Positions 1-64,000 of a stretch of DNA of 64,000 nt are shown one piece after another; the first letter of the stretch is position 1; every line of letters begins with the position of its first letter. The position numbers were made by a program, and so were the translations under genes. The DNA is from Hexactinellida sp. DTS-2022 (taxonomy: Eukaryota; Porifera; Hexactinellida): NCBI GenBank assembly GCA_028753945.1, contig JAPNXP010000002.1:13950001-14014000 (forward strand). The letters run 5' to 3'. Under the pieces are notes generated by a model. It was not told the origin of the DNA and did no database searches. It saw nothing but the letters and a program-made list of their open reading frames with translations.

Positions 1-131
1 CTAACTGTTACTGTATATCTTATGATGGAATTCATATTAATGTGACTGTTATTGAATAAAAGCACTTTCGCAGGTGCAATCCTACGAATTGATAATATAT
101 CCTTAATTTCAAAGATAAATACGCTAATAGG

Positions 132-232
132 ATAGCATGATTACTATTACGATACGATTACACTCTAATAAAATCATCCTATTACGATTATGATTCAGCG
201 AAATGTGTAATCGTAATCGGCCCCAACCCTGT
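132..232. mobile_element. Remnant of a hAT-like MITE
   Basis: The stretch has repeated ATTACGATTA-type words and ends CCCCAACCCTG, the reverse complement of a hAT-type CAGGGTTGGGG terminus. No matching left end or target duplication was found. Confidence 0.3.
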
Positions 233-2120
233 TTTTGGGTAACCTTGATTCATCATATTGTAAGCTTTTGTGCCAAATTAATTAACTCATAATTCCTTCT
301 TATTGTACCAATTTATTTCTAATTATTAATCTAACCATGTTTTACAGGTAATCAGCCCAAATTGCAGTTGTACATATGTACTATATTGTCTCTTTGCAGT
401 GGTATTTCTCCTTCTGGTCAGCCAAATTCAAGCCAAATTCAAAATATAGTGTCACCTACATAATACAATTTCACATACATCATCTGAAATTTTGCTTTAA
501 AGTTTTCGTACGGTACATACTGTTATTAGTATGGCTGAACTGAGTCTGAATATACCGAATATTCGAATATTCTTTCGAAATGATTTAACGAATATCCGTT
601 ACTTCTTTTGGATAACAACATGATTTTAAAAGTTTGCGATATCGTAAGTATACAGTCCTACAATAATTTATCCAGGAGCGCGAGGTTCTCCTTTTGGAGT
701 ATGATAATTTGGGAATTTTACTTTGGAGCGCGAAAAATTGGAATCTTCTCTTATACTGCAACATGAATTTGTGATTTAGGCATATGAAAATTGCATCAGA
801 CAATGATTAAGAGCGTATTTACAAATGGCTGTCTAATACACCTCATTCCTACATGCCTTGTGTCTTTTGTGTGTTAACTGAATACCCTTTCTAACTTATG
901 AATGAATTATTGGCTAAGCTGTATCCAATTCATATTCGAGATATGACCCTAAGCAGTGAAATCAGGTTTCCAAGGCAATTGAAGAATGTGGCTTAATTAA
1001 ATTTTGAAAACTGATATATTTTTATGTTAAATGACTCCTAGATGGGTTATTCACATCAATTTGTTTCAAAAAGCTAATTAATGCATTTTTCATTCTTTAA
1101 AATTTTTGCTTATTTTACCTATTAGACACACAGTGACGTCAATTCGACCAAGTCTCATCTAAAAAAATGGGTCTTGTACAGACCATCTTTATGACAAACA
1201 TTTACATAAGTAAAAGCACCCTAGATTATTTATTTCGATTAATAATTGAATCGCATGTATTAATTGAATATACTGACCAATCACTGGCCCAGAAATTGAG
1301 TGACTGCCATTGCCTTAGGTATAGAATACTATCATTAGGTGAATATGAATCTCATAATTTGAATCTCATATTTGCCTCTCATAAATTCAGAATGGCGCCA
1401 TGTTTTGGCTAATACATACGTATACTCGTTGTCATGTGTCAAAAGTTAAAACATTCTGCCCCAGCCCACGTTGTTAGTATAATTGCATGTGCATGCCCCG
1501 GGTTTGAACTAGAAGCTCCTCCCTGCCTCGGGCTCTCCAGATCCTGCGACTTCCCCTGTCCTTATCCCAAACGTGTACCTAAATCGATCAAGTCCACTTG
1601 ATTGCGGGATGTAAATATTGTGGAGATTTGTTTGAAAACTAGGGACCTAGCAAACAACTTAATCTGGCAGATGTGGCATTCTGCACAACTTTGCAATAGG
1701 CTGTTGCAAACATATTATGTTATTACTTGCACGAATCAGATACACACTTTTAGAATATCAGAATTCTTAACATGATTTTGTTTAATTTGATTACAGGGTA
1801 TCATAAATATCTTCAATAGCTAGTACACACTAGTCAATTTTTGCGACAGGCCAAAAAGTTTCTTCGATAAATGCCAATTTTGTTATCTTTAAATAATAAA
1901 ATGCTCTGTGTTTGCTGAACTTCAAGGATTTAAAATTAATGGTTTATTTTATACAAATACTCGTTACACTAAAAGCAAGGTCAGCTATGCCGAATATCAA
2001 CCTCGTTTTACATGCATGTAGCATATTAGAATGGGCAACCAACGCTAATTCGAATCTTATTTACGTATTAGATAAAAAATCCGTATGATGACAAAAAATT
2101 CCCTAAAACGGGAACATTCT
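233..2120. other. Intronic or upstream AT-rich DNA, no gene seen
   Basis: Only short chance open frames occur here. A GAATATTCGAATATTC palindrome lies near 553-572. No exon, RNA gene or complete repeat could be supported. Confidence 0.5.
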
Positions 2121-2523
2121 CAGTGTTTCATCCAGACATTTAGGCAAGGGGGGGCAAAGTAGAGTTTTAGGAATGTGAGGGGGGGCCAGGCCTTCATCTG
2201 GGTGCACGGATCGCACCCAAGGGTGCGTGATTTTAAGGAAAATTCTGGAAGGGTGCGTGAAATTGGAATTAATTTGGGTGCGCAGTGCGCACCCAGAGTA
2301 TTTCTAATACTATTTTTTGGTATTTTTTGGTAAATGTACGATTTTGGGCAAATTTGGGTGCGCGATTGAAAATTCAACATCACCAGGGTGCGCGGATCTC
2401 TTAGGGCTAGATGAAGGCATGGGGGGGCGGCGGCTTCAGCTAATCAGCTTTGATCAATGTATTTTTTCAAATCCCAAGGGGGGGCAAATGCCCCTCTTTG
2501 CCCTCCCCCTAAATGAAACCCTG
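2121..2523. mobile_element. MITE with CAG-GTTTCAT inverted ends and G-run arms
   Basis: The left end CAGTGTTTCATC and right end AAATGAAACCCTG are inverted, followed by GGGGGGGCAAA blocks on both arms. ATTCT flanks both sides (2116-2120 and 2524-2528). An inner inverted pair around CCTTCATCT, rich in GGGTGCGC, at about 2190-2417 suggests a second element nested inside. Confidence 0.6.
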
Positions 2524-3181
2524 ATTCTTAATCCTTAAAACTTCATTAAAACGCCATCCAAACAAATCCTAGCTAAAAAACATTACTACAGATAACTACA
2601 TTAAATTGCTTCGATTGCCGAAAAATGAATGAACCACCAGACGACATTATTCTTGTATATAGTTTCGTCTGTGGAAACAACGAATCAACTGCAAATGAAA
2701 GTATCGGAATGGATCTTATAGTGCACCATAGCCTACTACGTATATATACGGCTACATATGCTACCGAATCATAAGAAAAATTAAGAGTCCAGTTTTTGTA
2801 ATTTTTTTCTAAGCTAAACTATGCTTCCTATTGGCATAATTTGCATTGTATATGGGATAATCAACCTTGCGAACCAGTTTTGAGAATCTGAGATTTGTGG
2901 TTATGCTCTTTAGGCGCCATTTCATGATGATACCACAAATATACTAATTATCCAATTCGAGTCTAAAAGAACTACGAGAATTTTTTTTGGTTTCGAAGAA
3001 TTCCTAAATACCACAATTCCTACCTTATATTGTTGGTTTGTTTAACATTTGGCACCCACTCTCAATGGTCCTATATTCAACAATATCTGATACTAGAAGA
3101 GTATAATTTCTTCAGAATATCTGTCTCTTGCATCTAGAAGCTGACCATAAATGAACCTGGAGGCTGGAGTGTTTCCATATA

Positions 3182-3368
3182 CAGTCAACCCGCTTAATAG
3201 AGCCACCGGTTAATCGGTTTCTCCGCTTAATTGCGTCAAAATTTCACAGCATTTATAGGACAGAATTACAGTTTGGCTTACAATATTTTCGGTTAATCGG
3301 TTTCTCCGCTTAATCGGGTCAAAACAACCTGGTACAGAGGTGGCTCTATTAAGCTGAGTCGACTCTAT
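3182..3368. mobile_element. pogo/Tigger-like MITE
   Basis: Inverted ends CAGTCAACCCGCTTAATAGA and TCTATTAAGCTGAGTCGACT lie next to TA. Internal copies of CGGTTTCTCCGCTTAAT repeat the terminal motif. CAGT ends at TA targets are typical of the Tc1/mariner-pogo group. Confidence 0.65.
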
Positions 3369-3604
3369 TCTCATAAATGTTTTTTCCCAAATTTACTGCC
3401 CTTGTCCGGGGTGGAAAAATTGGTTTTTCCTGGGTGGTAAACACTGTTGATATATGCAAATTTTCCATAATACCATAATTAATTTCAATCTAATTAATAA
3501 TAGCCAAAAAATTATATCTATAATTTACAATATATTTTGACATTTATACTCGCATATATAGTCCTTTTGGCTCAAAAAATATGAAATAAATTTGCTATAT
3601 ACAG

Positions 3605-3720
3605 ACATATCTGCCTGATTTAATTATCATATGTTCGTAAATATGATCGGGATCTTAGATCATAATTTCGGCCAGGATCGGAATCGTGATCCTTATTTCA
3701 GGATCGTCTGATGCCCTAAT
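3605..3720. mobile_element. Remnant of the GATC-rich MITE family
   Basis: GATCGGGATC-type words end in CTGATGCCCTA, like the right end (CTAATGCCCTA) of the fuller copy at 41248-41752. The left end is missing. Confidence 0.4.
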
Positions 3721-4102
3721 AGAAGTAGATTTTACCTCTCTTGCATAACAATTAGGTAAATCTGGGTTTTGTCAAGCTTTGGATAATCAGTTATTCGATA
3801 CTGTCTCAATTTGTCGAAATATTTTATATATTGTACTGTAGATATAAATCTATTATATCATTATTTATTTTGTAGTGTGATGGCACATATGCACATTATT
3901 ATTTTCCATGTTAATTACATTAATTATATTTATTGAAACAGTGAAATTTATAACAAATTTTAGACTATGGATACCGTGATTAGTTGTTAAGGAATTCTAA
4001 TATCAAAGGTACACTTGTAAAATTTAAGGTTTAAATACTCCAACCTCTATCACCTATGCACAATTTTGTCTCAATTAATGTGTATACAAAATTCAGAGTT
4101 AC

Positions 4103-4155
4103 AGTCGACTACGCTTAATGAGGTCACTGGTTAAGCTGGTCAACCTCTTAATATG
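4103..4155. mobile_element. Single end of a pogo/Tigger-like MITE
   Basis: CAGTCGACTACGCTTAATGA resembles the termini at 3182 and 5979. No opposite end is present. Confidence 0.4.
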
Positions 4156-4429
4156 TTCATTTTCTTGGAACAAATCATGTCTTCAGAAGGTAGTGCAAGA
4201 CTTTTCGTTTATTTGGATCAAAATTAGGTTACTCGGGTAAAATTTTATTATTCGATCACCAATTTTTTCTGTACCAAATTTGCGTTCGATTGAGACAAAT
4301 CTTTGCTAAAAACTCAAAGATTTTTATATAATCTTAAATTTTTATCTCAGATTCTAGTACAATACATACATAAATAATGTCTGTTCTTTTTATTCTTAAT
4401 ATTTAACTTATTTATCTATTTATTTGTAG

Positions 4430-4476
4430 GTCCGAGCGAATTCTCTTGTCTTGCATCTTTCAACGTTTACCTCGAG
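4430..4476 (+). CDS. Exon 1 in window, cadherin-like gene
   Basis: This 47-bp exon lies between a TATTTGTAG acceptor and a GTAGTT donor. It enters in phase 1 and leaves in phase 0. It ends with FNVYLE, which continues into the NGPPVPLL of the next exon and looks like the V-x-F-x-E-G start of a repeat unit. It is short, so this call leans on the phase match and on the motif running into exon 2. Confidence 0.6.
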
Positions 4477-7400
4477 GTAGTTAACTATTTTATCCATACT
4501 ATTTTTTAATTGTGATCAATCTTGTCTAATCGGTTAAATTTTGAAATCTTATTTTCAAAATATAATTATCTATGTTCCTACCATTACTGGATCCTGATAT
4601 ACTAATATTTCCTGTTTTTATTACCTTGTACCCTCTCTTTTCTTTGTTATATTTAATGAAATGAAATATTTTTTATGGCCACCGGACATCAATCTATCAT
4701 AATAAACATTGTTTGATTGAAATAACCCCCGCCTATTGAAAATGCAATTATATATTAATTGATTCCAAATACAGACATTTTCAGTATTATAATCACCTGG
4801 GAACCGTCGAAATTTGTTCGCATTATCTGGAATTCGTATTGACCTGTGTCTCTTATTTGAATTTAATCTTATACTTATTAACCTATATTTTGCCTTACCC
4901 TTGTTCGTATTGATGATAGTCTAATTATTTTATATCTATTGCTATAATGAAATCATCTAAATACCTGAAAATTGTTGGTTTGGCATTATTTTGTCATAAA
5001 TGGTCTCTTAAACGAATTACTAACAGTTCTACTTTAATAAAATCCAGAAATTTGAATACTAGTTAAGCTTCACAGTGGGAAGTCAGGGAATTAGAGTCAA
5101 TTTAAGTAGTTTTAATCTAATGAAAATTAATATAATCGTAACAAGCACATTCTAAACTTAGAAAACTGAGCTATTGATGCTACATTGCATCGAGTTTTAG
5201 ATACTTTTCTGAATTCTTAAAGATTGACCTAATTTATACGTATATTGAAAGCGCAATTGTTGTGTGTTTGTTTGTTTTATTTACAATCAATCAAATTGCA
5301 GCCTCAGAAAATCTTTCCAATACGCACAGGCTATTTATACTAATTGAATAAGTTAGCTAATCCATACTAACAAACCCTCGAATTTAATTGGCTAACATAT
5401 TTTGTCACCTTTAAATGCAAATATTTCTCTTATAAAAACCAATAGATCGTTGTCGCAGTACAAAATTACCCCTGTTACAAATTTCAGCTTTCTGGGACTC
5501 GTAGTCTTCCAATTAATTCTGGACAAACACCCAAACAAACAAACAAACAAAACCAATCAATAATTTGTCTATTCTATTGCATGTTTTTCTTTAGTATTAG
5601 TATTTGGATTCGAGCTATCCTTATCGTGCAACTGAAAATTATTGAGCTACTAATGGGAGGATTTGAATTTCCCAAACAAAGCATTTAATTAAGGGGACTT
5701 TATGAGGAATATATTTAATACACTGCAAGGATTTATAATTCTAAATGATTTGTTTCAAGGCGTAGTAAGGCCGCGCATCGGCCTTCAATTGAGGCGTGAA
5801 ACGCTGAACAGTCGCAAAGCGACCGAGATCGAAGGGTTCGTATTATTAAACTTTAAATATTTGTGGTCAAATTCAACGCCTGATCTCTTATTATCTATAA
5901 CTTCTTTGTCATTAGAGTTATTCTTCTAAGGTTTCCAGGATTCTTTTTGAATACCCCTGTTTCAAAGACATTTGAATACAGTCGACTCCGCTTAATAGAG
6001 AGCCACCTCGGGACCAGGTTGGTTTGACCCGATTAAGCGGAGAAACCGATTAACCGGTGGCTCTATAAGCGGAGTTGACTGTACAATTTCTTATGATTAG
6101 CACCTTCAATTTTATTACTTAATTACTAATTCGGACAACCTAGTCACCGACTTTAAAGTTCAGAAACTTAAAGTGGCCATCGTCGCCAGATCTTTTTCAA
6201 GTTCCAATAGATACACGTGTCTATTAGCGATGATATAAAATCAACTCCAGGGTACCCTACCCTTCTCCAAAACTTTCTCATGACTTATAAGCTGGATAGG
6301 TCAAGTTCGGCATATTCCTTGGGTATTTAGTAATACATATTGTAATGCATGTTGTTTACTCTGTCTATATACTTCCTAAATTCTAAAAATATACAACAAA
6401 TAGTATACCATCTATTAAGTGCAAAACCACCAACAGGCAACAGCCTATTAACTCAACCAGGCTCACGAAATCCCAATAAGTGGATTTTATTTATGGGAGG
6501 ATATTTAGTGAGCTAGCTATAATCCAAAACAGAGAATTATTTTATTAAAAAATGCTCTTAAGTCTGCTAAGAGTACTTATGGTGCAGTGTATTAGAGAAC
6601 TTAGTGAGTACGCGTACACACCATTTAAGTTTGGTGTGTATGCGTACTCACCAAACTGTGTAGTGAGTACGCGTACACACTAAATGTAATTTGTGTTTAG
6701 AGTAACTTTCATGTTATGGGTTGTTTTCTGGGATTCTAAGCTCTAAGCTTCTAAGCTATTCAAAGCTGTTTTCTCCGATTCTAAGCTCATTTATATTTAG
6801 TAGTAATTATTGTCTCAATCAATAAGTTAATTTATGTCAAACCTCTGAATATAGTTAATTAAGAAGCCGTAATACATTCCAAATGAAAGTTGAAGTTAGT
6901 GATCATAATTCTGTTTAGAATCCCTTAATATCTCACTTCATGATTTCCAGCTTCTTAACTAACTATATTCAGAGGTTTTACATAAATCAAGCGTGAAACA
7001 ACTAATTGCACGAAAGTTCCTCTAACACACAATTACATTTAGGGTGTACGCGTACTCACTACACAGTTTGGTGAGTACGCGTACACCCAATCTTAAATGG
7101 TGTGTACGCGTAGTCGCGTACTCACTGAGTTCTCTAATACACTGCAACACTTATACTTGTGAGAATCTCACCCATTATACACGTACCTTACTTACCTTTC
7201 TTGGGTAAGACTATGTTTTTAGTTATTGTTCCCACGTTAAAAATACTTAATCAATGATATTGGGTGACCAAAAACGTAATTCTTAATCAAATCACCTTAA
7301 ATCATCCAGAACTTTACTAGGAGACTAGATACATCATTTTAAATGATGTCAATCAGTTCCTAGCTATCATTAACCTATATGTCAATAATCCTTCATGATT

Positions 7401-10400
7401 GGCCTATCGAGTGACCCCTTGTTCGACTCACATCAGCTATCTTAGTCTAGTTATTAACATAGTGACACACTAAATCGTCATTTTACGCTATTTACGACAA
7501 TTTCTTTATCAAGTTATCATCAGCTGGAAACATGCACTAGTCTGGGCACTTAACACATGATGGTGACATACTGGACTTAAGCACTAAAATCTTATAGTTA
7601 ACTTAACAAAGTTTTTTAGAAATAGGCTGCTAGCCCCCGACAAATTTAAATATGAATATTATTGTTGTTGTTTACAAAAATTGTAACAAATTAATTAAAA
7701 TTAGAGAGTATCGGGAAATTACATTAACACCATACTTAAACTCAGACACTGTTGTCACTGCCTATCTACCAACACTTGACTAGACGCCCCCCCCCCCCCC
7801 CCCCCCCCCACAAATCATCGTGACCACTCGCTTACGGAATAACTATCCGGAAACCGGTGAAAATACGGTGCAGTTCATAGTCACGAATTTTTTTCTCGAA
7901 GGAAGTGATGTTAGGATATTCGAATATCAAGTGGCCAGTATCAAATTAGTACAGCTGTCATTGATATACGTAGACTAACTAAATATACACGAATTATATT
8001 GAATAGCTTGTCATTGCCTACATAAACTTATACTGTTTAACAGTGTATATTGTAAATTCTTATTAAATCATCGAATATAATACCTTTGACGTTCAAAACA
8101 CAACAGTTGTATGCAGATTTAGGGATTTTTGACATTTTTGTTTTCATTTAGAATTTTAGACCATTTAGAAATTAAATTTTTGTATAATTTTCTAAATACT
8201 ACTGTAAACTATCGTTAAAACCAAGTCGGATATAACGAAATAATTGTTTATAACAAATGGAGATATTCCCCCAGAGCACCAAATCCATTAATTTTGATCC
8301 GTTTATAATGAATATCCGGATATAACTAAGGAATTTTCAGGTCCCAAGCACTTCGTCATACGGGAGTTCACTGTACTACAGTCAACTCCCGTTATATCCA
8401 AGTTGGATATAACGAAGTACCTGCTTATACCGAAATCATTCACTGGTCCGGAAATCCTTCTATCTTATTACATTATAAAAACTTCGGTTACAACGAAATG
8501 GATATAACGAAACTCCGCTTATAACGAAGTCATTTAAATCCCATACGTATAGTCTCTAATCTATCAATTTTACTCCGGTTATAACGAATTCTGCTTATAA
8601 CGAACTCCGGTTATATCGAAATTTGTTCATATTGAACTCTGGTTACAACGAAATCCAAATTGTAATGAACTCCTTTAAGATCGAACTCCGCTTATAACGA
8701 ACTCCGGTTATGACAAACTCCGCTTATAACGAAATGAAACTACGTCCCGAGCACTTCGTTATAACGGGAGTTGACTGTATAATTTACATATATATTTGAA
8801 ATTTTCGAATACTTTTCAATCGAATCAAATGCACGGTCTACAATTTCTTCGTGTAATCTTTAGATAAGTTAAATTATAGAATTATGGTATCCCAATAACA
8901 GGTTAGTTGATTAATTAAATGCTAAAATTTGACTGAATCTTCACTTTCTATTTTATTCGTATGGCAGTTATTGTTTCGAAAATGTTTATCTATTTTAATC
9001 ACAGCAAAAAAATAAATGTATTATATTGTATCGCATTAATGTTCTGTCATACATTATACTTGAGCAACATTGTGAAGTAATGTTATGAATCAGTAAGCCA
9101 AAATATAATATTAGCACTTCGGCCACTTCCTTAGTACAAAAACAATTTTACATTAGTGCTTCTTGGTCCAGTTTCTTGCTCCTCATTAGTCATGAGTTTG
9201 ACACCTCTTAAAAGATCGACCCAGTTTACGTTTACTTTTACTTAATGTTATTTTCTCTTTAGAACGGACCTCCGGTCCCGTTACTTGTTGGATCCGGCCT
9301 CTATATAGACGATATTGACCATCAAGAAATCTTTAACATGACTGTATGTTGGATACTTATATATTTTTTGTATTGCTATTCTTATGTACAAAAATGTATA
9401 CTATGATTAAGCCGAAAATATCATGCTTGTATTCGTATTTACATTTAATATCTTAAGGTGACAGGTGTATTTTTATTTATAATTAAGTCGTGATTAACTA
9501 TTCGTATTTATATTTGTATTTAGTTATTTATTGAAAATCCTTATATAGTAGAGCTGAGCTTTGTAGAGTTTAGATTTTTTCCCATACTAAAAGCCCAGGC
9601 TTACTTTCTAAAGGTCAATTTCAAAGTTTGGGAAAAACTGACCTTTCTCAGTGCCTGAATACACATACACGTACTGAAAAACTGAGCTCTATATAAGTAA
9701 TATCTTATTTATTTGAACAATGCATCTATAGCACGAAATTCTTGAATGACTTGACAAAATTTATGTGTTAAAGCTACTAGCTAGTACATAGGATATTTCG
9801 ATCCATTATCCTACGAACCTGATCGCGACCCATAGTATGAACCTTAATATTTTGTGGGCCGTTTGGAAGTTTGAACTATCCTTGAACCACAGGGTCATAT
9901 TCTCTGGGAAATTCAAATTTACGGAATTCAATGAGACAATAGACCGACCCTATTTTAATATTTTGTTTTGTCTTTATCAGAATTGATCAAGATTATTTAG
10001 AATTTGTTCTAATCAATATGAATTTTATATTGAGCGAACACCAATTTTGAACCCAATTTGTTGAGTTTGTCCCGATTAACCGGTGTCCCAATTAAGCGGA
10101 ATCTACCGTATTTCAATTTTCCCATTTATTTTGGCTACTTCAGTTTGACAAAGGTTATTATTAATTCATATCATATTCAAACGATTGAAAGGATGAGGAG
10201 TTTAATAGATAATAGATAATCAATATATTAAAAACACTATTATAGTTTGTTTGTTTGTTTGGTGTTTGTCCGTAATTTATGAAAAGACTTCGTTTTATAG
10301 TAAACTTTTCTTGACAATTTTTATAAATTTGACTCGATTAGCATTAAAATTATGTAAAAATGCAACACATAGTGGAACACCTTTGTGAAATTAATCGGTT

Positions 10401-13400
10401 ATTAAAACTTGCAGTATTAATTATCTGAAGCCTTTATAATTCCACTTCAATAGATTTAAGCTGTGTGAAAATATGCTACAAATGATTTATTTTATTCCTA
10501 CATTTCTTAATTTACTTTACTGGTCTTTTTCTTCTAGTTTGCACAGTTGTTTGTGGTTACTGAAACAACTGACTCTTCTTTTATTATTCTACAAGCTACT
10601 TCTCTAATAGACGGGATTAGTCAAGTTTATGATTCCACATCTAGGAGTAAGAATTTATTTTTTGCTTATTTATTGTTTCCATTTTCTAATTAATTAAAAG
10701 AAATAGTTCTACTGTAAGAAGACTTTAATATTCTGCACTCTGTTATCTAATTAAGGTAAATATACGTATTCACTAAATTTTGTTCGTTGGTTGATTGATT
10801 ACAGTCCCTCCAAAATAAATGCTATCCGCACTACTGAATTTTAGATTTTTTCCATGTCATCATCACCACAAAGGTGTTAAACCATTTGAGAAATGTGTTT
10901 CTGAAGGTGAAAATCCTTAATATTGCTGGAAGTTTCGTTCTAACCTCTTTTCTTTTATAGTTTATCTAGTTTAGTATTAATGTGATCACTGGTTAACAGC
11001 CAATATGAGCTGTTAACAGCAACTGACTAGCTGTTAATTGGAAATACCGCTGTAAAACGGTGTGTTAGATAAGGAACTTGGAAAGATTCAAATTGGATAT
11101 TATACGGGATATTTAGATTTTAACAACGCTGTTAACATCATTTTACAACCCATGCTGATGATTCAACATTTCTTCTGTTATTGTTTGTCAACACCAACCG
11201 ATACTTTCTAATAAAAAAATCACAAAATTTTAACAGATTGTTTGACGATGTCAACTACATTACCCATATGGGTGATTTTTGGCATTCAGGGATATTTTGT
11301 GTCTGGCTCGGACAAGTTCGAGTCATGGATATGTAAATTTTATGAATCTCACTATTAATTATCCTGGATACAGACATTTCGTTTCACGATATTTCGTTTC
11401 TGCAACATATCATTACACGACAGTTTGTTACACGACACTTCGCTACTAATTTCATTGGTAATTCTAAACACCTGAGTGTTATTGTTTATACTGATATTTT
11501 AGCTGCTAGAATGTTATTGAATAAGGTCATGTTTACCTTTGTTGAAATTTAAAGGTTTACCTCCATCACTTATTGTGGAAATAAATAGGAATTTTTTATT
11601 TATTTCATAATTCGCAACACATGGCAACAACAATAATATCAGATAATAATCATCAGTCATTTACCCTCATCAAGTCATCAAGAGGAGGCAATAAGCTGAT
11701 TGAAGGAGGATTTATGGCCTACTATATAATACGGCTAGATAAGTCAAGTATTTGCTCATTTCATTTCCAGGCCAGTGTTTACTTTCTAATTGCTCGTAAA
11801 ATGAATTACCTATCGTCATGGAATATACTAAACTTAGGTTTTCAAATACGCCAAGAAACATCTAAAATACTTTTGAGAATTATTTCTCATCGGATTTAAC
11901 CATAATGACGTAATCAAATATACATACCCATATATGGTAATTAATACTAATTATGAAGTAGAGATTTGAAGTAGAGATTCAGTGAACATTAGCTAAATAA
12001 GTCACAAGAAGGGTCATTAAACTGACTGGGCACAGTGGTTTATTTCGACCATTCACAGGAAGTAGGTATTTCCAGGTCAGATAGACCTATCAAATGTATT
12101 ATATACCAATGAGTTATCGATACCTGTGAATCCATTTATGGACTCAGAAAATTAGTACGGCTTCTTATTTTTAAGTTATGACGTCATAATATTTTTTTAG
12201 ACTCCCATAATTTCCACAAATATTTGCCAAATTAGTATTTTCAAATAAACTAGAGCTAATTAATTTATGTGCAACTCTAAATAAATGCATGGAGTAGATA
12301 TAAATTAACTTGATAATGTAATTCGAGAGCCTAGGCCTGTTAAATAACCAGTTTTATTAACATCAACGATTCGACCAGTTTTTCTTGATCCAATTTTGGC
12401 ATTTGATCACCTTTGCATTTTCTATTCCATTACAGCAACCTGTATAGATTCTGCACCCCGTATACTTCTAAATTATTCATTTTAGTTTACTAATTGATGA
12501 AATTTTGATAAGAAAAATTAAAATCTTTGTATATGAATTTTCAAAGCCCCCGTATATAGACAAGTAGATTTTGGTTTGCGCGGGGTTAGAAAGTGGTTAA
12601 AACAGAAGTTTATTAGGTCATTATACAATAAAAACGTGTCTGGGTACACAGCACTTGACGGCACCACAAAATTATGCACCTCCTAAAAAGGTATATTTCT
12701 GTCCGGACTTTTATTTGAAACATATTTTGTAATGATCCACTACACTTAGAGTTGACGTGATATATATTTGAAACTCAACTGTTTTAGGATGATCTAAGGT
12801 ACAATAATATGTATTGAAAGTCTTAGGTCATAATGAAAGAAGCCTACTGAGAATATGAGCATGATCTAAAGCAAGATTATGAAACCACAAAATTCAAAAA
12901 TAAAATGATTCTGTTGTCATGATTTGATGCATTATATCTCCTAAACCCTTTCGAATTTTTAGCTGAAATTTATCTTTCCTACGTTTTAGCTTATGCTTAA
13001 AACGATAAAAATGGTTTAGTGTGATTTGAGAACATTGAAATTTTGCACTACTTCCTGTCAATAAACCACTGTGCTGGGCAACATGTACATCGTCAAACAG
13101 CACTTTTAAGACTTAGATTAAAATCAAACTATACATTTCAAAAAATACAAAATATATGGTTTGATAACAATAGTATAATTATTTACTTACATTGACGTTG
13201 AAAAGAATTTGAGTGAAAGGAATGACATAATTTGTTACTGTAGTTAGTTATTAACAAGAAAAATGCATTAGGATAAAAACGGCAAAGTTAGATTCTCAAA
13301 TAATCTAAAAAATTAACATTTATTTAACATCGTTGCCATATATGGGTATGTATATTTGATTACGTCATTGTGGTTAAATCTGATGAGAAATCATTCTCAA

Positions 13401-16400
13401 AAGTATTTTAGATGTTTCCAGCGTATTTGAAAACCTAAGTTTAGTTTATTCCAAGACAATAGGTAATTCATTTTACGAGCAATTAGAAAGTTAACACTGG
13501 CCTGGAAATGAAATAAGCAAATACTTGACTTATCAAGCCGTATTATATAGTAGGCCATGGAGGATTCATTTATGGACAACACAGGAGAGTGGGGGAAGTG
13601 AAACATTGGCAATGTGAGAGGAGAGGGGTTTGCAAAGTCAGAGTTCACACGAAGGGATCGCAGATAGTTAATCGCACTAACGAGCATCTCCATGAACCAG
13701 ATGAAGAGTCAGAACTTGTCCCAATACTGGCTTGCTGATGGGGCCTTCAAAACTGCTCCCAAACTATTCCTACAGGTCTATGTAATACATGCTCTCCGAG
13801 GAGGACCTGACCTTCTACAGAATGGTCACCTGTTACCAAGCTTGTTCGTCTTGTTACCCAACAAAACTCAGGCTACCTACACGAGGATGTGGCAACAAAT
13901 TAAAGCACTTTGTCCTACCTCTCATCCAGGATTGTTTGATTTAAATCATGATATAAATCATGATTTATATCAATTATTTTCATTAATAAAATCATGATTT
14001 AATCAAAAATCTTATTTTAATAAAAAATATCCTATTTTATTTATTTAAATCAGATTTATTGATTTAAATCAGATTTTTCATGTCTATTGTCTTTTGCGAA
14101 AAGAAAAGAAATACATTGATAATGAGTCAAATTACATTGATATTGAGTCACTATCAATGTAATTAATCTATTAGCCAAATATTATACGCCAGTGTGATAT
14201 AGATTGCAAAAAAAAAAAAAAAAAATTCTGATTTCGGATTTTTTTATTAAAAAAATTTATGATTTTTATCAACCCTGCGCTCATCCAAGCCAGATGATCA
14301 TGGACTTCGAAAAGGCTGCAATCATCAGCTTTGAGCATGTATGGCATGTCACATCTGTAAAGTGTTGCTTCTTCCATCTGACACAAAACGTTTGGCGCAA
14401 AGTACAATCTGAGGGACTGCAATCAGATTACAATCAGGATGCAGAACTGGCAATACGCATCCGCCTGCTGCCAGCCCTCGCCTTCGCCGCACCCCACGAC
14501 GTACCCCATCTATTTGGCGATGTTGTACAACAACTTCCCATGCCCCCAAACAACCGGTCTGGTCTTATATTTCGAGAACACCTATATCGGGCGAACACTA
14601 CCAGGCGGCACTTACCAGGAGGCGCTGTTTCCCATTGAAAAATGGAATTACCATTTCGACATCCTATTCGGACTACCCCGGATAACTAATATTGTTGAAG
14701 CATGGCACCGTTCCTTTAATGCAACTGTTGGGTGCAATCATCCTACAATTTGGAAGTTTAAGCTTCATTACAACGTGAACAAGGACTGGTCGAGGTGCGA
14801 CAGGCTAAGTTCATTGCAGGAGCTCAGCCACCTAAACGTGTGAAGTCACAAGCTAACGAACAAGCTTTGAAAGAACTCATCGCTAGTTATTTATATCGTC
14901 CCAGAATGGAGTTTCTAAGAGGGGTTGCACACCATTTCAGTATGGATGCTAACTAGTTGTTATTGTGAATATTATACATACAAGCTGCTCGCCCGCGCTA
15001 CGCGCGTTCTTACAACTTGCACTCGGGCCTGTGGCCCTCGCTTGTATTTAAAACAGTTGTATTTTTAAATACATACTCCAATAGACTTAATGCAAATTGA
15101 GTAATGTATGTGCATGATTGAGCTCAAACTGATTCTAGGAGCCTATAAAAATGTCGGTTATGTAACGAAAAATTAACAAAATTATATACCCCCTCCCTAC
15201 ATCTCGCTTTTTGCCATTTTGTAATAAAAAAGGACGGGCTGTAATACTTACCCCTTGGCATTACTTAAAATTCAACGGCCCTATGCACAGGTTCATTATA
15301 TTACGGGAAATCATATGAGTAATATTTAGGTGACCGCTAGTGACACACATAACAGTAATGCTATTGTTTCAGAGTAGGGCTGTGCCCCCCTAAGCTGTCT
15401 ATTTATCCATGGGCCCTAGGGCCTACGCCTAGCCATAGGTATATACAGTCAACATCCGGTAACTCGAATGCCCGTTAACTCGAACATTCGTTATCTCGAA
15501 CGGATTTTTCATTCCCCTGAGGGTTCGAGTTACCGGATGTTGACTGTACGTATAAGGAGTCCTTATACGTACAGTCAACATCCGGTAACTCGAACCCTTT
15601 TTATTTTCTGTCCTTATTAAGGACAGAAAATAAATTGGGAAATACTAATCAGCGCCTGTATTGTTGAATATTTATGCTAATTAGAACTTACAATTTTCTA
15701 GATATTAACGCATGTCCGTGTATATTAATGACCCGACTCCAAATATAAATTAATTAAATATCACTAAGGAACTGTACAACTCTGTGGACCCCTGACTTTG
15801 GGCTGTGGAGAAGTTATTGAATTGATTGGTAATAATCAAATAGACACAATGGAATGTTAGAAATGTATGGGTAGACAGTAAACACAATAACTGATTGGAT
15901 GAATGAACTTCCTCAAGACCAATTAAATCACAGTCTCAGATAGGCATTCTATAACGCACACTTGACAATTGATAGAGAGACTGAAATCCTTTTATACGAA
16001 TTGAATGCTAGCTGCTAATCCATACTGGAAAATCCTCGAATTTAATAGGCTAAAGTTTTGTCACCTTTAGGGAAGGGATGATGTTATTTTTTTTCTTAGA
16101 TATTACAACTTGTTCCTAGAAACAATATTTTCCACCGCCCTGCCAAATTTCAAGTCTGTAGCTCTTACCAGTTCCTCAATCAATTCCGAACAAAAAAAAA
16201 AAAAAATCATTGTGATTTAATATATAAGATAAGTTATTTCTTTTTGGATCTTATTGTGAATACAAGATGCTATCAATTAATTAAATTTGTACTATACAAT
16301 CTATACCAGCGTTTCTCAACCGGGCCCCGTGGCCCCCCTGGGGGGCCACGAGCCCTTCCCCACGAGGCTTTTTGTTGAAGGGTAGGGGGCCACGGGTACT

Positions 16401-19400
16401 GAAGGTCTCGGTAGGGGGGCCACGGAGCATTAAAAGTTGAGAACCACTGATCTATACTATGACTCGATAAACGATAAAAGAATAACGATTAAGCCGAAAG
16501 TTGTTCAAAGAAAATATTATGAGCGCAATATTATAAGTAAAGTATACGTATAATTACTATAATACGTAATACGTATCCAATAAAATACGTATTAAACAAC
16601 TAAGGTTCTAATTAGCATAAATATTAAACAGTACCGGTCCTGATTAGTATTTCCCCATATATTTGTTCTGTCCTTATACTATATACCTATGGCTAGGCCC
16701 ACGGATATAAATAGACAGTTTATGGGGGCACAGCCCTACTCGGAAACTATAGCATTACTGTTATGTGGGTCACTAGAGTTCACCTAAATATCACCCATTT
16801 GATTTCCCGTAATATAGTCAACCTGTATATAGGGCCTTTGAATTTTAAGAATTATTCAAAGGGTGAGTGTTAAGCCCGTCCTTTTTTATTACAAAATGGC
16901 AAAATGCTTGATGTAGGGAGGCGGTATATACTTTTTATTAATTTTTCGTTACATAACCGACATTTTTATATAGGCGCCTAGATTCAGTTTGAGCTCAATC
17001 TTGCACATACATTACTCAATTTGCATTACGTCTATATGTAATTAAATACAACCGGCATTTATTTGAAAAGGTATCTGCTTTAAATACAAGGGAGGGCCGC
17101 ATGCACGAGTTCAAGTTGTAAGAACGCGTAGCGCGGACGAGCAACTTTACTTATTAATATTATTAAGAGAATGTTACGTATCTAGTGCTTAGAAATACAC
17201 TCAATCATAACTTGCTTATTCTATCATGTAATTTAAGTAATAATTGAGTGTCGATATATATATATTTTCGCCTACACTAGTAATCGATATAACCTTATAC
17301 GTATTTAAATCCTATTATCACCACTATAATTTTTAGTTTTGCTGATCTCTGGGAGTGGTACAGTGGATGATTATCAAGAGGTAAGACTAAGTAAATGCCG
17401 GCTATATAGTATGTGAGTGCTTGTTATAGTGATAACGCTGTTTACGGCTCCTTATTTTTTGCAGCTGTTATCGAATGTTAGCTGTGATACTTTGTATCTG
17501 CTAGTAGCAGATGCTATTTTCTTCCAAGGATGCACGCTACACTGTTATTTATTTAATTTTAGGTATTGCGAAGCGTTGCCTTTTCCATCCAATTTTATTC
17601 AGCTGAACAGGAGCCTGTACTATTAGATAGGAGGTATTATTTCATTTGTGTGTTTATCTAAACTATATCATTTCATCACAATACATTGAAAATATAGTAC
17701 AACGATGGATCAAGGGAGTTAGACTTTAGATACGTAACTGTCTTTAAAACTACTGCGTCTGATAGCATTACACTGCATTAGACAACATTCTAAAATTTAC
17801 TTTTTTCCTGATAAATTATAATACTGCTTATTCCTTTTTTATCTTTAGTATATCAATGCAGATATTCGATGGTACTTTTTTCAGTGAGCCTGTATTTTTA
17901 ACGATCGGTATTTCAGATGCAAATGATAATCCGCCGCGCATTTCCATATCGCCAAATATTGAGGTATTATTACTTGTTTACGTATATTTAATTTACTAAT
18001 TTATGTTCAAACCTTGTATTATATACACAGTAAGCTATCTTGTTTTCAATGAAGTTACGGAAGCATAATTGTTAAATCATCAATATACATATTTAATGCA
18101 AAAATTCTATGCGAAGTTGAGTTTCATAGTAAATTTAGTTCAATTTTCCCGTAGTCCAAAATTAAATTCCTGCATTAATAAAATCAGATTTAATAGCTTG
18201 AATTTGTCCTCATAACCCCTGTACATGTCCTCATATCCTTATTACATAAATACATTTTGAAGACATTAAATCAATACAGAATTCCGATCACAGTTGGAAA
18301 AAATAGACACTTGAGGGTGGGGAATTATTAGTTTGCATGCTTCCTACACATATACGTAAATGTATTCATTGGATTTGGGTTATCGACTATTCGAATTCAA
18401 CTGGTATTTTGATTTTTTGTACAGCTAAAATTATTACTTAATCGGAAAAATATGCAATATACAATTTCTTCCAATAATTAACTAATCATTGTTTACTGAG
18501 CAAATTAGAAATGTAGTTTCAAAATGTTGCTCGTTTCTCCACATTTTTTGCAAATAACGTAATGCCTAAATGTCTTCAACACTGGGTCGCTTTTCCCTAT
18601 TAAGTATTAACTAAGTGATAACTTAACAGCTTTGGATGTGGAGAGATGAGGCTATATTCACCCATGGTAATTTAACTAAGGCGAATTCGTTTGTTTCTCG
18701 ACATTGAAGACGTTGGGAATTGGTATTTATCTCCCTACTACTACTGAAAGAGCCCAAGTAACTGGGAGATTGTGTTTAGTCTTCAGTTTGATTTGCTACA
18801 AGCTGTAGATTAAAATAAGCAATCGTTTTTCTAATCGTTTCTCATTAATTAGATTTAACAGATGTCCTAGTCTAACTCTTAATCCTTTGAGAGTTAACTG
18901 GGACTGTATATTTTAATCAACGAGTATTTGGGATTTTTATCAACTATTCTCTATGTAGGATTTTGATCAACATTTTTATCAATGTGGGATTTTGATCAAC
19001 GCATGTTGTGGGATTTGATTAACGTTTTTAGACGGACACCTATATATATACGGACGTGACACTCTCATATCACGGTAAAATGTTGATTGGCCTAATTCGA
19101 TCGATCATAACTTCTGTTCTACTTTGAATTTTTGCATAATTTTGTGTCTAAATGCAAGGAAATCTTTCGAAGAAATTATATATGCTATTCAATTTCTAGT
19201 TTGGCATTATTCTACATCACTTCTGGTCATTTTTGTCAATACGTCGAAAATATTCAAAGTTCGCCGATTTTACACAGATTGTGTACACGCATATGATTTG
19301 TTTCTAGAATGCGCATGTTCATATATTCACGTTTTTCGCGTTCCTAGACATTGTATTTAATCAATTTGTTCGTGTAAACCCTAAAAATATACTAAAATAA

Positions 19401-22400
19401 TTAAAAAAATTGCTTATATATTTAACTACTTAGGCACCATAAATCACTGTCGTCATTGTGCAATTCTGGGCTAGTGTCTCCGGGTTTTTGATTAGTTGAT
19501 ATAATAAAAAGGTTGTGCTACTGTGAGAAGTATTATGCTTGCCTTGTGCATTTAATCCATCTGCTGTGGTATCGATGCCTGCCTTGTGCATTTAATCCAT
19601 CTGCTGATAGACGAGGCAGAAGCAGGTTTGTGTGGTTTATTGTTATAAATAGAGACGTATGTTTGTCTCTAATAGGACGCGTTGAGGACAGGCATGGCCT
19701 ACTATATAATACGGCTAGATAAGTCAAGTATTTGCCATTAAATTTCCAGGCCAGTGTTTACTTTCTAATTGCTCGTAAAATAAATCACCTATTGTCTTGG
19801 AATAAACTAAACTTAGGTTTTCAAATACGCTGGAAACATCTAAAATACTTTTGAGAATGATTTCTCATCAGATTTAACCACAATGACGTAATCAAATATA
19901 CATACCCATATATGGTAATGATATTAAATAAATGTTAATTTTTTAGATAATTTGAGAATCTAACTTCGCCGTTTTTATCCTAATGCATTTTTCTTGTAAA
20001 AAAACTAACTACAGTAACAAATTATGTCATTCCTTTCACTCAAATTCTTTTCAACGTCAATGTAAGTAAATAATTATGCTATTGTTATCAAACCATATGT
20101 TTTGTATTTTTTTGAAATGTATAATTAGATTTTAATCTAAGTCTTAAAAGTGCTGTTTGACGACTTAGATGTTGCCCAGTCAGTTTAATGACCGTTCTTG
20201 GGACTTATTTAGCTAATGTTCACAAAATCTCTACTTCAATCTCTACTTCATAATTAGTATTAATTACCATATATGGGTATGTATATTTGAATACGTCATT
20301 GTGGTTAAATCCGATGAGAAATCATTCTCAAAAGTATTTTAGATGTTTCCAGCGTATTTGAAAACCTAAGTTTAATTTATTCCATGACAATATGTATTTT
20401 ATTTTACGAGCAATTAGAAAGTAAACACTGGCCTGGAAATAAAATGGCAAATACTTGACTTATCTAGCCGTATAATATAATAGGCTATGGGACAGGTAAG
20501 CGTTTAGAGCAGTGAGCGGACATAGTTTACTGTTCGCTGTGAATTTATGTATGTGAATCGGTTTCATCTAGGGTTGGGACGGATGCGAATTTTTCCACAT
20601 CCGCTAATACGGATGTGCATGCGGATGCCAAATTTTTAATTCCGCAGATTCGGATGCGGATGCGGAGTTTTTATCTTTACATCCGCGAATACGGATACGG
20701 AGCTCAAACCTATTGGCTTTCATTATACAATTGTCCTATATTTTAGTATAATCTTTTGTGAACATAATCCTATGTATATGGTTGAAACACAAAATTATGT
20801 TAGACAATTAGGGTAGTGGACTATTAGATAAGTTGAGAAGTAGACTATTAGAGAGAACATACTTTAAATGGGAGGGGACGGATGTGAAATTCATAAACTC
20901 CGCGGATGCAGATGTTAGGCGGATGCGAGATTTTTAAACTCCGCGGATTCGGATGTAAAGGCGGAGTTAATAAATCATGCGGAGCTCCGCGGATACGGAT
21001 ACGGATGCGGATGCGGAGCTCTGTCTCATCCCTAGTTTCATCATACGTTTATTCTAAGTTTTTGATCTGGGAATTTCGAAGATTGCTCGTTCTGAGTCTA
21101 GATTCATGTGCTCTGTTGATAAGCTTGCAATTTTTGAGCACCGTGATGCTGTGGTTAGTGCAATTAATGTAGCAATTTTGAAGGTGTTTGCTTTGAGGGT
21201 TGAGGCGTTGCTTTGAGAGTTGAGGCGTTGCTTTGTTCAAGGTAGATTATAAGCTGTTTTACGTCACATGTACTGGAATATCGCAGTTTTTTGGCTCTAA
21301 GTTGCCCATTCCTTTTAGTAAGCGAGAGATAAGTGCGTCTTTGCCTACATCGTTACCCTGCACTACCTCTAACGAAGTAGAGATAGCTGACCTGAATGTT
21401 GAGACCCAACTAGTTGACTTCTGTGAGTCAAAATATTCCGTTAAAAAAGCAATTATATCATACAGGTCGGGTTTCAGGTGGTTGATTGTTTTAAGGGTAC
21501 ACTATGTTACCCATTTTTCCAAGCGGAAGTGATGATTTTAGAGTAGAAGGTCTCCAACTTTGTCATATTATGTCACTGGAGCGTTTAGAGACACCTCTTG
21601 CGATGAGCAAGTCCCTGATACTACACAGCTAGTAGGTTCATCCTCTTGGATAAAATTTGAGGATGAAGGTTGCCCTCTACATCCGTGAGCAGAATCGGAA
21701 GTTGTGGTAGGTGGATTGGTTCTTGTATCAGGGCCGTAGTAGCACAGGCCACCAAGGTCTTGAGGGCCAAATGGGTACAATTAAGATTGCCTTGCTCACT
21801 TCGTCCAGGCGAAGCTTGTTTAGGACTCGGCCAATCAATATCATTGGTGTGAACAGGTATGGATATGTCAGATTCGTCCAACTGTGGACGAATGCATTCA
21901 CTGCTACTGCTCCCGGTTCTGGTCTCCAGCTCATAAACCTGGGAAGCTGGGTATTCAGTCGAGAGGCAAATAGGTCCATCTCCGGTTCTAGCTTCACCTG
22001 CTGTAAAGTCCACCTGAATATATCGGGCAACAGTTGCCAGTCGCTCCAATCCTGGTTTGGGAGGAGGGATAGTTTGTCCGCCTCTATGTTTTCTACACCA
22101 AGTAGGTGCTCTGCAGTTAGAGTGACATTGTTCGATATCGCAAACTTGTGAAGTTGGAGGGATAGGCTGCAGAGGGCTTGGTAGGGGATGCCTCCCAGCT
22201 TGTTTATGTAACGGGTTGCAGCGCGATTGTCGGTCTGAATTAGTACGTGTGTGTTGGGTTTGGAGAAGAGGGTGATCCCAAACATTATAGCTTTCAGCTC
22301 TAGAGCGTTTAGGTGTAGCTGTTTCTCTTCCTGTGACCAGTGTCGTGACGCTTTCTGCTCCCTGCGTACTACTCCCCACCCAGTGAGGGATGCGTCGGTT

Positions 22401-25400
22401 TGCATAGTATTGCTGATATTCGGTTTCAGGATAGGACACATATTCCAAGCTGTTGAACTGGATGTCCACCATTTCAGGTCTAATAAGGCCTGAGGTCCCA
22501 GCGTAATCGACTGATTGTATTTGCCTCCGGAGGCGTGGAGGGCTCGTATGAGCTCGAATTGAATTGATCGGTAGAATATAGGTGCTGGGCTGATTGCAGT
22601 TTTTGAAGAGCTCAGTCAGACCTAGTAGGGCTGCTAACTGGCGAGCCGTGCACGTAGTATTGCGTATCATAGCTCTGCATCTCGTTTTGATGGTTGTTAG
22701 TGTCGACAGTGGTAGTTGGAACGTCATGGTGGTTGTGTTGACCGTAAAGCCTAGGAACTCCATGACCTGATTCGGGGTTAATATCGATTTCTCCCGATTG
22801 ACAATGAAACCCAGTTGTGAGAGCATTTTGATTACCCAGTGCGTATGTAGAGCGGTTGTATTCGGACCGTGTGCAATTATTAACATCTCGTCCAGGTATA
22901 CGAGTAGTAGCACACCCCAGCCCCGGAGAATTGCAACCGGGCGTTTCATGATCTTGGTAAAGATAAAGTGTTTGATGTTCAGTCCGAAGGGCATTGTTGT
23001 GTATTGATACAGTACGTTATCCCATTCGAACTGGAGGTAGTTTCGGGAGTCCGTATGGACAGCAACTGTCAGGTAGGCATCTTTGAGGTCTATTTTGGTC
23101 ATATAGTCTCCCTGTGTGATTATGTATCGGACACACTGAATGCCTTCCATTATGAAGTGTGGAGGGGAAAGATATTTTTGAGGAGTTGAGGTTCAGGATT
23201 AGCCTCCAATGACCTGAAGATTTCTTGCGAAATAAAGTCGGGCTTGTGAACCTTAGGTTTTGCGTAAATTGAATGGCTTTTATAGTGAGTAGTTCCTGGC
23301 GTATAAGGACAGTTTGTTCCTTTGGAAGTTTATTGGTTCGCAGTGACGTAGTCGGTACTGATGTTAGGGGTAGAATAAGGACCTCTACTTATGCCAAGAT
23401 CTTGCTCCCTGGGGATATTAGAGCCCAGTTGTGGTAGAACTAGGGCAGACGTCCCGTCAGTGGTGGTTCGACGGACGGAGGCCATATTAAGTCGAGCAGG
23501 CTCAGAGGGATTAGTGCCTGTAGTTGCCAGAGGTGTTGCCCCTGTATGGCCTTCTGGGATATGATACTCGGGATTTCCTCTGAATCGGCCCCACTGAATC
23601 TCGTGCCTCCTGTGGAGCCCCTTCGAAAAAATGGCTCAGTTTGAAGTCGGCATTCTCACGAGAGTTGGAGTAAGTTTGTTGTCTGTTTTTTTCCTCTTAG
23701 CTGGACGTTCTGCAGCTAGTTTCTCAAAGGTAGACCGGTCCCTCTGAGTTTCAATGAGGGTTTTTAGGTTGTTGGGGCCAAAGACAAAGTTTGTTTGCTC
23801 ATCAGGGGGAGAGACTCTACCTCGCTGACTAACGCCGCGTTTACCGCCCTGATTGCGTTTTTCCTTCTGGCAAGTAGGATTCTAGTGGTGGTGGCACCAA
23901 GTAGAACTAGAGTCGCTGATGCTACTCCACCATTTGGTCTTGAGTAATTATATTACCTTCACATACTTTGTGATTAGTTCATACAAGGGGCCAACCGTAT
24001 GCAATGTAGATCGCTGGATTTCCTTCAGTATTTCGTCACGAGCTTTTACAAATCCGAAATCTCGTTTTTGAAAATGTGAGTCTAGCTTGTGGAATCTCAT
24101 AGCAGAGAAGTCCGGCCCTTTGTACTGCTTAGCCATCTCAATTCGGTGTTCAGAGTCCAATGACTGTGAGAAGTGCTTAGTAAAGTAAGCACATATGTTA
24201 TCCGGTGCACCGGCAAATTATTTATTTTCCACAAGCCCACTGGGGTCAAAGAAGTAAATGGGTTGGGCAGATTGGACTGTATTTTGTATAGGAGTTTTCG
24301 CAATCGTCATAGATTCCGTTTGAAGCTGCACTTCCTGGCTTAGGGTGGGAGCCTGAGCAGCTAGATGGTCAGTGATCACTGTCATGGACTTCTACAGTCC
24401 TTTGAATGCCTGCAATAATTGCAGGGAGTTACCAGGCACCAAATTCGGGTAAGGCCCGACCGGGTTGCGGGAGGCATAATGGTCAGCAATAGCTACCGCG
24501 TCCCTATTACTTGGCACGATGCCAGAAATGGTAACATTGGGGCCACCCGGGGCTGACTCGTTTGGGACCATATCTTGGTTAAGTAATTGGTCCTGGAGAA
24601 AGAAATCCGCTGTTTCAGATTCTTGTGCGGTGCATTCTTCAGAGTCTGAGCTGTAATTTGAATGTGGAGTGTAGGGCTCACACATCGAGGTCTTAATTAG
24701 AAAATAGAATAGTTAGTTACCTATGTAAAAGGAGAATATTTAGATAGAAATGAAATCGCTAGAAGATGCACAGTAGAGTAAACAGGGAATATATAGTACC
24801 TAACATACTATACGGGTGGCATTTTCACCTTAAGTGTAAACATTTACTGATAGAAGTGTTAAATTGCGACCTTGGAGAACTATTCAACCTTATGTCATTG
24901 TCCGGTGAAGCCATGAAGTAGAGTTCAACTATGAACTTGAAGATTTCATATATTCACATGTAAGCAGAGGCGTAGCCAGGGTGCGGCACTTGGGGTACAA
25001 GCCGCACCCAAAAAGATTTGAGCCCACAAAAATTCCCACTAGTATAATACTATAGTGCGGAAATGCCGAAACCATAATCTACCAGTGCCGCACCTTCATG
25101 CAGGCCTATTCCGGCTCTGCATGTAAGATCCAGTGTTAAATACCAATATCTGAGATCTACCCTATATAGAAACTTGAAGTGTAAAGGTTTTGGAAAGATA
25201 GACCTTACTTTAAGTTTAAACCAATTCATTCTAACATAAGACCATAACCATGAAGTCGATGCATATAAAACCAAATAAATTGCTCTTCGAAATAAGCTAA
25301 AGAGAGCGGCGGAAACATCAAGTAGTAGGTTACGTGATATTTTTGATGATACATACCGTAATGACCAATGCAACACAAATTTTTCACATCAGTTTCGATG

Positions 25401-28400
25401 GCACTATTTATATACGTGCTACATAAGATATTATGCCAGTTATTTATCTATTTGGAATCGTGTAAGGAAGGTTTGTCTAGTTAATATTTATCGGACGAAT
25501 TCTGAATTTATTAAATAGCTCCGTTGTACATATTATGGCACTACCTTTATTGCCACAAAATGAAATTTCACTATATTTATCCTTCTTAGAGATCAAATAA
25601 TACCTGATTTAAGTCAATCACAAGAGAGTAATTTAAGACAATTTAAGAAGTACATTAAGAAACAACGGGTGTTAAGAGAGAATAACTCCTCTGTTTTTGA
25701 ATTTCCTAATGAAAAACTAATAACATACATAAAATGTCTGAAAATACAAGATGCCCAACTTGCAAGAGCGAAAGTACCCTGTCAATTCGACTTTTCCAAT
25801 AATATTATTTGCGTCTAATAAATATAGGTTCATTTTAATTTGAGCTTCATTGTCTTAATTTACTTGACTTTTGTTTTCTCATTCATTAAATAATTATGTT
25901 TGTTAATTCATAAAATACAACATTGTTAAACACTTTGATCAAAATCCTACATCAATATAAACGTTGATCAAAATCCTACATAGGATATAGTTGATCAAAA
26001 TTCCACATACTCGTTGATCAAAATATACAGTCCCGTTTATTTATCATGAATGATATTTTGAGGAGGATAATATGGCCGCGAAGCTTCCGTTAATTGTGTT
26101 GCATAGAGTATAACAAGAACGAACAAAGGGCGCGAAATGGCCGAGACCCATTTGTTCTTACTACTATGTGCACCAATTTAATGTATTATTTATGCTCACC
26201 AAATATACTGTGTCTTTATATAACGATCTCTATTTGTTGTCTTTTTAATAATCTATCGAAAAGCTTTTTAGTTTGTTGAACTAATACTTTAATTGATTTG
26301 CATTGTGAAATGTAGTTTAATTTTGCTTTCTTTAGAACTTTATTGAAGGAAATTTTTCGAAGAGACTCTTGAATAATATTGTTATTCTTGATAACGATAT
26401 CGGGCTGAATATCTCATATGCACAGGTATACAGTTCAGTATCTTGTTTTTATTTATTTAGACACATTAGATTGTATGATTTATATTTACAATTGTTTTTT
26501 TTCATATCTACTACACTAACAGGCCAAACATTTGTAATGTTAATGCAGACTCAATATTCTTCTAGCAGCGCATTAACTGCTGTTTAATTCATTGATTTGC
26601 TCCGTTACTAGTAATGGAGTAACGGTAACGGTAGCGGAAAAAATAACGGTAACGGGTGTCGACAAGTAACGGTGACGAAAAAAGTAACGGTAACGGGCGT
26701 CGCGGAGTAACGGTAACGGACATCCGTCACTTTTAACTAGTTACCGTTGTCTTTAATCAGTTACTCTTACCATTACATTACCGTAACCATGGCCTACTAT
26801 ATAATACGGCTAGATAAGTCAAGTATTTGCCATTTTATTTCCAGGCCAGTGTTTACTTTCTAATTGCTCGTAAAATAAATTACTTATCGTCATGGAATAA
26901 ACTAAACTTAGGTTTTCAAATACGCTGGAAACATCTAAAATACTTTTGAGAATGATTTCTCATCGGATTTAACCACAATGACGTAATCAAATATACATAC
27001 CCATATATGGTAATGATATTAAATAAATGTTAATTTTTTAGATAATTTGAGAATCTAACTTCGCCGTTTTTATCCTAATGCATTTTTCTTGTAAAAAAAC
27101 TAACTACAGTAACAAATTATGTCATTCCTTTCACTCAAATTCTTTTCAACGTCAATGTAAGTAAATAATTATGCTATTGTTATCAAACCATATGTTTTGT
27201 ATTTTTTTGAAATGTATAATTAGATTTTAATCTAAGTCTTAAAAGTGCTGTTTGACGACGTACATGTTGCCCAGTCAGTTTAATGACCGTTCTTGTGACT
27301 TATTTAGCTAATGTTCACTGAATCTCTACTTCAATCTCCACTTCATAATTAGTATTAATTACCATATATGGGTATGTATATTTGAATACGTCATTGTGGT
27401 TAAATCCGATGAGAAATCATTCTCAAAAGTATTTTAGATGTTTCCAGCGTATTTGAAAACCTAAGTTTAGTTTATTCCATGACGATAGGTACTTTATTTT
27501 ACGAGCAATTAGAAAGTAAACACTGGCCTGGAAATATAATGGCAAATACTTGACTTATCTAGCCGTATAATATAGTAGGCCATGCCGTAACACAGTAACC
27601 GTTACTACTTTAAACTTATTACATTGCCATTACACGTTATTTTAATTCAGTTACCGTTACATTAAGGTAACTGTACTGAATAAAGTTAAGCGGATAAACT
27701 TAACAAAAGTAACGGAGTAACGGTAACAGAAGAAATAAAATAACGGTAACGGAGTAACGGTAACGGGAGATGTAAAGTAACGGTAACGGAGTGACGGAAG
27801 ATTTAAGAACGGAGCACATGACTGGTTTAATTAAAGTACTCCATATTTTACAGAATTAATTAACATATATTGCTCTATTCTAGACTTCATAACATATTGT
27901 TTCTAAGTCATTCTCATCCAATATCAATGAAGTGGCAATAGTCTACCCACGTCCACCACGTGCCACTTGTAGTACAAGTGACACAACTGGGAGATTGTGG
28001 CTGTATCTCAGTAGGAATTAATTATGATGATTAGAAATTAAGCACCTAGAGTAATTCGGTGTATTGTATTCAAATCTGAAATCATAATTTAAGTATTCTA
28101 ACTGCCTATTATTTGGTCAGAAAATATATATTTTATAACTCATCATATAGTTAATGAGTTTAACACCTCCATAGATATTAGAATTCAAAATATTTGCTAT
28201 TTTATTTACTTTACATATCTATCGTTTTATGTAAATACCATTGTTGATGCATCTACCAATGCTATTATGCTGCTAGAAGCTTGAATGTATAAATACAAAT
28301 TATTGCTGTTCAAATACTTTTGGCCGGATAGTGAAAATCGGTAGATGACGTAAAGTTTATTCGATATGGAATTTTACCTAAAATGTTATTTAAACGAAAT

Positions 28401-31400
28401 CCATATAGGCCTGAATTTGGCCTAAAGTCAATTGAAGTTTAAATTTGATCTAAATTCTACTTTTCAGAAATCCAAGTAAATTGGAATTTGGCCTATAGTT
28501 TTGAAGTAGAGTTTATCTAAGTATTTTAATTTTTATCAATTTGCACTGATGCGGGCAGTTGACACTTACCAAAGCTTGTAAGCGCCCCAAATCATTTGCA
28601 CCAAATTCCTACTTAGATTTTTTCTACTAGCTAGTATTTAATATTTAGCTAATATCAATAGATTGCTATTAGCCCAATTTCCAATTCCTAACAAGTAAGT
28701 ACTGTATTGATAACTTTTTCAATTCATAAGAAATATTTTTATTGATTAAAAATATATATACTAAAATTTTATTGTTTGGACTATATTTCTCCGTCTTACA
28801 ATTTTTTAATTCTATCAATGGCATATTTTGATTTCTTGTGGTGTACTGTATCGTATATTACTTAAAATTATGGTGACATTCCTTCGTATCTTATATATAA
28901 TTGTTTCCAAATACCATAGCTTCTAAAATTGTATTATTTGTACTTATAAAGCCACCCCTAAACTACTCAAATAAGCAGCAAAAGTACTAAAGCATATCAG
29001 AAGGATGTCTTTGGACAATTTTAAATATAACGGGTCAAATCCAGGGTTGCCGTGGGAGTGAAATTTCCATTCCCATCTCATTCCCACAGGATTTCTGTGG
29101 GAATTCCCATGGGGATCCCCTTATAAACCAGCAAATAAATCCTTTGGGAATAAGATTGGATTCTTGGGAATAGGAATAGAAATTCCGCACCAAATTATAA
29201 GTTAATTGTCACATTTTGATATTTTTGGCTATATGGATCCCCATATGAATTCCCACGGGGAAAATCTTATTCCCAATCCCATTCCCATACGCCCTGTTAG
29301 CAGTGACGGATTCTTTAAAAAATTCTTGGGGGGGGGCAAAATTGAACGAATCTGAGCTACTTTTTGATTCCATTATAGAATACTACACAGTACACATACT
29401 AAATTACAATTTGTCCATGCTAGCTAATACGTGTTCATTCTATTAGATTTCCAATAAATTATATTATCTTTCTTGTTTACTAATTAATTTCAGTTATTCT
29501 AATGTTGAAAAACTGGGGGGGCAATTGCCCCCCCATGCTTCCCCAGGAATCCGCCGTTGCCTGTTAGTCGCAAATTTTCCCAACCGAGATGGTTGTTATG
29601 ATTTAAATCCGTAATGAATTAATCATTAAATATTTGGTATGTAATACAAAATGCTGCATATTGTACATGAGAAACTGTTAATATAGTAAACATGATGCAG
29701 GGATTCCTCTATTGCCCAGTGACTCCCTGAACCAAGAATATTTTGTGAATGCATAAATGATTCCGCTTTCATAAAGTAATAGTTCAACTAACCCAGATGT
29801 AAATATTTTTAGTATTTCTGATCCATGAATTGTATTTTGACAATTGATTTGACTTGATTTGTTGAATGTGAAAATCGATTTGATTTCATTTGAAAATCCT
29901 TAGACAAATGGAGTTAATCCCTGATTCCCTGGGAGAAGGAAATATGCTTGGACTGTCCAGGAAATCCCTGGACGGTTGGCAGGTTTGCATTGTGTACATG
30001 GGAATTTCAACGGACCTGGTGATGCCTTATTCGTTGAAGAACTTTAAGTTAGCAAAGATTTATCATCGTGGATCCTAAATTGTATAAATATATCCCTCAA
30101 AAAATACCTTACTAGCTCAGCATGTTGAGCAAAGGAGTTTATCACATTTCATGTGACCTGAATTATCTACGATAACCAGCTTTTCAATAAAGAAAAAATA
30201 ATGTATGGGTCATAAAAGATAGGTGCTTCATCCATCCATAACAGTGTTTCTTACAGAGGTTTCCCCCCAGAAATTTGGAAATTACGTATAATGTCATAAT
30301 AATCTCTTTTAGCTATTAAAAGCTATTAAATCTAGTTTTTATTCTAGTTTATTGTATGAATTAGTCAGTTGAGGTTTATTACGTACTAGCGCGCTACTCT
30401 GGCTCGGTCGCTTCGCGACGTGTGCTCTCCACACAACAACCGCTTTGCAGTTGTTGTGTGTTGCATTCAGCACTACGTGCCTCGCAAAGGAGAACACTAC
30501 AATTTTTTCAGGATAAAAGTATTTTGTATTATCATGATGACGTCCTATTTTTGACAATTTTATGCCTATTTACGCATTATAATGAATGTTAGAAGTATAA
30601 ACCACACACCTACCGCAAAGCGGTTGGTGTGTGATTGCGTTCTGCCGCGAAGCGACTTAGCAAGCGAAGCGCGCTAGTTAGTCTATAAAGGCGAAAAAAA
30701 AGAATTTAATTTCTGGATCATTGAGATTATCCACCTATCAATAAAACTCTTGTTGTATTTGGTAAACAATTTGAAAAATGTGAAAGTTGGCAGTGCAAGT
30801 GATAACTTATAAATACCTATTTTTTTTCTTCACTAAATCAAACTATTGCAACATTTTGAAATTTCAATAATATAATACAATTATTTAGGTTTCATATACT
30901 ATTAGCTTGCACATTTATTTTTATTGATATTGTGCTCGGGCAGAATACAATAAGCAAACATATACATGTTTTAGATTTCGATGTCCATTCGATGAAGTGC
31001 TCTAAACCATAGATTACGTTGTTCTGTCGGGTCGGTAGAGTATTTTATAACTGGTGTTTATGGTTCATCTCGGTAATTACCGCGATATTCAGGTGAGGAG
31101 CAATTGGTAGGTATCAAATTGTTAAGACTGGGTTATTATGCTGGGAAACAATGTGAAAATGTATTATAGACAAACTAAACTAGGTTTTTATTACAAAACT
31201 AATAAGTATTAAAATTGCAGAGAGAAGAACTTATTTCATTAAAAAACGATGAGAAATATTATTATGGAAATTATTGTTTTAATCTATATTATATAAATAT
31301 TAACTATGTATAATAAAATGGTTGCCTATTGATGTCGACAAAACAATTTCTAGAGCCATGACCAGTATATAAGTATACGTATACGTATAAGTAAATGACT

Positions 31401-34400
31401 CAATACGCTTCTAATATATCCAGTGTATCGTTCCAGTTTTTTATTCTGACACAGTACACCATGGGTTATCAAAATATCAAAAATGTATCACACTGTACAC
31501 ACAGAACACGTCATCCATTCTATAAAGGTGTTAAACCATTTCAGAAAGGTGTTTCGCGAGGAAACGACCCTAATTGCGATGGAAGTATCTTTCTATCACA
31601 CTTTATTACTGTGCCGACTATACTCAGGGGCGTAACTACTATAGGACAAGGGTGGACAAAGTCTAGGGGCCTCAAGCCCCTAGGCCGGCCTAGGGGCCTC
31701 CGAGAGTCCCAGAGAAGTTCCGGAGAAGGCCTCAAAATTTTATTTGTCCAGGGGCCACCAAGCGCCTAGTTACGCCACTGACTATACTATAGTATAGTGG
31801 CCCAGTATTGGAATCACTGCCTTTATTTTTATTTTTATTTTTATTTCTCCGTAGCAGGTGCCCTGGCCACACCTGTATACTACATTGAGCGCTGAAACTT
31901 GGCATGTAGTTGCGGAGGGACCGTCTAATTTGCACCTGGGGTTACGAATTTTTATTAAGAAATTTTTGACACATCTTTAACACCTTTCAAAATTTGTCTG
32001 GTCCATAACTCAAAATATGTTTTAATAAACCCCAAAATTTTATTTCATATCTAGATTCATCTTAAAGTTCTGCGTCTGATGGGAGAAGAAAATTTGTTAA
32101 AATTGTTTTAATTTCTGCCATAAATGGGAGTTGAAATTCCTTTGTTTACTCATCACTTCAATTTCAATAAAACTGTGAAATCTAATTCCATTGTTTCAAC
32201 TTGTAATAATTATATTGATTTAACTTGTTAAATCTTTCACTATTGTTTCAACTTGCGATAATTAAATTGATTCAACTTATAAATCCAGCAGGCTTCTATT
32301 TAATTGTAGTATTACTATACAATGGATTAAATAAAATATATTAATATAAGGAATTTGTTGACTCAACTCAACCAACCGTGGATAACATTGCTAAAATAAA
32401 TAACTAATAATATAATTTATTATCAATACATAATGAATGAATGGCATTTAACTCAACATGGTATATGATAGAACAAACTTCAAATTAATCTACCGTTCCT
32501 TGTGACTCGGACCAATTAACAAATGGTTCTTGACACCTTGAGGCGATGATGACTTGGCGAAAAAAATCCAAAATTGCAGCCTGTGCCGACAGCATGTTCT
32601 TTTGGAGGCACTATCAATAAACCACCACCAAATATAGTGCCACCAAAGGAACATGCGTCGGCACAGGCTGCAATTTTGGATTTTTTTTATAGTCATTCTA
32701 GTTTGATCTTTAATATAATAGCTGATGAGTCATAATTTTCCAATACATGTTGAGTGATTCTATACTCCAACCAATACTTTCGATATATCGAATTCACAAA
32801 GTTGTAAACACCATTTTTTGACTATGTCATGTCATCATCACCTTAAGGTGTCTCGATCCATTTGAAGAGGTGTTAACTGGCATCATTTGAACTATTGGAT
32901 GTTTGTATCACTTTTGAGATTACTAATTTAGCTAATAACTATACATAATTATTAAAATTATTAATACTTTAACACAATTTCAATGTCAACTAGCATTTAT
33001 TGAGTTTACTTATTTGGAATAATTATGAATTTATAATGAATTTGGCTACCATATATCAATTCTCCACACTCGATAACCCATATACACAAATTGAAAGCGT
33101 ATCTATATATTAAATACAAATTGAATTATAATTATAATTAATTAGTCAGTATATTAAAAGTGCAACAGTATTCTTGCAGAAGTCACCTAATCTGTCGTTG
33201 TTATGTAATGTTGAATCTTAGTTTTCAATTATAAATAGAAGCCTACTGGATCTCACAAGTTGAATTATTCTAATTATCACAAGTTGAAACAATAGAATTA
33301 GATTTACACTTTCAAGTCAACTGAAGTATTACTAAACAAAGGAAAATTAACAGCACAATGTTAGCACAAACTAATCCCAATTTATGCACTGTGAAAGGGG
33401 GTAGAATTATATTTTCGAATTCCCGCTCTATTTATTGTTCCTTTTCTAACATTAAACAGGTGTAAAAATGTGTTCCAAAAAATATAATCAAAAATCGTGA
33501 CCCCAGGTGCACATCTGTAATCCATGAGACACCTGTCCCAAAATTTTAAGTTCTTAGTTAATAAAACTCTGTTCTGTTGAGAGGATCAGAGGCTTTGCCG
33601 GGGTGGGGACTGTGCCCCACCAGAAATTGAGTGTGCCCCACCTCATTAACGTTAGTGTGCCCCAGTTTAATAGCCTGTGCCCCACCTGTGACGCAATTGT
33701 GCCCCACCAGTAGTGGCTGGCTGGCGCCGCCACTGGAGAGGATACGAACTAATAATCGGTAACCAAATCAGTAAGATTAGAACTGGGCCACTATACTATT
33801 GTATAGTCGGCACAGTAATAATATACCAAGGCAGTCATTTCAATACTGGGCCACTATACTATAATATGTCGCACAGTAATAACTAACCAAGGCAGTTATT
33901 TCAATACTGGTCCTCAATACTATGGTATAGTCGGCACTGTAAAAATACATTCCTCATCATATGTTTTCTCCAATTTAACAATGGACGGATGAAATCAATT
34001 TTACAAAATTGAAATATTTACCCATTAAATGTTTGTAGATTTCAGTGAAATTTTAGATTGAGTCTAAATGATTTATGCTACATTAAACTTAGTGTGACAT
34101 GAGTAGTTTGCATATAACATCGAAATTGTTGCCACCTAATTTCTGTCAGACTTGTTGGTTTATTGGTTGTTTCTATTGCTATTCACATTAATGCTTTATT
34201 AGTGAATATTTTTATATCTCGCTGACACTGTTTAATGTACTTGAAATTATAATGAATATTTCTGGATTTGAATTTCTAAATATTTCCCTCCGCAACTAGG
34301 CTTGTATCAACAGTAAATACCTGGACTCTATCATTAACGTTAACACGAGTATCTCAGCTTATATTTCTAAACAATATTATCAAAGATGTTTGATTTTGCT

Positions 34401-37400
34401 CGGGCCTTCTACTCCAGATGACTTTCAACGTGTCCTCCTTACCATCAGGTATGTTTAGGTTGAATAATATTTAATAGAATACCTATTCCTTTCTATGCTG
34501 AAGGATGTTGCATAATCTTGCATTATTCTATAATACGAGCCCTTCAGTCTCTGTCATCTTCAACTACAGCAAGTAGAGCAGCAGGTGTTGAATGGACCCC
34601 CTTGTCCAGGTACCGCAGGCACGCAGGTCTTGGATGAGGGATAACCTCAACAACTGCTGCAGGCATGGTCTCAATATTATCAGTTAGCAAGTCCTTCATG
34701 AGATAATAAGTCATATGTATTCTAGTCGAGTAGTCGTGTCAAAAGAAAATAGATTCGTAAGTGCATTCTATTATACTTAAACATGATTTTTAATTTGTAT
34801 TTATGTGTACATGATACTATGTATAGCTCAGTCCCTCAGGGTTATACTATCAATAGGTAGAATTGACATGGGACATTTTCAGTACCATTCCCCGATCTTA
34901 GTGCCAATATGATCCGTTTTAATCGGAGGCAAAAACAGCATTAGTACTGCTTTTTGCGATTTTAATAGAGTCAATCAGTTACCTAAATTTGGACAATTAA
35001 TCATTTTTGCATTGCTGCAACGGAAAGTATTTCATTACTGTAGAGCAGTGGTTTTCAACCGGGGTTCCGCGACTCAACCTCAAGGGTTCCGCGACTCAAC
35101 CTCAAGGGTTCCACGGGATTATTGACAAATCGATGTAAATACATCAGAGACTCAGAATAGTCAATCGGAAATACAATCTTTAGCAGCTTATTGACTATCA
35201 GACCACGAATAAAAGTAATATGCAAAAGTTAACAATCACAGATCTCACATTGAAACTATACCTGACAATACTAGTTAATGAATAAATGTAATTAAATTTG
35301 TTATAGATATATTCGTAGAGGAATTAGAAGTGTAGGCTACCGCGTGCTGATACAAACAATTTAGGGGTTCCGTAGTACAAAAAAGGTTGAAAACCACTGC
35401 TGTAGAGTGTAGACAACAAACTCTAACTGTTGGCATACAACTATGATACATCGCTGATTCACTTTCCAATCAATTCAATCGACCGGTGATAGTATAATTA
35501 GTGGGTTCTCAAGCCACACCAGGGGGTTTATCTAGGTGCCTGGTCGGCACTTTTATGTGGCAGCTAGGCATCAATTGATTTTCCAAGATGCTTGCAGTGT
35601 GATACGATTTAGGTGCCCGGTTGGCACTTAATTTGATGCCGGGTATCTGGCCAGAAATTCCTGGATAAAGCCTGTTTGCGTACAGTACAATTTTACCTCC
35701 TTTAAATAACCTCGCATCATTGAATTACGCCGATCATGTATTTTGGCTATCAACTTTAGGGCACCTTAAAATTTATCTCTGTAATATAATACCGGCCAAG
35801 AGTCTCCTGAATAAACCCCTGAGTTGGCCATGGTTGAAATTAGCATTTGGTGATGGTAAGAACTTTTTCTAAACGGATTGGAAACTGTCTCCTTTTGAGC
35901 ACAATTAAAAAGTCTGAGTCAGTTGGAGTCATGGGAATACGGGGCATAAAACCTCGTTTACCCTTTTGAACACCTGTGGCAATTCCAGCTTCAATGATCC
36001 ACTTCAGGAATGCTTTTACAGTTAATGGAGTCTCGTTACACATTCTTTGAGTCGGATTAATATAATAATAGAAGCATAACAGTAGGGTAAAAATTACGAT
36101 TCCTTGACCAACCTCTGGCAAGTTAAGTTTTATACCTGATTCTGATACTTTAGGATATATCTCGCTATTTGAGCTCCCATGCCTCTCTGATAAGTTTGGG
36201 CAAACATTTTTATACCGACAAATGTATGGGCCTCCGGCGATCATTTTGAAAAATTGACTTTTTTCTCAACGGGTCTACTAACTTCATTAATACCTCTTTT
36301 TATACTTATTTGAGTGCGAGGAATCCATTTCCAAGCTTATTTCGGAGAATAGAAGTCTGCTTGGCAAATAAATTTACATGTATTGAATTAATAAACAAAA
36401 AATTTAACTATTCAAATTTGTAGCCTGATAATAATAGATAAAAATTATCAAGGTATCAACGTTGATTAGGCTATCAATCAGATTCATTTGAGTAGGTGCC
36501 CTACTCGGTATTTGGTGTATCAGATGCCTCAGATTCAACCTCGGTGCCAGAATCATCGCGTACCTGCCAATGTATGGGTACTGGAAGTCCAAGAGAAAGT
36601 GCAAGTTGAGTGTGACGCACTGGTCTGCCGTGGCCATGTACCATTTCCCACCCATGGCCGACAGGGGAGGGATGTCTTCTCAGCTCATTTGTCGCTGAAT
36701 GTATGCCAAGAAGTTGGCCCGCATGATGTGCTGGTTTAAACTGTCATCATCGGGAGGCAGGCGCATCATATATTTTTTCTTCATTCTCTTCCATTTAGCT
36801 GTACGGGCAATATCCAGAGAAGAACTCTGTATATCACCATAAACGTAGCGGACAACGTAGTACTTGAGTTCTTTCAACATACCATTTTTCAATGGAAGGC
36901 TTTCCCCACACTTAAAGAGGATATTACGGGCCTCAAGGCTCTTCGCCATTTTTTCATCGAGGGATTTTTGCCATAACCATAAAAGCAACTATTGGCATCG
37001 CAGCCAGTGATAACATGGAAATGGGATAAAGCATTTGGCAATATCATTATCAACGCACATGCATCTGCATAAAAGCAGCTGCTTCTTTTCTTGATACAGA
37101 TAACACCAGGTATTTCATGTGAAATGGCAGCTGCCTGGATATACACATTTGTGTCCTGGATAACAATTGATTGTTTTCAGAACAAATGTATTCCCTTGGG
37201 AGCAATGGGAGGGCACCTAATGATGAAGCCAGAGTGGAATCTGAACCTATAAAAGACCACACACGTTTTAACCAATCTCTGTCAAAGGGAGATCGGCTAG
37301 AATTCCAATGTACGGGCGGAGTGAACTGCTTGAAATAAGACTCCAAAGAGAGTTTGAATAACTGATTCAACAGAACTGAGTGTGTATCGATTACCATAGG

Positions 37401-40400
37401 ATCGCTGTAACCTGATGGCCTTAGAGCTGTGTATAAAGACAACATTATGATATCCGCTTGACACTGGTTGAACCCAGGTCATCTTTGACATTTCCAGATG
37501 AAAGGCATACACATTCCTCACCGACTGAGTACAACAGCTCTTGATTAATGAAATGGGAAATTTCAGAGAGTTGAGTCTTAATGCAAGCCACCAAATCATG
37601 CCCATGTCAACCAACGCTGTATAGGGGGATGAAACGTCAAGACATTGTTGTGTCGGTTTCTGGAGAAGATTGCTCTTCTGAATCTTCCTGAAGGTACCAT
37701 TGACATTGAATAGTGTCAGACACTCTTCAGTTAAACGGTGTTTCTTAAGTTCAGAGAGCGATACAAGACAACTGACACCCACAAGATCGACTACGGACGC
37801 CAGTGCCCTGCTCTCCATTTCCCCTTGCTTCGCTTTGAGGTCCTCGCCACTAGCTTTGCTAATAATGGCATTAGCAAAAGTGAGACGTTTGTTGCGCTCG
37901 ATGCGATCATGGAGAGCTTTTCCTTCGAATAGATATGCTCATCCATGAAAGCTTTCAACTTGGATTCACCATCTTTTTTGGCGGTATTGAAATCGCTAAT
38001 CAATTCGGGGGAGAGCGAGAATGGCAGATTGTAAGGTTCGAAGATTCGGTGACGCGAGGCCAAATGGGAAGCAGTCAAACTCCCTAATGCACGAGATGAG
38101 ATCTTGGACAGCTAACTCGTCTATACACATTCGCGCGGGAGTGCATTCAGTGCGCCTTCGAGACAACTGCTTTCGATTGATCTGATTGTGAAGAGTGGCC
38201 CGAATACGACCAAGGAGGTGGCATTTCTCGTGTCAGTCATTAGCTGCTTTTCATTTCGGAGGATAGACAGCTGGCCTTCATTTTTGAACCATTATTCATG
38301 GTCATCTCAATCCACATAGGGTATCCCAAGGAATGGATGAGTATGGATTACTTGTCATAGACTGGGCAAAGTTAGAACTGAAGAATTGTGTCTGGTCAGC
38401 AGAGAGTGATGAGAGCATGGCCCAGAAATATGGGAGCCAGCGATCGTTGTTAGTCTGATCGTAGATCATCAGCCAAGGCATCATCTCCCGAAGCGAGGTG
38501 AGATATTCTTTCCAGTTGCACATGTGAATGGCGTTCACGTTCTTCATCAAAGCTTCCACCATTGTCATAAAGTCCAGCCAGAGGTCATATCCGACCCTTC
38601 AACCTCACCAAATATTCTACTGATGAGGTTATCTATACACGGATCATTCTCGAGCTCCTCATGAGCAGTGGACAGGGACTCTTGGCAGTTATGCTTACGA
38701 GCCGCGCCCTCATAGAAGCCGCGAGCTCTAATCTTGCTAGATTTCTATTTAGAAGAAGATACATGAGTGCTTCATACATAAGCATTAGGCAGCGCAGGGC
38801 TCACCTTATAATGCTTCCCTCTTAAGGCTTAATCTACAGAACAATCAGCTATTACGCCAGCAGCAATCCGAATCTCGGCGCTCTCACTCCCCTTATGACG
38901 CTTGTATATAGCATATATCATGCAACAATGAGTATAGAAGGGTCCGAGGAACGGAATAATCTTATCGTACTTTTGTGGATACTCGCTCTTGATCTCAACA
39001 AGCAGTGTGATACTGGCTGATCACCAACCACTACCGCAAATGGCATACGTTTTCTCTCGATCGTGTTCTTCACATTTGCCATAACGTTGTTGATAATTGA
39101 CTTCTTAGGCGGATCTGGGTAGGTCATAGAGTAATAACCCTTGTTCTTCTCTACGGGAACAGAGATCAAAGCTTGTAAGCCAGCGAAACCAGGAACTTTT
39201 TGGAGAATACACGAATGCCGCTCACCAGCAGCGTATACACGCCTCAATGTGTGAATAATACTCGCTTTCTTTGAGGCTTAATATTCCCAGCATCAGGCGG
39301 TACCTTATTTCTAACTGTCGGCTCTCCCCGATTGTGGGTAACGTAACGCTAATGGGTCTGCATATCTTTCGCTATCTCCTTTAGGGTCGATGATAGTGCT
39401 TTGCGTCTTAACACGTTCACTATAATGAGGACCTCGATATTCAAGGGTTCCCGCTGAACATACATCACGTTTGTTCGATGTGTCATTTGCTGTGTTAAGT
39501 TTAACATTATTGTGAATAACAATTATATGGAACTAACCAGCGATTGTCAAGAAGAGCTTTTCATACTTGCACACTAAGGCCATTATCCCTGGGGCGGTTA
39601 TTAGGATACCGAACATTAGCTGTTGTGCTCACTCATTATAATTATTTTGGAAATTTATTAGAGCGATTGTTCTTACGCATGCAAGCGGATTTTACTTGAA
39701 TCGATCTTTTTCTTAAAATATAATTTAAGTGGATGAATTTATATTAATTTTTCCCTCGAGAAATTACAATGTCGAAATCTCAATAAAGAGAATTATTCCT
39801 AAATTTGCAATATATACGTATCGATGAAATATCTTAATGTATAAAAGAAAGGATCGTTCACGATCCTACTTTTCAAATGGATCGGCAATCCGATAAAAGT
39901 TTGGGTGATGTGACTGAAATACATTTTTGATCCACCTGTTGTATATTTCGAGATTGTTACTAGTTCTGCGACGAAGACCAAAAACAGATATCTTATTGCT
40001 ACCTATTGTTTTAGCCAATATTTTTTTCTTATTCAGCTTATGTTTCTCACAAAGTGTTAACATTTGAATTGGTTCTTATGCCAACATCTCATAGGTAGGA
40101 GTAATAGAATCGGTTGTTAGTAAGGCAAGAGCCATAATTCTTTTTACCCAATTGTGAAAACTTTCATTTTCTTTATACACCTTTGTTAAGCCCAATTTAG
40201 TTACTTTCCGATTTATTGCTTGACTCAGGTGAAAACGGCAAACTAATATCCTGACATTAAGGAAAACCTTTTGACTGAGTTTTCTAATGTTCTTTAGAAG
40301 TCCATCATGAGATGAGAAGCGCTAAGTTTGGGAAATGACGTGCAACCTCATGAAAAGTGGCCTCATAGTAGTCTCTGTCAGAGACAACAATTTGAGAAGC

Positions 40401-43400
40401 TTCCATTGTTGTATAGGGTAAACTGGGGTTATTAGGCGCCTCCTTTTGTTCATCGAATCCATAAGTTTAGGGTAGTTAATCTGATTTGCAACTGATGAAT
40501 CTTCGACTCAATCATTAAAGAGTTGCCGAAGTGATGTACTCGTCTTTTCAGCTTTTCGTTTCAAATCGGAATTCGAATCAATAATCTCAAATATTTCTGC
40601 AGTATCACTGCAATCATCACTGTGTTGATTATTGATGGACATCAAATCGACATCAGTTCTGATTGTCGCCCTACCTTTGCAGTTGTATTTTTTTAATTGA
40701 CGGCAGCGAAGAAATGGGGTACTTGGAGTTTCTCTTTCCTTTACATACCCTTTTCTATTATGAACCCAGAGTTTAGATCCTGGTTTTTCTCCTTCAATTC
40801 GGAAGAAGTTTGACATCCTCGATCATCTTTCCAAACAATAAATTTGTCGACAGAAATATGGATACAGCAGAACCTCGTTAATACGAACACCAACGGACGG
40901 CCAAAATTTGTTCGTTTTATTCGGAATTCGTATCAACTGGAGGAATACTCATTGAATAGCCATTATATGGACCAGATTTTGTGCAGATATCTGTTCGTCT
41001 TATCCGGAAATTCGTATTAACCGTTTTCGTACTAACGAGGTTGTACTGTACATAGGCGTCGGACCCACCCGGCCACCCGGCATGGGCCGGGCTGCCCGGT
41101 GAATGTAGCGGTCCCGGAATCGATTGGGCCGATCCCGGAGCCTTCGGGCCGAGCGGCCCGAAGGGCCAGCAGGCCCATTTCCGACGCCTATGGTACTGTA
41201 GTTTGATATTTGGAGCTAAATAATTAGATTAACAACAAAGGAGAATTTAGGGCATTAGGATCGAACGATCAAATATCGCGCGATCACGATCGCGATCCTT
41301 TTTTGACGATCGAAGCAGGATCGTCGATCGTATTTTACAGAACGAACGAAATGGAGATCGCGATCATTTTTTTGCATAAATTTTCGATCCTACATTCCGA
41401 TCTTTTAGAAAAGGTTGCCCAATTAAATTCCCAATTAACCAAACCACCTAATCTGTTGTATTTAATTTGAATACGATTATTAATTCAATTTATCCATAAA
41501 ACAGGCCCGTAACAATAAAATATTTTTCAAGTTGTTGAAAATCTAACTTCACTGTTTCTAAAAGTTGGTCAAGTTGAAACCTGAGCATCCTGACTTGTTA
41601 CTACGGCAAATAAGAAATGATCACTTAAATGATCGGGATCGGATCGGCGATCATTTGTAAAAATGCGATCGGGATCGAGATCGCGATACTATTTTAAGTG
41701 AAGATCGGGATCGAGATCGCGATCAAATTTTTGGCGATAAACTAATGCCCTAGGAGAAATTTATAGGAAGAGAGAGTAAATTGTAAGGTGTTTGCTATTT
41801 AACGAATTCAAGTATCTAGATTCTAGAATTATCTTATCTTGTTCTTGAACTAGTAATCAAGTAATATGGTAAACTAATAAAAGATCTATTTCCTCATCAT
41901 GAAAGTCAAACTATTTCCTATTCATTTAAAGTCGAACTATTTCCTATTCATGTAAAGTCGAACTATTTCCTCATCATGAAAAGTAGAACTATTTCCTATT
42001 TATGTAAAGTCGAACTATTTCCTCATCATGAAAAGTCGAACTATTTCTCTATATATCAAAGTCGAACTATTTCCCATTTCAGACAGTCGAACCATTTCCG
42101 AAATTGTTTACTTAATTCGAACAATTTCCGATTTAGAAAATTCGAACAATTTCCTTCTTTTATTCGAACTATTTCCTACATAACTAAATTAGTGTACAGC
42201 AATGAATAACTCTGCTGGCTTCCTGCTCGTTGCCCAGTCTCCAAACATGATAACTGAGATCTCAGGTGCAGTGGAGGCATCCGAGGACCCGTTAGATCTA
42301 ATCGTCATCCTCGTGTCTGCTGTCCAATGTAGTGATGTACGGACCCGTGAATACGGGATTTGCGTACTCTACTCTTACACCCCAAACGAGGCAAGAGCAG
42401 AGTTGTACTCTCGGATGTTCTTCTGAAATATCTCCCTCTGGTGTGACCAGCTGTCAACAAGTGTGCAAGCAACTGAGTGGAAACTTATATTCTTGTGCTC
42501 GTTGAAATTTTTGTAGAGAGAGCTTTCACTCTACTTGACGAGATGAAAAGTCTCAATGAGACTTCAGCTAGGCGCCAAAAGCAGATCCAATCCTCCTGCA
42601 ACCTACAGAGAGTCTCAGAATGACGAGCAAACTGCTGAACGCTTCGATAAGCAGAGAGAATTCCAGTCGTCATATTTCGAGTTAATTAATTAATACAACA
42701 TTTGTTTAATAAACATGTAATACAACATTTGTTTCATATGATAATCCGAATAAAACTATAAGAACAGAATCCCAATTATTTATACGTGACGTCATATTAC
42801 CTTCAATTGTTATACGTGTTTCTTATTTTATGCTGTCTCTGAGTCTAAGTGGGGGAGCATGGGGACGGACAAAATTTGAATTGCCCCCCAATCCCCGGTT
42901 ATCATTTTCAATTGATAAACACTACATATGGTTATATTATACAATATATACATACAACACCCCCATTAAGGTACTTAATAGTTACTATTTGTATATTCTA
43001 ACAATTAAGTTAATTGCTTATACGTAAGCAATCTACAGTCGACGATTTGTTCTACAAACATTAGAATAAGTCATCGATAATATTTGTTCTGAAAAATTCA
43101 GAGTTGATTAATTAGAAATGCCGTGTAATTTTATATGTATTTGTTAGAATTTGTCCATTCTCCCAGTTATATAAGTCATTTTGTATGGGGATAATAACTC
43201 CTTGAATAATAAGGTCCCCCACTTCCCCGCTAATAGACGTTCATTTGTAAGAAAATGTTCGAATATTGACCAAAATTTCCCAAAATTTCCCCGCTTTATA
43301 GAGACCCCATTTACACTGTGCTGAAGTTATATTTTTTTGTGCAACAATGTTGCAAGAGAATTAAAAATGTTCAATTTGCATGCAACAATTTTGCGTGCAA

Positions 43401-46400
43401 CAATTAATACACGATGTAACAAAGTTGCAGGCAACAGTTGCTTGCAACTTTGTTGTATCGTATATGGTGGGCTTTACATTAAAACTTTGCAGAATCATGC
43501 AAAATTCCTACATACATTCTATAATCTGATTTTATTAAGAAATACTGATTACTGGTGAAATGAGAATACTTTATTATCAAGCGTCCAGGGCAATTAGAAA
43601 TGAGCGCCCCAAAATTATTTGCGCCTGCATTCTCTGTGCTTAAATGATGAACTTAAACTTAAACTTTTATATATTTTTCAAAAATACAATCCTTAGAGTC
43701 TCACGTGTGGTTCAGCATCTAGCCAGCCCTTCACAATGGAGGGCTTTTAGTTTAAATCCTGGGCATCCCATATCCAATTTTGCTAGCAAGTAGCAACCCG
43801 TGTTGGGACTGGTGCGGCAACGTTTAACCCGCGGCTTTTGCCCTTGATTCCCCCACCCCTTGGACCGCCACTCCCCCAGACCCTTGGCGCTTGGCTAGAT
43901 TATTTGTTTATACTAGTAAAATGCTTACCTTGTTTCAATTAATAGATATGAAAATTCTTCAGAACCTATTTCAGAGATCATTTCCATAAACATCTCAGTT
44001 TTTGATGGCATATTTGATGATTCTGTATCTTTTAATTTCTCTATAATTGTGATTAATGACAATCCTCCAACTTTAACTGCTGATCCGGACTTCATTGTCT
44101 TATTGGAAGGTAAATATTTTTAATCAATGTGTCATTATTTTGTATCACCATTACTGTTACTGTAATTTTTATATTATTTGTCGTTTTTATTATGAATTAT
44201 TCACCTAGTCAATTGACTCGTGATAAAATTCGGTGACTCGAGTCACCGAGTCTGACTCGATAACTCCTGGTGACTCGCGAGTCATCGAGTCAATCAAATA
44301 ACTCGTGAGAAGCCCTGGAATTTTTTCTATGTTAATTTCCGAAAAGAATCGCTGCTAATTCCATTAATCTCGTTCTAAAAAAGGTGTTTACGTCAAATTG
44401 TCGAGTTACTGTATTCCTGAAATTTGCACCTCTGGAATTTACATTGTTTAATGCAGGTCTAATGAATATTAATGAAATTAGTGCATTTCATTCAACCAAA
44501 GTAATAAACTGTGCAAATTATTGCTGGAAGCACTTTCCTGGGTTAATTAATTAATGTCGTGCTAATAAACCTATTGTCTTCAAATGTCGAGTTACTGTAT
44601 TCCTGAAGTTGCATCACTGGAAATTAAATTGTTTGATGGTGGTTTAATGAATAAAAATGAATTTAATGCATTTCTTTCAACCAAAGTAATGAACCGTACA
44701 AATTAGTGCTGGGAACAATTTCCCGGATTAATGAGTAATTTGTCCTAAAAGTGCCAGATTGTACTAAATTTTGAATGCTTAACTGTAGTATATTGATAAA
44801 TTGACAGGTTTACTTTGGTTGACAAGTATCACGTTTGATAATATTGTTGTGAGGTACAACTCAGCCATTTGTTTGGGGGTGGATGCACAGATAATGCGAT
44901 TTTGAATTTTAAGTTATCGTGAAATTCTTGCTAAGTCAATAAGCAGTGTATTATTGATAACAACCACAATTTACTATTATTATTTCAAAAATAGTCACTA
45001 CCAATGCAGTGAGCATTGATCATGCTGAATGCTATCTAATAATCTTTTTTCAATAAATATCTTGAAGAACGGATAACCTCATCTAGTATTTGTTTGCTCT
45101 TAAGTGTTCTCGCCTCGACATACTTTAAGAGATAGCAAACTGTGGCTAAAATATCTATGTCAAATTTGTAGTTTAAGCAGCTCGCAGAGACCCATCCCAA
45201 TATGTTTCCAATGTCCTTCTGAAGGTGGAGTAGGCTGTAGCCTTATCTGAAATTGAGGTGATAAAAGTTTGTTGGCATGTGATACAAGTTTTTCCTGTTA
45301 TCCAGGTTTTCAAAGTAGTATGTTCCAACATGATCTTTTTTCATGTAAGTATAGCACTCAGTGGTGGAAAAAACTGATTCCCTTAAACAACAAATCTTGA
45401 TTTTTGGCTGTACCGTATCTTATTCTCTTCTTTATACTCCTTTAAATAACGACTATGCATATAATAACCTTATACGAAGTAATTTGACATGAGTTCGTGA
45501 ATGCGGACTTTTGTCCGAATAATATTAAAGTGACCATTTTGAAAATGCATGATGGAGGTCATAATGTATCCGGCGGAAGTGGATCCTACCAAAAATCGAG
45601 TGCCCAAGCAATGGTCTGTACGTAGAAAATTTTGGTGCTTTGGTCCAGGATGTCCACATCCATTAGCTAATCTGCACTACTATTATGAATTACTAACGAT
45701 TGTTTAAATTTCACATTATTTTTACTTGATTATATTTCGTTTAAAGGGAGTAAATCATCTAAGTTAGCTAACCTTAAACACAAACATTTTGTTATATTTC
45801 TGTCTTCTCAATATATATGTATTTTTCCATAATTTCCATTTTTTCAGGCACCAGTGTTTTACAGTTTGGTTTGAATATTACTCTCAATGATCTTGATGAC
45901 AATGAAGTTCATTTTATCACTTCTCTGAGAGTAACTATCTTTCCTGGGCTTTTTAGTGGAGAACGGCTATTTGGTGACGATTTAAGCGGGTTAGTTGATC
46001 TAGTTTAGTCTACACAATGCTGTATATGTATCTGTGTGTACTTTTGGCACCTTGCGAAAAGTTGATGTTTCCACTCAAAATTTCCTACTCCACTCAAAGT
46101 TATGTCTTTATTGTAACATTTGGGGAAAGTAAAATTGACTACTATATAATTCCCACCCTTAATTAAGTTAATTAATTAATAATTATTTCTTAGTTGCCAA
46201 TTGAAAGTGAAAGTTAAAGTGAAATTTAGTTTAATTTCAATTTAAAGTGAAAATGAAAAATATTTTTTCTATTTATAGCTTTGACCCAGGCCGCATTCGC
46301 TTGTTAATTAGTTAATTAATTAACCCTCGTCTGGCTAGGAATGTAAAATTGAAACTGAAAGTTAATTGAATTTCAATTGAAAGTGAAAGTGAAAGTGGGG

Positions 46401-49400
46401 TTTTTCTATTTATACCTTTTACCCCAAGCCAGCCGAGGGTTAGGTTAGATATATTTAAAGATTTAATATTTTTATTAATGATGCGGACATATTACCCATA
46501 TTATGCCTATGAACACAACAACCGCGATTGGTTGTTGTGTGATTGTGTTCAATGAGATGCGACCTACACAATCGAAGCGCGCTATATATATATTTACAGC
46601 ATTGTTGTCTGGTCGTTGAAATTCAAAAAAGGGTCATACCTAGAATAATTTCGTACAAAGCAAATTTTAGTCTCATTAGTAGCTCAATTTTTCATAGACT
46701 AAGATGTCCAAAATCCGCTAAAATCCGTTTGGGGGGAAAAAATTATGCGGGTGGCTGTGTCTGCTTTTTCCATTCTAAATCGCCGACATTGTTCGTTACT
46801 AACTTTCTCAGATCAGATCTAATCACTTAAAATTATTTTATTTGTACTCAGCGTTAAAAATCTCCAGCAATTTGATATATCACATGACCCTATTTGGAAC
46901 AATTTTCTTCCATAGCACCCTGAAATGTATCAGGGATGTGGTAACATTCCATTCGAAAATTTGTACTTAGCAAATTGAGTTGACCTCTTTCGACTCCACT
47001 CCGCTACCTGAGTATAAATATGCACAAATCGACCCTCTAAAACGTGTTTTGATAATATTATTCTAGATTTAACAAACCTTTATCTTTTTTTTGTCAGCTT
47101 TCTTTGTAGCCTATTTATTAATCTCGATCTAATTAGGTCAAATAGCTAGAGATACCTATGAATGAAACATAAATCCTTCATATATGTCACTCGATTGGCT
47201 ACGTAAAATTTTATAATGGTATTTTAACACATTCCTGACACATTCAGGGTTGATATGGAAAAAATTTGTTCCAAAAAGGGTCATGCGATATATTAAATTG
47301 CTGGAAAATTACGCTAGTACTAATATGATAATTATTAGTTGATTAGATCTTATTTGAGGAAGTTAGTAACGAATAATGTCTGCGATTTAGAATGGAAAAG
47401 CAGACACAGCCACCCGCATCATTTTTCCCCCAAACGGATTATAACGGATTTTGGACATGTTTGTCTACGAAAAATTGTGCTTCTAATGATATTAAAATTT
47501 GCTTTGTATGAATTTTTCTAGGTTCAACAACTGCGTTTTATCTAACAAATTTAGTTAAAAGTCTACCAAAATTCGTTATACCTCTAACAAAATTTGTGAA
47601 ATGTCTAACAGATTTTCCATTTCCAAAATTACAAAAAACTATAACAAAATTTCTGAAAAGTCTAACAAAATCATTGAAAAGTCTACAAAACTACTGAAAA
47701 GTCTGACAAAATTACGGGGCTGACTGAATAGTGGAATCTAGTGGAATCCAGTGGAATCTAGTGGAGTTACTAAATTTTAGTGGAATTGACTGAACGGTGG
47801 AATCGAGTGGATTTTCTAAAAACCGACTGAACAGTGGAATCGAGTGGAATCTTTGACTGAATAGTGGAATCGAGTGGAATTTGACTGAATAGTGGAATCG
47901 AGTGGAAACTGTGGAATATAATAGAATTTGACTGAATAGTGGAATCGAGTGGAATTTGATTAAATTGTTAAACACTACGTATGTGCTAAACTATGACCTA
48001 TAAGCTACGTGTGAATCATATTACGTTAATTTTCGCCCATGTAAACTGTTTGCAATGATTGAACTAGTGTTGTGCATGAAGTGGCACAATAGTATTTATT
48101 AGTTAGGCTTTGTTACCATGTTATTTATACACATCTTATTAACATTATTTATCAACAATTCCTTATCAAATCCAGTTGGTATTCATTGGGCAATTCAATA
48201 GAGATGATTAGTAAGAATACTAGTACTATAGTATCATATTGTGCCACTTCATGCACAACACTAGTTTAATCATTGCAAACAATTTTACATGGGCGAAAAT
48301 TTACGTGATATGATACACGTAGCTTATAGCACATACGTAGTGTTTAACAATTTAATCAAATTCCACTCGATTCCACTATTCAGTCAAATTCCACTCGATT
48401 CCACTATTCAGTCAAAGATTCCACTCGATTCCACTGTTCAGTCGGTTTTTAGAAAATCCACTCGATTCCACCGTTCAGTTAATTCCACTAAAATTTAGTA
48501 ATTCCACTAGATTCCACTAGATTCCACCATTCAGTCACCCTAGATTCCACTAGATTCCACTAGATTTCACTAGGTTCCACTAGATTCCACTAGATTCCAC
48601 TATTCAGTCAGCCCCCAAAATTACTGAAAAGTTAGACTTTTCATTAATTGTAGGATTAGGTTATTTAGAGCAGTTAATTGTATCAGTAATTTTGTTAGAT
48701 TTTTCAGTAATTTTGTCGGACTTTTCAGTAATTTTGTTAGTCTTCTCAATGATTCTGTTAGACTTCTCATGTTTTTGATAAACTGACTAGTAATTTTGGA
48801 AATGGCAAATCTGTTAGACATTTCACAAATTTTGTTAGAGGTATAACGAATTTTGGTAGACTTTTAACTAAATTTGTTAGACCGATCATTAGGACCCTTA
48901 TATATACAGTAGATGTCGGATATAAGCACACCGTTATAAGAATACTATGTTGGAAAACGGTTGCCATATACCCTATATAATATATATATAATTTATGTCG
49001 GTTATAAGAACATGCCGGTTATATGCACATTAAGTGCAGTTCCCGACGATGTGCTTATAACCGGCATCCACTGTATATAGTATACTTACCGATCAAAAGT
49101 ATTTGAACAATAGGAATGTATTACGGACACGATATGCTTCTTATAGATTATTAACTCTTCTGTTTAAATTACTCTTAAGTGAATTTTCACGTTTTCTCAA
49201 AAATGTGAGAATGGCTTTATAACTGAGTGGAGTGGGAAATTTTGAGTGGAAACTACAACTTGTTGTGGGCCAAAAGTTACCCTGTATGCCAAAAATCAGA
49301 TTTAGAAACCGTCAAGTTTCTTCAATTAACTCGGAACATACCAACAAATATATACTTATATATCTTTGTGTCTAATAGTTTACATTTACCTACTTGTGTT

Positions 49401-52400
49401 TTGATAGTATAGATTGTCCTCTGGGAACCAAACTATATTTCCGTTTTACTGATTTATTATAGATCAATTTGTGTTTAAGAACTTTTAATACACATACTTC
49501 TGTTATCTAGTAAATTCTAGGTTTATTATATGGGAAAAATCCAAAAATACTCAACTTTTTTGAAAATTTCCAAATTTACTCAACAATACTCAACTAATTT
49601 GTAAATATACTCTTTTGTAAATATACTTAAAAAAAAACAGCAAGTATATAACGACAAAGGGAGCCATGTGTTACTAGATTAGGACATTCAGGACAATTAA
49701 TAACAGCTGGACTAATATCAACTCTACGCAAAAAACAATGAGACTTTCTACTTCAAACTGATGACAAGGTTTAGGTGTAATAGGGTGCACAATATGTTTC
49801 CGTGCTTCTAGTATCTCAGCGTCTAATCTCTGTCGAATAATAGATGAAAACTTCTGTGTAATTTACAACTCCAGATAAACATTAGCTCTTTCGATGAACT
49901 TATTTCTACACAAATTCAATATGTCACGTAATAAGTCCAAAATATTTTTATTCCTTGCTTTAAAGACACTATTAAGTGATTCACTGGCATTAGATGTATA
50001 GCATCCATGACGTGGCAAAGGACAAAAGAGAGAAGTCCATTCTGACAAGTCCAATTTAGTAATGTATGCATAAGCGTCATTATCTAATTAAGCACTGAGA
50101 CAACTTGAATTGCCTCGTCGAATTCATTTTTACAAGTGCTACGCACAAATTTCCAAAAATTGATTTGATACTGATGAAGTAAAAGCCTTTGAATTTTGAT
50201 TTTAAATTTCTCTCGATATGCTTACAACAAAAAAGAAAAACATTGGGCATTATTTCCTTAACGTTAACAGCGTTCAAACCTTTGTCACGATCAACTAATC
50301 AATACTCCAGGTAACAGCTTAAGAGCTAATATAAGATTCAACACATTTAACTAAAAACCAACTCCAGGTCTCTTTACTTTCTGATTTTACAATCCCAAAA
50401 ACAAACGGCAAAATACTTCGTTCTGCATACATTCCAATTAAAAGAAGTAAACAACCATTTATCTGAGGGCTTGAAAGGGTAGCACCGTCACAATTGAATA
50501 CAGGCAACACATTACCTATCTTACCAGATAGAGGTCCATTTGCAAATGTGATGATGAATAATCATTCAAATCGTTCGAGATTTCGTTGATCAATTCTTCA
50601 ATTGACTTCAAAGTTAGTTCTTGGATCTAACTCTTTCAATTTTCTAAGGAAACAATCCAAAAGCTGAAACTGCTCACAGCCCTGAGTATATACGTGTAAT
50701 CCTGCTAGGGATGTCATTCGCCAAGCGTGATGATAATTAACTGTTACTCCTAATGTGTTAGTAGAACACATAACTTGCTTTTGGAGAAAGTGGGTTACGT
50801 GTAAGGTTTAGTTTTGATGCTCCATAAGATGCTGGAAATACTTTACCTCCTTTATGAAACGTTTGCAAACAAGAATGCTCTTGAAAGGTGTTTATTTTCA
50901 TAAAACCTTTTTAGACCTCCAGCCAGCCGTCAATTTAAATGGACATTCAGGGATACAACAAATCAAATGAATCCGACTAGGCGTTCTGTATCGTTTTTTT
51001 AGAGACGTGTGTACGTAAATTATACGACGACTGATTCTAAAAGTTGATCTTTTTCCTTAAAGATCTTTCCAATAGACAATTCTAACGTTTGGGACTCTTC
51101 GATCATCATCCCGACTCTTCAATAAATCATATGCTAATTATCTATAATTATGGTTAAAATGTACAATCTACGAAAATGAAAACTCTAGATGTTTGTAAAA
51201 CTCGCATGGTGAAATAAATTATGTTCTTTATATTTATTAAACTTTAATGTTTGAGTGCATATATACTTCTCCCAACACAAATTACAACGCAATGATGAAA
51301 CTGGCATGGTGTTCCAACCACAAATATTTATTATCATAGACCAAATATAGCCTTTCTAAACTTGAGTAGATCTGTGAATTTATTGAAAAGTTGAGTAGAT
51401 TTGGATTTTTTGACAAAAACTTGGGCATAATTGGAATTATTTTGAAAAACTTTAGTAGATTCGGAAAGATCTAGTTTAATATTTGAGTGCCAGTAAAAGT
51501 TGAGTATATTTGGAAATTTTGAAAAAAATTGAGTATTTTTGGAATTTCCCTTTATTATGTATTTATTTGTAGAATTTCGAAAACTTTCCAGAGTTCTACT
51601 CTTTATTACAATGGATCTGGAAGTGTTTCTGAGTATAACTCTCTTCTACAATCTCTTTCTATTTCATTCAATGATTCAGAATTCTCTTGCCCACCACAAA
51701 GGACTATATCTATTCAAGTTTTTGATGGAATGTAAGCTATAATTACCGCACCGTTAATATAAGTTGGCTAATCATTGCATAATGAATGGCCTATAATTAT
51801 TGAATATTTAATTTATAACATATGGCCTAACAGTAACAGGGATGGGTAGCCGATAGACCTCTGCGCGGGTAATATGCGGGTCCCGCACCCGCCCCGAAAA
51901 TCCGACTTTATAAACAAATGAACTCGCACTAACCCGCACCTAACTCACAATAACCCGCGATGGCCAGTGTTCTCGCCAGGATTATATAATAGGGAGTAAA
52001 CACTCGGCGGACAATGCGGGCAAAAAATATTACATCCTTAAGGAATAAGGAAGACGGCATTATGTTTTTGGGCAGAAATTTGAAGAGCAAATTGCGAGTT
52101 TATTATATGGGATTTGTAAATAATTTTGCCGTACAATTCGTTCGATCGCAAGACTTCGCCATATTAAGATTATATTGATCATTAATTATGTTTAGGAACT
52201 ATAGAGCCTAGAGGGGTATATTGTTACAATTGGTTGGCACTGCGCCCCCTCCCCCCCACCAAATAAACCTTAGCGAGAATACTTGCGTTATCCCGCACCA
52301 ACCCACAAGACGCACAGTGGGCAAAAACAGGTACATCAGCCGTCATAGGTATTTAGCAGGGGTTTATCTAGGATTTTCGTGGATGGCACCTTATTATGGA

Positions 52401-55400
52401 GTTAGAAATTTCCGGCACCCTAGAGGTATTAGCCATAATACAAAATCAATATAATACAATGATGCGGCACTATTTTAAGGAGGTAAACTGCTATGGTGCA
52501 CTAACTGTTGTTTATCCAATCATTTCTGGACCTGAAAATCGGGCCATACACCCGGCACCTAATTAAGTGCCAACCCGGCACCTAAATCACATCGAAAATC
52601 ACGCACTTTTTGACCACAACTGATGCCTGGCCGGCACCTAAAAGTGCCGGCCAGGCACCTAGATAAACCCCTGGTATTTAGGTGCAAGATAGAGGTATAA
52701 AAGGTATTAGTTACCTATAGGTTATCACCTATAACAAATTGAGTGGGCCCAAAAAGTTTTTGGTATGGCATACATTTTTTAAGTTGTGATGACTTAGCAA
52801 AAATGAGATAAATCGAATTTCGAAAATATTTTGATCATTATCATCGATCTAGTTGGACTATTAATACTAGTAGTATGTGTCGATGTGTAGAATACAAATG
52901 AGCTTACATCTCATTTTCCGCTTTATAACTGATTAAAATCATGTACTATGTGAGAAACAACAAATTAATAATTACGATAGAACTCAGAAAATTTTTCTAA
53001 TTCTTTATCTGGGATTTGAAATTAACACACCATCTGATCGGATACTTCACTCAATTCACTGGTATTATCGTTGCGTGTTTCAACAACATTAAATACATCA
53101 ATATTAGTCATTTACATTGATTTAACGAATCTACACAGTATATATTACATATTTTACATTTTATACTTAACCACAAGTATTTGAATATTTAATAAACAAC
53201 TCAATTTTTTGAAATTTACGTCCGATGGACAGTTTAATAATGTATGTAACCTTTTTGGGTCAAATGATGTCAATTAGTGACTGGTTACATATTAAAGAAA
53301 ATATTCTGTAGTTTAAGATAGAATGGGTGTAATAATTGACCATATCTTACCATATAAGATCGGGCACTAAATATACAAAAATCGAAAACTGAATAAAATA
53401 AATGATAACGAATTCGGAAACCATAATAGATGTACTAATTATAGACAAATATCTGGAAACTCGAAGAAAAACTGATACTAGTTGCTTCAATTGCTCTAGA
53501 AAGCTTCTTTTATTTGTAAATTTAGCACTTGAAACGTGATACTATTTGAAAACTCGAGTTTTATCTTGGAAACCTTAGTTAATGATCGTAATTCAAATTA
53601 TAATATCTTGACTTGCAGGTGGAATTTGCTAAAATAAATTTAATTTCTATGGTCCTTGACTATCCTAGCAACACATATTTAAGAAATTGAGCAAATACAC
53701 AGACCTCAAAATTTGAGCTATGACCGCTGATTTGCCCACTGTGAGACGAATCCGTGACCCGCACCCGCCCCGCCCCAAAAATATTCTGATCCTTTGACCC
53801 GTAAGAACCCGAATTTATTAATCCGCACCACGCAGTGCTCTAGTACTAGCCGATATGAATAAATTACGATTATAATATCTTCTATTGGTTATGCTGCTAC
53901 TAAAATTTATAGGATACTAACACTAAAATTTGTCAAACCTTTAGTACCAAGGTTATTAGGGACAAAATCTAAGATTCCGTGACCAACTTCGACAAGTTAA
54001 GTTTTATGACTGATTCTGTTACTTTAGGGTATATCTCGCGATTTAAGATCCCATACCGGTCTCGAAAATTCGGGCTTTTTTATAGCGACAAATTCAAAGG
54101 GCCTCCAGCAATCTTTTTGAAAAATTAAGGCCCCTCTCTGAACATTTCATAAATTGAGATTAGAGTGTTTTCGAACCGTATACATTAAGTACTAGCTGTA
54201 CTGAAATTTCAAAACAATCTGGCTATACTTTTAATGTAATAACCTTTTGAAGATTTCTACGTCACTTGTCACCATGGGAGGTCCATTCTTTAACTATTTT
54301 TAAGGGATTTGAAGCATATCCTATCCTATATACATGAAATAACCTTTTAGCTTGCTATATAGTATGTCTCCATGAAAATCTCGGAAATAGATCTAAATTT
54401 AGCACGAAATTTTGAGCCAAAATAACCTACTCTGTGGCTTGGTAAAAGTGGCAAATTAAACAAGCAGACATTTACCTACTTCAACATGCATGTTTCGTGT
54501 TTTCACAGATATCAAATTTTCTATCTGAGAACTGTTCGTTTTCTTCTCTTCTAATAACTTTCTTGCAGATTGACCCATTGCAACACCATTTTGGACTATA
54601 TCGTTTGTTCTCATGAGCTAATTTTGAATTTTTGATGTTGCATACCTTCATATTCGATTCGATAATTTTCATGATTCGATAATTTTCATCATTAGATAGC
54701 GCAGATTCTTGCAGTCCCGTCAATCTAGTTCCATTCTTGAGCGCTTTATTAAATTTCTCAGCAATCCGGTGTAAGTTTCAGGTGCTTCAGTCCCTAGCGT
54801 TTATTGCTGGCAATTCAGTTCATCGTGCGGTGAATAGAGATATCTACAAAAATGTTGTTATGCAATAATAAAATATAATTATTAATTACGCAACCTGATG
54901 AATTTATAAATGAGCATGTATTCCGTATATCTTGAATAACTTGTTTTATTCACTCAAATAGATTGAAAGAATTTCCCAGTGCCAGCATCACACCACCTTC
55001 CCGCAAACTGCATGAACATTGTGTTGAACTGATTGCTGTACATACCAACCGATTGGTCCGAATTTATTTTAGAATAAAGTAATGAATCTCCTAACAATTT
55101 TTTAAGAGGTATAGAGAAAGACTTCCAAGGTGGTTAATTTCAAGGCTTGCCGTGGATATGGATATCCATGGAGATATCCATGGATATCGAGTTTTTGTCA
55201 TATCCATGTATATTGTGGATATCCATTTCAAATTTAACTTCGAAAATATTTCAAACCAGGGCCCGTATTCACTAAGAAGTTAAGTACGTACTTAGTACTT
55301 AAGTACTAAGTACGTACTTAAGTCGTATTCACTAAGATTGGTATTCACTAAGATTTAAGTGCGTACTTAAGTACATACTTAAGTACAAAACTTAAGTAAC

Positions 55401-58400
55401 CTACTAAGTTAACTTAACTTATAAGAATTTTCTTTTATTGACCCTGAGACGTTGGTGTTTAATTAGAACATTGTATTATATATCTTGTAGTACTTGCTTT
55501 ACTTTAGGGGAAGTTTATTATTCTATTTTCAACAATTATTACTTTAATTCTTTTTTTCTAAAAGTTTCTGTTTTTTCAGTCGATAGTATTCCCTCTGCTC
55601 CTCTATTAAGGCTAATTGTGCTGAAAAAACCTCCATTTGTTTGCAGAGAACTTCTTGCTGTAGAGGAAGTAGATCAGAGGCTGATAATGACCTCGCTGAA
55701 GATTTTTCGGCGCTCCTCTTACGTTTGCGGGTACGTATTCCAACAGCAGAACTATTGTTTACAAGAACTTCTGGTGCGTCGAGGATCATGGAACTTGATT
55801 CAATGATAAGTTCTTCAGGTAGGGAATTTGATGGTCCTTCGAACAAATCTGTACTTCCCATAATTCCACTAAATGCTGGTGTACCCTCTAGCATATCTGT
55901 TACCCTCTCCGTTGCAGTGGTTGACAAGTCTTTGTCAGCAGAAAGGATAAGTATAGCCTCGTCACTTATCTCTCCAACTGCATTTGGTCCTCCTCCTGTC
56001 TGTCTTGATTCTCGACGACTACTATCGACATGAGACTTTGCAGCTCCCTTGAGATTATTCCATTTTTTCTTAAGGTCTTTAACATCTCTATTGTTTCCAT
56101 GGATCGAGTTAACCTTTCCTACCATATCGGTCCACAGTGATTTCTTCTTCCTATTGAGGTCAGCACAGTGCCCAGTACCTCTGAGTAAATCACCAGCGGA
56201 TTGAATCGCGTCGATGAGTGTATACTCTTCCTCTTTGGACCAGTTACTTTTTCGAGGTTTTTCCATTTTCTTTAGCTGAAATTCAAATAATCACTTTAAT
56301 TTATACTTTTGCAATAACAACAGCCGATGCAATTGTACTCGACGATATTTCTCAAGCACGAAAATCGCAGGAACTTCAAAGAGAATATTCTTTTTACAGT
56401 TAAAAGAATAAAGCAAGCTAATACAATAGCATTCCATACACTAATATGCTATGCTATTACATCCCATGTTGCATTACATCCCTAACTTAATTTAAATGCG
56501 TTTAGACTCTTGAGTAACCTCGGGACAGGGTTAATTTGACTCAATTAAACGGTGAAATCTATTAACAGTGGCTCTATTAAGCGGATAATACTGTATTAAC
56601 AATATACAATACTGCTATTGAAATATTAGCTGAAATTATGAATGGAGAATTGATCTCGATAATGTTTGGCAGCCATATGGCCAGTATCCTCAACCTCAAA
56701 CAGCTCACTCGGATCAGTTACATTGGAGAATTCGTCATCTAATAGAGGTTGTTTCCACATAATTGCCATATTATGCAATACTGCACAAGCAACTATTATC
56801 ATGCATACTTTATCTGGAGACATCCGAAGTTCGCCCTGAAGACAATGAAATCTACGTTTCCATCTTCCAAATGTTTGCTCAATTATAACACGTGTTTTCT
56901 TATGAGCATAGTTATAATTGGATTGGGGAGTCGAGGCTCGTTGTCGATAGGGTGTCAGTAAGTAGGGCTTTAGCATGTAACCACTATCCCCTAATATGTG
57001 CTCCCCGATTAATAAGTTGTTTTCAACATATATTCCAGCCCGAGAAAGCTTCCAAATGCGAGAATCGTGAACAGATCCAGGAAAACGAGCCAACACATCA
57101 CTAATTATACCATCCGATCGACATATAACTTGGACATTAATTGAGTGGTAAAAATGTCGGTTCACGTAATCTGCTTCATTTTCAGATGGTTTTTGAATGC
57201 GTATATGTGTCCCGTCAACTAGTCCAAGGACGCCTGGAAAATGAGCAATTTCGTAAAATTTGTTCTTGACTTCTGCCTTCTCAGCTGAGCTTGGCATACT
57301 AACATACTGGTTGTATATATCCTGAAAACCTTGTGAAACATCATGAATATAGCGAGAAGCTGAAGACTGGCTTACATTAACTCCATCTCCACAGATTATC
57401 TGGAACATTCCAGAAGCAAAAAACTGAAGTGCAACACAAACCTGTAAATGTGGGGGAGCGGCATGGGAGCGATCTGTAAAGTTTAAACGATGAGCTATTA
57501 ACTCAGTGATTCTTGAAATTGATGATCTAGAGAAGCGGAAACGTTGAACAAGTTCCAAATCATCATAACAATCTAAGGGATCAGTAATATCCCTAAAAAT
57601 TCTTGGACGTGCCATAGATGAAGAGTTTTCTTCTTCTTCTTCTAGAAATAGTGGAATCATTTGTGCCATTTGTAAGAATTTTGTGAAATTGAATGAATCA
57701 GATTTAAATCACAGATTTATACTTAATTGCGTAATCAGTTATCAAACAATTGATGGATTTATGGTTACTTGGAATGTTAATTTAACGTTAAAATGCAAGA
57801 TACAAAATTCAAAATAATAATTAAGTTCTCTATTTGAATAAAGAAAATACCATGCATTCCTTTGCAACTAGCATTTGTGTAATTAAGTTCTCTATTTGAA
57901 TAAATAATAATGCATGCATTCGTTTGCAACTAGCAATTGTGTAGTGAAAAATATTCACCAACATGCTGAAACCTATTTTAGTGTGCTTCTTCTAGTAAAA
58001 CCGTTATAGTAGGGTCCTACTATAGTTGTATACTATAAGTGAATTGAATTCGTTCTGATAGAGTTCCGTCCGGCCGGAAAAAAATATAGAAAATAAAAAA
58101 ATATAGTGGTTGTATTCTCCTAAGGATGTTCTTTCTATATATCAATTAAAATGAATAGGTCGCTAATCAATTCTCCGTTTTATTAACGGTTTTCTTTTAC
58201 GGAAATCAGCCATCTTCTCCATATTGTATTGTACTCTTATGGTAGACTGAATACTATAGAATATACAGTATTACATAACTATACTGCTCTATAATGACTG
58301 TTATTGATTGGTTATAGCTTCAAAGTGAATTTTTGTTTCATACAATTGAAATAAAAACACTTGGACAGTTGATTGATGATGTCAATTAGTAGAATTGACA

Positions 58401-61400
58401 TCATTCTCTTCTAAATAATATCAAAATAATAAAGTAAATACTTCACTAAGATAAAATGTTATTTAAATATTGAATTATCAATACTACGTTGAATATTACG
58501 TAAAGTCAATTCCAAAAGAATGAACAGTGTACTATAAATATAATTGAATAAATATAAAATACACGTATAAATATAATTTCGTACTTAAGTACGTACTTAG
58601 TTAAGTATGTACTTAAGTACAACAATATTTCTTAGTGAATACGACTTAAGTATGTACTTAACTAAGTACTTACTTAGTACTTAAGTATATACTTAGTACT
58701 TAAGTACTAAGTAATCTTAGTGAATACGGGCCCAGGGTTCTAAAAAATGAGTGTGAAAATTAAGTAGCCTTAGTTTTTTTTGTCCTACCCCCAATTGGTT
58801 TACACGCCTAATCTATTTCATCTAATAAAATTATTTACTAGCCTTATTATTCTAAAAGGTGATTTTGACCTTTAGTGACGTCAAAAAGGTCTAAATAGTA
58901 ACTGAATCGAATTTTTCTTTCACCTTTGGAAACCTTGCATGTCAAAGTATATTTGGGAATACTAATACAAGAAATGTGGACTTTGTTATATTCCTGACAT
59001 TGACCTGCTATCTCCTTAATTTTTTACGTCACTCCTGAATACAGTGCAACCTCTTTAAGTGGGGTCTCTATAAATGGGGAACCTCCATAAGTGGGGAATT
59101 TTTTTACCATATTCGTTTATATCCATACAAATGAACCGCTATTAGCGGGGAAGTGGGGAATGGGGGACCATAAATTTCAAGGAGTTTTTATCTCCATACA
59201 AAACAACCTCCATAAATGGGGGGAATGGACAAATCCTAACATGATTCTTATAAAATAATACAATATTCCAATAAATCGACTCTAAAGTTCTACAGAAAAA
59301 ATATTTTCGATTGATCTACTCTAATGTTTTTAGAAGAAATAACCTAGTGTAGATCAGCAGTTAACTAAATTGTCATAATATACAAATAAGAACTAGAACG
59401 TGCATTAATGTGTGTGTTATATGAATATTTTGTATAATATAGCATATGTAATGTTTTTCCAATTGAATTGTAGAAACCGGGGAATGGGGGCAATTGAAAT
59501 TTTCCCCGTCCCATGCTCCCCCACTTATAGAGGTTCCACTGTATTTTACTCGCCATGATTTTTATTTGGTTTTTTCGTTTATCCTACTTGCTATACTTCT
59601 AGCTCATTAATTAACCATAGAGGAGACAATTAAATTACAAAAAATTAGTCGCGATGGAATTTCAAAAAGCTAGGATTTATTATCGAACCCAATAATCTAG
59701 CAGAAGCCATCAATAATGGCCCAGAAAGAGATGTTTTGAGGCTGATAGCGATATTGACGAACTTTGACTATATAGTAATACAACATTTAGTTGATAAATA
59801 ATAAATATACATAAATTATAGGACCTAAATCTTCTGGATATTTTGTTGATTTTAGGTGTTAGAAATCTATCAATATTCAATGGATATCCATGGATATCCG
59901 CAAAAAATGGTCTGGATATGGATATGGATATGGATGCGATTTTTCATCTCCACGGCAAGCCTGTTAATTTCAAAACAATTTCAAAGATTTATTTCTTTTT
60001 CTTGTATGCCAGAGTCACCCCAATACTTTCAAACTGCGGCAAATTATCCGAAAGAGAAATGACAAATTAAATGGAGTTAGACGATGCTTTGTTGATGATA
60101 TGTCATTAATTAGTTCTTAAATACATCACTACAAAAGTAAATATTTATAGATAACTACTCATATATGCTTGCCATACGTAATATTACCACCACCAGTCCA
60201 CCACCCACTCTTCTGAACTCAACGAACTTAACTAACGAACTGAACGAATTGAACAAACGTGGGTAAGCCTGTTGATGAACTGAACGAACGCTGCACTGGT
60301 GTTGAAGTTAGGAGGTGAACGTGAACGAACTGAAAGTGTGTCAATTTGAGATGAACTAAATTGCGTTTATTCAGTCCGTTCATTAACCTTTTATTTAACA
60401 ATGTATTGCAATTACTCATTACCGTAATTTTAAAAGCACGCTATCACAAGATTAGCAAAATTGACAATACCTTTTGAATAAACATCACAAATCCTATTCT
60501 AGTATACACTATGTATGGATTAATAATTCAATTTATCGATAGTATTCAGTTTAGTTTGTTCAAATCGTTCAATTCGTTCGTTGATTTCGTTCAATTCGTT
60601 CAACTTGAATCTCTTAAAAGTCCTGCGTTCAGTTCAAGTTCAATAAGTTCGTTCGTGAACGTTTATTCCCTGATTTGACTTCATTATATCAAAAGATGGA
60701 AGCCATATATAAAATTTGAGGATGTCTTTGAATAGTTTTGAATACAATATTTGAATTTTATATGAATATAAGTTCTCTAAACTATTTAATTTAATTTTTT
60801 GAATAGTTAACAAAAGGCCAAATTTTTATCTTTAAAGATATTCTGATTAAGAATGAATTGGGCTTATTTGTGTCTTATGTAGATTTCCGCAGTCGCTGTA
60901 TATTTAAAAAAGGGGTACCATGGAATATTTATCATTTTATACAGGGTGTGGCGTTGATACACCATCTATATAGTGGCTGGTCGGCGACTATTTAGCAACA
61001 TTGTTCTCAAACGGTGATCATAATAACCCTACCCGTTTTTCCGTACTTTAATTAGTATATTTTGCAGATTAAATCCCATCCAAAATTTTGTGGTTTGGGG
61101 GCGTCTTTATTACATTACTCAACTGCCGCGCAGTATGTGTTTTCCGCTCCGCTCACAAGTAAGAATATGTCATTAGTATCTATTCATTTTTTTAAAATCA
61201 TATACATTTTATTCTATGTATTTGTTCTATAGTTTTGTTACAGAGTTGAACTATACGGTTATACTGAATCAAACCAATGATAATCCTCCTTTGGTTCTCT
61301 CCCAACCTTCAACTATCTTTTTCATTGAAGGTGAAAGTTACACTTCGGTTTTTCCAGATTTAAATATTTTTGACAGTGACGTCTTTTGTGAAGAATTTAA

Positions 61401-61464
61401 TTATATCAATTTAGCTACAATTGTACTGACTGGCCATCTTGATATTAATCAAGAGTTTTTGTTT
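4430..61464 (+). CDS. Partial multi-exon gene: tandem cadherin-like repeat protein (12 exons)
   Basis: This is an internal part of a host gene, assembled from exons with AG acceptors and GT donors. All twelve exons join in compatible phase, giving 467 codons without a stop, which chance would rarely produce. The product has a repeating plan: a sheet-like stretch, an FDG motif (residues 123-125, 254-256 and 387-389), then an NDNPP linker (142-146, 272-276 and 405-409), then an F/L-x-EG start of the next unit. The unit length is about 130 residues, longer than the ~110 of classical cadherins. The linker DANDNPP matches the calcium-binding DxNDNxP of cadherins, which argues for an extracellular or cell-surface adhesion or matrix protein. 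Three linkers are present, with another unit starting upstream. No signal peptide or membrane segment is visible, so both ends of the gene are missing. Introns range from 182 bp to about 9.5 kb. The exact protein family is not recognised. Confidence 0.85.
5255..5552 (+). mobile_element. 3' tail of a non-LTR retrotransposon or SINE
   Basis: A stretch with homology to 15945-16205 in the same orientation (shared CTAATCCATACT, CCTCGAATTTAAT, TTTTGTCACCTTTA, CAAATTTCA) ends in a run of CAAA units at 5530-5552. A simple-repeat 3' tail after a dispersed sequence is how LINE or SINE copies end. No coding part is present. Confidence 0.5.
5979..6081. mobile_element. pogo/Tigger-like MITE with TA duplication
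   Basis: A 103-bp near-palindrome with ends CAGTCGACTCCGCTTAATAG and TAAGCGGAGTTGACTG, flanked by TA on both sides. Same family as the copy at 3182. Confidence 0.75.
6581..7148. mobile_element. Palindromic MITE with ACGCGT-rich arms
   Basis: The outer inverted ends GCAGTGTATTAGAGAACT are matched exactly and are followed by several GTGAGTACGCGTACAC units on both arms. An inner stem (ACCTCTGAATATAGTTA against TAACTATATTCAGAGGT) closes the fold. The 6-bp ACTTAT occurs on each side (6575-6580 and 7149-7154). No open frame of note. Confidence 0.7.
7240..7420. repeat. Copy of a sequence also inside the 62.4-kb Transib-like element
   Basis: GGAGACTAGATACATCATTTT and ACCTATATGTCAATAAT are shared in order with about 63390-63490. 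This may be the remnant of a related element; its termini are not visible. Confidence 0.45.
7787..7809. repeat. Uninterrupted C23 tract
   Basis: Twenty-three consecutive C residues on the + strand in an otherwise AT-rich intron. Such tracts are length-unstable and can form G-quadruplex or i-motif structures. Confidence 0.9.
8208..8375. mobile_element. pogo/Tigger-like MITE copy, left of a second copy
   Basis: GGATATAACGAA-type words run to a right end CGGGAGTTCACTGTA. The next copy begins 4 bp after the terminal CTG. The left end has decayed. Confidence 0.5.
8379..8777. mobile_element. pogo/Tigger-like MITE with multiplied terminal motif
   Basis: Exact inverted ends CAGTCAACTCCCGTTATA and TATAACGGGAGTTGACTG sit in TA. 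The interior contains about ten variants of CTCCGCTTATAACGAA, which is the terminal motif repeated. It is about four times as long as the 103-bp copy at 5979. Confidence 0.75.
8778..9262. other. Intron sequence, nothing recognised
   Basis: AT-rich sequence upstream of exon 2 without an open frame or repeat that I can identify. Confidence 0.5.
9263..9343 (+). CDS. Exon 2, cadherin-like gene
   Basis: This 81-bp exon is phase 0 at both ends, with acceptor TTTCTCTTTAG and donor GTATGT. It encodes 27 residues, beginning NGPPVPLL and including LYIDDIDHQE. The DDID acidic patch matches similar patches at the same place in later units (LDNDIG, LNDLDDN, IFDSDV). Confidence 0.8.
10242..10290 (-). mobile_element. 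Short reverse fragment of the CAAA-tailed repeat
   Basis: GTTTGTTTGTTTGGTGTTTGTC is the reverse complement of the tail of the repeat at 5255-5552. Only the tail region is kept. Confidence 0.4.
10538..10646 (+). CDS. Exon 3, cadherin-like gene
   Basis: This 109-bp exon is entered in phase 0 and left in phase 1, with acceptor TTTTTCTTCTAG and donor GTAAGA. It encodes 36 residues including FAQLFVVTETT and the strand-like SSFIILQATSL. The split codon is completed by the first two bases of exon 4 to give isoleucine. Confidence 0.8.
10647..11600. other. Intron sequence, no gene seen
   Basis: Near 10855-10905 the words TCATCATCACC and AAGGTGTTAAACCATTT resemble 31505-31560 and 32830-32880, so part of this is a dispersed repeat. 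A dense CTGTTAACAG-type region lies at 10990-11060. No exon is visible. Confidence 0.45.
11713..13559. mobile_element. MITE family A copy 1 (7-bp duplication), carrying a nested element
   Basis: The ends ATGGCCTACTATATAATACG and its inverse GTAGGCCATG are flanked by GAGGATT on both sides (11706-11712 and 13560-13566). The arms of about 225 bp are inverted copies. Removing the nested element at 12031-13073 leaves about 800 bp, matching the 797-bp copies at 19693 and 26788. It lies within the FLYWCH domain of a MULE. No transposase is encoded, and the superfamily is undetermined. Confidence 0.88.
12031..13073. mobile_element. Transib-like non-autonomous element 1 (CACAGTG ends, 5-bp duplication)
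   Basis: The left end CACAGTGGTTTATT and right end AATAAACCACTGTG are perfect 14-bp inverted repeats, followed a little further in by shared ACAGGAAGTAG. CTGGG flanks both sides (12026-12030 and 13074-13078). Family A copies at 19693 and 26788 show the uninterrupted target GACTGGGCAACAT on one strand, which fixes the boundaries. CACAGTG termini and a GC-rich 5-bp duplication are the known marks of Transib/RAG-type transposition. No transposase frame is present. Confidence 0.8.
13927..14277. mobile_element. hAT-like MITE inside the MULE core
   Basis: The ends CAGGATTGTTTGATTTAAAT and ATCAACCCTG are imperfect inverted repeats. The 8-bp flanks CTCTCATC (13919-13926) and CGCTCATC (14278-14285) differ by one base. 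The interior is a GATTTAAATCATGATTT-rich low-complexity sequence. Excision across the duplication restores the MULE reading frame, confirming the insertion. Confidence 0.8.
15446..15546. mobile_element. pogo/Tigger-like MITE
   Basis: Perfect inverted ends CAGTCAACATCCGGTAACTC and GAGTTACCGGATGTTGACTG, with TA on each side and internal AACTCGAAC units. It sits in the left arm of the 15-17-kb foldback. Confidence 0.8.
15548..15640. repeat. Inverted duplication of a MITE end with palindromic centre
   Basis: CGTATAAGGAGTCCTTATACG is a palindrome linking the right end of the MITE at 15446 to a second, truncated CAGTCAACATCCGGTAACTC end at 15572. A further palindrome, TTTTCTGTCCTTATTAAGG, follows to 15640. 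The pattern suggests a hairpin or template-switch event. Confidence 0.6.
15945..16205 (+). mobile_element. Second copy of the non-LTR/SINE-like 3' region
   Basis: It aligns by eye with 5300-5545 (CTAATCCATACT, CCTCGAATTTAAT, GTCACCTTTA, CAAATTTCA) and ends in a poly-A run at 16193-16206 where the other copy has CAAA units. Confidence 0.45.
16307..16449. mobile_element. hAT-like MITE, 8-bp duplication
   Basis: Ends CAGCGTTTCTCAACCGGG and AAAAGTTGAGAACCACTG are inverted. ATCTATAC flanks both sides (16299-16306 and 16450-16457). The interior is GGGGGCCACG-rich. CAGTGGTTCTCAAC is a widespread hAT terminus. Confidence 0.88.
17337..17380 (+). CDS. Exon 4, cadherin-like gene
   Basis: This 44-bp exon has acceptor ATTTTTAG and donor GTAAGA, entered in phase 1 and left in phase 0. 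It encodes LLISGSGTVDDYQE, whose GSG-V-x-x-Y core recurs in exon 11 as NGSGSVSEYNSLL and, more loosely, in exon 8 as GPSTPDDFQRVL. That recurrence supports this very short exon. Confidence 0.85.
17563..17633 (+). CDS. Exon 5, cadherin-like gene
   Basis: This 71-bp exon starts 182 bp after exon 4. It begins VLRSVAFSIQF and ends LLDR plus two bases that complete a serine codon in exon 6. The LRSVAF motif is matched by LLTIRYEN (exons 8/9) and LQSLSISFND (exon 11). Acceptor TTTTAG, donor GTATTA. Confidence 0.85.
17849..17963 (+). CDS. Exon 6, cadherin-like gene (first NDNPP linker)
   Basis: This 115-bp exon has acceptor TATCTTTAG and donor GTATTA, entered in phase 2 and left in phase 0. It carries SISMQIFDG and then ISDANDNPPRI, the clearest cadherin-type calcium linker in the window (residues 139-147 of the assembled stretch). 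It lies 215 bp after exon 5. Confidence 0.88.
17964..18899. other. Intron sequence, nothing recognised
   Basis: AT-rich sequence between exon 6 and the inverted end of the DIRS-like region. It contains no exon or repeat that I can support. Confidence 0.5.
19515..19620. repeat. Two-copy tandem repeat, unit ~41 bp
   Basis: CTTGCCTTGTGCATTTAATC and the following CATCTGCTG occur twice in direct orientation, at about 19538 and 19579, inside the DIRS-like region. Confidence 0.75.
19693..20489. mobile_element. MITE family A copy 2 (797 bp, 7-bp duplication)
   Basis: CATGGCCTACTATATAATAC ends and about 225-bp inverted arms, flanked by GGACAGG at 19686-19692 and 20490-20496. Its length equals that of the copy at 26788. 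No protein is encoded. It lies within the DIRS-like remnant, so it is younger than that. Confidence 0.9.
20569..21034. mobile_element. hAT-like MITE with GCGGATGCGGAT-type arms
   Basis: Ends TAGGGTTGGGACGG and CTCTGTCTCATCCCTA are imperfect inverted repeats flanked by GTTTCATC (20561-20568 and 21035-21042). The arms are built of GGATGCGGA / TCCGCATCC units. It lies within the DIRS-like remnant. Confidence 0.85.
21240..21570 (-). pseudogene. Start of a DIRS-type tyrosine recombinase
   Basis: A fossil fragment just downstream of the RNase H. It has the core-binding style of DIRS recombinases (YDIIAFLTEYFDSQK, then DALISRLLKGMGNL). The catalytic half is not visible. It is broken. Confidence 0.5.
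21620..23150 (-). pseudogene. DIRS-like reverse transcriptase / RNase H remnant
   Basis: A fossil part of the DIRS-like element. The reverse transcriptase shows IDLKDAYLTV, TTMPFGLN, a YLD catalytic-region motif and FLGF, followed by the DIRS-type RNase H motif QTDASLTGWGVV and LELKAIMF. The connection LRGWGVLLLVYLD is typical of DIRS rather than Gypsy or Copia elements. It is broken. Confidence 0.85.
23600..24690 (-). pseudogene. DIRS-like Gag-type region
   Basis: A fossil, broken region upstream of the reverse transcriptase on the same strand. It holds open stretches rich in acidic and Asn/Pro residues starting MCEPYTPHSNYSSDSEE, and a later region with ISGIVPSNRDAVAIADHYA. Its position fits the first ORF of a DIRS element; similarity to known Gag proteins was judged only by context. 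Confidence 0.55.
24965..25119. mobile_element. hAT-like MITE, 8-bp duplication
   Basis: Ends CAGAGGCGTAGCCAGG and CCTATTCCGGCTCTG are inverted, flanked by CATGTAAG (24957-24964 and 25120-25127). Arms share GTGCGGCACTTG-like words. Confidence 0.85.
26336..26425 (+). CDS. Exon 7, cadherin-like gene
   Basis: This 90-bp exon is phase 0 at both ends, with acceptor TTTCTTTAG and donor GTATAC. It begins NFIEG, the start of a new repeat unit after the exon 6 linker, and contains VILDNDIGLNISYAQ. An 8.4-kb intron holding the DIRS-like remnant separates it from exon 6. Confidence 0.82.
26598..27816. mobile_element. GTAACGG-repeat element, split by MITE family A
   Basis: Arms of repeated GTAACGGTAACGG face each other, with GTTACCGTTAC in the inner halves and TGCTCCGTT at both outer ends. 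The family A copy at 26788-27584 sits in its centre. No clear target duplication was found. Confidence 0.6.
26788..27584. mobile_element. MITE family A copy 3 (797 bp, 7-bp duplication)
   Basis: The same ends and arms as the copy at 19693, flanked by CCGTAAC (26781-26787 and 27585-27591). It is nearly identical to copy 2 across the unique centre, so the family moved fairly recently. Confidence 0.92.
27830..29040. other. Intron sequence, nothing recognised
   Basis: AT-rich sequence without usable open frames, RNA genes or complete repeats. A short direct repetition of GAAATCCA-type words near 28370-28510 is weak. Confidence 0.45.
29042..29296. mobile_element. MITE with CAGGGTTGCCGTGGGA end
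   Basis: The left end CAGGGTTGCCGTGGGA is followed by GGGAATTCCCATGGGG words. The right side has the inverted CCCCATATGAATTCCC and CATTCCCATACGCCCTG. The ends are degraded and I see no certain duplication. Confidence 0.55.
29301..29559. mobile_element. hAT-like MITE, 8-bp duplication
   Basis: Ends CAGTGACGGATTC and GAATCCGCCGTTG, flanked by CCTGTTAG (29293-29300 and 29560-29567). GGGGGGGCAA arms lie inside. Its left duplication overlaps the end of the preceding MITE. Confidence 0.8.
30385..30677. mobile_element. Small foldback with GC-rich hairpins
   Basis: CTAGCGCGCT and AGCGCGCTAG mark the two ends, with CGCTTCGCG and ACACAACAACCGC hairpins on both arms. A related fragment lies at 46503-46590. 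It could be a Helitron-like derivative, but neither TC nor CTRR ends can be fixed because the ends are palindromic. Confidence 0.5.
30678..31390. other. Intron sequence, nothing recognised
   Basis: AT-rich, with no open frame or repeat worth naming apart from a TATACGTATACGTATA stretch at about 31373-31390. Confidence 0.45.
31625..31780. mobile_element. hAT-like MITE, 8-bp duplication
   Basis: Ends CAGGGGCGTAACTA and TAGTTACGCCACTG are inverted, flanked by ACTATACT (31617-31624 and 31781-31788). Inner arms contain CCTAGGCCGGCCTAGG. It lies in the left arm of the foldback. Confidence 0.88.
31819..31847. repeat. TTTTTA simple repeat
   Basis: About four and a half units of TTTTTA next to sequence shared with the other foldback arm. 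Confidence 0.8.
33587..33735. mobile_element. hAT-like MITE, 8-bp duplication
   Basis: Ends CAGAGGCTTTGCCGGGG and GGCTGGCGCCGCCACTG, flanked by GAGAGGAT (33579-33586 and 33736-33743). It contains five GTGCCCCA units. Confidence 0.85.
33783..33945. repeat. Three-copy tandem repeat, unit ~63 bp
   Basis: The words ACTGGGCCACTATACTA, TCGGCACAGTAATAA, CCAAGGCAGT and ATTTCAAT recur in order three times, the last copy partial. The unit is the inverse of the left foldback end near 31600-31830. Confidence 0.8.
34300..34448 (+). CDS. Exon 8, cadherin-like gene
   Basis: This 149-bp exon is entered in phase 0 and left in phase 2, with acceptor CGCAACTAG and donor GTATGT. It encodes 49 residues including NVNTSISAYIS and LLGPSTPDDFQRVLLTI. 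The last motif is the third variant of the GSGxVxxYxxxLxS block. The final AG is completed by exon 9 to arginine. Confidence 0.82.
34544..34714 (-). pseudogene. Unidentified 56-residue open frame remnant
   Basis: An ATG at 34714-34712 opens a frame to the TGA at 34546-34544. It contains TMPAAVVEVIPHPRPACLRY and LDKGVHSTPAALLAVVEDD. Amino-acid use looks coding-like and differs from the AT-rich surroundings, but I do not recognise the family. It sits in an intron just after exon 8, antisense to the host gene, and is probably a fragment of a transposon gene. Confidence 0.3.
35046..35399. mobile_element. hAT-like MITE, 8-bp duplication
   Basis: Ends CAGTGGTTTTCAACCGGGG and AAAGGTTGAAAACCACTG, flanked by CTGTAGAG (35038-35045 and 35400-35407). 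The left arm has a direct repeat of GGTTCCGCGACTCAACCTCA. Confidence 0.9.
35520..35821. mobile_element. hAT-like MITE of the CAGGGGTTTATCTAGG family
   Basis: Ends CAGGGGGTTTATCTAGG and CCTGAATAAACCCCTG match the copy at 52357-52673, and both are rich in GGTGCC / GGCACC words. No target duplication is visible here. Confidence 0.65.
35840..36300 (-). repeat. Repeat with an open frame, second copy at 53.9-54.1 kb
   Basis: A 134-residue frame (36244-35840) starts MIAGGPYICRYKNVC and includes AFLKWIIEAGIATGVQKGKRG. I recognise no family. The first third of the same DNA recurs at about 53980-54130 (TTAAGTTTTATACCTGATTC-like, GGGCCTCC-GC-ATC), where the frame is lost. It lies directly downstream of the gene remnant at 36501-39247 on the same strand and may belong to the same element. 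Confidence 0.4.
36501..39247 (-). pseudogene. Decayed gene of an unclassified invertebrate repeat family (ITGCDANS motif)
   Basis: About eight open stretches in several frames follow one protein order on the minus strand. The N-terminal part has SVPVEKNKGYYSMTYPDPP and IPFLGPFYTHCCMIY. Next come MPWLMIYDQTNNDRWLPYFW, a YPMWIEMTMNNGSK stretch and a long helical middle. HVITGCDANSCFYGYGK lies near 37100-36950. The C-terminus is GWEMVHGHGRPVRHTQLA ending at the TAG at 36501-36503. Proteins with this order are repetitive in many aquatic invertebrate genomes, but I know no assigned function or superfamily. The copy is too broken to be functional. Confidence 0.6.
39866..40816 (-). pseudogene. FLYWCH-MULE transposase remnant 2
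   Basis: The 102-residue frame starting MSNFFRIEGEKPGSK (40816) is FLYWCH-like: KLWVHNRKGYV, FLRCRQLKKYNCKGRA and HSDD. Further along the minus strand are the MULE signatures VRILVCRFHLSQAINRKV (near 40245), then RTSNNLEIYNRWIKNV and HPNFYRIADPF near 39960-39870. The first-Asp region between them is largely gone. It is broken by frame changes and a large internal loss. No terminal repeats could be found. Confidence 0.7.
40865..41048. mobile_element. pogo/Tigger-like MITE
   Basis: Ends CAGCAGAACCTCGTTAATAC and CGTACTAACGAGGTTGTACTG (the last 20 bases inverted), with TA on both sides. Internal GGAATTCGTAT words repeat the termini. A hAT-like MITE inserted 2 bp past its right end. Confidence 0.75.
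41051..41192. mobile_element. hAT-like MITE, 8-bp duplication (CATAGGCGTCG family)
   Basis: Ends CATAGGCGTCGGA and TCCGACGCCTATG, flanked by GTACTGTA (41043-41050 and 41193-41200). GC-rich arms of CCGGGC / GCCCGG. A second copy of the family lies at 63711-63866. Confidence 0.9.
41248..41752. mobile_element. GATC-rich hAT-like MITE
   Basis: Ends TAGGGCATTAG and CTAATGCCCTA are exact inverted repeats. The flanks GGAGAATT and GGAGAAATT differ by one base insertion. Both arms carry many GATCGCGATC and GATCGGGATC words. No protein is encoded. Confidence 0.8.
41900..42175. repeat. 26-bp tandem repeat, ~6 good copies plus decayed ones
   Basis: Units of AAAGTCGAACTATTTCCT plus eight variable bases (alternating TATTCATGT and CATCATGA types) repeat every 26 bp. 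From about 42070 on the copies become irregular (GAACAATTTCC). Confidence 0.85.
42200..42680 (-). pseudogene. Possible Helitron-type ORF remnant
   Basis: On the minus strand one frame near 42470-42390 reads REIFQKNIREYNSALASFGV. This resembles the F-x-x-NIR-x-YNSA-x-AF-S block upstream of the replication-initiator domain in Helitron proteins. Upstream, in another frame (42673-42485), is an arginine-rich stretch with SETLCRLQEDW, like the low-complexity N-terminus of the same proteins. No helicase or terminal hairpin was found, so this is tentative. Confidence 0.35.
42835..43320. mobile_element. pogo/Tigger-like MITE of the GTGGGG subfamily
   Basis: TCTAAGTGGGGGAGCATGGG on the left and CCCGCTTTATAGAGACCCC on the right are related to the ends of the copy at 59042-59541. 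The termini themselves have decayed. Confidence 0.5.
43335..43480. repeat. Palindromic stretch of GCAACAAAGTTGC words
   Basis: TGCAACAATGTTGCA, TGCATGCAACAATTTTGC, ACAAAGTTGCAGGCAAC and TTGCAACTTTGTTGTA alternate over about 120 bp, forming several hairpins. Probably a small MITE without clear ends. Confidence 0.5.
43946..44109 (+). CDS. Exon 9, cadherin-like gene (second NDNPP linker)
   Basis: This 164-bp exon has acceptor ATTAATAG and donor GTAAAT, entered in phase 2 and left in phase 1. It encodes YENSSEPIS, the SVFDGIFDD motif, then VINDNPPTL and FIVLLEG, which opens the next unit. It covers a whole linker in one exon. Confidence 0.88.
44214..44325. mobile_element. MITE remnant of GACTCGAGTC words
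   Basis: Repeated GACTCG / CGAGTC words end in AGAAGCCCTGG, the inverse of a CAGGGCTTCT hAT-type terminus. The left end is missing. Confidence 0.35.
44395..44750. repeat. Two-copy direct repeat, unit ~180 bp
   Basis: Both copies contain GTCGAGTTACTGTATTCCTG, ATTGTTTAATG-like, TGCATTTC, TTCAACCAAAGTAAT and GCTGG-A-CA-TTTCC in the same order, starting at about 44398 and 44586. They differ at many positions, so the duplication is old. Confidence 0.75.
45038..45245 (-). pseudogene. Unidentified coding remnant
   Basis: A minus-strand frame without an ATG stays open for about 69 codons to a TAG at about 45040. It reads GYSLLHLQKDIGNILGW, then FDIDILATVCYLLKYVEAR and a lysine-rich end. The composition looks protein-like, but no family is recognised. 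It lies in the intron between exons 9 and 10, antisense to the host gene. Confidence 0.3.
45848..45989 (+). CDS. Exon 10, cadherin-like gene
   Basis: This 142-bp exon has acceptor TTTTTTCAG and donor GTTAGT, entered in phase 1 and left in phase 2. It encodes GTSVLQFGLNITLNDLDDNE and a later GERLFGDDLSG. The acidic LNDLDDNE lies where the other units have D-x-D patches. Confidence 0.85.
46503..46590. repeat. Fragment of the GC-hairpin foldback family
   Basis: ACACAACAACCGCGATTGG, then TTGTTGTGTGATTGTGTTC and CGAAGCGCGCTA parallel the right half of 30385-30677. Confidence 0.5.
46630..47530. mobile_element. Foldback element, ~300-bp arms
   Basis: Words of the left arm recur inverted in the right arm: GGGTGGCTGTGTCTGCTTTT with AAAAGCAGACACAGCCACCC; ATCCGTTTGGGGGG with CCCCCAAACGGAT; CAAAGCAAATTTTA with TAAAATTTGCTTTG; AGTTAGTAACGAA with TTCGTTACTAACT. 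The loop is about 300-400 bp. No protein is encoded and no target duplication is fixed. Confidence 0.7.
47541..48881. mobile_element. Giant palindrome with tandem-repeat arms
   Basis: A 1341-bp inverted repeat. The outer arms are repeats of TCTAACAAAATTNCTGAAAAG. Next inward come repeats of GAATAGTGGAATCGAGTGG. Innermost is unique sequence (CTACGTATGTGCTAAA against its inverse, GTTGTGCATGAAGTGGCACA against TGTGCCACTTCATGCACAAC). The loop at about 48080-48215 is only some 130 bp. Tandem-repeat arms are the plan of Foldback-type elements. The open frames in it are translations of the repeats. Confidence 0.8.
48907..49073. mobile_element. pogo/Tigger-like MITE
   Basis: Ends CAGTAGATGTCGGATATAAG and CTTATAACCGGCATCCACTG between TA dinucleotides, with internal GGTTATAAGAACATGCCGG. 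Confidence 0.75.
49532..51550. mobile_element. MULE transposon with tandem-repeat ends, 10-bp duplication
   Basis: Ends GGGAAAAATCCAAAAATACT and GAGTATTTTTGGAATTTCCC are inverted, and both arms repeat AAATTTCCAAATTTACTCAAC-like words. Flanks TTTATTATAT (49522-49531) and TTTATTATGT (51551-51560) differ by one base, a length typical of Mutator-like elements. It contains a broken transposase on the minus strand. It lies in the host intron, with its right end 22 bp before exon 11. Confidence 0.8.
49840..50790 (-). pseudogene. MULE transposase remnant 3
   Basis: Minus-strand pieces follow the MULE order: TVNYHHAWRMTSLAG (near 50740), VLPVFNCDGATLSSPQING (first Asp, near 50510), FGIVKSESKETWSWFL, FLFCCKHIERNLKSKFKG (near 50240), and YTSNASESLNSVF with the catalytic Glu near 50000. 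Frames change at least three times, so it is not functional. A cysteine-containing C-terminal tail near 49750 may be a decayed SWIM finger. Confidence 0.8.
51573..51731 (+). CDS. Exon 11, cadherin-like gene
   Basis: This 159-bp exon is phase 2 at both ends, with acceptor TTATTTGTAG and donor GTAAGC. It encodes YYNGSGSVSEYNSLLQS followed by ISFNDSEFSCPPQRT and ISIQVFDG. A MULE transposon ends only 22 bp upstream, so the acceptor tract is partly the element's target-site duplication. Confidence 0.87.
52313..53743. mobile_element. Transib-like non-autonomous element 2 (CACAGTG ends, 5-bp duplication)
   Basis: The left end CACAGTGGGCAAA and right end TTTGCCCACTGTG are exact inverted repeats. Further in, ATCAGCCGTCATAG on the left faces CTATGACCGCTGAT on the right. 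AGACG flanks both sides (52308-52312 and 53744-53748). A hAT-like MITE at 52357-52673 was inserted later. No transposase frame is present. Confidence 0.82.
52357..52673. mobile_element. hAT-like MITE, 8-bp duplication
   Basis: Ends CAGGGGTTTATCTAGG and CCTAGATAAACCCCTG are exact inverted repeats flanked by GTATTTAG (52349-52356 and 52674-52681). The arms are rich in GCCGGCACCTAA. Same family as 35520-35821. Confidence 0.92.
53930..55133. other. Intron stretch with one dispersed repeat copy
   Basis: The part at about 53980-54130 repeats 36100-36290. A 54723-54481 (-) open frame starting MTGLQESALSNDENYR is lysine-rich with several cysteines but matches nothing I know. No exon is visible. Confidence 0.4.
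55544..56266 (-). CDS. Harbinger Myb/SANT-like DNA-binding protein
   Basis: A 240-residue uninterrupted frame. Residues 5-85 form a Myb/SANT-like trihelix domain: RKSNWSKEEEYTLIDAI, then KKSLWTDMVGKVNSIHG, then DVKDLKKKWNNLKGAAKSHV. A polar middle follows, then a basic RTRKRKRSAEKSSAR patch near residue 180 that may be nuclear localising, and a C-terminal coiled coil (QMEVFSAQLALIEEQREYY). In Harbinger transposons this protein binds transposase, helps bring it into the nucleus and recognises the element's ends. It is encoded downstream of the transposase on the same strand. The start at 56266 is chosen because the domain begins at once. Confidence 0.88.
   Translation of the reverse strand: MEKPRKSNWSKEEEYTLIDAIQSAGDLLRGTGHCADLNRKKKSLWTDMVGKVNSIHGNNRDVKDLKKKWNNLKGAAKSHVDSSRRESRQTGGGPNAVGEISDEAILILSADKDLSTTATERVTDMLEGTPAFSGIMGSTDLFEGPSNSLPEELIIESSSMILDAPEVLVNNSSAVGIRTRKRKRSAEKSSARSLSASDLLPLQQEVLCKQMEVFSAQLALIEEQREYYRLKKQKLLEKKN
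56626..57669 (-). CDS. Harbinger (PIF-type) DDE transposase
   Basis: A 347-residue uninterrupted frame of normal length for HARBI1-type transposases. An N-terminal helix-turn-helix region (about 35-115; FRFSRSSISRITELI, then NVSQSSASRYIHDV) precedes the DDE_4-type nuclease. GLVDGTHIRI gives D152. FPGSVHDSRIW gives D202 and LGDSGY gives D228. VIIEQTFGRWKRRF gives E264, spaced 36 from D228. It would cut and join the element's ends in the nucleus together with the Myb-like partner. The start at 57669 is supported by the conserved helical N-terminus. No stops or frame changes occur, so the copy may be active or recently active. Confidence 0.93.
   Translation of the reverse strand: MAQMIPLFLEEEEENSSSMARPRIFRDITDPLDCYDDLELVQRFRFSRSSISRITELIAHRLNFTDRSHAAPPHLQVCVALQFFASGMFQIICGDGVNVSQSSASRYIHDVSQGFQDIYNQYVSMPSSAEKAEVKNKFYEIAHFPGVLGLVDGTHIRIQKPSENEADYVNRHFYHSINVQVICRSDGIISDVLARFPGSVHDSRIWKLSRAGIYVENNLLIGEHILGDSGYMLKPYLLTPYRQRASTPQSNYNYAHKKTRVIIEQTFGRWKRRFHCLQGELRMSPDKVCMIIVACAVLHNMAIMWKQPLLDDEFSNVTDPSELFEVEDTGHMAAKHYRDQFSIHNFS
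57975..58290. repeat. Dispersed repeat, second copy at 61.7 kb
   Basis: Shares GTTGTATTCTCCTAAGGATG, TTCTTTCTATAT, CAATTAAAATGAATAGGTCG and AAATCAGCCATCTT in order with 61735-62180. It sits upstream of the Harbinger transposase, inside that element. Probably a MITE with TATAGTA-rich ends. Confidence 0.65.
59042..59541. mobile_element. pogo/Tigger-like MITE, GTGGGG subfamily
   Basis: Ends CAGTGCAACCTCTTTAAGTG and CACTTATAGAGGTTCCACTG, with TA at both sides and internal CCTCCATAAGTGGGGAA units. It lies in the right part of the outer hAT-like element. Confidence 0.8.
60190..60670. mobile_element. MITE-like region of GAACGAACTGAACGAAC words
   Basis: The left half is built of GAACGAACTGAACG and the right half of the inverse CGTTCAATTCGTTC, ending GAACGTTTATTCCCTG. 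This is a palindromic element with a hAT-type CAGGGAATAAACG terminus on one side; the other terminus is unclear. Confidence 0.55.
61233..61464 (+). CDS. Exon 12, cadherin-like gene (third NDNPP linker)
   Basis: This is the longest exon here at 232 bp, with acceptor TTCTATAG and donor GTAAGT, entered in phase 2 and left in phase 0. It encodes NYTVILNQTNDNPPLVL, then FFIEGESYTSVF and NIFDSDVF, the beginning of another unit. The gene therefore continues past the window; I see no further exon between 61465 and 64000. Confidence 0.87.
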
Positions 61465-61734
61465 GTAAGTTTAGTTTGAAGTTTATTAATTTTTCTTGAT
61501 TTCACATTTTATGGTGTTATTTGAGTTTGTTTACAATTAACAGACTAGTAAATAGACCTTCCCTTGCTCTAAACTAATATTTGCATTCATTGTTTTCTTC
61601 TGAAAACTCGTAGAAGATAGATGTAATTTCCAACAGCTTTACCCCTATTATTTCACTTTATGCTAGCCTTACTATATGTTTGAAATTCCCACTTTCTTGT
61701 TCTGGATTATACTCTCATTTTTAGTGTGCTTCTA

Positions 61735-62180
61735 GTACAACTTTTACTAGGATCATAATATAGTTTTATACTATAAGTGCGCACTATTTAAATCGTTTCT
61801 GATGGAGTTCCGCCCATCCGTCCGTACGCGATGACCTGACTAGACTAAGGTGGTAGACATTTCAAATTTTGACATGGGATACATAATTTCCTGGAGATGA
61901 TCACCTCAAAGCCCGAATTCTCAATTTCGCTTTTGTTCGTCAGTTATATCTAACTTTGTGTTCTGATCTAGTGACTCTTTGATGATTCGAATTAGCAATT
62001 GAAAATATAGAGGTTGTATTCTCCTAAGGATGTTCTTTCTATATGTCAATTAAAATGAATAGGTCGCTAACCAATTCAACGTTTTATTAACAATTTTACG
62101 TAAATCAGCCATCTTTCTCCATATTGTAATTACTCTATAGTATACTATACTGATACTATAGAACATTACATAACATCCAC
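61735..62180. repeat. Dispersed repeat, second copy at 58.0 kb
   Basis: See the shared words listed for 57975-58290. This copy is longer by an insertion around 61800-62000. Both have TATAGT-rich outer sequence. Confidence 0.65.
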
Positions 62181-62383
62181 TCCCCCCATTATTATTTGTC
62201 CCGTGACCGTCCTAACCATTATTTACATTGAGTGAATTTTGTTAGACCATTGAAAAATGGAGAATTTGTCTTTACCCAATAAACATATAGCTGAGAATTA
62301 TATTATCATTTCTAACCATATAGAAATATGGTAATCCTGTCCCTATTATTCTTGCGAAGTTCTTAACGAGCGAGCCATTCCTG

Positions 62384-63544
62384 CACAGTGGGCATTTTGG
62401 TGGTAATAGGATACTTTTTTCTTAACCTCAGATCACTTAGTAATTTCCTCCAGTGAATTCAGCGTATCTTCAATCATAGGAATGCAAATTTTCAAGCATA
62501 TTTACTTAGCACTTTTGTTGTTATGGTGATGATTGCTAGCGACATTTTGAACAATAGGAATTTATTTTTGTGGTTTATCAAATTGACTATGTTTCATTTC
62601 AATGTAATATGTACAAGTCTTAGTAATTGAGTAATTGATTTCAAGTAGATTTTATATCTATATATAACTACATCGATTTAATTGATTTGACCTTCTTTCA
62701 ACATACTTTGTTTCTTGACCTCGACCTTTCTTATCATACAATTTCGGACAACAAATAATCATTTAGTCCGCCATCTAAAAGGTGATGGGATTTATAGTGT
62801 CGCGTCGTGTCGTGAAGTCTGTACTGTTTTAAAGTGTAGGTTATGGACTGATATTCAAAATACAAAAGTATTTTACCCCGCGCGGAGGCGCGCTGAACAC
62901 TTTATTTTATAAATGGATAAACCACTTCAGTAAATATATAGCATCACTTTCAATCGAGAAGCTCTTGAATTTCTCAAAATGCAACCTTTGTGAGAGAAGC
63001 TTCCAATCCAGTGACTTTATGGATTACGATCATTTGGAATCTGACTAATATCAAACAATTCTGTGTCAATTTGGTGAATTAAAGTTTAGCAGGGAGCTGA
63101 ACTGTCGGCGAATTAGTGGAAACATACTTTTTTGCATACTCAGATGTCAATAATATTGCCAAAACTGTGTTCGACTTGTCTAAAACCTAGGTGATGCAAT
63201 ATTCTTATAAAAAAGTATCTAAATGCGCGAAAAGGGGCGACGTGGGTCACTTAATAACTTTGAACCATATATATTAGGATTTTTGAAATAATTACACCTC
63301 GTTCAAGAAATATAATCAATAATCATGGGTGAACAATAAAATCTTTGTTAACAAACCTAAATATAATTTAGGACAGAATTAACATGAATTGTTTAGAACT
63401 ACGTTTAGGAGACTACGTACATCATTTTTGATGATGCCATTCAGTTTGCAGCTACCGATAACCTATATGTCAATAATACTTCATTAGAGTCTATCTAGTA
63501 TAGTTTTCCTATTTCCACTTACACCCCTGAAAATGCCCACTGTG
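62384..63544. mobile_element. Transib-like non-autonomous element 3 (CACAGTG ends, 5-bp duplication)
   Basis: Left end CACAGTGGGCATTTT and right end AAAATGCCCACTGTG are exact 15-bp inverted repeats. TCCTG flanks both sides (62379-62383 and 63545-63549). Length 1161 bp. It shares an inner segment (63390-63490) with 7240-7420. No transposase frame is present. Confidence 0.85.
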
Positions 63545-63710
63545 TCCTGTACCCCCTAAACTTAGGTTCGGGGGCCCCCGCCGCGATCCCTGTTTGTGCT
63601 TATGGTTAGGTCTTTTTATTAACGACAGCATAGTTGCACGTTAAGTAGATATAAGAACAATTTTGAGATTTATATTATTTCAAAATTCTTTTCATTGTAT
63701 TGGTCATGCT

Positions 63711-63866
63711 CATAGGCGTCGTAAATTCAATGGTCAATCCTTCGGGCCGCCCGGAAATTCCGGGTAATGTCCGGGTAAACTCCGGGTATAGTATTAGTAG
63801 CATAGGGGCAACCCTTCCGGGCCGCCCGGACATTTTCGGGCACCCGGGCGGGTTACGACGCCTATG
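63711..63866. mobile_element. hAT-like MITE, 8-bp duplication (CATAGGCGTCG family)
   Basis: Ends CATAGGCGTCGTAA and TTACGACGCCTATG, flanked by GTCATGCT (63703-63710 and 63867-63874), with CCGGGC-rich arms. Same family as 41051-41192. Confidence 0.92.
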
Positions 63867-64000
63867 GTCATGCTTGAAAACATAGTATGTTACTTCACAT
63901 AATTCATACAACTAGTTTATTCGATACATTTGTAATTCGAATTCAATAAAGCTAATATCACAAATTCCATATTTCAAAGTTTCACTCAGGTCACATTCGA

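Follow-up and report, generated by a model that had tools for sequence, protein, structure and literature searches.

Transib elements, HzTransib included, presumably have CAC-type ends and make 5-bp target-site duplications. Most Transibs are described as symmetric (PMC8289069, PMC8355894). Asymmetry in Transib is already in print (PMC9435367, PMC8355894): the Subgroup I Transibs have asymmetric ends, an alpha11-alpha12 equivalent and a CTT1 tail (Tao et al. 2022, PMC9435367), Transibs with 12/23-like ends have been reported, and some Transib ends have a heptamer and a nonamer identical to those of canonical RSSs (both PMC8355894). Asymmetric bipartite ends and 5-bp duplications are also found in ProtoRAG of the lancelet, which prefers unequal ends (PMC8289069), and AanRAGL of Aureococcus has two conserved elements per end (PMC9435367). 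Invertebrate RAGL has, on the other side, been argued to be relatively insensitive to end asymmetry (PMC7204232), which counts against a pairing preference in the elements described below. Autonomous Transibs are said to be present typically in one to few copies per animal genome (PMC4411706). The origin of the 12/23 rule is debated.

The present element lies in a window of 64,000 nucleotides from the glass sponge Hexactinellida sp. DTS-2022. The features of the locus, in window coordinates, are as follows.

11714-13558, palindromic host MITE carrying the insertion
12026-12030, no strand, left target-site duplication CTGGG
12031-13073, minus strand, non-autonomous Transib element of family A, matched against partner L051
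12031-12044, plus strand, left 14-bp terminal repeat CACAGTGGTTTATT, with the CACAGTG heptamer at 12031-12037
12055-12065, plus strand, long-end copy of the subterminal motif ACAGGAAGTAG, 17 bp past the heptamer, at base 25 of the element
13048-13058, minus strand, short-end copy of the subterminal motif ACAGGAAGTAG, 8 bp past the heptamer, at base 16
13060-13073, minus strand, right 14-bp terminal repeat CACAGTGGTTTATT, with the heptamer at 13067-13073
13074-13078, no strand, right target-site duplication CTGGG
20175-20179, no strand, empty target site in the uninterrupted MITE copy 19693-20485
27270-27274, no strand, empty target site in the uninterrupted MITE copy 26787-27583

An earlier, sequence-only reading had reported the 14-bp repeat on both ends with CTGGG flanks, and this was borne out: exact matches to CACAGTGGTTTATT were found in the window solely at 12031-12044 (plus) and 13060-13073 (minus), and a search allowing as many as 2 mismatches gave 4 hits, versus 0.71 expected. 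In the empty-site test, both flanks of the element were joined and searched against the window. The joined flanks matched the uninterrupted MITE copies at 26787-27583 and 19693-20485 with 95% and 94% identity, respectively, and each copy has a single CTGGG/CCCAG at the insertion point, so the earlier use of these two copies to place the insertion holds. Past the first 14 bp the two ends of family A diverge, apart from the common ACAGGAAGTAG at different offsets; the earlier reading had missed this unequal spacing of the second motif. By comparison with L051, the right end is the counterpart of the transposase 5' side and the left end that of the 3' side. The palindromic MITE itself is present in the window in three copies (11714-13558, 19693-20485 and 26787-27583), is about 0.8 kb long and has long inverted arms.

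It had been suggested that a RAG1-core/Transib transposase be sought between the same 14-bp ends. Such a transposase was found in two partners, with the frames broken in both.

C6:3994235-3997215, 2981 bp, partner L051, same 14-bp ends, transposase in two pieces
C12:2528637-2531672, 3036 bp, partner L052, same 14-bp ends, duplication CGTAT, transposase in three pieces

No uninterrupted transposase frame was seen in these copies with exact 14-bp ends. The C-terminal piece of L051 matched HzTransib with an E value of 9.2e-18, RAG1L with 4e-5 and, weakly, RAG1 with 0.004; the Pfam RAG1 hit of L051, at 22 bits, is under the curated cut-off of 25 bits. Both long ORFs within L051 are transposase pieces, neither of them a RAG2-like gene; a scan of the genome for RAG2 gave no match, and no control genome gave a signal either. 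The relative L100, in which an open 712-aa ORF is found, has ends CACAGTGGGTTATT that are near-identical to CACAGTGGTTTATT and a GGGCA duplication. Its ORF matched HzTransib with an E value of 2.8e-25, and acidic residues align with the RAG1 catalytic positions. CACAGTG also opens the end pairs beside seven other Transib ORFs (L098, L100, L009, L103, L105, L106 and L124). In the genome, a protein search gave at least 100 match rows, 93 candidates having been scored out of 761 at first look. The Pfam RAG1 model matched 33 times, in 15 cases above its cut-off, and Transib ORFs of about 700 aa are present. Judged from sequence, this is a large Transib radiation, and the many Transib ORFs contrast with the published statement on copy number (PMC4411706). 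The exact CACAGTG had been taken earlier as the mark of a notable Transib relative. The Transib kinship stands by way of L051 and L052, but the rarity of an exact CACAGTG was overstated, given the ends described in PMC8355894.

The genome scanned comprised 112.4 Mb in 18 contigs. With the window element as query, at least 43 match rows were obtained (40 of 100 candidates scored), and the 14-mer CACAGTGGTTTATT with at most 1 mismatch occurred 207 times, versus 48 times for the backwards-read pattern. The full-length match rows form two families, A (89-100% identity) and B (77%). Sixteen of the 18 family A copies are within 3.1% of the majority sequence and two are at about 8%, and the 25 family B copies are 0.3-4.4% from theirs; because the copies sit so close to the majority sequence, most of the spread of both families must be recent. 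Family B and L051 share 91% identity across 470 bp, which is what a deletion derivative should show. About 260 bp inside the end of the family B copies and of L051 there is an internal CACAGTGTTTAATT, which is terminus-like and has the same orientation as the end.

Duplications were compared in 48 two-ended elements, namely the window copy, 17 family A and 25 family B copies, L051, L052, L053, L049 and L098. Identical 5-bp duplications flank 44 of the 48, the others being L074, L051 (one mismatch), L053 and L049. Among the 42 non-window A and B copies the longest exact duplication was 5 bp in 41 and none was found in 1; thus the duplication length other than 5 bp that the earlier reading had named as evidence against itself did not occur among them. 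That reading's 5-bp length is retained; its description of the duplication as GC-rich fits the window copy, and the 44 verified duplications have a GC content of 44.5% versus 36.4% in the flanks. The target sites (n=44) show a pattern of approximately YRNYR, with C/T at position 1 in 33, A/G at position 2 in 31, C/T at position 4 in 30 and A/G at position 5 in 26.

The Transib features found are a RAG1-core transposase in same-ended partners, the 5-bp duplication and CAC-heptamer terminal repeats. We read the window element as a non-autonomous Transib that would be moved by cut-and-paste through a RAG1-core transposase from partners whose ends are identical or almost so, and we put the probability of this reading at about 0.87, mainly for the Transib part. 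Descent from the Transib radiation, 5-bp duplication on insertion and unequal bipartite ends are those parts of it that can be read off the DNA itself.

The arrangement of the second motif was compared in ten end pairs, the best off-register match of each pair being scored against 2000 shuffles. A common motif at +9, +10 or +14 was found in 8 of the 10. The offset was +9 for family A (score reached by 0 of 2000 shuffles), L051 (4), L098 (204, not significant alone), L100 (14), L009 (0) and L124 (1); it was +10 for L105 (0 of 2000) and +14 for L103 (1 of 2000). For family B the best match, at -10, was not significant (178 of 2000) and was taken as spurious; at +9, however, the ends of this family agree in 10 of 12 bases. 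L106, despite its CACAGTG ends and perfect duplication, had no second motif common to its two ends in the off-register test (best at -2, 707 of 2000 shuffles). The sequence of the second motif varies between families and agrees between both ends of one family. In all seven readable motif-sharing partners (L051, L098, L100, L009, L103, L105 and L124) it is the short end that lies at the 5' side of the transposase. The GGAA motif was not seen in the 5' end of L126. In the sequence examined, ends were not found for the 3' side of L107, L118, L119, L126 and L127, the 5' side of L097, L101, L108, L122 and L123, or either side of L120 and L121.

The genome was then scanned with three patterns, each consisting of CACAGTGG, a gap of 4-34 and a motif. 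There were 402 ends with GGAAATRGG, 65 with RGGGAATAG and 282 with GGAAKTAG, 749 in all, and the reversed-pattern control gave 0 matches in each of the three scans. For GGAAATRGG, the 100 of 402 matches listed had gaps of 9-10 (39), 11, 12 and 14 (1 each) and 18-20 (58); for RGGGAATAG, all 65 were listed, with gaps of 8-9 (27) and 18 (38); and for GGAAKTAG, the 100 of 282 listed had gaps of 9-10 (47), 19-20 (52) and 26 (1). Hence, among the matches listed, 261 of 265 ends show a gap of 8-10 or 18-20 bp after CACAGTGG; the spacer counted from the heptamer is this gap plus one base. Adjacent inward-facing pairs less than 6 kb apart, again among the matches listed, were heterotypic in 20/20, 19/19 and 17/17 cases in the three scans. 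On contigs C1-C3, for which each of the three lists is whole, the pooled motifs give 182 ends; of the 46 inward-facing pairs among them, 45 consisted of one short and one long end, as compared to 14 heterotypic cases among 30 adjacent ends of other orientations within 30 kb. These pair counts are not independent events, because copies share descent, and more weight belongs to the comparison across families. The lone long/long pair (C1:8766059) was rejected as a single element: a family A copy with a mutated heptamer and its own short-end motif ends near 8767036, and the pair is one of chance neighbours.

On the protein side, a nine-sequence profile of relatives matched HzTransib (3.3e-43) and RAG1L (1.3e-19), and by score HzTransib is nearer than RAG1L to this group. 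One RAG1 stretch matched by the profile (i-Evalue 3.5e-5) starts in the nonamer-binding region and continues into later domains; the RAG1L region corresponding to the RAG1 nonamer-binding domain was unmatched by this profile (domain score -1.1). In place of the 48 profile positions 408-455, HzTransib has 13 residues; the alignment of RAG1L continues across these positions, with structure of low confidence there. With a mean pLDDT of 61 the fold model is weak; its 49 PDB matches at E<=0.001 are all to HzTransib, RAG1 or RAG1L. A C-terminal knuckle, Cx2Cx3GHx5C, is found in 8 of 15 visible tails (3 further tails are outside the view), with variants in the L046 and L103 tails and none in those of L101, L106, L040, L107 and L097. 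A link between this knuckle and the second motif was dropped, as L097 has the GGAAATAGG 3' end and yet is without the knuckle.

In the mechanism that we propose, the window element would receive its RAG1-core transposase from partners that have its termini or very similar ones, and a transposase dimer would cleave beside CACAGTG at both ends. The N-terminal domain of the transposase, within the stretch aligning with the RAG1 nonamer-binding region, would hold the subterminal motif, and synapsis would prefer one near-motif end, about one helical turn from the heptamer, together with one far-motif end at about two turns. Such a 12/23-like preference would operate without RAG2. All of this beyond cut-and-paste by a RAG1-core transposase we infer, and on balance we favor asymmetric synapsis in this Transib group. 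More tentatively, and with somewhat less than even confidence, we suggest a RAG2-free Transib lineage with a one-/two-turn pairing rule, a RAG1-like nonamer-binding domain as reader, an exact CACAGTG, and a second motif whose divergence has run in parallel at the two ends of each family. If true, the logic of the 12/23 rule would predate RAG2 and vertebrate RAG. Natural RAG2-free elements would allow a direct test of the need for unequal ends, because a single genome has both Transib ORFs of about 700 aa and 749 motif-bearing ends, nearly all of the 265 listed being in two spacer classes.

The unequal ends might instead be a frozen accident, in which one end of a single ancestral element was lengthened by about 9-10 bp and the change was passed on, functionless, to all families. 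Copies and families are indeed of common descent, and +9 is frequent among the closest relatives; but the offset varies (+9, +10, +14) and the motif has diverged, yet the one-short-one-long arrangement is maintained, and we consider the accident unlikely. Slightly less likely still is that the subterminal motif is a host transcription-factor site, retained at either end because it serves expression or silencing rather than synapsis. GGAAGT resembles what we take to be an ETS site, and ACAGGAAGTAG would be compatible with an ETS-like core. A YY1-like host factor does act on a site in ProtoRAG ends (PMC7481187). Against a host factor, the GGAA core is missing in L051 (AGGGAGTGGG) and L124 (TAGGTCGATTAG), the ends of which still share a motif at +9, and a motif that changes in step at both ends suits an element-encoded reader better. 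That the ends belong to another superfamily and resemble Transib by chance is most improbable. Other transposases do lie between such ends, namely a MULE/FLYWCH ORF in L050 and, in L049, an ORF that has a TNP-like RNase H domain; but L050 also contains a nearly full family A copy (query 1-1036), and L049 the C-terminal part of a Transib. Seven more CACAGTG end pairs lie beside Transib ORFs, and L051 and L052, which carry Transib pieces and no other transposase, contradict the chance reading.

The non-Transib ORFs of these two loci look like nested insertions. In L050 (C6:2835700-2839100) the MULE/FLYWCH transposase ORF adjoins the family A copy between CACAGTGGTTTATT ends, and a MULE probably inserted near a Transib end. 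L049 (C2:5141900-5151100) is an 8.8-kb interval between Transib ends; besides the C-terminal piece of a Transib it contains the 635-aa ORF that has the TNP-like RNase H domain, which we take to be P-element-like.

The group can be set beside the described systems. Like the Subgroup I Transibs (PMC9435367), it has asymmetric ends (8 of 10 pairs, with L106 excepted and family B weak) and 5-bp duplications. The stretch of its transposase where RAG1L has alpha11-alpha12 may be an equivalent of that region, and the zinc-knuckle C-terminal tail of several families may be a counterpart of CTT1; on these end and protein features the group is a candidate for Subgroup I. The tail spacing is Cx2Cx3GHx5C here versus Cx2Cx3GHx4C (CTT1) in RAG1L. 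HzTransib (PDB 6pqn and related), the closest solved transposase to this group, is unlike it in being described with symmetric ends (PMC8289069). AanRAGL resembles family A in its two conserved elements per end, with spacers of 4 and 13 bp and so a 9-bp difference, and differs in end sequence and in encoding both RAG1L and RAG2L (PMC9435367). ProtoRAG shares the asymmetric bipartite ends and the 5-bp duplications, but has a CACTATG heptamer, 27/31 spacers and RAG2L (PMC8289069); its preference for unequal ends compares here with unequal ends seen as an arrangement alone. The CACAGTG heptamer and the one short and one long spacer are as in the 12/23 RSSs of V(D)J recombination, whereas the second element is a G-rich 9-mer, GGAAATAGG, reached after spacers of about 10-11 and 20-21 bp, versus 12 and 23 bp to ACAAAAACC. 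In the literature searched we found no report combining an exact CACAGTG, a G-rich second motif, one-/two-turn spacing and many diverged families per genome.

Other features were noted in passing. The host genome gave only two zf-C4 (nuclear receptor) matches, a low number that would suit an animal of early-branching descent such as a sponge. On the minus strand of the window, at 55544-57669, are ORFs for DDE_Tnp_4 (56626-57669) and a Myb/SANT-like domain (55544-56266), a pair that presumably represents a PIF/Harbinger transposon. At 21621-23150 the window has a 509-aa ORF with a reverse-transcriptase domain (RVT_1).
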